Assembly (NCBI GenBank): GCA_002104905.1
Contig: MCFE01000635.1
Coordinates: forward strand, 1 to 51,043
From: Basidiobolus meristosporus CBS 931.73
Taxonomy: Eukaryota; Basidiobolomycota; Basidiobolomycetes; Basidiobolales; Basidiobolaceae
DNA: 51,043 bases
Direction of reading: 5' to 3'
Below the pieces are notes generated by a model. The model was not told the origin of the DNA. It saw nothing but the letters and a program-made list of their open reading frames with translations, and searched no databases. Made by a program: the position numbers and the translations under genes. Below, in pieces: positions 1 to 51,043 of this stretch (position 1 is its first letter; every line of letters starts with the position of its first letter).

Positions 1-324
1 AGGATTCCCATGCTGCTTTGGAAGTATTTGAGGCATGGATTTGTCCAATGAAGGACTATTGCACATTGATGCATAGGCATTAAAGGCCTTTCTCTCCTTC
101 TCTTGAAGCTTCTCCACATCTTCTGCTGTTCCCCTGGGCTCAATTTCCTTTCCTGTTATTATGTTCCAAAGCTTTCTTTCCTCAAGATGGATCTGCATCT
201 TGATTCTTCAAAGTCTGTAGTTCTTCCCATCAAACCTCTCCTTTACAGGGAAGATGTTGGTATTGCTTTGTTTGCTAGTAGAAGTCATCTTTAGAATAGA
301 TTAAGGCAATTGGGGCTCATAACC
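1..324 (-). pseudogene. Copia family B gag, 5' end (fragment)
   Basis: Minus-strand start of a Ty1/copia Gag region that runs off the left window edge. It is assigned by close similarity to 5600-5900, which occupies the same place next to the same LTR in a second copy whose pol (2490-3198) has recognisable integrase. No long open frame survives. The sequence next to the LTR (about 311-324) reads on the minus strand as the shared copia primer site. No Gag domain is directly visible, so the call rests on position and paralogy. Confidence 0.5.
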
Positions 325-690
325 TGTTGCAATTTAAGAAGTGATTTGGATATAAGTAACTTATCAAGAAATAGTGATAATAGTTGAACTGTTTTTCATT
401 CATAAAGAAGCTCAGTATTTATACCTTTGTAGAAGTAATACAGCTGCAACACTAAGTAGGGAGGGTGTCTCAATATTTAGGAGCATTCTGTAACAGTTTC
501 AGGGTTAGTACATAATGTTTGGTAATAGTGCTAATTTGATCCTGACTTTAGGGGAATAATCATAAGATCATATATCCAGAGTAAGTGGCAAAGTTAAGGC
601 AGTAAATTAGTCCTACAGTGACCAAGACTAGTCCACAATTGTTAAGTAAATTTTTAGCTGCTGAATGATACCAAATAGTCCAATATTTCA
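325..690 (-). repeat. Copia family B LTR (5' LTR of minus-strand element)
   Basis: About 366 bp starting tgttgcaatttaag. It matches 5902-7005 throughout once the MITE in that copy is removed. The minus strand has a TATAAATAC promoter box near 420. The outer end is blurred: similarity stops at about 690 while the other copy continues to ctaca. The paralogous uninterrupted site near 505-525 shows the state before the MITE inserted at 6095. Confidence 0.65.
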
Positions 691-1010
691 AATGTATACT
701 AATGGTATTTTGCTAGTATTCAGCTGGTGTTTTAGATTCAAAATTTCAAATGCAACTTCTGATGGAAGTAATGGGCAGCTAATTACCAAATTTTGAATCA
801 ATGCTAGCCTAGTCTCCTCCTGGAGAACTTGTTTGCTTGCCTGCCCATCAGCTAAGAACAGAGATATTGAGAGTTGTCAATTCTGAGAAACTTGGGATTC
901 AGCTGAGACTATGATGGTATTTAGCTGGCCTATTCTCAATTTTTTTTCTTAAGGCAAGTTGGTATTGGTGATCTGCTTCTGGATAAATATTCCTAAAATG
1001 CCCGCATTTG
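691..1010. other. Unassigned, no gene seen
   Basis: No convincing coding frame, repeat end or RNA gene was recognised. A short stretch near 790-830 faintly resembles the copia-B 3' region near 7015-7050, so this may be decayed copia B, but it is too weak to call. Confidence 0.3.
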
Positions 1011-2480
1011 ACCCCCAGTATCTCCAATGAACTCTTAGTGTCAATGGCTTCAGAAGGCCACCTGAATCAAAACATATTAAGTACATCCAGTGTTTGCATT
1101 TGTATTGTTGCATATGCATATGAATATTAATCAGAGCCTGTGAGAGTACTTAGGGTAGCAGACACTCTGTAATATCTTGCCAATTCTTTCTAATTTCTTT
1201 GGTATCTCATAGGGCTCATTTAGCTTGAAATGCCCCATGTACAACTTGGACACTGTCATGTTTTTCAACTTTATTTGGTAGTAAAATTAGCCAAACAATA
1301 TTGTGATCCCATCATCAGACTGTGTAAAGGGTCATTGATTTCAAGCTGCCAGTATTATAGCAGTCTCCTGACAGCTGATCTTGATTGGATCCACCCACAA
1401 GAACAAACTATTATTCATCAGGCAGATGTGCTGGGAGATTGGAAGACAAGTCAAGTTGCAGGTACTACCATATTCCAATCTCATCAACAATGTTACCTTC
1501 AAGCTCATCATGGATATGATAGCCCTAACACGCAGGTAATCAGTTAAGTAATCCAAAGTGGGTTAGGTGCAACAAGCAGCAAATTCTTGTTAGGAATACA
1601 CTACCAAGGATTCCAGATTTCCCTTTGTCAAATACAAAATTCCAACATTATTCAGTATGAAATTCACACAAACAAGAGCCATAATCCACCTTTACGGGGG
1701 TTGAGAAGGGAGCAGGAAGTAGTAATATACTGGCTAAATGCCAAGAAGCTCTTTGCTGAGATTCAGGAGATACTATCTAACAGAAAAAGTTTATTTTGTG
1801 GTATTCACCTAATAATTGATCAAATGTGAAAGTATAAATCAAGCTTTTTCATATTATTGGCAGGACCAGCATGTAGAATGTATCTGGAAAGGACCCAAGA
1901 ATATTTGTTCAGAGTTTGGGGTTGTGTAGACTACTATGAGAGTTTTCATGTTTTGGGTCCTAGGTGTTTTGATGAAAGTTTTTTTAGTCAATGCCACAAG
2001 GAACTTGTTTTGTGTCCCTAAGATTTGTAGGTAGTGGCTTAAGTGACTACACTTGGTGAATATTTAGGTGGAATTACAAACTTTTACAACACCAAGTATC
2101 AAAAAGTTCTTTGCACATATTTTTGAGGCATTCATGTCAAAAGTGGTGGCTACAGTTATTTATTTGTAGAATATATATGTTATGAGCTATACAAGGTATA
2201 TGGTAACTCAGCATATATAACACTGAAAGGATGTAAAGTCCAGTTAATAGAAGTGTGTAAATAACAGTAAGTGTGCATATGTAGAGGTTAGTAGGCAGGA
2301 TACCATAGTTATTTTTGATTCAAACTATATATGGAATACCCAAGGTGATAGTAGGTCAACACATACAGAGGGGTGATTATACAGTGGAATTTTTGAATGG
2401 TGCAAGGGGAGGTAGAAAAAGAAAATGCCATTTGATAAGCTGGCATGACATCATTTTACAGTGCTAACTGTAGGCTGCCT
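1011..2480. mobile_element. Scrambled CACTA (Tnp2-type) 3' fragments
   Basis: Several pieces of the element seen at 40385-42330 lie here out of order. 1130-1250 matches 41030-41110 in reverse. 1265-1410 matches 42440-42620. 1420-1560 and 1590-1750 match 41490-41900 in the forward direction, and 2090-2480 matches 41900-42320. The forward pieces carry the end of the DUF4218-like region that follows Tnp2 in this family. All are non-coding remnants, and the strand switch shows internal rearrangement. Confidence 0.6.
1765..2089 (-). repeat. Copia family A LTR, decayed solo copy
   Basis: Matches the minus-strand copia-A LTRs at 44775-45122 and 49611-49959, including the central 'gtggtattcac' block and the terminal 'acttttacaaca'. 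It sits inside CACTA sequence: both flanks (about 1735 and 2095) match the same part of 41895-41930. The left end is eroded and no target duplication is clear. Confidence 0.6.
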
Positions 2481-2489
2481 TATTGCCAA

Positions 2490-3198
2490 TGGCCAATGAC
2501 TTGAGTGGCTTTCTCATTGGAAATCTCACCAAATTTGGCATCCCAGCTTTTGATCAGCATCTGACTTTTGCCATCATACACTCTGTGCCCTTTAGTATCT
2601 CAACACTTCCCAAGAAGGATGCCTTTTCTACTCTTTGTTTCCAGAACTGAGTGTTGCTTGTCAGGTAAGTCACAAAAAACATCACTGCCAAAGATCCCAG
2701 GATGCTGTGATCTGGTTTGTTGTCTATATATGCTTTAAAATTGTATAGTGGTGTTATTGGGCATTAATTCTTGATATATACTGTAGTAGCAACAGATTCA
2801 GCCCAACACTTGTAGCACATTCCCTTATCATGTAGCATAAATCTTCCCATCTCTGCAATTACTCTATTTGCACATTCTGCTGATCCATTTTGCTGTGGGC
2901 CATGTGGAATAGTAGTCTGTTGAAGTATAACAGTCAATGAGCAGTACTTTACAAACTTCTTTGGGCAGTATTCCACCTCCCCATTGTGACTTTGAAGTAC
3001 CTTCAATCTACACCCAGTTTGCATTTCTTCCATGCTCATGAAGTTTTTAGACATTCTCAGAGCTTCATCCTTTGTCTTGAGGAAGTATACCCATGTATAT
3101 CTTGTCTTGTCATCAATAAACATTATCAAGTATCTTGTGGCACTAAAGGACAGTGCTTTTATAGGCCCAGTTATATATGAGTGCCAAACCAAAATCAT
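2490..3198 (-). pseudogene. Copia family B integrase (3' part of split element)
   Basis: Minus-strand Ty1/copia integrase core. The open part (2764-3198, 144 codons) shows the motifs GPIKALSFSATRYLIMFIDD and a PQQNGSAECANR segment around the catalytic Glu, then WAESVATTVYIKN. Beyond a stop at 2764 the frame continues as the post-core segment (KGILLGKC-like, near 2600). It joins in frame, across a 4-bp duplicated site, to the GAG-pre-integrase segment at 5153-5290, so 3203-5148 is an insertion into this gene. Nonsense codons make it inactive. Confidence 0.85.
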
Positions 3199-3304
3199 CT
3201 AATGTTAATAACAATGTGCCAACTGATTTGGGTGTTAAACATCTTGGTAGTGTTAACATTAAATACAAATAACTCAAACAACCCTTTTCTATTCCTACCT
3301 CTGA

Positions 3305-3811
3305 TACCAGGCCTTTATCTTTGCCAACACCCCAAGCTTTGATTTTACACCTTTAGTCAACAAACTTTCCAGAATTGCTTATAACAAAGATGACTTTCTA
3401 AAATCTGCTTTTAACAGTTTAAATATTTTTTAGGTTGGTCAAACAAATGCATATCAAGAACTTTGCAACAGTGTTATTGTTTTAACTAAATACATTTCTG
3501 ACTTGGCTAATTAGGTAAATGCCATTTCAACTACTCCACCAGTTGTAAGCATTAGTGCTCCTTCATCATTGGCTCCCATTGAAACTGCTCCAGTTAATAA
3601 GGAACCTGGAGAAACTATTATCAAGGAAGTGGACCAAGTATTGGGTGATAAGAATGTTGTCATGATTATTTGTAAGAATGGCAAGCAAGACTTTGATAAA
3701 TTGGACAAGGAAGATATCCAAAAGATTATGGAAACTATTGGCAAAGATGACGTTTATGTTGCAAACTCTTTGTTTAGTGCTGTTACAAACGTTGCTGCCT
3801 TAAATAAATAA
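3305..3811 (+). pseudogene. Unrecognised protein gene of the virus-like insert
   Basis: An in-frame stretch of 168 codons from after TGA (3302-3304) to TAA (3809-3811), broken only by TAG at 3431-3433 and 3512-3514. The composition is protein-like: an N-terminal mixed region, a Pro/Ser/Thr/Ala-rich linker (about 3520-3610), then a charged C-terminal domain with GKQDFDKLDKEDIQKIMETI. A second frame on the same strand (3204-3275) may be the upstream part joined by a frameshift. I do not recognise the family. It is truncated at the 5' side by the insert border and convergent with the glycosylase gene. Confidence 0.55.
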
Positions 3812-3859
3812 TTGTTGTGTGCATGATCATATCAACTTTTGATTATTAGACTTTGTAAA

Positions 3860-4262
3860 AAGTGTTTTTTATCAGATGTTAATATTTTAGATCAAACATA
3901 TCTTATATTAAACTTGAGTGTAAAAAACTTTTTTAAAACAAACTTATCTTGGATCAAACCTCAACGTCTAAACCTGTTTTAAAACAAACTTATCTTGGAT
4001 CAAACCTAAATGTCTAAACCTGTTTTAAAACAAACTAACTTATCTTAGATATAACTCATCTTGGATCGAACTAACTAACTTATCTCATACTAAACTTAAG
4101 CGTATAAAACATTTTTAAAACTAACTAACTCATCTCATATTAAACTTAAGCGTTTAAAGCTAACTAACTCATCTCATATTAAACTTGAGCGTATAAAACT
4201 TTTTAAAACTAACTAACTTATCTTGGATCAAACCTAAACTTCAACACCTAAAATACTTCTGT
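3860..4262. repeat. AT-rich iteron-like repeats between the two insert genes
   Basis: Roughly six diverged units of about 45-65 bp built from cttatcttggatcaaacct, a 'cgtctaaacctgttttaaaac' type segment, and later variants aactaactcatctcatatt with taagcgtataaaac. The block lies exactly in the gap between two convergent genes. Such repeats can be origins, enhancers or terminators in viral genomes; here only the repetition itself is seen. Confidence 0.7.
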
Positions 4263-4319
4263 CTTCCATGCCCACACCTTTTAAAAAATAACTTCTTACC
4301 TTCTTCAACCATTCCCCAT

Positions 4320-5027
4320 TTAGGGATACCACATTATTGGCATTGTCTCCACCTCATATACCAACATCTCATTCATCCTTATAAATATATTCTCCTCCTC
4401 AAACTTTTTATCCAACCCATTCATATCCCCTATCTTCCCCACTTTTATCAAATACTTTGACCCTATGCAATCTGCTAAATTTATTGCATCCTTCCCTATT
4501 AATATTGTTACTATTCTCCCTCCCCTCTTCACATATATATACTTTAACAGCTCCCTTGTAAACTCTTCCCACAATATTCTATGATTTGCCAAAAATTTAT
4601 CACAATTCACCCCCATCGTAAATCCTACGTTTATCATAAACACCCACTGTGATACCCATTGTCTTAACATCTCTTTTGGCTATGGCATATCTACCTCATA
4701 CTCTAACCCTACTTTCTTTGCCATTAATATTGCCTCCATTGGATTCTTCCTACACTCCAATGACGGTATTAACTCTATCCCTGACGCATACTCTACCCCT
4801 GTCACATTACACACACTATTATACTGCTCTTTACACACTATTACCACCTTTATCTTATCCGGTTCCATCAGTCTTAACATCCTAAACACATTTTTCTTCT
4901 TTGGCAACACTTCCAATTTTGACTCTTTTAACATCTTTAATACTCTCCTCAGTATATCCATGTTCTTCTCAAAAGATTCTTCCCACCTTTTTATCATCAT
5001 GAATATTTCACCTACCAAATCTTCCAT
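4320..5027 (-). pseudogene. Uracil-DNA glycosylase-like gene, one in-frame TAG
   Basis: 235 codons from ATG at 5027 to TAA at 4320, the usual length for family-1 uracil-DNA glycosylases, with a single TAG at 4680-4682 (codon 116). Visible family features are a WEESF helix, an L-P-x-x-x-x-V-F-R entry, PDKIKVVIV leading to the active-site loop at codons 65-69, IPSL, a Q-x-V-F-M-I-N segment near codon 133, WEEFTRELL, and a C-terminal N-E-M-L-x(6)-P-I-x-W. The loop reads CKEQY instead of GxDPY, so the catalytic Asp is Glu, and no HPSP-type motif is seen. The product would repair uracil in DNA or act as a replication cofactor; here it is probably inactive. It is more like diverged viral than cellular enzymes (inference). 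Confidence 0.75.
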
Positions 5028-5148
5028 CCTTGATGACAAATATACCAAGCTTTACCTCTAAAAACTTATCAATAATGAGAATACCTCCGTTCTTGTTAAA
5101 AATAATATTATTTCTACCAACAAACAAAATCAAAACCTTTTTTATATA
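5008..5148 (-). pseudogene. Tail of an upstream frame overlapping the glycosylase start
   Basis: An open minus-strand frame enters at the insert border (5148) and stops at TGA 5008-5010, overlapping the glycosylase start by 20 bp in another frame. It encodes 46 residues rich in Ile, Lys and Gly, ending KLGIFVIKDGRFGR. It could be the C-terminus of an upstream gene cut by the border, since overlaps of this sort are common in compact viral genomes. A chance frame in AT-rich DNA cannot be excluded. Confidence 0.35.
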
Positions 5149-5152
5149 CTAA

Positions 5153-5900
5153 ATTCTGTCAAAAATTCCTTTATGCCAGCTCCTGAAATGTTGCCTAGCT
5201 TTTTTGCTATATGCACAACCCTTACATACATTCAATATGATTGAAACTGAGTAATATAAGCCAAGACAAATTGCTTTTTCACCAAATAGCTCATTTTCTA
5301 TCCCCCAATGCGTCTTAGCCTTCTATGGCATGTCTCCCTGTTTGTTTCCTCAGTTTCAGCAATGTAGACATACACAGGTACAATGATCTTGCATTGTAAC
5401 CTATGTATCTTTTCTTCATCATTTACACCAGCATTAATAAAGTAAAGTTCTTCTGGTAGTGGCTCCAATTGGGTAATAAGTGGTAGCATGTCATCATTTG
5501 GCTTCTTCCTCATGCTGAAGAACTTTTATTTCAATTAAAGCTTGCTTGATACTGACTTTGCTCTAAAGATCTACTTCAAGGACTCACATTTTGCGTTGGC
5601 AGTATTTGAAACATGGATTTATCCAATGAAGGGATCTTTCACATTGATACAAATGGCATTAAAGACCTTTCGCTCCTTCTCTTAAAACTTCTCCACTTCT
5701 TCTGCTGTTTCTATGGGCTTAACTTCTTTTCCTGCTACTATATTCTAAGTGTCCTTTCCTCAAGGTCAATCTGCATCCTAATTCTCCAAAGTCTGTAGTT
5801 CTTCTCATCAAACCTCTCCTTCACAGGGAAGGTGATTGCTTATTCTGTTTGCTGGTAGAAGCCATCTTTAGATTAGGCTAAGGCAATCAGGGCTCATAAC
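5153..5900 (-). pseudogene. Copia family B gag to GAG-pre-integrase (5' part of split element)
   Basis: Decayed minus-strand coding region between the 5' LTR (5902-7005) and the insert. Near 5190-5230 it reads CKGCAYSKKARQHF, the C-x2-C...GK/SK...R-x-F signature of copia GAG-pre-integrase, preceded by a CHRRL segment at about 5310-5330. The rest (5520-5900) is the gag start, similar to 1-324. At about 750 bp this is far shorter than gag plus protease usually need, so an internal deletion is likely. Confidence 0.65.
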
Positions 5901-5901
5901 C

Positions 5902-7005
5902 TGTTGCAATTTAAGAATTAATTTGCATAAAAGGAACTCATTAAGAAATATTGATAATAGTTGAACTGTTGTTTATCAATAAAGAAGCCCAGTATTTATA
6001 CCTTTGTTAGGGTAAAATCAATCCAACACTAAGTAAAGAGGGTTTCTCAATATTCCGTAGCATTCTGCAACAATTTCAGGGTTAGTACATAATAGACTTG
6101 TTCCGTTGGATGGTGCCACATTGAGCCATGAGTGCCAAATGATGCCATAGTGTGCCAGGGAGGCCAAATGAGCCTATACTTGGCCACTGAGTGTGAAACA
6201 GAGCTCAGCATCTTCATGCAAAGCTGCCCCTGTGTTTCACTCATGATGTAGCAGAAAATCCATTTTTTGACCTTTTTTTTTAGGTCAATGTAGTGCAGGA
6301 TGTGTAAGAGCACAGAAGAACTGAAGATATGCATCAGGTACGCAATACCCATGGCACTCTGAATCTAGCTCCTGTGGCTTGTAGCATGTCACAAAAATGC
6401 ATGGCACTATCTTGGTCCACTGGTACTATCTGGCACTCTATTTAATTATTAGCCCTAAAGTAAGATCTATACAAAGCAATTATAGTGCCAGCTAGTACCA
6501 GTGGACCAAGATAGTGCCATGCATTTTTGTGACATGCCACAAGCCACAGGAGCTAGATTCAGAGTGCCATGGGTATTGCGTACCTGATGCATGTCTTCAG
6601 TTCTTCTGTGCTCTTTCACATCTTGCACAACATTGATCCACAAAAAAACATCAAAAAATGGATTTTCTGCTACATCATAGGTGAAACACAGGGGCAGCTT
6701 TGCATGAAGATGCTAAGCTCTGTTTCACACTCTGTGGCCAAGTATAGGCTCATTTGGCCTCCCTGGCACACTATGGCATTATTTGGCACTCATGGCTCAA
6801 TGTGGCACTATCCAACAGAACAAGTCTAATGCTTGGTAAAAGTGCTAGTTCAATCTTGACCGTAGGCAACTAACAATACAACAATAGACTTGAAGAAAGT
6901 AGCAAAGTTAGGGCTGTAAGTTAGTCCTAATGTGAACATGACTAGTGCAAGTTTATTAAGTAAATTTAGATGCCAAATGATACCAAATAGTCCAATATTT
7001 CTACA
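5902..7005 (-). repeat. Copia family B LTR carrying a palindromic MITE
   Basis: 5' LTR of the minus-strand copia B, from tgttgcaattt (5902) to ttctaca (7005). Without 6095-6826 it is about 370 bp and matches 325-690. On its far side lies the end of another copia-B pol (7006-7260), also minus strand, so the LTR is shared by two tandem elements, as expected from recombination between LTRs. Confidence 0.7.
6095..6826. mobile_element. Palindromic Harbinger-type MITE, 732 bp
   Basis: Two arms of about 350 bp are near-perfect inverted copies around a centre near 6450. The ends are gacttgttccgttggat and its complement, the same termini as the Harbinger elements at 31180 and 39811. TAA follows the right end (6827-6829), and the left side reads ATA. 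Arms are studded with TGGCA/TGCCA motifs. It encodes no transposase; the 86-101 codon frames are arm sequence, not genes. The insertion site is confirmed by the empty paralogue near 515-520. Confidence 0.85.
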
Positions 7006-7262
7006 CTCTGCTCAACAAATAATTTCCTAATCCTAATTCCTCTTGGAGATTTTTACATTGTGGTCTGGCTAGTGGTTTTGTCAATATATCTGCCACCATT
7101 TTGTTGGTTGGGCAGTAACCTAACTCTACTGAGTTATTTTCTACAGCTTCCCTCACAAAGTGGTGCTGTATATGCATGCACTTAGTTCTGGCATGATTGG
7201 TAGGATTCCTGGTTATTGAGATACAACTTTGAATATCCTTGTAATTACACGATGGTTCATCT
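7006..7262 (-). pseudogene. Copia family B RNase H C-terminal fragment
   Basis: The minus strand reads through the conserved end of copia RNase H: a HARTK-like segment, HHFVREAVENN, GYCPTNKMVADI and LTKPLA, close to the intact family-A version at 45134-45499. It is followed by the shared LTR at 5902-7005. Only about 80 codons remain, with no upstream reverse transcriptase here. Confidence 0.75.
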
Positions 7263-8012
7263 GAATTAAGTGATTTCTAAGAGCTGCTTATCCAAGACTA
7301 ATTCAGGCAGCAGTAAGCAGTAGACAAAGGATAACTGAATATCTGGAAAGTTAGAGTGTGAGCATTAACATGAAGGATACAAGCTATGAGTAACTCCGTC
7401 TTGATTTTGCTGGTATACTTCACTGATGTCATTACCATTTCTACAACTCCAGCATGTCAGCACACCTCCACACAAACTACGCTAACCTCCTTCATAATAG
7501 CACCACACACCAAATCAACATACTCAGCTCAAAGTAAAGCTATCAGAATTCATCAAACTGCACATTTACACACTGGTCCCCTGAAGAGTCCCAGGTCACA
7601 TTTGCATATGGCATCCCGGCAGAGTTAGCAAAGGGCCATGCCCAAATATCATGTTGTTCCTGCACATGCTGTTACACCAGACCATCAGCATGTTGCTTCT
7701 GGTAAGCTTACTGATCAAGGCACATCCAAGAACCTTAACTGCAGGAGCCTTTAGTAGGAACAGAAACTCATCAGCAAGTGACACTCCAGGCTGGATCTAT
7801 AAATCATTTGGTTCAGTCCAGCATGATCAAGATTTTGTTGAAATATTGGACTATATGGTATTATTCAGCAGCTAAAAATATATTTAACAATTCAGGACTA
7901 GTCTTATTCACCGCAGGACACATTTGCATCCATAACTTTGCCACTCTCTCAGATCTATGATCTTATGATTATTCCCCAATTGTCTAAAGCAAATTAGCAA
8001 TTTTCAAACAAT
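7263..8012. other. Mostly unassigned; copia-B LTR fragment at 7840-8005
   Basis: 7840-8005 matches 545-690 in reverse, so it is a piece of copia-B LTR in the opposite orientation. From 7263 to 7840 no gene, repeat boundary or RNA was recognised; the short open frames lack any family motif. Confidence 0.4.
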
Positions 8013-8118
8013 AGACATGTTCTGTTGGATAGTGCCACATTGGGCCATGACTTCCAAGTAGCGCCATTGTGAGCCAAAAAGGCGTAGCAGATCTAAACTT
8101 GGTCTCAGAATGTGAGTT
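8013..8118. mobile_element. One-armed remnant of the palindromic MITE family
   Basis: Begins gacatgttctgttggatagtg, and its 106 bp match the outer part of the arm of 19553-20523, including GCCA motifs and the ctaaacttggtctc segment. It ends where the old gypsy LTR starts (8119), so the gypsy element probably inserted into this MITE. The other half was not found beyond 16255. Confidence 0.6.
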
Positions 8119-8360
8119 TGTTTTGATCTACCACTTGAATGTTTAAGTTAGATTTGTTTTTAGTCAAAAGGACAATGATACACTCAAATAAGTCATCAGC
8201 CACAGCCTACATCAGGAAATACAATTAATTGGCAATTGATCTGGCAAAATGTATATAAGGAGCTGCTGGAACCTCAATAAAAATCAGTTCAAGTTTTAGT
8301 GAATACAATACTAGCTAAGCTCTCTATGCCTCTACAACTCTTATATCAAGACTTGTAACA
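8119..8360 (+). repeat. Old gypsy element, 5' LTR (internally deleted)
   Basis: 242 bp matching the two ends of the 368-bp LTR at 9361-9728 but lacking about 126 bp of its middle. It keeps the TATATAAGG box and AATAAA and ends cttgtaaca, followed by a primer site differing slightly from the young copy. Confidence 0.85.
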
Positions 8361-9360
8361 TTGATAGCAGCAATAACCAGAAACCTTCTCCTGAAGTAAG
8401 AAGAAGCCTCCCTCAAGATGTCCAAAAATCAAGAATGAAAGAGTCCTATGCAACAAATCCTGGCTCAGCAGCAACAGCTACTCCAGATCCTTAGCCAGCA
8501 GCAACAAGGAATGACTACCATGGCCCAAAGCCAGCAAAATCCTGTCAAGTGCAACATTAGTGTGAAGGTCAACCAGTATCATGGTGGAGTCAACAAAAAT
8601 CTGGGAACTTGGCTCTTCCAGATTGAAGACACTTCTGAGGCTAAGGGAATTGCTCCAGAAAGCAAGTTATATTATGCAGCCTCTTACCTGGCAGATGCAG
8701 CTTTTCAGTGGTACCATAACAAGATCAGTTTGGCCACCTTAATGCAATGCTCTACAATCTCTACCTGGGATGAGTTTATGTTGGAAATTCAAGATGCCTT
8801 TAAGCCCCCTCACCAACAGACACTACTAAGAAGAAAGTTGAAGACAGTAAGGATGAAGTTCAATGACTATGAAGAAGATCTACAGGCCTATATATTTGGA
8901 AACTACAGTATGACCTTGTACTTAGGAAAACCTTGCTATTTGTTGTAATCCATTAATTAACTGGAGAACCCATGCTACTCAGATCCAGAAGGACAACAAG
9001 ACCTATGAGCTATTACCTGCCAGGCTGGATTTTAACTTGATCAATTCCAGTGTGTGTGAAACAAGTGAGCATAGTAAGACACAGTTCTGTAGTGCACTAC
9101 GAAAAGGCACCCAGATGTTCCTCATGGCAGTATAACAGGAGGTTCCTCTACTCTAGCACCCCAGAAGGTCCAGACTCTTTTGAAGGAATATTCAGATGTA
9201 TTTCCTGATAAGCTTGTAAGCCTGTTACCAGTCAGGGGCAAAGATCATGCCATTGAAACAGGAGATAGCCCTCCAGTAAGTAAAATATCTTACAGAGAGA
9301 GTCCATTGCATTGGAAGAGATGAAGAGACAAATAGATCAGTTACTGGTGCAAGGATATAT
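8361..9360 (+). pseudogene. Old gypsy gag-pol, 5' part, with gag-protease deletion
   Basis: Degenerate copy of 9729-11457. A frame from about 8448 to 8948 reads Gag ([24 protein letters not shown]) up to RRKLKT, then jumps to [18 protein letters not shown], which in the intact protein lies about 240 residues later. The zinc knuckle and protease DSGAS are lost in one deletion. After a frame break near 8905 the sequence follows pol up to the start of reverse transcriptase, where the young element inserted at 9361. Confidence 0.9.
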
Positions 9361-9728
9361 TGTTATGATCTGCCGCTTGAATGTTTAAGTTAGATCAGTT
9401 TTTAGTCAAATCAATTAGTATATGTTTAGGTTATCAGTATATCAGTATTATCTATGAAATCAGTAGCATTAGTCAGCAAATGAATCAGCAGATCCTTATC
9501 AGACAGAAAAAGATATATTAAGTAGGATCTTATTGGGTGATGATGATGCAATCAAATGAGTCATCAGCCACAACCTACATTAGGAAATACAATTAGTCAG
9601 CAATTGATCTGGCAAAATGTATATAAGGAGCTGCTGGAACCTCAATAAAAATCAGTTCAAGTTTTAGTGAATACAATACTAGCTAAACTCCCTATTCCTC
9701 TACAACTCTTATACCAAGACTTGTAACA
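9361..9728 (+). repeat. 5' LTR of the intact gypsy element
   Basis: Starts tgttatgatc and ends cttgtaaca. It contains a TATATAAG box (9620-9627) and AATAAA (9644-9649), spaced 24 bp, so the polyadenylation signal falls about where transcription should start. Confidence 0.95.
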
Positions 9729-9746
9729 TTGGTAGCAGCGATAACC
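9729..9746 (+). promoter_or_regulatory. Primer-binding site of the gypsy element
   Basis: ttggtagcagcgataacc directly follows the LTR. TGGTAGCAGCG has the TGG start expected of a site pairing with a tRNA 3' end (CCA), and resembles initiator-Met type sites; the exact tRNA is not determined. Confidence 0.65.
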
Positions 9747-9786
9747 AGAAACCTCCCTCCTGAAGAAAGAAGAAACCACCCTCAAG

Positions 9787-12700
9787 ATGTCGGACAATCA
9801 AGAATGGAAGAATGCCATGCAGCAAATCCTGGCCCAACAGCAACAGCTACTCCAGATCCTCAGCCAACAGCAACAAGGAATGACTACCATGGCTCAGAGC
9901 CAGCAAAGCCCTGTCAAGAGCAACTTTAGTGTGAAGGTCAACCGGTACCATGGCAGAGTCAATGAAAACCTGGGAACTTGGCTCTTTCAGATTGAAGAAG
10001 CTTTTAAAGCTAAAGGAATTGCTCCAGAGAGCAAGTTGCATTATGCAGCTTCTTACCTGGCAGATGCAGCTTTACAGTGGTACCACAACAAGATCAGGTC
10101 AGCTACTATGATGGGATGCTCTACAATCTCTACCTGGGATGAGTTTGTGTCGGAAATTCAGGATGCTTTTGAACCTCCACACCAGCAGACACTACTAAGA
10201 AGGAAGTTAAAGACACTCAGACAGAAAGGAATGGTGCAAGAATACATCTATGAGTACAGATGTCTACTTGGACAAATTGAAAGAATGGACCCCTTGGATC
10301 AAGTTGAATACTTTATTGATGGGTTGAAAGAAAGAACTCGCAAGGAAGTCAATTACCGAAGACCTCAGACTATTGAAGAAGCCATCAAGATTGCCATTGA
10401 CTATGACTCAGCTATGTTTGGAGTTGGGAAGCCTACAGTGACTAGTCAGAAAGGCTATAATCATTATGAAAGAAGACAATCAGAAGCAGTACCAATGGAA
10501 ATAGACGCTATGCAGAAGAATCCCTCCTCAGAAGAATGCAAGAAGAGAGGACTTTGCTTCAATTGCCACCAGCAGGGACATATTGCAAAGTACTGCCCTC
10601 AGAGAAAAAATGGACACCAGCCAACAAGAACCTTCAACCATATTGAGTCCCATGAACACAGTAATGTGGAAGATGAGCTTGAAGAAGACTCGGAACTCAC
10701 CTTCCATATGACAGAAGAGTACTTGTCCCAAATGACTTCAAACTCAGGGAAGTTATTGTACCTGAATGGAGCAATCAATGGAGTACCTGCCAAGATCATG
10801 ATTGACTCAGGAGCATCGCATGAGTACATGTCAGAGCAATTTGCTTTGAAAGCTGGAATCAATTCGGAACCTACCAAATCAACTTCAGTCTCCACAGCTG
10901 ATGGGAACTCCCACATAATCAACCGTATTACCCAGCCAGTAAGAATGAAGATCAATGACTATGAAGAAGACCTACAGGCTTATATATTTGGGAACTGCAA
11001 GTTTGACCTTGTACTTGGGAAAACCTGGCTATTTTGTCGTAATCCATCAATCAACTGGAGAACCCATGCTACTCAGATCCAAAAAGACAACAAGACCTAT
11101 GAGCTATTACCTGCCAGGCTGGATTTCAACTTGGTCAATTCCAGTGTGTGTGAGACAAGTGAACTTAGCAAGACCCAGTTCTGTAGAGCACTTAGAAAAG
11201 GTACCCAGATGTTCCTCATGGCGGTATTACAGGAGGATTCCTCTATCCCAGCACCCCAGCAGGTCCAGACTCTCTTGAAGAAATATTCAGACGTGTTTCC
11301 AGATGAGCTTGTAAGCCTACCACCAGTCAGAGACGTGGATCATGCCATTGACACAGGAGATAGCCCTCCAGTGAGCAAGACACCTTACAGAATGAGTCCA
11401 TTGGAATTGGAGGAAATGAAGAAACAAATTGATCAGCTATTGGAGCAAGGATACATCAGGCCCAGCAAGTCACCTTGGGGAGCACCAGTGCTTTTTGTGA
11501 AAAAGAAGGATGGAACACTTAGGATGTGCATTGACTACAGAGCCCTGAACTCAGTTACCGTCAAGAATAAGTACCCCATACCTCGGATTGATGAGCTTTT
11601 GGACCAACTTAATGGAGCCACTATTTTCAGCAAGATCGACCTCATGTCAGGATACAACCAGATTAGGGTGAAACCAGAAGATATCCCTAAGACAGCATTC
11701 AGGACCAGATATGGACATTACGAGTACTTAGTCATGAGTTTTGGCCTCACTAATGCCCCTGCAACATTCATGACGCTGATGCAGACTGTCTTTCAGGAGT
11801 ACTTAGACAAGTTTGTGATAATCTACCTGGATGACATATTGATATACAGCAAGACAGAAAAGGATCACATGGTGCACATTGAAAAGGTCTTGAAGAAACT
11901 AAGAGAGAACAAGCTATACGGCAAGCTAGCCAAGTGTGAATTCTTCAAGGAACACGTAGAATATCTGGGACACATAGTGACTAGCACAGGAGTAACCTTA
12001 GACCCCAAGAAGGTGGAAGTAATCAAGAATTTGAAGCAGCCCCATAGCATATCAGAACTCAGATCCTTCCTTGGGATGGTTTCCTATTATCGGAGATTTG
12101 TCAAGTCATTTGCAAGTATTGCAGCCCCTTTAACTGATATCCTCAAGAAAGACAATACCTACAAGTGGGACATAGCTTGTGAGACTGCCTTCCAGACACT
12201 AAAGAATGAACTTGCTAAGCTGCCAAGCTTAAGAATACCTGACTTCAGAAAAGAGTTCACTCTGTGCACAGATGCTTCAGATTATGCAATTGGTGGAGTG
12301 CTGAGCCAAGAACACGAGGGAAAGGACTACCCTGTTGCCTTTGAATCCAAGAAACTGAACTCAGCAGAACAAAACTATCCAGTTCATGAGAAGGAGATGC
12401 TTGCTATAATACACTGTTTGAAGACATGGAGATGCTATATTGAAGGAGTCAAATGCACTGTGAAGACTGATCATGCCTCCCTCAAGTATATATTTACTCA
12501 GAAGGTACTCTCTAGAAGAATGACAAGATGGAGTGAGTACATTCAGCAATTTGACCTGGAGATTGTCTACTGTCCTGGAAAAAACAACACGGTTGCTGAT
12601 GCCTTATCAAGATTAGATCAAGTTGCACAACTCAACTTGGTGCATGAATCAGATTGGCCTAGCCTATTACCAAAGTACTTGGAGGACCAAGCCATTCCTA

Positions 12701-13920
12701 ATGAGGTGGATGAAGATATCAAGAAGATAATCCGTGATGAGGCCAGCAAATTTGTTGTACAGAATGAAACACTCTACCAAATTGTTGATGGAAGCCCTAT
12801 TGCCTATTGTCCTTATGTTGCTCGCCTGGATTTAATACATAAGCTACACAATGGATATGGACATCTTGGGATTGAAGGAACCTATAGCCTTGTAAAAGCC
12901 AGAGCATGGTGGCCCAGAATGAAACAAGACATTGAGAAGCTAGTAAAAACATGCCCAAACTGCCAAATCAATCAAGGCCAGCCACAAAGAATTGCCGAAC
13001 TCTTCCCTTTGGAGCCTGTAAGACCATTTGAGAGATGGGGAATTGACTTTATTGGAAGACTGCCAACTACCAGGAAATGCAACCGTTGGATCCTAGTAGC
13101 AATTGACCATGCCACTAAATGGCCAGTTGCTAAAGCTGTACCAATAGCCAGTGAACAAGAAGTTGCAAGTTTCATTTACCATGAGATCCTGATGAAGTTT
13201 GGATGCCCTGTGGAGATCTTATCCGATAGAGGTGCAAACTTTATGGCAAAGACATTAGAGGCTTACCTGGAAATGCAGCAGATCAGACACTTGAAAACCT
13301 CGGCATATCACCCCAGAACTAATGGAGTCACTGAGCGGTTTAATGGATTATTTGGAAAAATGCTGACCAAGTATGCAAATGGAGTTGTCAGTAGATGGGA
13401 TGAGTATATAGACCAAGCACTCTTTGCATGCAGAGTCAGAGTACACAACACCACCCAGCAATCACCATTTTACTTAGTTTATGGATGTGAACCAAGGATT
13501 CCAGGAGATCTCACACAACCAAAGCTTACAGACACCTTAGAAGATGAACTCAGTCAGCCAAGTAGACACCAGCAACTGGAACAAAGACGTCAAGAGGCAC
13601 AGACCAAAGTATCTCAAAGTGCAGAAAAGATGAAGCAGAGATTTGATAAGACTATAGCACCAGAAGCATTGACAGTTGGGAACTTTGTATTGCTAAGAAA
13701 CAACACTCGGAAGAAGTTTGAGCCACAATGGACAGGACCATTCAAGATCATCAGAGAATGTCCATTTGCAACTTACCAACTGGTGGACAAGCAAGGTAAT
13801 ATCCGGGAAGACTTAGTGCATAGGGACAGACTCAAGCTTGCAAGACTTGCTGATAATACTGAACCATCAAGATATTGGTATCACAAGAAAAGAGATTCAG
13901 GAGAACCCTCTCAACTTTAG
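9787..13920 (+). CDS. Gypsy Gag-Pol polyprotein, 1377 residues
   Basis: A single uninterrupted frame from ATG 9787 to TAG 13918. Order: a Gln-rich N-terminal Gag segment; retrotransposon Gag fold (about 60-210); zinc knuckle C257-C260-H265-C270; aspartic protease D340-S-G-A-S; reverse transcriptase (about 545-720) with YLDD at 680-683; RNase H starting near 827 with D829; integrase zinc finger H1021-H1026-C1056-C1059; catalytic triad D1087, D1147, E1183; and a C-terminal GPF segment without an obvious chromodomain. Gag and Pol are fused with no stop or frameshift, so Gag excess would need another mechanism. All catalytic residues are present, so the enzyme set looks functional. Confidence 0.97.
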
Positions 13921-13930
13921 TAGGGGAGAA
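13921..13930 (+). promoter_or_regulatory. Polypurine tract of the gypsy element
   Basis: taggggagaa sits between the Gag-Pol stop and the 3' LTR, as expected for the plus-strand primer. Confidence 0.8.
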
Positions 13931-14298
13931 TGTTATGATCTGCCGCTTGAATGTTTAAGTTAGATCAGTTTTTAGTCAAATCAATTAGTATATGTTTAGG
14001 TTATCAGTATATCAGTATTATCTATGAAATCAGTAGCATTAGTCAGCAAATGAATCAGCAGATCCTTATCAGACAGAAAAAGATATATTAAGTAGGATCT
14101 TATTGGGTGATGATGATGCAATCAAATGAGTCATCAGCCACAACCTACATTAGGAAATACAATTAGTCAGCAATTGATCTGGCAAAATGTATATAAGGAG
14201 CTGCTGGAACCTCAATAAAAATCAGTTCAAGTTTTAGTGAATACAATACTAGCTAAACTCCCTATTCCTCTACAACTCTTATACCAAGACTTGTAACA
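13931..14298 (+). repeat. 3' LTR of the intact gypsy element
   Basis: 368 bp, identical by eye to 9361-9728. It is followed by ATAT (14299-14302), the second half of the target duplication. Confidence 0.95.
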
Positions 14299-14302
14299 AT
14301 AT

Positions 14303-16073
14303 CAGACCCAGCAAGTCACTGGAGGAGCACCAGTACCTTTTGTGAAGAAGAAGGATGGAACACTTAGGATGTGCATTGACTACAGACCCCTCAACTCAGT
14401 TACTGTGAAGAATATGTACCCCATACCTTGGATTCATGCACTTTTGTACCAACTCAATGGAGCCACTATTTTCAGCAAGATTGACCTCATGTCAGGATAC
14501 AACCAAATTAGGGTGAAACCAGAAGACATCCCTAGCACAGCATTCAGGACAAGATATGGACATTACAAGTAATTAGTCATGAGTTCTGGGCTCACCAATG
14601 CCCCTGCAACATTCATGACCCTGATGTATACTGTGTTCAAGGAGTACTCAGACAAGTTTGTGATAATCTAACTTGATGATATATTGATATACAGCCAGAC
14701 AGAAGAGGATCATTTGGTGGACATTGAAAAAGGCCTTGAAGAAGCTAAGAGAGAACAAGCATTATGGCAAGCTACCCAAGTGTGAATTCTTTGAGGAACA
14801 CATTAAATAACTGGGACACATAGTGAATAGAACAGGAGTAGCCGTAAACCCTAAGAAGGCTGAACGTATCAAGAATCTGAAGCAGCCCCATGGCATATCC
14901 AAGATTGGATCATTCCTTGTAATAGTTTCCTATTATTGGAGATTTGTCAAGTCCTTTGCAAGTATTGCAGCCCCATTAACTGATATCCTCAAGAGAGGCA
15001 ATACCTACAAGTGGGACATTGCTGGTGAGACTGCCTTCCAGACACTCAAGAATGAACATGCTAAGCCGCTTAGCTTAAAAATACCTGACTTCAGAAAAGA
15101 GCTTACTCCTGGCACAAATGCTTCAGATTATGCAATTCGTGAAGTGTTGAGCCAAGAACATGAGGGAAAGGACTACCCCATTGCCTTAGAATCCAGGAAA
15201 CTGAACTCAGCAAAACAAAACTATCCAGTGCATGAGAAGGAGATGATTGCTATAGTACACTGTTTGAAGACATGGAGATGCTATATTGAAAGAGTCAAAT
15301 GCACCATGAAGACTGATCATGCATCCCTCAAGTATGTATTTACTCGGAAGGTACTCTCTAGAAGAATGACAAGATGTAGTGGATACATTCAGCAATTTGA
15401 CTTGGAGATTGTCTACTGCCCTGGAAAAAACAACACGGTTGCTGATGCCTTATCAAGATTAGAACAAGTTGCACAACTCAACTTGGTGTATGAATCAAAT
15501 TGGCCTAGCCTATTACCAAAGTACTTGGAGGACCAAGCCATTCCTAATGAAAAGGATGAAGATATCAAGAAGTTGATCCAGGATAAAGGCAGCAAATTTG
15601 TAGTACAGGATGAAACACTCTACCAAATTGTTGATGGAAGCCCTATTGCTTATTGCCTGTATGTTTCTTGCCTGGATTAAACACATAAGCTACACAATGG
15701 ATATGGACATCTTGGAATTGAAAGAACCTATAGCCTTGTAAAAGCCAGCGCATGGTGACCCAGAATAAAACTTGACATTAAGAAGCTAGTGAAAAATACC
15801 CAAATTGCCAAATCAACCAAGGCCAACTGCAGAGAATTGCTGAACTCTTTCCCTTGAAGCCTGTAAGGCCATATGAAAGATGGGGAATTGACTTTATTGG
15901 AAGACTGCCAACTACCAGGAAATGCAACCATTGGATCCTAGTAGCAATTGTCAACGCCACTAAATGGCCAGTGGCTAAAGCTGTACCTATAGCCAGTGAA
16001 CAAGAAGTTGCAAGTTTCATCTACCAGGAAATCCTTATGATGTTTGGATGCCCTGTAGAGATTCTATCCAATA
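14303..16073 (+). pseudogene. Old gypsy pol, 3' part
   Basis: Continues the copy broken at 9360. Reverse transcriptase ([14 protein letters not shown] at about 14345) has stops near 14572, and the YLDD site has become a stop followed by LDD (about 14670-14680). A frame at 14823-15680 holds the rest of reverse transcriptase and RNase H (TNASDYAI replaces TDASDYAI, losing the first catalytic Asp). Integrase from 15690 has several lesions, and a frame at 15854-16087 covers WGIDFIGRL to PVEILSN, where the second catalytic Asp is Asn. It ends abruptly in the 3' LTR. Confidence 0.93.
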
Positions 16074-16255
16074 GACAATCATATTAGTCATCAGCCACAG
16101 CCTACATTAGGAAACACAATTAGTCAGCAATTGATCTGGCAAAATATATACAAGGAACTGCTGGAATTTCAATAAAGATCAGTTCAAGTTTTAGTGAATA
16201 CAATACTAGCTAAACTCCCAATTCCTCTATAACTTATATACCAAGACTTGTAACA
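16074..16255 (+). repeat. Old gypsy element, truncated 3' LTR
   Basis: 182 bp matching the last half of the family LTR, joined directly to the integrase core, so about 850 bp of pol and the first half of the LTR are deleted. No target duplication with the 8118 side is visible. Confidence 0.85.
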
Positions 16256-18966
16256 GCAAACGGAATTTTGCTGGGCTCATGCAGTGTACTATTGTTAGGG
16301 GTGATAGGCTCACAATCCATCAGTGGGCCTTCTCCTTCAGAGCTATAACTCTGCATACCATACTCAACATGCTGAGGTGCACTCAATGTGTCATAAATAC
16401 ACCTGACTCAGTCAGGGCAAGGTGACCTGTATAACTAGGTGCCAATATAGAAGTATCAAGAGGCTTGCAAGATATTGTTGGTACACTTGTGACTGATGAA
16501 TGGTAATATTGGTCTTGTGTGGCAAAACACATGCTGTGATCATTGTATTACTTCCTATGCTGTATGTGTGCTTTATGGCTGAGAAACCTGTTACAATAGC
16601 CACATGATCTTTTTTTGCTTCTCTTATGACATTGATTCAAAGTGGTGATCATGATGGGGCAAACAGTCTGGCATTCAGCAATGAAATACTATTATGTCAC
16701 TTTTTGTCAATACTCATATAACATAAGACAGTTCTGTAAATGCAACATTGTACCTACATAAATGTAGGATCAAATTATGCTCCCCATAGTAAGAATATAA
16801 ATAAAGTTGCACCACTACAAACACAGGTTTAGGTAGTACTATTTCCCCTTTGGTTTGACTTACTTCAGTATATATTCTGCCAAAAATAAAGCGAAGTTGT
16901 CTGGTTCCCAATTAAACCCTACTGTTGATTGTTGCAGAAGAACAGTTGGACAACTGCTTGCTTTGGCATTCCTTTCAATAGACAAGACTATACCCAAAAA
17001 AGGCCATGTTTGCAGTGTGCCCTCCAAAGGTAAAAATGCAGACTTCTCAGGTTATCAGTCAAGTAGGCAAATGAGAATCTCTGCAGCACCACAAGCTGAC
17101 CATTATGCACATACATACAAAAATGCAGCAATTGGAGTACCCTTGGCTGAAGACCACCAAGTGGCTGCAATAATTTCACCACCACCCATATTAGTAAGTT
17201 TGTTGTCAGCTCAGGCCAAAGCATTAATGAGGCAATTAGGTGCAGTGGCTGATAACATAGATGCAATAGCCTAGAGAAACAAGCAAATAGTCTTAAACAG
17301 GATGAGTGTACAATACATGTAGAGCAGTCAATATCTCAGGCAGAGAACACAGTACATTGGCTACAATGAAGCAACTCAAATAGCTCACTGCTACAGCCAA
17401 GAGTTAAGCCATTTCCCAATGTAACAGCGGAGAAGTACAGCACAATCTTTGGAGCTCAACAATAGTGCCAAAAGATGGAACTCCCAAACAACCTATCACA
17501 ACACGGGAAGGTGAGACTGTAATATGAATACCAGAACATAAAAATCAAAAGTCATTGGAGATCCATGAAGCCATAGAGTGCCACACTGCCAAGTGGCCTA
17601 AAATTTCAGAGGCCACATGTAGGGCTAGCCTGACATCTTCTTCAGGTCAGCATACCATAGAATCATCAGGAACCCAAGGCCAAACATAATGTGCATGAGC
17701 TACTCTATAAGCATTATCCTGGATTCAAGCAAGCAAACAGATCTTGTGCTACCACTGGTATGCTAAGAGAGTATCTCAAGAATAGCAGAAGCAATCAAAG
17801 AAAGAGGAACAAGGATGCTACAGCTCAAAACTGGTGGCCTTCTCAAGAGCTTGTCACAGGCAAGGCTGAAGTTCCCAACAAGTGGCAGTGAAATGTCAGG
17901 TTGCCAGGAGAGTGCTAGCAAGGGACAAGCTGGCAAAAACAAATGCACTGGTGCAGCATGCATCAAGGAGAAAACAAAGTGCAATACAAGTTGCACTCAG
18001 CCAAAGTAGCAGTGCAAGACTTGGCAGAAATAAAGGTTAAGGTAAAGAGAAAGACTCTACCCAAGCCAGAGGCAGGGAAGCATGAGAAAAAAGCTGCAAT
18101 CTTCACCTATTGATGCCACCAGCCTAGACCAGGGTGACTCCCATTGTAGGTAAGAAGAATTGCAAACAAAGCATAATCTGTGTTTTCAAGAGTTGGAAGT
18201 GAAGCTACTTGAGCTCTACTCCAGTAACGTAGATGAGTTTGCAGACAAAGGTAACTTGTCTAACATAGCCTCTATGTACTCCATTGTAGACAGAGTGGAG
18301 ATTTAGCTGACACACTAAGCAAAGTCATTTAAAACTCAAAAGACTATCAAAATGCCTATAGTGGAATTTAGTACATTGATATACATACCAAGGGGTTGCA
18401 GTGCTAAATATCAGCTTATGCACGTAAATATTTCACAAATGTATGAACTAAACCTCATGGTTGCTAATCCTATATTTATAAACAAAAAAAATTCAAACTT
18501 GTCTTAAATGTATCTTTTTTTTTAATTTAAATTGGAGCTAAAAACCAACTTACAGTGCTGGCTGAAGACCATGATATATGGGAACCAGTGAATGCACAGT
18601 GGCATAAAGCTGCAGGGTTCCCACTAAAGTCATAGGAGGAGTGCATCACAGCAGAAGTACTTATTGAATAGTGAAATTTAATGGAGTTATTTGATGAGTA
18701 TTGAGTTAGGCTTAATGTTAGTGGTGGGTACCTGTGCTTGTATAGGTCAATTTAATTTGCAATTGAGGTGCAGCTGAAGTTTCAGCAGAAATCAAACAGT
18801 TTGTATGCATGAGAAGTAAGACAATTGGTTGAGTTGGGAAGTATGGAGTATGAAAAGGGGTAACAATCAATCAATATGCACAATATAGGAGGTGCATGAG
18901 TGTCTGGTATCAGAAAGTGAGAGAATTGGCAGCAGACCAGTCAAAAGCCACTTACGTATTGTTGTG
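16256..18966 (-). mobile_element. CACTA element, 5' half, inverted copy
   Basis: Matches 23930-26150 in reverse over most of its length. 16256-16400 pairs with 25960-26150, 16820-17290 with 25340-25740, 18030-18150 with 24720-24800, and 18650-18966 with 23930-24230. The outer end (gtattgttgtg, 18956-18966) corresponds to the CACTACAATAC terminus at 23930. A frame at 16855-17274 on the plus strand shares NKAKLSGSQLNPT with its counterpart. It carries no Tnp2 domain. The inner end is cut by the old gypsy element at 16255. Confidence 0.65.
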
Positions 18967-19059
18967 ATGAGAAACTTTCACTAAGCTTTTTGTGAAATCT
19001 GGGGTGAGATTTTTTTCAGTGATCTTTTCACAGTGTCCTGATGGGATCATTTCCTCTTT

Positions 19060-19549
19060 GTTACATGACTTTAATTTTGTAATGGCCATGTGATGGGATC
19101 ATCACAATTTCTTCTCATTGCACTTGCTGATCCACACTTATATCCTTTTCTGGTCCTGCCTTGACAAACTCTACTCTCCTGTCTTGTGTCTGTTCATAAC
19201 AGTTTATTCAGCCTGCTCCTGACTTACCCATGAAATACTGCCTTCTACCCAAGGTTCTTGAGTAGAAATTGCAAGGGAATACCTACTATAAGTACACCCT
19301 GAGTCTTTCCCTAGTCCTGTCCCATAAAGGCAAAGATAAAGCATCTTTGCCAAATATTGGCCAAGGCTGCATTGACTTTATTACCCAGCTGGTGTATCTT
19401 ACACTGTTACACTGTTGGAAGCTTTAGTACAAAACTCCATCAAAGATGTCAGAGCCAATACCATCTAAAGTGACACTAACCTATCCAAAGCTGGGATTTT
19501 GGCTCAATTATTGTACTCATGACAAACCAATGGCTTCACAACCCACATA
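19060..19549 (+). repeat. Diverged relative of solo LTR family C
   Basis: 19395-19545 aligns with the last part of LTR C (ggaagctttagtac, then a ggctcaat segment like agctcaatagtt), and a ggcaaagata segment near 19330 matches its upstream part. The start is not fixed and no target duplication is visible. Confidence 0.4.
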
Positions 19550-19552
19550 TTA

Positions 19553-20523
19553 GATTTGTTCTGTTGGATAGGGCCACATTGAGCCATGAGTGCCAAGTGG
19601 TGCCATATTGTGCCAAGGAGGCCAGTTGAGCCTATACTTGGCCACAGAGTGTGAAACATACCTCTGCATCTTCATACAAAGTGGCCCCTGTGTTTCACCC
19701 ACTGTGCCAGACAAAATCCACTTTTTGACTTTTTTTGAATCAATGTTATGCATGATGTATAAGAGCACAAAAAGGACTTGTTCCATCATTCCAGCTGATC
19801 ATGGTGCCCAATAGTGCCATAGCATGCCAGATGGTGCCTGGTCATGCCACAGAGTGCCAGATGGTGTCATATAGTGCCAATTTAGGATCAAAATTGACAT
19901 GCATATGACCCTGAATATCAAATTAATAACAAAATATACAGCACTTTTTGGCACTATGATCAATGGCACAATGGAACAAGTCTAAAGATTAAAGATATGC
20001 ATTGGGTACTCAGTACCCATAGCACTCTGAATCTAGCTCCTGTGGCTTGTATCATGTCACAAAAATGCATGGCACTCTCTTAGTCCACTGGTACCATCAG
20101 GCTCTATATTTAAACATTAGCCCTTAAGTAAAACTATACTTAAATATTAGCCCTAAAGTAAGACCTATATAAAGCACTTATAGTGCCAGATAGTACCAGT
20201 GGACTAAGATAGTGCCACGCGTTTTTGTGACATTATACAAGCCACAGGAGCTAGATTCAGAGTGCCATGGGTATTGAGCATCAGATGCATGTCTTCAGTC
20301 CTTCTGTGCTCTCACACATTCAGAACAATTTTGATCCAAAAAAAAGGTCAAAAAATGGATTTTCTCCAGCACAATGTGTGAAACCCAAGGGCTGCTTTGC
20401 ATGAAGATGAAGAGTCATGTTTCACACTCTGTGACCAAGTTTAGGTCTGCTATACCATTCTGGCACGCAATGGCACTATTTGGCACCAACGGCTCAATAT
20501 GGTACTATCTAACAGAACAAGTT
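19553..20523. mobile_element. Composite palindromic Harbinger-type MITE
   Basis: Ends gatttgttctgttggatag and its degraded complement, with TTA at 19550-19552 and 20523-20525. Both arms match the MITE at 6095-6826. The middle contains an additional internal terminus (aatggaacaagtctaa, about 19970-19987) like that of the element at 28000 and 36569, so one MITE seems to have inserted into another or been fused to it. Non-coding. Confidence 0.75.
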
Positions 20524-20525
20524 TA

Positions 20526-21240
20526 TTGGCTGAAAATATACAGTATTCCTAAATAAGTCCAGGAGACTTCTCTGCCTCCTACTACCCTGTAATGTCCGCC
20601 CCTGAGTACAACCTTGCAGGCCTTATGGTTGCCTTTTCCAAGCTTCAACAGAACTTTGCAGACCTCAGAAATCTCATTGCTTAACCTCAAAGTCAAAATT
20701 CCCAACAGCCTATCCAAACTCTTTCCAAACACAATCCCAGATTACTCCCACTACCAAGCTCAGTGGCTCCTGGAATGAATCCCAAGGCTTCATCAATATA
20801 TTGAAACACCACTTGTTGCTGCAACCCAATTGGTCCCCGACAGATCAACCAGAAGTTGTAATATCTCCAACCTGCCAACTGTAACTACCTAGAAAAGGTT
20901 TTTCCCTTTGGTGAATCCAACTACCTTCTACTAAGTAACTACCATGCCTTCCACACAGGAGCAAAGTAGACACTTGGCAACATTGACTAAGCCAGCCCTG
21001 CTGCTAACAAGATCAAGAACTTGAAGCAAGGAAACAGACCTGTATCTGTGTATGCACTGAATACAGGCTACTATCCTGTGATTTAAGCCTATGGGATGAT
21101 GCTGCCCTAGTTAGCCAGTTGCAGGATGGACTCAATGATGAAGTCAGTGACCCACTACTCACACTCCCTGACCCAACTACTTTGTGTGAAGCTATACATT
21201 AAGCAGTCTATTGTAACAATTGGCTTTTCAGAATAAGTAA
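20526..21240 (+). pseudogene. Gypsy gag relic of a second family
   Basis: A frame with several stops reads gypsy-type Gag. Near 20770 there is SGSWNESQGFINILKHH, and near 21065-21200 LLSCDLSLWDDAALVSQLQDG followed by LNDEVSDPLLTLPDPTTLCEA, the usual FRxL...WxExAL...FxxGL...P...L pattern. No pol follows, because a copia LTR begins at about 21268. It differs clearly from the Gag of 9787-13920. Confidence 0.6.
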
Positions 21241-21267
21241 AAATCCAAACATACTTATTATTGTAAA

Positions 21268-21606
21268 AATTTGTAATTATACCTAAGTATTTGCCTAACC
21301 TAGTGATATATATCATTACCTACAAATCTCATAGAATAACTGACCAAATTTCTTGTTGGAACTTACTTGGAATACTTTCACCAATATATTATATACCCAG
21401 AACATGAGGATTCTCAGAGTTGTCAAACAGCCCCAAACTTTGCATACATGCCCTTGGGACCTTCCCAAACCTATTCTCTGTGCTTTTAAGCCAAGACCAT
21501 GTAAAAGTATAAATTCTACTTTTACATCTGATAAAGCATTGAGTGAAAACTACATAATCTACTTGCTCTCCCAGTCACTTCTAGTATATCAAAGACTCTT
21601 ACAACA
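21268..21606 (+). repeat. Copia family A LTR, plus-strand copy
   Basis: Reverse-complement match to 44775-45122 and 49611-49959, from ttgtaaaaatttgtaatt to ctcttacaaca. It has the family's TATA-like and 'cagccccaaactttg' segments and is the 5' LTR of the decayed element to the right. Confidence 0.75.
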
Positions 21607-21620
21607 GGTTATGAGCCCCA
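21607..21620 (+). promoter_or_regulatory. Copia primer-binding site, tRNA-Met anticodon-arm type
   Basis: ggttatgagcccca follows the LTR. Its complement contains GGGCTCATAACC, which looks like a Met-tRNA anticodon arm (CAT in the loop) rather than a tRNA 3' end. The same motif sits next to the copia LTRs at 325, 5902 and 43056 on the minus strand. Confidence 0.6.
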
Positions 21621-23760
21621 AGCTGTCACTCCCTGCAATATCTGCTACTACTACTACTGGAACTTTTCCTACTGCTAAAAAGCTGGATGGGTTTAACTAC
21701 AAAGTGTGTGGGCAAAGATGAAGATGCTACTTCAAGAAAGAGGCCTTTGGGATATTGTCATGGGGGACAAATGCCCTTGCAAAGTGTGGGAGATGTGGCC
21801 TTAAGGCACCAGAATAAAGGACAACATGCCTTAAACTGTGTTTGCCTCAATGTTAAATACAAATTCCTAATTCAATGCACAAGAGTAAAAACAGTAAAGA
21901 ATACCTGGAAGGCATTGGAAAATATCTACCAGCCATGCTCAACCACTAAGAGAATGTATCTTAGGCAGAAATTCTTTACTAAAGAGATGCTGCCAGGAGA
22001 AGTAATGAAAAAAATGATCATCAGAAAAGCACTACTGACAGATGAGATGGAATCTTTTGGTGCACCAACTACTGATGAAAGTGTGATAGTTATAATCCAG
22101 AAAAGCATGAACAACAGGCTTTAGGGCCTTGTACCAGCACCAGAACTGAATATTTGACCTTGCATTACATATATGGAAGGCTCCTGGATGTATAATCAAG
22201 AAAACCAAGTGCATACAAGATGAAAGAAGAAATACTTTAATAAGCAATATAACCAACAAAGAAGGTACTCAAGCCCCTTTAAAGGCAACAGCTATCTGTT
22301 TAGCCACTACCGCAATAGGAAAGGACACACTTCAGACCAATGCCTCAAAAAGAGAGATAATCCGCAGAAAAAGCCTGAATATGCAAATGCTACAACAGCT
22401 GATGATACATTTCCACATCTCCACTGAATATGACCACAAACAAGGAGTCTCAGACATAGTATAACTATTCTAGAGTATCTCAGCACTTTACACACTGAAA
22501 GGATCTTTTTACTCCATATCAAGAAACTCCAATCAAGAAAGTTTCATTGGTGCCAATAGTACACTTGATGCAGCAGGAAAAAGGAACTATCAAGTAAGCC
22601 TTAGAAGCAGTGAAGGAGGCCACACATATACCTTCAGAGAAGTGCTCTATGTACCAGAAATGACCAAGAACCTACTATTAGTAAACAAGGCCTCTGCATA
22701 AAAACTTGGTATCAGCTCTGACAATTTTGGATGCAGGATTACTGATCAAAATGGTGACCATATTACTTTGAGTATTAAAGATCAGAGTGTATACAGGTAG
22801 ACTTATAATCCATCATATCTGGAAGCCTATACAAGTAGCCTAGTCTGAGATGCACCAATGCATTAGCACAGGATATTTTGACATAGCAATTTTGATTATT
22901 TGCACAAAATGCTCAAAGCTCAGCTGACTTCAGTAGCCAAAATTAATTCTCCTGCTAATCTGGAGTACTGTGAGGCCAGCATATATGGGAAACAAGCCAG
23001 ACAACCACTTAAGGCCTCTGGGCTGATAAAATCAAGAAAAAATAAAATCTAACTGTTTCATATCTGTCTGGACATATGCAGAGTTTAGCTGTGGGTGGGA
23101 CAAAGTATTTAGTTAATTTTATTGATATTTGTACAATATATATGTGGGTCTCTCTCATGGAAAGAAAGGAACAAGAAATGTCTAAGTTTAGGGAGCTCAA
23201 AGACATGGTGGGGAGAGAAAAAGGTGAAAAAATGAAAATATGCTCCTACAATGGTGGAGAGTATACCTCAAAGCTCTTTATCCACTTTTGCAAAGTTCAT
23301 GGGACCAAGCAAGAGACTGCTGTACCATACTTGACAGTGCAATGTGGAGTGGTAGAGCTTACAAACAGACCAATAATTGATACAGCAAGATCTATTATTT
23401 TTGATTACATATTCTTCTATGATTTTTAAGCAGAATCAGTTGCCACAGCTATATGCCCTATACACAGGAGTTTAACAGAACACTTTGTGATTCAACTCCA
23501 TTTGAAGCAAAGCATGGTTACAGATCAAGCACAGAACATCTAACAGTGTTTGGGTGCACACCATATGCCAGTAAACTGCCTCTAAATCAGTCAAAATATG
23601 AGACAAAAAGCATACAATGCATATATTTAGGCTATTACAATGAGGGTAAAGCATACAGACTCTGCAATGCAAAAGCAAAGAAGCTGATCAAGTACAGGGA
23701 TGTGTTGATTGATAAAAATTTAAAACTTTTATTTCTTTATAGTGACATTTGAAGATTACA
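21621..23760 (+). pseudogene. Decayed copia family A gag-pol, plus strand
   Basis: Parts in order: Gag (21620-22130; AKKLDGFNYKVC and a DEMESFGAPT segment), a zinc-knuckle remnant (about 22300-22350, HYRNRKGHTSDQC, first Cys lost), protease/spacer (22430-22700), GAG-pre-integrase (about 22970-23010, ASIYGKQARQPL, first Cys lost), integrase core (23076-23429), and post-core segment (23453-23752, FGCTPYASKLPLNQSKYETK). Frameshifts and stops separate them, and reverse transcriptase and RNase H are missing. Close in sequence to 46836-48496. Confidence 0.88.
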
Positions 23761-24229
23761 AATTCTGATGAGAATCCCTATGAAAAATTATTATGATGAT
23801 GCATTCAAAAGGCTGTCACAGATTCTAAGTCCTGTGACTAAGAGGTATTGATTCCATCAGGACAAAGTGCGAAGACCGTCAAAAAATAATTGCATCCCAG
23901 ATATCATAAAAAACTTCAAAATTTTTCATCACTACAATACAAAAGTGCCAATTGATTGGTTCTCTGCCAATTTCTCACTTTTTAATCCCAGACTCCTCAT
24001 CACCCACTACATTTGTGTGCATTGATTGGCTATTGCTTATTTGTCATACTCCTTACTACCTGACTAAACCATTTCTCCTATTTTTCATGTATAAAAATTG
24101 ATTTATTTATGTTGAAACTTCAGTTGTACCTCAATTGCCAATTTTATAGACCTATATAAATATCTGTACCTTACACTTGCACTAAGCTCAACCCCAGACT
24201 CAACAAGTAACTCCATTCAATTCCACCAC

Positions 24230-25740
24230 TTGATCAGTATTTCAGCTGTATTGCCATGTTTCCACAACTTTGGCAGGAACTCTGTGGCTGTATGCTGTTG
24301 TTCATTTGCTGGTTCCCATACATCCTGTTCTTCAGCCCACACTGCAAGGTCTTGCACCTTATCTGCTAGCCTTTGCAATAAGTCCTTTCAATCTTCAAGT
24401 GCATTTTCTTGAGCACTGCCCTCAAAGAAGTGCTGCAACCTTGTGTTGTACCTATTAATATTCCAGAATTGTGCCAAAGGCATTGTGGGAACCTTTTGAG
24501 TTCTTGACATGGCTACATTGTCTGTCAGTGTGATCTACACTCTGTCAAGAATAGAGGACATGGAGACTGTGGTACACAAAATGCCTTTCTCTGCACACCC
24601 ATCTACCTCACTGGAGTGTATCTCACCTGGCTGCACTTCCAACACTTGTGAAAGCAGCTGCTTTCTTGTTGGTAATTCTTCTTGGCTATACTGGGATTCA
24701 GTCTGTTCCGGGCTTACGGCATTAATTGGCAAGAGCTGCAGCTTTATCTTACACTTCCCTGTCTCTGGCTTGGGTTGACTTTTCCCCTTTACCTTTTCCT
24801 TTATCACTGCCTGGTCTTTCACTGCTACTTTGCCTGAATGCTTCTTGTATCAAACTGCATTTTCTGCTTGATTAATACTGCGCTGATGCACCTGTTTTGG
24901 CCTACTTGTCCCTTGCTGGCACTTGGCAAGCAACCTGATGCTTCTTTCTGGCTTGTTTTGAGCTCTCAGCCCATACTGTGCTTTGACTGAGTGCTTCTTG
25001 AGTAGAACTATGCTTGTTCCATAAATGCTATGCTGGTGCATCTATGTCTGCCTGCTCTTCCCTTATCAGTACTCTTCCAGCTACCTGAAGCCTCTTTGAT
25101 GCTTGTTTGGAGGTTGTGGCTCTGCTTGTAACACGGTCTTACGGAAGCAGCTGGTTTTTAGTCATTGCACACTTGTTCTTCTGCCTTTGATAGCTTTTGT
25201 TATTCTTGAGATACTTTCTTAGCATACCAATTCTTGCCCAAAAACTGTTTGCTTGTTTGAATCAAGGATAATACTCATAGAGCAACTCAGGCACATTCTG
25301 CTTAGCCTTGAGTTCCTGAGGGTCCCATGGTATACCGGCCTTAAGGTGTTAGCATGCTAGATTTCTAACAGCCAATAAAATATCAGCCCACCCTCAGCTT
25401 GCAGCTCTGTAGAGATTCCCAGTTGCCTACTTGACTGAGAGCCTGAGTAGTCTACATTATTCCCTTCATTGGGCACACTGTCCACAGGGCCTTTTTTGTT
25501 TGTAGCCCTGCTAGTTGCACTAAATGTCAAAGGAAGCTGTTTTCCAACCATTCTTCTGCTGCTGTCAGCAGTGGGGTTTGGTTGGGAACCAGGTAACTTT
25601 GCTTTATTGTTTAGTGGCATAAATATGGAAGAAAGTAAAACCAATGGGGATATGGTGTTACATATATGTGGGTATGTGGTGCCACAGCTTAGTTTATAAT
25701 GCTTACTGCGGTAGGTCTTGATTGAATCTTGCATTCATTT
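24230..25740 (-). pseudogene. CACTA accessory-gene remnants, unrecognised
   Basis: Minus-strand frames at 24535-24822, 24850-25041 and 25357-25734. They share segments with the inverted copy at 16855-18150 (NKAKLPGSQPNPTADSSRR, a KPETGKCKIKLQLLPINA region). Composition is Gln, Ser, Thr and Lys rich, without a known domain. Position, divergent from Tnp2, suggests a second CACTA protein (TnpA-like). That is inference; no function is assigned. Confidence 0.35.
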
Positions 25741-26179
25741 AGGTGCAATTTCTCAAAAGCATGACTGACTTAAATTCACATGAGTATTCACAAAAAAGTG
25801 ATATAATAGTGTTACATTGTAGAGTGTCAAGCTGTTTGCCCCATGAACAACACTACTTTGATTCAGTGTTGATATTTGGCCATTCACCAGTTACTGCTGT
25901 ACCTACAATATCTTGCTGGCTACTTGATACTTCTATAGCAGCATCTAGCTGTACTTGTCACCTTGCACAAACCAAGTCAGGAGAGCTTGCAACTCCTTTA
26001 GGCTCACCCCAGCCTTCTGAATATAGCATGCAGAGTGAGAGCTCTGAAGAAGCAGGCTCACTGATGGATTGTAAGCCTATCTTCCCTGACAACAGTACCC
26101 TGCATGAGCCTGGCAAATACCATTATGCAATGAGACAGCACCTGTGAAAACAAAATGCCAAGGATACTTGATGGAGTCA

Positions 26180-27813
26180 AGGTAGCTCAGTATTCCATCT
26201 GCTGCTGAATGATGTGATGTTGTGGCTTGAGGAGCAACATATTTCCACTTTTATCAGTAACAGGGGCTTTGAAGATTTACTGCTACTTCTTACCAAAATC
26301 ATTGCAGGATGCAACTTACCATGTACATGGTATAGATGGAAGCCATCACACAGCTGGCAATATATGACCCAGGGACTGTCCTGATACCAGCATATGTTCA
26401 CAGTTGCATGGCTTTCTCATCAGACAGTGCCACCATTGCAAGGTGTTCTACTTGTCAGGAATCCACCACCATTGGGGGAAAACATTGATCACACTTTGAT
26501 TATATTCCAACAATACCCTGTATAAAGAAGCTCATGCAGTCCAACAGATATTATGAAGCTATAAAGTACCGCACTCAGTATTCATCAAGCACAAACATAT
26601 CAGATATATTCAATGGCAACCATTACAAACAGGTAAGAAGCAAGGGCTACTTTGAAGGTATGTATGACCATGTCTTTGCCTTAGCACTTGATGGATTCTC
26701 ATTAAACAAGTACTCTACTAGCAAATCCTGCTGGCCACTGATTTGCATCAACCTGAATCTGACACCTATCTTATGATATTGGAGCCAAAATCTGATGATA
26801 GTCTCACTGGTATCTGGGCCTAAATCACTGTCCCACCCGGATAACTACCTGTATCCATTGCTGGATGTACCCTAACCCTTACTCCATTACTTGCCTATAT
26901 TATGATTACCAAAACACCAACACTAAGAACATCATCTTTCCACAGAGAGAATGTACAGAAGTCCACATGCAATTGCAGCAATGTTGGCAAGCTATAAGCC
27001 ATTGACCAGAATATGGAATTAATTGAAAGCCAGAGATACTCAAGATAGAGGGTGTCTGATGGAGCAAAAGCTTTCCACTGGGAGCAATGCATCTGCCTTC
27101 CAACAATATCCATATACTGGTGACCAAGTTGTACATGGGGCATTTCAACTAAATGAGCCCTTTGAGATACTGGAGAAATTTGGAAGAATTGGCAAGATAT
27201 TACAGAGTATCCACTACCCTATGTACTTCTCTCAGGCTCCAATCAACATTCAAATGAATATGCAACAACTCAAGTGCAAGAACCAGATGAGCTGTATGAG
27301 TATTTATTCAAGTGGCCTTCTGAAACCATATTTACCTTAAGTACATTGGAAGCATTGAGACTCATATGTGGTCATTGTAGGAATGCCTATCCTGAAGCAG
27401 ACCACCAATACCAACTTGACACATCTACAGCTTTTGTGCAAAAGTTTGTGATGGGATTTGAGCTGCTATACTACAAGAATAAAGCTGAACACATAGATCT
27501 CTGCCGCTACTGTATCCATTTGGTACTCCATTTTGCTTGGTGTGTTGAAAATATTGGACCTTGCTTCACCTTTTGGGAGTCTCCTATGGAGCAGATGTGT
27601 GGGGATATAGGAAGACAAGTCAAGTTGCAGGTACTACCATATCCCAATCTCATCCAGATTATTACCTTTAAGTCTGTCATGGATATGATGAGTTGGCACA
27701 TGGAGGACAGCCAGGAAGAGTTGGAAAAAACTAAGGACAGATGTACACATGGAGACACCTATATCTATGGCATTAAGAACCTAAGCAGCCCCAACATGTG
27801 GGTAGTCAGCTAA
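26180..27813 (+). pseudogene. Tnp2-type CACTA transposase
   Basis: The best domain is 26534-26776: a YRTQYSS...ISDIFNGNHYK lead, then YFEGMYDHVFALALDGFSLN and SCWPLICINLNLTP, matching the catalytic-region signature of Tnp2 (LxxDGFxxx...CWPxxxxxxNLPP). A TGA near 26774 interrupts it, and the conserved SGPKSLSHPDNYLYPLLD follows out of frame. 27274-27813 has the C-terminal DUF4218-like segment (YCIHLVLHFAWCVENIGPCF, FPMEQMC-like) found downstream of Tnp2. Upstream, 26270-26340 keeps a cysteine-containing segment. Stops and frame changes make it inactive. Confidence 0.8.
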
Positions 27814-28219
27814 ATAATGCAAAGTTGGGTGCAGTGCAACAAGTAGCTAATTACCATTTGGAAAACCACACCATGGTATGTCAGATTTCTCTTGATGGCA
27901 AGCCAGCTTCTACACCATTCAATACTCAATTTACACAAGCAAGAGCCAGAATGCACCTATAAGAGGGACTAGAATCCAGAAGGGAGAAGTAATATATTAG
28001 ATTTGTTCCATTGTACTGTGCCAGGGCATGTGGCGCAAATTGGTTGTAAAGAACAATTGGGCGCAATATAATAGCTACCAGTAGGCAGGATTGTTCTTGG
28101 ACAATTTTGCACTATGTGGGACAATCTAAAACACTATGACACAATCTGACACAATGAGGTTGGCACAGATGATTGCGCCAACTTGTAATGTTTGCATCAT
28201 GTGCGCAATTGGATACCGC

Positions 28220-29292
28220 TGTAGTGGGGTGACAGTGACACCCACTGACAGATGTGCTCATTCCCTTATTTTCTACTTCCCTATATCTCTACTACACTTA
28301 TTTTAGTTTTATCCCATTTGTCTTACCCAATCAGTACTATCCCATAAGCCGGTTGACTATCACACCTGCTTACCTTATTGCATAAGTTACCCCTCACTTT
28401 ATGTAAGATTACTAGCTACAAGTGCTTCTATATTAGGCAAGTACCCACGCCAGTACCCGTGACACATGATCAACCTGTGTCACCATCCCTACCATTTCCA
28501 TACCGTATATGGTATCCCCATGTTACACAAGTTTCAGAATACTGATTCCTGATTGGTTGGATGTGCTGTGCCTCTTAGAACCTTCCGGCACCTACTTAGA
28601 ACATTCTTAGGTCATTCTGATGTCATTAAGATTTCTATTGATCTCTGGAACCTTCTGGAACACCATGATTAGTAATCACTTAGCCAGTGAAAAAAAAGTA
28701 TATAAGGGAGGCTATCCCTCAACAATAAATCATCATCCCTTTTATCAATATACCAACTTGTTGATTAGTGTGATCACTGCTACCTGCTGCTACCTGAACT
28801 TCCAACTCTAGACCACAGGACACTCCCAGGAAACCGCGCTGATAGCCAACTGACCTTGGAGGCACTACTTGTGAGGAATACTCAGAGTAGGTATCTTTTA
28901 TTATATTTGATTCTTTCCCAAGTTTGTTCTTGTACAGGCAAAGATACTTTTCTGTCTTTGTAATTATTGACCACAGCAGCATTCTTATCAAGTCCCTGCT
29001 GGTGGAGTTTACAGTTGTTTTGACTTTGGAAGCTTTAGTACATTGTCATCTCAAAGGATGCTGAACCCAGCACATACTTTTGTTAAGACGCCAACTAAGT
29101 TGGGGATTGTAGCTCAATAGTTTTCCCTTGACAAGCTTGTGGCTTTATTCCCCTTCACATTAGATTAGAAACAGAACCCAAGTATTCCTAGCAAGCTTTT
29201 GCCAGAGGTTATTGCACCCAGTGAACACCCTACACACAAAACACTTGAGAAGTGTTGGATGTATCTCTCCCTTGGACCTATACATCACCACA
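28220..29292 (+). repeat. Solo LTR family C, copy a
   Basis: 1073 bp from tgtagtggggtgacagtg to tacatcaccaca, flanked by CCGC on both sides (28216-28219, 29293-29296). TATATAAG at 28699 and AATAAA at 28724 mark the promoter region. No internal retrotransposon sequence follows, so it is a solo LTR. Open frames of 63 and 90 codons recur in every copy and are LTR sequence, not genes. Confidence 0.85.
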
Positions 29293-29815
29293 CCGCTATT
29301 ATGGCAGGTAAAATCTGGTATTTGGATATGTCTCTTTAATATAAATGGAAACAAATGTGTATAAAACTATAAACTACACTGATACTTACCATTTTGGTTA
29401 CCATCAATCCAATTGGACAGTATCTCAGTGATTAATTGGTCCAGAAGTATCCTGAAGCTGGCAGCCCCCAATTGCCTCATTGACTACTAAACAAGCTACC
29501 TGATTTGCCATGAAATATCCCATTTTGCCCATTGAGCAAGTAAATCAACGATCCTAGTGACTGGACAAGGTGTCATAGCTAGCACGCAAGCAATTGGGTA
29601 GGCGCAAAACAGATCCAATAGCTGCACTGGTATTACAGATGATGTATATATATGCAGGGTATTTATTTAAAGGGGTTCTGTCTCAAATGTGAGACAACCT
29701 TGATATTACTTATATCAAAAGTTTGATGATCACTGATATGTGATGGCTTGATTGGGATCCCAAAAATATGGGTTGTTTGGATCATTACAAATAACATCAA
29801 TTCAAAGCAATTGCA

Positions 29816-31076
29816 TCATCTTCTCCTGGGTTTTTTTCTTGCAGGGATTATGACTGAAGCATTTGGTAGTGACTCACTTTGTACACCTATACTACTTCCT
29901 GGCTGACTATCATCTTGGCTACTTGTGTATTTGTAGTCAGTATTTTGCCTCCTAGTAGATGAGTGCAATGCTGCAGCTTGGCCATAATGAATCACTCCAA
30001 CTGAACCAACTGAACCGGTCTGGGGTGCCACAGGCTTATGCGTTCTTTTACTTGCCAAGGGCTCTGGTGGTTGAGGCACTTCATGTTGGTCATCATCAGT
30101 CAGTTCACCAGATGTAACTTGCTGATGGTCAGGCAAAATGGCACGCGCAGGCGTGACTTGACAAGTTGAGATGGCCCTTGGCTGAGTTGGATGTGATGCT
30201 GCATGTTGACGCAACTCAGTCCGCTCCAATGGACTTGTGTCTAAATGAGAAGTTTGGCAAGTTCTGGTAGTTTTGCTCTGAAGCACACATTGACCCAACA
30301 TGCGTTGACTCAATGTGCGTTGACTTGACACGGGGTGTTCTGGTAAAGGGTGTTGGTGTAGTCTGGACTAACATGCACCGGCGCGCTGCAGTTGCAAGAG
30401 ATGGTACGGAATCCAGCAAGGTGTGCTGGCACAATCTGGACAATGTTGCTTGCGGTCTGTATTCTTCCTTGTGAAGCTCACCATCTGATTCCTCAAGGTA
30501 TTCACTTACCCTCTGTCTGATACTTTGGAGCTGTTGCTTGGATGAGTCCTGTGTATCTTGCTCTTGGAAGCCACTTAGCTCTACAAATATATCACATAGT
30601 ACATTAGTCATATGAGGGAAAAACTCATTCAAAATCTCTTTGGTTCCCAAAGTTGAGGCATGAACAGACACGTCCAGCCCATACTGTGCAAATTGCGTAC
30701 AAAATTGCTCCTGCGCAGCTTTTTCATCAAATCCCCTCACTCTCAGCTCATTCTTGATTTCAATACTTGTCTTGTAATATATCTTCTTACATTCATTGGC
30801 TGGCATCTTGATTTAGAACTCATGCCACAGCTTTCTACTCAAATTCTTCCATCTTTGTTAACTCTCTGAGGTATCTAGTTCTGCTAGATTAATCAGTGGT
30901 GCCCAAATATCTGTATAAAGAATCATCATAGACACTTGGGCCATTCTAAAATCATTTGACAAGAACGCAAACGGATCCAACATCAACTTTTCCGGTCCGG
31001 ACCGCGCTTGTGAGCTGAGGGATGGGTTTTGTCTGGGTTGTACTAAAGAAGAGTTGAGACTTGGTATGGGGACCAT
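29816..31076 (-). pseudogene. Myb/SANT-like Harbinger partner protein, copy 1
   Basis: Minus-strand coding region in three frames (30858-31076, 30216-30806, 29816-30331). Near 30780-30850 it reads RWKNLSRKLWHEF, a stop, then KMPANECKKIYYKTS, spaced like the second and third helices of a Myb/SANT domain. Then follow an acidic, Gln-rich middle and a basic tail ARKKPRRR that could be a nuclear signal. PIF/Harbinger elements typically encode a Myb-like DNA-binding protein that helps the transposase enter the nucleus and bind the ends. It is divergent from the transposase gene. Stops show decay or unrecognised introns. Confidence 0.55.
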
Positions 31077-31381
31077 AGCAACTGATTTGGATACTTCAAC
31101 AGCAGTATATTGGCATCAACCTGGTCTTATATGAAATATATATGAAAACTAATGTGATTGTTGAGTTTTCCATATATTAGACTTGTTCTGTTGGATAGTG
31201 CCATAAAGTGCCAGCCTGTTTATAATGCCGGACCAATCTGGCACTCTACGGCATTATCTGGCATTCTATGGCATTATCTGGCACTATAATTTCTACCATG
31301 ATGCCAGTGTTATGATGCAGTTACTGGTAATTTTACTCAATCTTACTTATGTTACTCAGAATAGTGCTTTCCTTGCTTTAT

Positions 31382-32032
31382 TTATGCTTCATGATGCTCC
31401 AGACACATTTCTCTCAGTGGATGGCTTCTTGTATGAGCATACTGTGCATTAATAAGTATCTTAACTATTTTACCAATTCTGCTGTTTTCTCCTATAAATG
31501 ACTTTTCTCTGTATTTACCTGCCAATATGCTGAATCTCTTCAGATATCCAAATGTGTGCTCCACCCTCACTATGAAATGATTAAATATCTCATTGTAGGG
31601 CTTCTGCTTCCTGCTAAGCACACCGTTCCTTGGCTTCCTATAAGCTGTAATACATCTTAATCTGTGAAAATCCTCTCCTATATAGGCTAAGTCTGACATA
31701 CATTTCTCCCCTCTACTGAATTCAGGATGATTCTCTACCCAGAGTGCTTTGTCATGCCTACTTCCAGCATATGGCCCACTAAACCAGATGATGTTACCGT
31801 CAATGTCAGACAGTGCTTGAAACTTCACACAGTGTGCCTTGTACTTGCCGGAATAAAAGTGCCTCTGCCCTCTAGAAGGTCTGTTGATCCTCACTGGGAA
31901 GGTATCCAAAATACTCCTGATATGAAACCTGTTGCTGAACACTCTGGGATATGGAAGTCTATTGGAGCTTCTGAACCTAGTATTCCAAGCTTGCTCCAAG
32001 TCATTCATACACTCTGCAAGGTGGTTCTCCAT
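31382..32032 (-). CDS. Harbinger transposase (DDE_Tnp_4 type), copy 2
   Basis: 217 codons from MENHLAEC to LEHHEA, uninterrupted. Motifs of the family: first Asp in SILDTFPVRI, SGPYAGSRHDKALW with the second Asp, a MSDLAYIGED segment, and the Glu in VEHTFGYLKRF. It would cut the element ends and produce 3-bp TWA duplications. Homology with copy 1 continues upstream to about 32160 across a TAG, so the true protein is longer, with either an intron or a broken N-terminus. The frame itself is the best preserved DNA transposase in the window. Confidence 0.85.
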   Translation of the reverse strand: MENHLAECMNDLEQAWNTRFRSSNRLPYPRVFSNRFHIRSILDTFPVRINRPSRGQRHFYSGKYKAHCVKFQALSDIDGNIIWFSGPYAGSRHDKALWVENHPEFSRGEKCMSDLAYIGEDFHRLRCITAYRKPRNGVLSRKQKPYNEIFNHFIVRVEHTFGYLKRFSILAGKYREKSFIGENSRIGKIVKILINAQYAHTRSHPLREMCLEHHEA

Positions 32033-32599
32033 TGCTGTCAGCTAGGAATGAAAACTTCTAGGACTTTTGTTGACATGGATGGTGGGATAAAACCTTGTAG
32101 GGCAATAGTTCTTGTAATAGCAGAGAAGCTTAACAAGGGATCTCCTTGAGTAGATTGGGGTAGATGGTCCACAGCACTTGGATTAGATCTCCTCTAGTGT
32201 GTCAAAAGGAAATCCAGTGGTAGTGATGGGATTGATGAGAAAAGACCATTCAGATGAGTAAGTCATATTAAAATTGGTGGATGATTGTATGGAGGTGGTT
32301 TGAATTGATTTGGTGCAATCTGCGTTATTAATCTGATTTTTATTGCATTATGATTAAATCTCCATCAGTTGCCATGTATCCCATCATTATGTTGCAAAAA
32401 TTATCCGCAAACAATGCCTGGTACTTTTATTGATGCCTTACTCATAGGTCTATAATAAAATAGGAAATCTGCAATTGATGTGATCTGATCCATGTCAATG
32501 CAATCCAAGATGCATCATGCATAATATATTGAAAATTCAACAATCACATTAGTTTTCATATATATTTCATATAAGACCAGGTTGATGCCAACATAGTGC

Positions 32600-34470
32600 T
32601 GTTGAAGTATCCAAATCAGTTGCTATGGTCCCCATAACAAGTCTCAACTCTTCTTTAGTACAACCCAGACAAAACCCATCCCCCAGCTCACAAGCGCGGT
32701 CCAGACTGGAAAAGTTGATGTTGGATCCGTTTGAGTTCTTGCCAAATGATTTTAGTATGGCCCAAGTGTCTATGATGAGCCTTTATACAGATATTTGGGC
32801 ACCACTGCTTAATCTAGCAGAACTAGATACCTCAGAGAGTTAACAAAGATGGAAGAATTTGAGTAGAAAGCTGTGGCATGAGTTCTAAATCAAGATGCCA
32901 GCCAATGTATGTAAGAAGATATATAACAAGACAAGTATTGAAATCAAGAATGAGCTGAGAGTGAGGGGATTTGATGAAGAAGCCACACTGTAGTGGGGTC
33001 ACAGTGACACCCACAGGCAGAGGTGCTCATTCCAATATGTTCACTTCCCTAAAAAGGATTACCCCCCGAATTTAGTATCCTCCCAAATTGCAATATTTTC
33101 TATCTATCTATGTGATTATTACTATGCAACATGGCAAACTATTTGTCACTATTGAACCATTGCACAAGCTATTCCTATTCCTTGCCAAAATGCCAAGATA
33201 AGATAGTTACCATATAAGGCAAGTACCTCCAACAGTGCCCATGTCATGTGACCATCTTGGTTTCATAAACCTCCTATTCTACTACCATATGAGGTAGCTA
33301 CATGACACAGAGGTTTCATATTACCACTATCTGATTGGCTAGGTGCTACTATGTCTCATGGTACAATCCGCCAAGAATTTGAGCTATTTTTAGTACACAA
33401 TGACATGATTGGCTGTCTACTACCTTCTTGAAACTTCCAGGAAGTATTTCTAGCAAGAATTTGAGCGGTAAAAAGTATATAAGGGAGGCTATCCCTTAAA
33501 ATAAATCATCCCCTCTTCCAATATTCCAACTTATTGATTAGTGAGATCACCACTACCTATTACCACTACTTTCTGACTCAGACCTGACAATACTCCCAGG
33601 AAACTGCACTGACAGCCAACTGACCTTGGAGGCACTACTTGTGAGGAATACTCAGAGTAGGTATATTTTATTATATTTGATTGTTTTCCCAAATTTGTTC
33701 TTGTACAGGCAAAGATACTTTTCAGTCTTTGTAACTAGTGGTCAAAGCTGCATTCTTATCAAGTCCCTGTTGGTGGAGTTAACAGTTGTTCTGACTTTGG
33801 AAGCTTTAGTACATTGTCATCTCAAAGGATGTCAAAGCCATTATAAACTTTTGTTAAGACACCAACTAAGTTGGGGATTATAGTTCAATAGTTTTCCCTT
33901 GACAAGCTTGAGGCTTTATCCCCCTTCACATTAGATTAGACAAAAGACCCAGTATTCCTAACAAGCTTTTGCCAGAGGTTATTGCACCAAGTGAACACCC
34001 CACACACATTCACACTTGTGAAGTGTTGGCCATATTTTGCCCTTTGAACTTATACACCACCACAGCATGGGAACAATTTTGCACGTAATTTGCACAGTAT
34101 GGGCTGGACATGTCTGTTTGTGCCTCAACTTTGGGAACCAAAGAGATTCTGAATGAGTTTTTCCCTCAAATGACTAATGTACCATGTGATATATTAGTAG
34201 AGCTAAGTGGCTTCCAAGAGCAAGATACACAGGACTCATCCAGGCAACAGCTCCAAAGTATCAGACAGAGGGTAAGTGAATACCTTGAGGAATCAGATGG
34301 TGAGCTTCAGGAGAAAGAATACAGACCGCGAGTTACTTCTGATGAACTGACTGATGATGACCAACATGAAGTGCCTCAACCACCAGAGCCCTTGGCAAGT
34401 AAAAGAACATGTAAGCACGTGGCACTCCAGACCGGTTTAGTTGGTTCAGTTGGAGTGATTCAGCAAGGCC
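32600..34470 (+). pseudogene. Myb/SANT-like Harbinger partner, copy 2 (split)
   Basis: Mirror copy of 29816-31076. 32625-32843 carries the N-terminal part, the Myb-like segment is at about 32850-32970, then solo LTR C' (32989-34064) interrupts it, and 34070-34470 continues with the ASTLGTKEILNEFFPQMTN and LEESDGELQ segments. A 0.33-kb piece present in copy 1 (about 30126-30456) is missing. The end of the gene lies beyond solo LTR D at about 35659-35830. Confidence 0.55.
32989..34064 (+). repeat. Solo LTR family C, diverged copy b
   Basis: 1076 bp with the same ends as copies a and e but many substitutions, so clearly older. It interrupts the copy-2 Myb-like gene between the GFDEEA and NNFAR-type segments. 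No clear 4-bp duplication remains. Confidence 0.8.
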
Positions 34471-35658
34471 TGTAGTAATGGAAAGTATTCCATTACTACA
34501 ACATCTCTAAACCAATAATGCACTCATTTCTTTATTTGCTTTTTGCTATCACAACACACAAGTGAAAGACCAAGAATTTCCAACTTTGAAGAACAAATGC
34601 TCCAGACTCTGACAAGCAATCCACCCAAGAATATTATGTCATACAGAAAACGTAGTAGCCAACACATGTTTCAAATTACAGCTCATTTGAAGCAGTACTT
34701 AAGGAGTTATGACCAAATGAGTCCAATTATTATATATACTATGCCTTTTTGCTAGGTTTACTAGGGTGACTTTGATCACGTGAAACTTTTTAACCAGCCA
34801 TTCCAATCACGTGATATTTTCACAGGTGCTGCGCCCATGTCCGATCTGTGCCACTGCGCAATTTTAGCTTTGTATCACGTGTATTGCTTGCGCAATTGCC
34901 CAAAAACTTGGATCCTTCAAAATTTTCATATATATGACTTCCCCAGCTGAAAAATAAAGGGAAAGCCTCTCTTTCTAGAATCTCCACACTACAATTACAA
35001 GTTTAAAGGTTATAAGACTTCCCCTGCATCACTTGCACTGTTGAGTATTCTGACTTTGATCAGTACTACATCAGTAAAGAGACTGCAAAGCTCACAAGAA
35101 TTCAATCTAAGTTCTACAAGAAACTACCACTTTTCTGTGGGAAAAGTCCCCTCTAAAAAACCCCTTTACTCTAAAGACACCCCTTTAGACACCCCTTTAG
35201 TCTAAAGACCCCTTTAGAGACCCCTTTAAGAAACCCCTTTACTCTAAAGAAGCCCCTTTAGGCACCCCTTTACTCCAAAGACACCCCTTTAGGTCTAAAG
35301 ACCCCTTTAGAGACTTCTACAACACTCCCCTTTAGGTTAAAGGGGAGTTCAGAATTTCCATATTAGAAAATACTTTCTTGGAAAGGAAAGTGACTTCCAA
35401 ATAAGGAAAAGTTACTATAAAAGTAAATAAGCCCATTAGTCAACAGAAGGTCAGAACACTGCTGTAGAAGTGATGAACACTGCCTACAGTATATTTTGAG
35501 CCTAAGATTGAGGAAATTAGTGAAAGTTAAATCTTCTATTGTTATGTCAAACTCCCAATAAACTATTTCAGTATTAGCATACTGGAAGTTGTTGTATATT
35601 GTTGATTAGCCTCTACATTGTAGAACAAGCCCCAAACTAATCATAATACAACATAACA
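34471..35658 (+). repeat. Solo LTR family D with CCCCTTTA repeats
   Basis: 1188 bp from tgtagtaatggaaag to caacataaca, flanked by GGCC at 34467-34470 and 35659-35662; the left-arm homologue near 29990 has the uninterrupted site. TATATAT at 34929 and AATAAA at 34953 are spaced 24 bp. 35140-35345 holds a run of CCCCTTTA/TCTAAAG motifs. No internal region, so a solo LTR, and the only copy here. Confidence 0.75.
35140..35345 (+). repeat. Irregular CCCCTTTA / TCTAAAG tandem array
   Basis: About a dozen acccctttaga and ctctaaagac units, with variable spacing, end in a short inverted repeat (cccctttagg...ttaaagggg, 35327-35345). It lies just downstream of the LTR D promoter region, so it would be transcribed and could fold, since CCCCTTTA and TAAAGGGG pair. 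Confidence 0.85.
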
Positions 35659-36569
35659 GGCCAAGTTGCAGCATTGCACTCATCAACTAGGAGGCAAAAT
35701 ACTGACTACAAATACACAAGTAGCCAAGATGATAGTCAGCCAGGAAGTAGTATAGGTGTGCAAAGTGAGTCACTACCAAATGCTTCAGTAGTAATCACTG
35801 TGAGAAAAAAACCCAGGAGAAGATGATGCAATCACTTTGAATTGCTATTATTTGTAATGATCCCAACAACCCATTTTTTTTGCAATCCAAATCAAGCCGT
35901 TGCAAATCAGTGATCATCAATTTTTTGATATAAGTAATATCAAGGTTTTTCTCACATTTGAGACAAAACCCCTATAAATAAACACCCTGCATATATATAC
36001 ATTATCTGTAATACCAGTGCAGCTATTGGATCTGTTTTGCACCTACCCAATTGCTTGTGTGCTAGCTATGACACCTTGTCCAATCACTAGGATCAGGGAT
36101 TTACTTGCTCAATGGGCAAAATGGGATATTTGATGGCAAATCAGGTAGCTTGTTTAGTAGTCAATGAGCCACTTGGGGGCTGCCAACTTCAGGATACTTT
36201 GGGACCAATTAACCACTGAGGTACCATCCAATTGGAGTGATGGTAACCAAAATGGTAAGTATCAGTGTAGTTTATAGTGTGATTTACATTTATTTCCATA
36301 TACATCAAAGAAACATATCCAAATACCAGATTTTGCCTGCCATAATAGCCATATCCAATTGTGCATGTGATGCAAACATTACCAGTTGGCGCAATCATCC
36401 ATGCCAACCTCATCATGTCAGATTGTGCCATAGTCTACAAGATTGTGCCACATAGTGCAAAATTGTCCAAGAACAAATGTGCCTTCTGGTAGCTATAATA
36501 TTGCGCCCAATTGTTCTTTACAACCACAGATTATGCTGCATGCCCTGGCAAGGTACAATGGAACAAGTC

Positions 36570-36935
36570 TAATATATTCCTTCTCCCTTCTGGATTCTAG
36601 TCCCTCTTATAGGTGCATTCTGGCTCTTGTTTGTGCAAATTGACTATTGAATGGTGCAGGAACTGGCTTGCAATCAAGAGAAATCTGACATACCATGATG
36701 TGGTTTTCCTAATGATAATTAGCTACTTGTTGCACTGCACCCAACTTTGCATTACTTAGCTGAATACCCACATGTTGAACTCATGCCACAGCTTTCTACT
36801 CAAATACTTCCATCTTTGTCAACTCTCTGAGGTATCTAGTTCTGCTAGATTAATCAGTAGTGCCCAAATATCTGTATGAAGGCTCATCATAGACACTTGG
36901 GCCATACTAAAATCATTTGGCAAGAACTCAAACGG
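36570..36935 (-). repeat. Inverted CACTA flank plus duplicated Myb-gene piece
   Basis: 36570-36780 is the reverse complement of 27790-27999 (CACTA sequence left of Harbinger copy 1). 36783-36935 repeats 30818-30975 (start of the Myb-like gene) in the copy-1 orientation. Together they mark the junction created when copy 2 arose. LTR C copy c begins at 36936. Confidence 0.75.
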
Positions 36936-38008
36936 TGTGGTGGTGTATAGGTCCAAGGGAGAGATACATCCAACACTTCTCAAGTGTTTTGTGTGTGGGG
37001 TGTTCACTGGGTGCAATAACCTCTGGCAAAAGCTTGCTAGGAATACTTGGGTTCTGTTTCTAATCTAATGTGAAGGGGGATAAAGCCACAAGCTTGTCAA
37101 GGGAAAACTATTGAGCTACAATCCCCAACTTAGTTGGCGTCTTAACAAAAGTATGTGCTGGGTTCAGCATCCTTTGAGATGACAATGTACTAAAGCTTCC
37201 AAAGTCAAAACAACTGTAAACTCCACCAGCAGGGACTTGATAAGAATGCAGCTGTGGTCAATAGTTACAAAGACAGAAAAGTATCTTTGCCTGTACAAGA
37301 ACAAACTTAGGAAAGAATCAAATATAATAAAAGATACCTACTCTGAGTATTCCTCACAAGTAGTGCCTCCAAGGTCAGTTGGCTGTCAGTGTGGTTTCCT
37401 GGGAGTGTCCTGTGGTCTGGGGTTGGAAGTTCAGGTAGCAGCAGGTAGCAGTGATCACACTAATCAACAAGTCGGTATATTGATAAAAGGGATGATGATT
37501 TATTGTTGAGGGATAGCCTCCCTTATATACTTTTTTCTCACTGGCTAAGTGATTACTAATCATGGTGTTCCAGAAGGTTCCGGAGATCAATAGAAATCTT
37601 AATGACATCAGAATGACCTAAGAATGTTCTAAGTAGGTGCCGGAAGGTTCTAAGAGGCACAGCACATCCAACCAATCAGGAATCAGTATTCTGAAACTTG
37701 TGTAACATGGGGATACCATATATGGTATGGAAATGGTAGGGATGGTGACACAGGTTGATTGTGTGTCACAGGTACTGGCGTGGGTACTTGCCTAATATAG
37801 AAGTACTTATAGCTAGTAATCTTACATAAAGTGAGGGGTAACTTATGCAATAAGGTAAGCAGGTGTGATAGTCAACTGGCTTATGGGATAGTACTGATTG
37901 GGTAAGACAAATGGGATAAAACTAAAATAAGTGTAGTAGAGATATAGGGAAGTAGAAAATAAGGGAATGAGCACATCTGTCAGTGGGTGTCACTGTCACC
38001 CCACTACA
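36936..38008 (-). repeat. Solo LTR family C, copy c (minus)
   Basis: 1073 bp, reverse-complement match to 28220-29292 with few differences. Flanks are ACGG on the left and CCGG on the right; the right side belongs to another LTR C, so this is not a clean target duplication. Confidence 0.85.
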
Positions 38009-38716
38009 CCGGCACCTACTTAGAACATTCTTAGGTCATTCTGATGTCATTAAGATTTCTATTGATCTCCGAAACCTTCTGGAACACCATGATTAGTAAT
38101 CACTTAGCCAGTGAAAAAAAAGTATATAAGGGAGGCTATCCCTCAACAATAAATCATCATCCCTTTTATCAATATACCAACTTGTTGATTAGTGTGATCA
38201 CTGCTACCTGCTGCTACCTGAACTTCCAACTCTAGACCACAGGACACTCCCAGGAAACCGCGCTGATAGCCAACTGACCTTGGAGGCACTACTTGTGAGG
38301 AATACTCAGAGTAGGTATCTTTTACTATATTTGATTCTTTCCCAAGTTTGTTCTTGTACAGGCAAAGATACTTTTCTGTCTTTGTAACTATTGACCAAAG
38401 CAGCATTCTTATCAAGTCCCTGCTGGTGGAGTTTACAGTTGTTTTGACTTTGGAAGCTTTAGTACATTGTCATCTCAAAGGATGCTGAACCCAGCACATA
38501 CTTTTGTTAAGACGCCAACTAAGTTGGGGATTGTAGCTCAATAGTTTTCCCTTGACAAGCTTGTGGCTTTATTCCCCTTCACATTAGATTAGAGACAGAA
38601 CCCAAGTATTCCTAGCAAGCTTTTGCCAGAGGTTATTGCACTCAGTGAACACCCCACACACAAAACACTTGAGAAGTGTTGGACATATCTCTCCCTTGGA
38701 CTTATACACCACCACA
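38009..38716 (+). repeat. Solo LTR family C, truncated copy d
   Basis: 708 bp equal to the last two thirds of LTR C, starting ccggcacctac directly at the end of copy c, in opposite orientation. The right end accaccaca is complete and abuts the Harbinger transposase region at 38717. The first 365 bp and the left target duplication are lost. Confidence 0.85.
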
Positions 38717-39811
38717 GTGCCAAATCAATTCAAACCACCTCCATACAATCATCCACCAATTTTAATATGACTTACTCATCTGAATGATCTTTTCTCATCA
38801 ATCCCATCACTACCACTGGATTTCCTTTTGACACACTAGAGGAGATCTATTCCAAGTGCTGTGGACCATCTACCCCAATCTACTCAAGGAGATCCCTTGT
38901 TAAGCTTCTCTGCTATTACAAGAACTATTGCCCTACAAGGTTTTATCCCACCATCCATGTCAACAAAAGTCCTAGAAGTTTTCATTCCTAGCTGACAGCA
39001 ATGGAGAACCACCTTGCAGAGTGTATGAATGACATGGAGCAAGCTTGGAATACTAGGTTCAGAAGCTCCAATAGACTTCCATATCCCAGAGTGTTCAGCA
39101 ACAGGTTCCATTTCAGGAGTATTATAGATACCTTCACATGAGGATTACAGACCTTCTAGAGGGCAGAGGCACTTTTATTCTGGCAAGTACAAGGCACACT
39201 GTGTGAAGTTTCAAGCACTGTCTGACATTGAGGGTAACATCATCTGGTTTAGTGGGCCATATGCTGGAAGTAGGCATGACAAAGCACTCTGGGTAGAGAA
39301 TTATCCTGAACTCAGTAGAGGGAAGAAATGTATGTCAGACTTAGCCTATATAGGAGAGGATTGTCACAGATTTGGATGTATTACAGCTTATAGGAAGCCA
39401 AGGAATGGTGCACTTAGCAGGAAGCAGAGGCTCTACAATGAGATATTTAATCATTTCAGAGTGGGGGTAGAGCACACACTGGGATATCTGAAGAGATTCA
39501 GCATATTGGCAGGTAAACACAGAGGAAAGTCATATATAGGAGAAAACAGCAGAATTGGTAAAATAGTTAAGATACTTATTAATGCACAGTATGCTCATAG
39601 AAGAAGACCTCCACTGAGAGAAATGTGTCTGGAGCATTATGAAGAGTAAATACAGAAAGGAAAGCACTATTCTGAGTAACATAAGTAAGATTGAGTAAAA
39701 TTACCAGTAACTGTATCATACCACTGGCATCATGGTAGAAATTATAGTGCCAGATAAATACGGCACTATAAATAGGCTGGCACTATGTGGCACTATCCAA
39801 CAGAACAAGTC
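38717..39811 (+). pseudogene. Harbinger transposase region and right end, copy 1
   Basis: Plus-strand copy of the transposase at 31382-32160. A start-like MENHLAEC lies at about 39001, a stop interrupts just after IIDTFT (about 39137), and the open part 39203-39649 holds SGPYAGSRHDKALW and VEHTLGYLKRF. The end is tggcactatccaacagaacaagtc (39811), then TAA. It reaches 38717, where LTR C copy d replaced the intergenic part. Confidence 0.85.
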
Positions 39812-40270
39812 TAATGGCCAAATACCAAAAAGTTCTTTGTGCATATTCAGGAAATATTCATGGCAGAAGTGGTGGCAACCAAGTATTTGCTTGCAGGATA
39901 TATATGTTACCAGCAATACATGGTACGGCAGCTTTTCAAGCATCACACCAAAAAGCCATAAAGCTGAGGTGATAGAAGTATGTCAATTGCAGCATGTGTG
40001 CATATTTGTAGAGGTTAGTAAGCTGGAGGCCATAGTATTTCTTGGTTCAAGCTATATATGGAACATTCAAGGTAGTAGTGGGTAAGCAAATAAAGAGGTG
40101 TAATTCTACAGTGGAATATATGAATTGGGTAAGGGGAGGTAGAAAAGGGAAATACCATTTGGTACACTGGTACAGTAGCATCATACAGACCTAGCTGTAG
40201 GCTGCCATACTGCCAGAATAGTGCCATCAGAGGCTTGCAAAGCAGCTGTCAAAATACCATCAGGTTTTTA
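39812..40270 (+). mobile_element. CACTA element, continuation after the Harbinger complex
   Basis: tggccaaataccaaaaagttc continues the CACTA sequence broken at 27999, as shown by the unbroken copy at 41880-41900. It matches 41900-42310 and 2090-2480. Non-coding 3' region. Confidence 0.75.
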
Positions 40271-40384
40271 GGCGTATAAGGCAACTGCATGTACTGGCCC
40301 ATTAGATCCACTCAAGTAGTTGTAAAGCACATTTAGACTACAACATTACTATGCAACCCTTGCCAAAATACTGCACAAACAAAA

Positions 40385-42330
40385 CAAGCAAGGGCTATTT
40401 TGAAGGTATGTATGACCATGCCTTTGCCTTAGCACTTGATGGATTCTCATTAAATAAGTACTCTACCAGCAAATCCTGCTGGCCACTGATTCTCATCAAT
40501 CTGAATCTGCCACCCATCTCACAGTATCAGAGAAATAATCTGATGGTTGTCTCACTTGTATATGGGCCTAAATCACTGTCCAACCTGGATAGCTACCTGT
40601 ATCCATTGCTTGATGCATTTTGTATGCTATCCAGCAGGATAACAGCAAATGGCTGTTATGTAAAAGGCATATCATTATCTGCATTGGAGATACCCCAGCC
40701 ATCAGCAAGATAGTAGGTTTGTCCAGGCACAATGGATGGTATTGCTGTCAAATGTGTGAGATCCAGGGGTTTACTCCATAACTCACACACATTATCATTA
40801 ACCAAGCACCAGCACTAAAAACATCATCTTTCCACAGAGAGAACATACAGAAGTTAGCATGCAACTGCAGCAAAGTTGGCAAGTTATACGCTATTGGCCA
40901 GAATATGGAATCAATTGGAAACCAGAGATACTTAAGATAGAGGGTATCTGTTGGAGCAAAGGTTTTCCACTAGGAGCAATGCATTTGCTTTTCAACAATA
41001 TTCCTATACTGATGACCAAGTTGTATAGGGGACATTTCAAGCTAAATGAGCCCTTTGAGATACCAGAGAAATTTGAAAGAATTGGCAAGATATTGCAGAG
41101 TATCCACTACCCTAAGTGCTCCATACAGGCTCCAATTAATATTCATATGCATATGCAACAATACAAATGCAAAGACTTGGTGATCTGGATATGTATTTAT
41201 TCAAGTGGTGCTCTGAAGCCATTCCTACCAAGAGTACATTGGGAGTCATATGTGGAGGTTGTAGGAATATCTATCCAGAAGCGGATCACCAATGCCAACT
41301 TGACACATTTACAGCTGTTGTGCAAGGAGTTTGTGACAGGATTTGAGTGGCTATACTACAAACTTAAAGCTGAACACATAGATCTCTGCTGCTACTGTAT
41401 CCATTCTTTACTCCATCTTGCATGGTGTGTGGAGAATATTGGGCCTTGCTTCACCATTTGGGAGTTTCCCATGGAGTGGATGTGTGAGCAGATAGGAAGA
41501 CAAGTCAAGTTGCAGGTGCTACCATTTCCCAATCTCATCAATAATATTCCCTTCAAGTCCATCATGAATGTGATGAGTTGGCACATGGAGGACAGCCAGG
41601 AAGAGTTGGAAAATACTTAGGACAAATGTGCACATGGAGACACCTATGCCTATGGCATTAAGAAGCTAATCAGCCCCAATGCATGGGTAATCAGTTAAGT
41701 AATGCAAAGTTGGGTGCAGTGCAACAAGCAACTAATATTTATTAGGAAAACCCTACCAAGGTATGCCAGATTTCTCATGGTTGCAAGCCAACTTTTACAT
41801 CATTCAATATGGAATTCACACAAACAAAAGCCAGAGCGCACCTATAAGGGGGACTAGAATTCAACAGGGAGAAGGAATATATTGGCTAAATACCAAGAAG
41901 TTCTTTGTGGATATTCAGGAGGTATTCATGGCAGAAGTTGCAACAGCCAAATATATGTTTGCAAGATGTATATGTTACCAGCAGTACAAGGTATATGGCA
42001 ACTTTGCAAGTATCACACTAAAATGTTGTAAAGTTGAGGTGATAGAAGTATGTCAATTGTGGCAGGTGTGTGCATTTGTAGAGGTTAGTAAGCAGGAGGC
42101 TGTAGTTTTTTTTGATTTGAGCTATATGGGGAATACCCAAGGCTGTAGTTGGTAAGCAAATAAGGAGGGGTGATTCTACAGTGGAATATATGAAGTGCAC
42201 AAGGGGGGCAGTAGGAAAAGGAAATACCATCTGGTATATTGGTAAGGTAGCAGTATACAGAACCAGCTCTGGGCCATCACACTGCCAATGTAATACCATC
42301 AGAGTCTTCCTGTGAGACCGTCAAAATACC
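40385..42330 (+). pseudogene. Tnp2-type CACTA transposase, second copy, 5' truncated
   Basis: Starts inside the gene at YFEGMYDHAFALALDGFSLN (about 40395), then SCWPLILINLNLPP and YGPKSLSNLDSYLYPLLDAF, up to a stop at 40713. After frame changes, 40859-41620 is open for 253 codons and carries the DUF4218-like LLHLAWCVENIGPCF and FPMEWMCEQIGRQVKLQ. It keeps the NLPP motif that the first copy lost. Followed by the non-coding 3' part (41690-42320). Lies in tandem behind the first CACTA copy. Confidence 0.8.
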
Positions 42331-42639
42331 ATCCAGTTTCTTGCCATATAAGGCAATTGGATGTAATGGCTGGTTGCATCCACTTAAAATAGTTGTAGAG
42401 CACTAAAAGACTGTAACAATACCATGCAATTATTGTCACAGCACCAATAAAATCTTATCAAGTTTTATCCCTTTATTTGGCTGCAAAATTTGCAAAACAC
42501 CATTGTGATCCCATCATAAGATTGTTAAGCAGGTCACTAATTCCAAGCTGCTGGTATTATGATGGACTCTAAACAGGATCCTGACAGCTGATCTGGATTG
42601 GATCCACCTGCGGGACCAAATTATTTCCATGGGGTCTGT
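42331..42639 (+). other. Dispersed repeat, no gene
   Basis: 42440-42620 matches 1265-1410 in the same orientation, in both cases beside CACTA sequence, so it may be part of that element. No coding frame. Confidence 0.4.
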
Positions 42640-43055
42640 TAATTAGATTTATCATTTTTTCTTCTAGCTGCATCTTCATAGTGAGGAATTTTTGTCTCGG
42701 ATACATTTTCTTAGCTGCTGAACATGACTGTTAGGTGTCTTCTAATACCTTCCAGATATTCTTTGCTGTTTTAGCTCTTGAGCATTGAATCAGCAACTTG
42801 CCTGTAACATTAAGGCAAGTGCATTTAAAGGCACTTTGTTCTTTCTTCTGGTACTTTAACACTTCCTCTCCCATGTTGTTAAGGGGGCATTCTTCTCCCA
42901 TGACAATATCCTAAACATCTCTTTCTTGTAACAGCTTCTTCATCTTTACCTTCCACACTTGGTTGTTAGATCCATCCAACTTTTCAGCAAAGGGAAAAGT
43001 TCCAGTAATAGCAATAGTAGACATTGCAGGGAGTGACAGCTTGGGGCTCATAGCC
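42640..43055 (-). pseudogene. Copia family A gag fragment
   Basis: The minus-strand frame at 42911-43099 reads MSPKLSLPAMSTIAITGTFP, AEKLDGSNNQVWK and KMKKLLQERDV, like the start of Gag at 21620-21740. The continuation to 42640 has stops. The 5' LTR lies at 43056. Confidence 0.75.
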
Positions 43056-43402
43056 TGTTGTAAGAGTTTTGGAGATATTTGAAGTATCTGGGAGGACAAA
43101 TAGATTATGAGATTTTTACTTAATGACTTATTGAATGTAAAATAGTATTTATACTTTTACCTAGTCTTGATATTGCAAACATATAAAATAGGCTAAGGAA
43201 GGTCCCAAGAACATGTGTGCAATGCTTGGGGCTGTTTGGACAACTTTGAGAACTTTCATGTTCTGGGTACCTGATATTTTGGTGAAGATATTCTAAGTGA
43301 ATCCCAACAAGGAGTTTGGCCAGTATTCCCTATGATTTGAAGGCAATAATATAAGTGACTAAGTAAGGTGAATACATTGGTGGAATTACAAACTTTACAA
43401 CA
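43056..43402 (-). repeat. Copia family A LTR (5' LTR of the gag fragment)
   Basis: 347 bp, tgttgtaagagttttgg to actttacaaca, same orientation as 44775-45122. The copia primer motif lies on its inner side (43041-43055). Confidence 0.8.
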
Positions 43403-44480
43403 GATATGAATAGCTTGTATAAAGAAACACTAATGCTTTGGTACATGAGATTTTGATTATTTGCACAAAATTATCAAAGATCAGTTAATTTCCAGAGTAA
43501 AAATTGATTCCCCTGCTAGTTTGGGGCACTGTGATGACTGCATATATAGGAAACAAGTTAGTCAACTATTCCAGAGCTCTGAGCCAATCAAAACTAAGAA
43601 AAATTAGACCTAATTCACTCAGATATGTGTGGACCTATGCAAAATTTATCCTAATGCAGGATGAAGTATTTAATCACTTTTGTTGATTATTGCACTAGAT
43701 ACATGTGGGTCTACTTCATGGAAAGCAAGGAAGAAGTTCTGTAAAAGTTTGGGGAGCTCAAAGCTATGGTGGAGAGAGAAACTGGTGAAAAAATCAAGAA
43801 AATACGCTCTGACATTGATGTAGAATATACCTCAAACCCTTCATCAACTTGCGTAAAATTCATGGGATAAAGCAAGAGACTATTTACCATACTGCCCATT
43901 GCAAAATGGAGTAGCAGATTATGCAAACCAATCAATAATTGATATGGCAAATATATGAACTATGATCAAATATTATACTATGATTTTGGGCGGAATTAGT
44001 TGCCACAGCTGTATGCCTTAAAAATAGGAGTATACCAGAGCACTTTGTCATTGTACTCCATCTGAAGCATGTTATAGACACAGACCAAGTGCAAAACAGT
44101 GTATTTGGGTGTACAGCATTGCCAAGAAACTGCCCCAAAATCAGATTTTTGAGCTACTGCAATGAGAGTAAGACATACAGACTCTACAATACAAAATCAA
44201 AGAAGCTAATCAAGTCTTGGGATGTGTTGTTTGATGAAATTTCAAAATTTTCACAAAAAATGACATCAGATGATGACAAAAACTGACTGCAAGTCTACCA
44301 ATAGTCAGGATTGAATCAGAAGAGAACAATGAGAATTTTTTCACTCCAGAGGACCCTAGAGTGGGGTTCAGCCTGAATAAGTGCCCAGGAATATCCCAGA
44401 GGGGATCATTCCAGCATCAAATGCAAGAAGATCCAACAGGAAAAGAAATGGCCAAAATTACTATATGAATGAGGGTACAG
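43403..44480 (+). pseudogene. Copia family A integrase relic, plus strand
   Basis: Plus-strand decayed copy parallel to 22870-23760: HCDDCIYRKQ-like pre-integrase (about 43525), integrase core (43660-43960, with VDYCTRYMWVYFM), post-core CNESKTYRLYNTKSKKLIKS (44150-44290). Several frameshifts. Its strand is opposite to the LTR at 43056, so the junction at 43403 is a rearrangement or insertion. Confidence 0.75.
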
Positions 44481-44774
44481 TTGTGCATCAATAATTAAAA
44501 CTTGGCCAATTTCACTCTGTTACAGAATCTAGTACCCTGACTGATTTTCCCTAACCCAAGCATAACTAATCCCTGTTATGGTTGATTTTATCACTTCTCA
44601 GAATCTATTTTTAGCTGTGACACCTGAACAATTTTTATGTGGGCATTACGTCCTCAACTGATCTGCTAAGCCTTTCCAAGTGATAAGTCATCTGGGATTT
44701 ATCCAACCACTTAGCAGTTGCCAAGACATCAGCTGATTAATGATGCAATTTTTCATTTATCTTATGCACCTATC
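44481..44774. other. Unassigned, no gene seen
   Basis: No coding frame or repeat end was recognised. The copia-A LTR starts at 44775. Confidence 0.3.
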
Positions 44775-45122
44775 TGTTGTAAGAGTCTTGGAGATATTGG
44801 AAGTGATTGGGAGAACAAGTATATTATGTGGTTTTCACTTAATGATTTATTGAATGTAAAAGTAGTATTTATACTTTTACCTAGTCTTAGCATTACAAAC
44901 ACATAGAATAGGTTACAAAAGGTCCCAAGAGCATGTGTGCAAAGTTTGGGGCTGTTTGGACAACTTTGAGAATTTTCATGTTCTGGGTACCTGATTTTTG
45001 GTGAAAATATTCTAAGTAAATCCCAACAAGGAATTTGGTCAGTATTCTCTAGGATTTAAGGGTAATGATCTGAGTGACTAAGTTAGGTGAATATTTAGGT
45101 GGAATTACAAATTTTTACAACA
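44775..45122 (-). repeat. Copia A1, 3' LTR
   Basis: 348 bp, tgttgtaagagtcttgg to atttttacaaca. It is the 3' LTR of the minus-strand element to its right; the polypurine run (gctgagtgggag on the minus strand, 45123-45134) lies just inside. On the minus strand TATAAATAC and AATAAA are spaced 22 bp. Confidence 0.85.
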
Positions 45123-46350
45123 CTCCCACTCAGCTAAATGTTCATACTGACTAGTCCTAATTTTGACCTAAGATATTCAAACTTGTCGCTAGCTAATGGT
45201 TTGGTGAATATGTCTGCAATCATTTCATCTGTGGGACAGTAAACTAAGCTAACTAAGTTATTCTCTATAGCTTCACGTATGAAATGATGTCTAATATCTA
45301 TGTGCTTGGTTCTAGCATGAAAAGTTGGATATCTACCTAGTTGTATACATCCTTGATTATCTTGAAATAAAGTAATAGGTGTTTTGTGACATAGGCCTAA
45401 ATCTGTAAAAAGCTTTCTTAACCACATTGCTTCTTTTGTAGCTTCACAGGCTGCTATATACTCTGCCTCTGTGGTGGAAAGTGCTATGGTTTGTTGCATT
45501 CTTGAGTTCCATGAAATTGCTCCTTGACAGTAAAGAAAAGTTTATCCCATGGTGGATCTTCTGTCTTCTAAATTTTGTCCCCAATCTGCATCAGAGTATC
45601 CCACAAGATCTTGTTCTGAGTTCTTGTAAGTGTATCTTAAGCAAATATCAGCAGTTCCTTTTAGGTATCTAAAAATCCGCTTAACTGCTGCAATATGATC
45701 AGATCCATAGTTCTGATTATGTTGGCTGACAACTCCCACTGAATATGAGATATCTGGACGTGTTCCAAGCATGATATACACCAGACTGATGACCATAGAT
45801 TGATAAGGAAAGTTAGGGCTTTCAGATGGCACCAAGCTCTCTTGATTTGGTTGAGTTTTGACCAAGTTAAGGTTTGTCTCCATTGGGGTAGCTGCTGGTT
45901 TACAGTCTTCCATTTTGTACTTATTTAGTATATCTTGAATATACTGGGACTGACTTAGGGTGATAGTCTGGGTACTTCTGTCTATGGAGAACTTAATCCC
46001 TAAGTAGTAACTAAGTTCTCCTAGATCAGACATCTTGAACTCCTTAGATAGGCTGGATTTAGTCTCTTCCAATGTTTCTAGGTTATTGGCAGCTATAATA
46101 AGATCATCCACATATAGAGCTAATAGAACTGGATTTGCTCTACCTGGCTTATAGTGTATACTATAGTCAGCATTACTTCTTTTTAAACTAAAGGATTACA
46201 AATAAGAATCTATCTTGCAATTCCTGGCTCTTGGTGATTGATTGAGACCATATAGTGACTTTTTAAGCTTGCAGACCAAATGGGGGTTATCTTGGTCAAC
46301 AAACCCATCAGGCTGGTCCATATACACATCCTCATCAAGTTCTCCATTCA
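45123..46350 (-). pseudogene. Copia A1 reverse transcriptase C-terminal part and RNase H
   Basis: The frame at 45542-46111 starts at the YVDD site (VDDLIIAANN) and runs through YYLGIKFSID, GTRPDISYSV and KRIFRYLKGTAD into EDRRST. After a frameshift, 45134-45499 gives RNase H: ALSTTEAEYIAACEATKEAM, QDNQGCIQL, TKHIDIRHHF, DIFTKPLA. Between 46112 and 46350 the frame is broken (KLKKSLYGLNQSPRA region). The catalytic residues remain, so the decay is light. Confidence 0.9.
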
Positions 46351-47336
46351 AAATGCAGTTTTTACATCCATTTGATGAATAAAAAACTTATTTTTGGCTG
46401 CAATAGCCAATATTAATCTGATGGAATTAAACTTGGCTACTGGTGCAAAGGTCTCAGTATAGTCAAGTCCTTTTGTTTGAGAGTATCCATTGGCCACAAG
46501 TCTTGCTTTGTATCTTTCAATTGTACCATCAGCCTTGTATTTTGTCTTGAAGACCCATCTGCATCCAATTGATTTTTGGTTGATTGGTAATTTGACTAAG
46601 TCCCAAGTTTGATTTTCCATCAGGGCCTGATATTCCTCAATCATTGCAGATCTCCAAAACTTTGTCTGAGGGCTATTTAGGGCCTCTTTTACAGTCTGGG
46701 GTTCATCAATATGGACTGAATAGGCATAGGCTAAGTTTGTACCCTCATTGATATAGTAATTTGGGCTATTTCTTGTCCAATTGGATCTCCGGGCATTTGA
46801 TACTGGAATGATCACTTCTGGGATATTCCTGGGCACTAATTCTGGCTGAACCATGGTTGTAGAGTCCTCTGGAGTGAAAAATTTTCATTGTTTTTCCTTG
46901 ATTCAATCCTGACAATTGGTGGACTTAAGATCAGATTTTTGTCATCATCTGATGGCATTTCTTGTGAAAATTTTGAATTTTCATCAATCAACACATCCCT
47001 GGACTTGATCAGCTTCTTTGCTTTTGTATTGTAGAGTCTGTATGCCTTACTCTCATTGTAGTAGCCCAAAAATATGCATTTTACACTTTTTGGCTCAAAT
47101 TTTGACTGATTTCCAGCCAGTTTTTTGGCATATGCTGTACACCCAGATATTCTTAGATGTTCTGCACTTGGTCTGTATCCATACCATGCTTCAAGTGGAG
47201 TAGAATCACAAAGTATTCTGTTATAACTCCTATTTTTAAGGTATACAGCAGTGGCAACTGATTCCGCCCAAAAATCATGGGATAATCTTTGATCATGGAT
47301 CATAGATTTTGCCACATCAATGATTGATCTGTTAGC
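46348..47336 (-). pseudogene. Copia A1 integrase C-terminal part and reverse transcriptase start
   Basis: 46836-47315: the integrase end (FWAESVATAVYLKNR, CTAYAKKLAGNQSKFEPKSV, LGYYNESKAYRLYN). A frameshift at about 46840-46870 leads into 46348-46854: reverse transcriptase (TVKEALNSPQ, WDLVKLPINQKSIGCRWVFK, RYKARLVANGYSQ, HQMDVKTAF with the first catalytic Asp). A nonsense codon at 47337 (NGVAE then TGA) separates it from the preceding frame. Confidence 0.9.
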
Positions 47337-48496
47337 TCATTCTGCTACTCCATTTTGCTGTGGGGAGTATGGTACAGTGGTCTCTTGCTTTATCCCATGA
47401 ATTTTGCAGAAGTGGATGAAGAGTTTTGAGGTATACTCTCCACCATTGTCAAAGCATATTTTCTTGATTTTTTCACCAGTTTCTCCCTCCACCATGGCTT
47501 TAAACTCCCTGAGCTTAGACAGAGCTTCTTCCTTTCTCTCCATGAAGTAGGCCCATGTGTATCTTGTATTATCATCAATAAAAGTGATTAAATACTTCAT
47601 CCTGCCTAAGGATAAATTTTGCATAGGTCCACAGAGATCTGAGTGAATTAGATATAATATTTTCTTAGTTTTGATTAACTCAGAGCTCTTGAACGGCTGT
47701 CTGGCTTGTTTCCCATATATGCAGGCTTCACAGTGCCCCAAATTAGCTGGGGGATCAATTTTCACTCCAGAAATTAGCTGATCTTTGATCATTTTATGCA
47801 AATAATCAAAATTGATGTGTCCAAATCTCCTGTGCCAAAGCATTCGTGTTTCTTCATTTAAGTTACTTATATTGGCTTCCAGATATGATGGAATATAAGA
47901 CAACTTGTATAGATTCTGATCTCTGATGCCCAAAGCAATACGGGCACCATTTTGATCAGTGATCCTGCATCCAGAATTGTCAAAACTGAAACTGAGTCCT
48001 TCTGTTGTGGCCTTGCTTACAGATAGTAGGTTCTTGGCTATTTCTGGTATATAGAGTACTTCTTTAAAGGTCAGTGTATGGCTTCCTTTACTGCTTCTAA
48101 GGTTTACTTGGATAGTTCCTTCTCCCACTGCATCAAGTGCTCTATTGTCACCCATGAAAACCTTCTTAATTGGAATTTCTTGATATTGGGTAAAAAGTTC
48201 TTGTTGGTGTGTAAAGTGTTGAGATGCTGGAGAGTCAGTATACCATGTCTGAGAATCCTTCTTTGTGGTCATATTTAGTGCAGATATGAATAGTCTATCT
48301 TCAGTTGTTGCAGCATTTCCATATTCAGGCTTCTTTTGCTGATTATCTTTCTTTTTGAGACACCGGTCTGATGTGTGTCCTTTCCTTTTGCAGTAGTTGC
48401 AAAATAGGTTGCTGTTGCCTTTGTAGGGTCTTGGGTACCTCCTCTGTTGGCTATCATTGCCTATTAAAGCATTTTCTTCTTCCTTCTTATTGGCGC
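47337..48496 (-). pseudogene. Copia A1 gag end, protease, GAG-pre-integrase and integrase core
   Basis: A long open minus-strand frame. Zinc knuckle CNYCKRKGHTSDRC; protease region WYTDSPASQHF, where the usual D-S/T-G-A is D-S-P-A; GAG-pre-integrase H-R-R-F-G-H and CEACIYGKQARQPF; integrase core with HSDLCGPM, FIDDNTRYTWAYF, FDNGGEYTS and PYSPQQNGVAE. The first residues of the open frame (48497-48518) belong to the inserted LTR C, not to Gag: the real Gag continues at 49570-49610 (LLDEELRKSS). Confidence 0.92.
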
Positions 48497-49569
48497 TGTA
48501 GTGGGGTGACAGTGACACCCACTGACAGATGTGCTCATTCCCTTATTTTCCACTTCCCTATATCTCTACTACACTTATTTTAGTTTTATTCCATTTGTCT
48601 TACCCAATCAGTACTATCCCATAAGCCGGTTGACTATCACACCTGCTTACCTTATTGCATAAGTTACCCCTCACTTTATGTAAGATTACTAGCTACAAGT
48701 GCTTCTATATTAGGCAAGTACCCGCGCCAGTACCCGTGACACATGATCAACCTGTGTCACCATCCCTACCATTTCCATACCATATATGGTATCCCCATGT
48801 TACACAGGTTTCAGAATACTGATTCCTGATTGGTTGGATGTGCTGTGCCTCTTAGAACCTTCCGGCACCTACTTAGAACATTCTTAGGTCATTCTGATGT
48901 CATTGAGATTTCTATTGATATCCGGAACCTTCTGGAACACCATGATTAGTAATCACTTAGCCAGTGAAGAAAAAGTATATAAGGGAGGCTATCACTCAAC
49001 AATAAATCATCATCCCTTTTATCAATATACCGACTTGTTGATTAGTGTGATCACTGCTACCTGCTGCTACCTGAACTTCCAACCCTAGACCACAGGACAC
49101 TCCCAGGAAACCGCGCTGACAGCCAACTGACCTTGGAGGCACTACTTGTGAGGAATACTCAGAGTAGGTATCTTTTATTATATTTGATTCTTTCCCAAGT
49201 TTGTTCTTGTACAGGCAAAGATACTTTTCTGTCTTTGTAACTATTGACCACAGCTGCATTCTTATCAAGTCCCTGCTGGTGGAGTTTACAGTTGTTTTGA
49301 CTTTGGAAGCTTTAGTACATTGTCATCTCAAAGGACGCTGAACCCAGCACATACTTTTGTTAAGACGCCAACTAAGTTGGGGATTGTAGCTCAATAGTTT
49401 TCCCTTGACAAGCTTGTGGCTTTATTCCCCTTCACATTAGATTAGAGACAGAACCCAAGTATTCCTAGCAAGCTTTTGCCAGAGGTTATCGCACCCAGTG
49501 AACACCCCACACACAAAACACTTGAGAAGTGTTGGACGTATCTCTCCCTTGGACTTATACACCACCACA
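48497..49569 (+). repeat. Solo LTR family C, copy e, inside copia A1 gag
   Basis: 1073 bp, flanked by GCGC (48493-48496, 49570-49573). Removing it and one GCGC joins the Gag codons on both sides in frame, confirming its ends and the 4-bp duplication. Confidence 0.92.
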
Positions 49570-49610
49570 GCGCTTGATTTTCTTAATTCTTCATCCAGGA
49601 GCCTTCCATA
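49570..49610 (-). pseudogene. Copia A1 gag, short continuation
   Basis: 41 bp reading LLDEELRKSS on the minus strand, in frame with 48496 after removing LTR C. It is cut off by the LTR of a second copia A at 49611; the rest of A1 must lie beyond the window or be lost. Confidence 0.75.
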
Positions 49611-49959
49611 TGTTGTAAGAGTCTTGGAGATATTGGAAGTGATTGGGAGAACAAGTAGATTATGTGGTTTTCACTTAATGATTTATTGAATGTAAAAGTG
49701 GTATTTATACTTTTACCTGGTCTTGTCATTACAAACACGTAGAATAGGTTAAGGAAGGTCCCAAGAACATGTGTGCAAAGTTTGGGGCTGTTTGGACAAC
49801 TTTGAGAATTTTCATGATCTGGGTACCTGGTATTTTGGTGAAAATATTCTAAGTAAATCCCAACAAGGAATTTGGTCAGTATTCTCTAGGATTTGAAGGT
49901 GATGATCTAAGTGACTAAGTTAGGTGAATATTTAGGTGGAAATATGAATTTTTACAACA
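49611..49959 (-). repeat. Copia A2, 3' LTR
   Basis: 349 bp, tgttgtaagagtcttgg to tttttacaaca, very similar to 44775-45122. It starts abruptly in A1 gag, so A2 probably inserted into A1; the far flank lies outside the window. Confidence 0.85.
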
Positions 49960-51043
49960 CTCCCACTCAGCTAAATATTCATACTGACTAGTCCTAATTT
50001 TGAACCTAAGATATTCAAACTTGTCTCTAGCTAATGGTTTAGTAAATATGTCTGCAATCATTTCATCTGTAGAGCAGTAAACTAAGCTAACTAAGTTATT
50101 CTCTATAGCTTCACGTATGAAATGATGTCTAATATCTATGTGCTTGGTTCTAGCATGAAAAGTTGGATTTCTACCTAGTTGTATACATCCTTGATTATCT
50201 TGAAATAAAGTAATAGGCGTTTTTTGACATAGGCCTAAATCTGCAAAGAGCTTTCTTAACCACATTGCTTCTTTTGTAGCTTCACAGGCTGCCATATACT
50301 CTGCCTCTGTAGGTAGAAAGTGCTACGGTTGGTTGCTTTCTTGAATTCCATGAAATGGCTCCTTTACAATAAAGAAAGGTGTATCCTGTGGTGGATCTTC
50401 TGTCTTCTAAATTTCGTCCCCAATCAGCATCAAAGTATCCCACAAGATCCTGTTCTGAATCCTTATAAGTGTATCTTAAGCAGATATCAGCAGTTCCTTT
50501 TAGGTATCTAAAAATCCGCTTAACTGCTGCAATATGATCAGATCCATAATTCTGATTATGCTGGCTGACAACTCCCACTGAATATGAGATATCTGGACGT
50601 GTTCCAAGCATGATATACATCAGACTGCCGACCATAGATTGATAAGGAAAGTCAGGGCTTTCAGATGGCACCAAGCTCTCTTGATTTGGTTGAGTTTTGA
50701 CCAAGTTAAGGTTTGTCTCCATTGGGGTGGCTGCCGGTTTACAGTCTTCCATTTTGTACTTCTTTAGTATATCTTGAATATACTTGGATTGGCTTAGGGT
50801 AATAGTCTGGGTACTTCTGTCTATGGAGAACTTAATCCCTAAGTAGTAACTAAGTTCTCCTAGATTGGACATCTTGAACTCCTTAGATAGGCTGGATTTA
50901 GTCTCTTCCAATGTTTCTAGGTTATTGGTGGCTATAATAAGATCATCCACATATAAAGCTAATAGAACTGGATTTGCTCTATCTGGCTTATAGTATATAC
51001 TATAGTCAGCATTACTCCTTTTGAAACTCAAAGATTCCAAATA
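49960..51043 (-). pseudogene. Copia A2 reverse transcriptase and RNase H, partial
   Basis: 50282-51040: reverse transcriptase C-terminal half with ALYVDDLIIATNN, YYLGIKFSID, GTRPDISYSV and DWGRNLEDRRSTTGYTF, then GAISWNSRKQPTVALST. A frameshift near 50300 leads to 49915-50295 with RNase H (WLRKLFADLGL, QDNQGCIQL, TKHIDIRHHF). A second frameshift near the end gives an altered C-terminus that reads into the LTR. The element continues past the right window edge. Confidence 0.9.

Follow-up and report, generated by a model that had tools for sequence, protein, structure and literature searches.

A probable captured fragment of a virus-like DNA element within a copia retrotransposon of Basidiobolus meristosporus

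The locus described here raises the question of what kind of DNA interrupts a copia retrotransposon of Basidiobolus meristosporus CBS 931.73, and by which route it came to lie there. The window, the whole stretch of 51,043 nucleotides that was analysed (contig MCFE01000635.1, positions 1 to 51,043), contains within the copia integrase frame a segment rich in A+T (G+C 0.33; the window as a whole has 0.40), as had been noticed from the sequence alone. That sequence-only reading took the segment for a discrete inserted unit with exact CTAA borders and a 4-bp target duplication, and proposed an undescribed endogenised DNA virus or plasmid lineage. The features of the locus are given below; C-numbers denote other contigs of the same 89.0-Mb, 1,311-contig Basidiobolus genome.

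2764..3183, minus strand: copia integrase core, the downstream portion of the gene that the insert splits (PF00665 rve, E 0.0011, under the cut-off; 75% identical to the C367 copia)
3184..5178: probable captured viral or virus-like DNA, 1,995 bp, its joints with copia set by other copies
3184..3811, plus strand: 3' part of a Gly-Leu-Gly-repeat protein gene, with one frame change and three in-frame stops
3882..4223: tandem repeats rich in A+T, with units near 16, 46 and 39 bp (Tandem Repeats Finder)
4320..5027, minus strand: uracil-DNA-glycosylase-like gene (UDG), with one in-frame stop and the motif CKEQYN
4999..5178, plus strand: 5' end of a TFIIS-like gene, with a stop at codon 21, cut at 5178
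5179..5400, minus strand: copia, upstream part of the interrupted gene, CxxC...KxARQ region (80% identical to the C367 copia)

Joints and gene content of the insert

Comparison with other copies moved the joints outwards from the two CTAA words, to 3183/3184 and 5178/5179. On the left, DNA of C574 matches the window starting at 3184, and the C399 copy carries 170 bp more viral sequence leftward (89%); on the right, C446 and C487 match as far as 5178, so that viral sequence crosses both words. An insert-free copia relative (C367:78361-79209) aligns with window positions 2603-3183 and resumes at 5179, and 39 bp of this relative, lying between the two joints, are missing from the window. The CTAA words themselves are present, at 3199 and 5149, but since the bases beside both are viral in other copies, no target duplication was formed. 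Excision at the CTAA borders, which had been said to restore a continuous copia frame, does keep the frame in phase but leaves a stop at the CTAA itself; the cut at 3183/5179 is both in phase and open across the joint.

A discrete mobile element with its own integrase and a CTAA target duplication would account for the two words, for the phase of the copia frame, and for the start of the C432 piece at about 3197, 2 bases from the left border first proposed and with non-viral DNA on its left. The C432 piece, however, ends on the right at about 3969, far from the proposed right border, and right ends vary from copy to copy. A shared four-letter word is also to be expected by chance: CTAA is one of 12 common to the neighbourhoods of the two joints, and when 5,000 pairs of points were drawn at random from the window, 99.9% shared at least one. 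With viral sequence crossing both words and 39 bp of target lost, such an element is extremely improbable, and the idea of a discrete mobile unit fell together with the target duplication. No DNA transposon with target-site duplication and fixed ends was seen across the copies compared, and no transposon part was recognised in the frames of the insert, in agreement with the earlier reading. We infer that the insert arose by end-joining capture with a 39-bp target loss rather than by transposition, break repair being the presumed route.

The gene content first noted was largely borne out. The glycosylase-like gene is present on the minus strand, and its copy on C446 is open and finds its best PDB matches in 6lye, 6lyd and 5x55 (E 7e-13 to 1e-12), which we take to be mimivirus uracil-DNA glycosylase. 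The frame said to overlap it proved to be the 5' end of a TFIIS-like gene, whose start lies head-to-head with and overlaps that of the UDG-like gene, and whose frame on C487 extends as far as a TFIIS zinc ribbon (PF01096, E 5e-11). The gene left unrecognised encodes the Gly-Leu-Gly-repeat protein; a 168-codon part is open on C574, which also carries the 5' GLGG-repeat part, the frame is open throughout on C432, and the gene matched no Pfam family above a cut-off. The block described as iteron-like was recovered as tandem repeats at 3882-4223, between the 3' ends of the two convergent genes, with direct self-matches of 72-85% and a different number of units in the C446 copy. A DNA search of the genome with the insert returned 13 matches on 9 contigs, the window counted; parts of the insert match elsewhere at 83-91% over 0.3-1.3 kb, and no other locus carries the whole of it.

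Related pieces in the genome and a relative among virus contigs

Likely pieces of the same element lie on up to 27 contigs, and the DNA of 20 was examined; the other seven (C842, C127, C1248, C1125, C910, C921 and C869) are known by match only, some of these matches being weak (E 1e-5 to 5e-4) and possibly due to chance or to host genes. Together the pieces hold a family-B polymerase, Rpb1, Rpb2, Rpb5, TFIIS, a helicase and a primase-like gene. Some of these are physically linked: C574 (12.9-20.2 kb) joins UDG, the GLGG gene and unknown genes to the C-terminal half of Rpb1 (domain 5, PF04998, E 4e-20), and C367 (71.5-76.4 kb) joins the N-terminal half of Rpb1 to Rpb5 (PF01191, E 9e-10) and to a frame that we take to be primase-like by its motifs. 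On C367 the Rpb1 domains 2, 4 and 5 scored above their cut-offs and domain 3 just under; the primase-like frame had no Pfam or PDB match, and the herpes-type primase PF03121 had no match in the genome, with a control that itself stayed under the cut-off. Rpb2 pieces were found on C1, C662, C539 and C476, and family-B polymerase pieces on C573 (E 5e-14), C377 (E 3e-13) and C757. C1116 (33,329 bp), of which the first 2.7 kb were read, carries a helicase end and, next to it, a polymerase frame that stays open for 884 codons. C487 also carries a chitin synthase gene, which identifies it as a fungal contig. Longer copies with RNA-polymerase subunits, TFIIS and the family-B polymerase are thus present in the host genome, but no capsid gene was recognised: PF04451, the single capsid family tried, was matched in neither the one genome nor any of 15 virus contigs, a weak test given that its controls also went unmatched.

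A longer relative outside the genome was found among the environmental DNA of IMG/VR. The contig IMGVR_UViG_3300046454_001203 (hereafter G015; 17,169 bp) has nine main frames, not counting another that is 96 codons long: polymerase B, a 227-aa gene, a probable capping enzyme, a helicase, a 1,145-aa lectin-like protein (PF01453), the N-terminal half of Rpb1, a primase-like protein, UDG and TFIIS. Six of the nine were matched among the genome pieces searched. The Rpb1 A' frame aligned at 30% over residues 1-627 of 629 (E 2e-77), the primase-like protein at 33% (7e-34), the polymerase at 33% (1e-25) and UDG at about 31-32% (1e-18 to 2e-22), with matches also for the 227-aa gene (1e-8) and the TFIIS-like gene (1e-6). 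UDG and TFIIS are arranged head-to-head as in the window, and overlap by some 50 bp when TFIIS is read from its first start codon. The helicase is nearest to poxvirus VETFS (E 9e-15) and NPH-I, and thus D6-like; it gave seven matches on six contigs of the genome at 26-55%, namely the two examined, C1212 and C1116 (46% and 42%), and the match-only contigs C1125, C910, C921 and C869. The capping enzyme, presumed from a guanylyltransferase-like motif and a weak PDB match to an N7-methyltransferase (E 0.1), had no match in the genome in a search run without positive control, and the lectin-like protein had none among the pieces searched. Rpb2, Rpb5 and the second half of Rpb1 were not recognised on G015, and their tie to the element therefore rests on C574, C367 and composition. 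The polymerase of G015 also matched C427 weakly (E 5e-6); that contig was left out as an element piece, its motifs being those, as we read them, of host polymerase zeta. Matches on C683 and C598 were counted as host without reading their sequence.

The first 127 bases of G015 are the reverse complement of its last 127. Because 127 is among the k-mer lengths commonly used in assembly, the repeat may extend further and the contig may lack sequence. No other IMG/VR contig contains the first 30 bases of this repeat. IMG/VR scans with single proteins (the Rpb1 halves, Rpb2 and a polymerase piece) found nothing. A scan with an alignment of the Rpb1 piece and host Rpb1 returned at least 217 relatives, of which 80 were kept, and brought G015; a primase scan returned G015 alone, and a polymerase-alignment scan returned 11 loci, G015 and ten others at 24-33% which, within the DNA examined, match G015 by the polymerase only.

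The polymerase of G015 matches PF00136 and PF03104 and not PF03175, the protein-primed polymerase family; a terminal protein could go unrecognised by sequence alone. When it was scored against 7,999 candidates, 531 reached E = 1e-3. Among the 120 matches listed, relatives named by organism came from Mortierella sp. GBA30 (57%), Linnemannia elongata (59%), Podila clonocystis (61% over 85%), Bifiguratus adelaidae (50% over 78%) and Ramaria rubella (43%), and relatives sit on contigs of up to 95 kb. The pieces on C573 and C377 are nearest, among these 120 matches and G015, to the proteins P0038 and P0049 (59-60% and 53-55%), and group with them (support 95/94) in a tree that was built from 34 of the 120 listed proteins, G015 and the two pieces, 37 rows with 172 columns in all, with hits of 950 aa or more left out.

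A divided largest subunit and an altered glycosylase motif

The N-terminal half of Rpb1 on C367, which has one in-frame stop, ends at ...IIDDIFKNC after the YLNRR region and is followed by three stops, with Rpb5 starting about 100 bp further. On C574 the C-terminal half opens with MEPGTPIG; upstream of it lie in-frame stops and, further out, a divergent gene. The half on C754 has the same start and is 97.5% identical to C574 over 919 bp, so that the two are perhaps one witness of the C-terminal start. G015, a separate source, carries an N-terminal half of 629 codons whose end coincides with that of the C367 half, with Rpb1 domain 1 (under the cut-off) at its start. In an Rpb1 tree built from the C367 piece and 22 chosen rows out of 84 (of the 62 left out, one was a host row and 61 were from contigs), the C367 half joined G015 weakly, at 80/30, with long branches. 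In phmmer the 294-residue C367 piece reached 80 bits with G015, 89 with host Rpb1 and as many as 95 with other virus contigs. Judged by the reading of domains, the split would fall at a15/a16. A division of the largest subunit between a15 and a16 is described for yeast killer plasmids and some archaea (PMC6211774).

The UDG-fold protein resembles the family-1 enzymes of poxviruses and mimivirus in sequence over the fold, as the PDB matches of the C446 copy demonstrate, but differs from them at the active site. Active family-1 uracil-DNA glycosylases carry the motif GQDPYH. The corresponding motif is CKEPYN on C446 and C574, CKEQYN in the window, CKALYE on C410, CKVLYN on C1194 and GQSPYP on G015; the catalytic Asp of GQDPY is thus replaced (by CKEPY, CKEQY, CKALY, CKVLY or, on G015, GQSPY) in all five genomic copies with a readable motif as well as in G015, the remaining genomic copies being too short to show it. 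This replacement makes it probable that the protein acts in replication by binding DNA, and not as a glycosylase, perhaps in a non-enzymatic part like the processivity role of poxvirus D4. PF03167 was matched by the G015 protein only; the genomic copies had no match in a UDG profile search, and Pfam found no family in the C446 copy. A UDG superfamily profile gave one clear match in the genome, on C952, which by its motif we take to be a TDG/MUG-type enzyme, and a second, weak and with a stop, on C269; as far as this search goes, nothing placed the glycosylase-like gene of the window among host genes. UDG and Rpb5 had no homologs at E 1e-3 among 5.8 billion proteins, in a word-based search of limited reach.

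Nature of the element and its place among known systems

The segment in the window is most probably a captured and since decayed piece of a fungal virus, or virus-like element, with linear DNA and of cytoplasmic type. Such an element would copy its own DNA with the family-B polymerase and make its own mRNA with a multisubunit RNA polymerase whose largest subunit is split, assisted by the TFIIS-like factor, the D6/NPH-I-like helicase, a probable capping enzyme, the primase-like protein and the UDG-fold protein. Poxviruses and killer plasmids run their own replication and transcription away from host nuclear transcription, and the same may be supposed here. Now and again the DNA would enter nuclear double-strand breaks and be fixed by end joining; the window piece would thus have landed in a copia retrotransposon with the loss of 39 bp, and decayed. 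The sequences themselves show homology, the linkage of some genes, joints free of duplication, and decay. A cytoplasmic life, linear ends and a capping enzyme in the host's own element are presumed in this account, as is the descent of all pieces from one lineage, to which Rpb2 and Rpb5 are least directly tied. The longer gene-bearing copies and the 17-kb contig sustain the earlier proposal of an endogenised DNA virus or plasmid lineage.

Decay of the pieces is seen in dN/dS, which was 1.44, 0.83 and 0.54 for pairs of UDG copies and 0.79, 0.49 and 0.58 for pairs of GLGG-gene parts, nearer to neutral than to strong constraint; much of the divergence in the main group therefore probably followed capture, with some older purifying signal. 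The copies on C410 and C1194, at 39-63% protein identity over parts and mostly with stops, point to older captures or to other strains. One alternative was that the frames only look broken under a changed genetic code in which TAG is read as Gln, the stops in the UDG frame and in the 168-codon part all being TAG. However, the corresponding codons are open in the UDG copies on C446 and C574 and in the second gene on C574 and C432, TAA stops also interrupt the TFIIS-like frame of the window and the first part of the second gene, and G015 has long frames in the standard code; this very improbable reading was rejected. Nor is it likely that retrotransposons carried the pieces around the genome, in place of numerous independent captures. 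Both the window piece and the helicase piece on C1212 do sit within copia, and the C574 piece abuts what we take to be gypsy-type sequence, but no two loci read have the same pair of joints, and the window piece consists of two genes on opposite strands with a spacer and so is no copied mRNA.

A further reading, a sub-version of the preferred one that differs in the virion, is that the pieces are fragments of a conventional capsid-bearing giant virus (Nucleocytoviricota, for example a relative of pithoviruses or asfarviruses), with G015 as one section of something longer. Polymerase B, Rpb1/2/5, TFIIS and a D6-like helicase are the genes of such viruses, the 127-bp inverted repeat leaves room for a contig that stops inside a longer repeat, relatives of the G015 polymerase occur on contigs as long as 95 kb, and giant-virus polymerase genes have reportedly been found in basal fungi, in work by Gong in 2020. 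Set against this are the divided largest RNA-polymerase subunit and, subject to the weak capsid test, the failure to recognise any virion gene, whether for capsid, packaging or another function, on G015 or the pieces read. We regard a conventional giant virus as possible but on the whole doubtful. A wider proposal is likewise possible but less likely than not: an old and widespread fungal lineage of small, linear, capsidless and probably multipartite elements, with a poxvirus-like set of replication and transcription genes and an archaeal-style split Rpb1, standing between large DNA viruses and yeast killer plasmids, of which the window would hold a fossil and C1116 might hint at a living member.

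Among known systems, the NUPAVs of yeasts, nuclear sequences of plasmid and viral origin, are likewise scraps of cytoplasmic linear plasmids that entered the nucleus without transposition; the present pieces come from another fungal lineage and hold a richer gene set. With the Nucleocytoviricota the element shares polymerase B, Rpb1, Rpb2, TFIIS and a D6-like helicase, the D6 likeness being taken from G015. The endogenous Nucleocytoviricota of Rhizophagus (PMC10640383) agree in the early-diverging fungal host, in polymerase B and RNA-polymerase subunits and in having no major capsid gene recognised, but form one 1.5-Mb asfarvirus-like block, in contrast to the scattered kilobase pieces, split Rpb1 and 17-kb relative found here. 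According to that source, traces in genomes are all that is known of dsDNA viruses that infect fungi. Large DNA viruses endogenised in basal fungi are already in print (PMC10640383), and the earlier description of the lineage as undescribed can stand only for its anatomy, which looks new. No description of this lineage in Basidiobolus or Mortierella was found among the titles and abstract openings listed, in a coverage that leaves out most subscription papers and preprints, and no description of an intermediate between poxviruses and killer plasmids was seen in the literature searched.

Yeast cytoplasmic virus-like elements are linear with inverted terminal repeats; the 127-bp end repeats of G015 may be of the same kind, but their length equals a common assembler k-mer. 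pGKL2 is not known to carry UDG-fold, TFIIS-like and primase-like genes, all of which the present element has, and the G015 polymerase, unlike the pGKL2 type, combines PF00136 with an exonuclease domain and has no match to the protein-primed family. The likenesses to pGKL2-type yeast killer plasmids (PMC6211774) are the fungal host, an RNA polymerase of their own with the largest subunit divided, here as read from the domains, at a15/a16, and a D6/NPH-I-like helicase; the yeast elements also have a capping enzyme, for which G015 has a probable counterpart. In pGKL2, however, beta is fused to beta-prime (PMC6211774), whereas here Rpb1 starts alone and Rpb2 lies elsewhere, and because this fusion was not found the element was not filed as a member of the yeast plasmids. 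That killer plasmids arose near the poxviruses has been proposed (PMC6211774), and a fungal lineage that combines the killer-plasmid split with TFIIS, a UDG-fold protein and an Rpb1 unfused to Rpb2 would make this testable. The genome also preserves, within a single fungus, a record of repeated capture.

Helicase and polymerase pieces in the Basidiobolus genome

The first 2706 nt of a 33-kb contig (C1116:1-2706, piece L138) hold the end of a helicase gene free of stop codons at the contig edge, and the same contig carries a polymerase-B frame, open over 884 codons to about position 4420, which belongs to the same family as the lineage polymerase. A further helicase piece of the lineage (C1212:375-4820, L137) was also located in a copia frame and is, alongside the window insert, the second case of a lineage piece within a retrotransposon.

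Other genes of the lineage and of its relative G015

Two further features were recorded in the lineage and in the related IMG/VR contig G015:

G015:9502-12936 (L134:902-4336), large, secreted-looking protein with a B-lectin sequence match
C574, L012:4679-5158, and C754, L043:8587-9114, frame of 160-176 codons divergent from the Rpb1 C-terminal half

The latter frame gave no Pfam matches on either contig.

Host Rpb1 genes

Two closely similar Rpb1 genes of the host polymerase II type were found on C679 (L034) and C425 (L035), and these paired at 100/100 in a tree of 22 rows chosen from 84 collected, plus the C367 piece. The presence of two such near-alike genes suggests a duplicated or hybrid genome.

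The wider polymerase family

Among the matches listed, several polymerases related to that of G015 are about 1,000-1,200 aa long. Two of the family (P0044 and P0065) carry a PF14890 insertion, of intein type, at the YGD/TDS catalytic motif.
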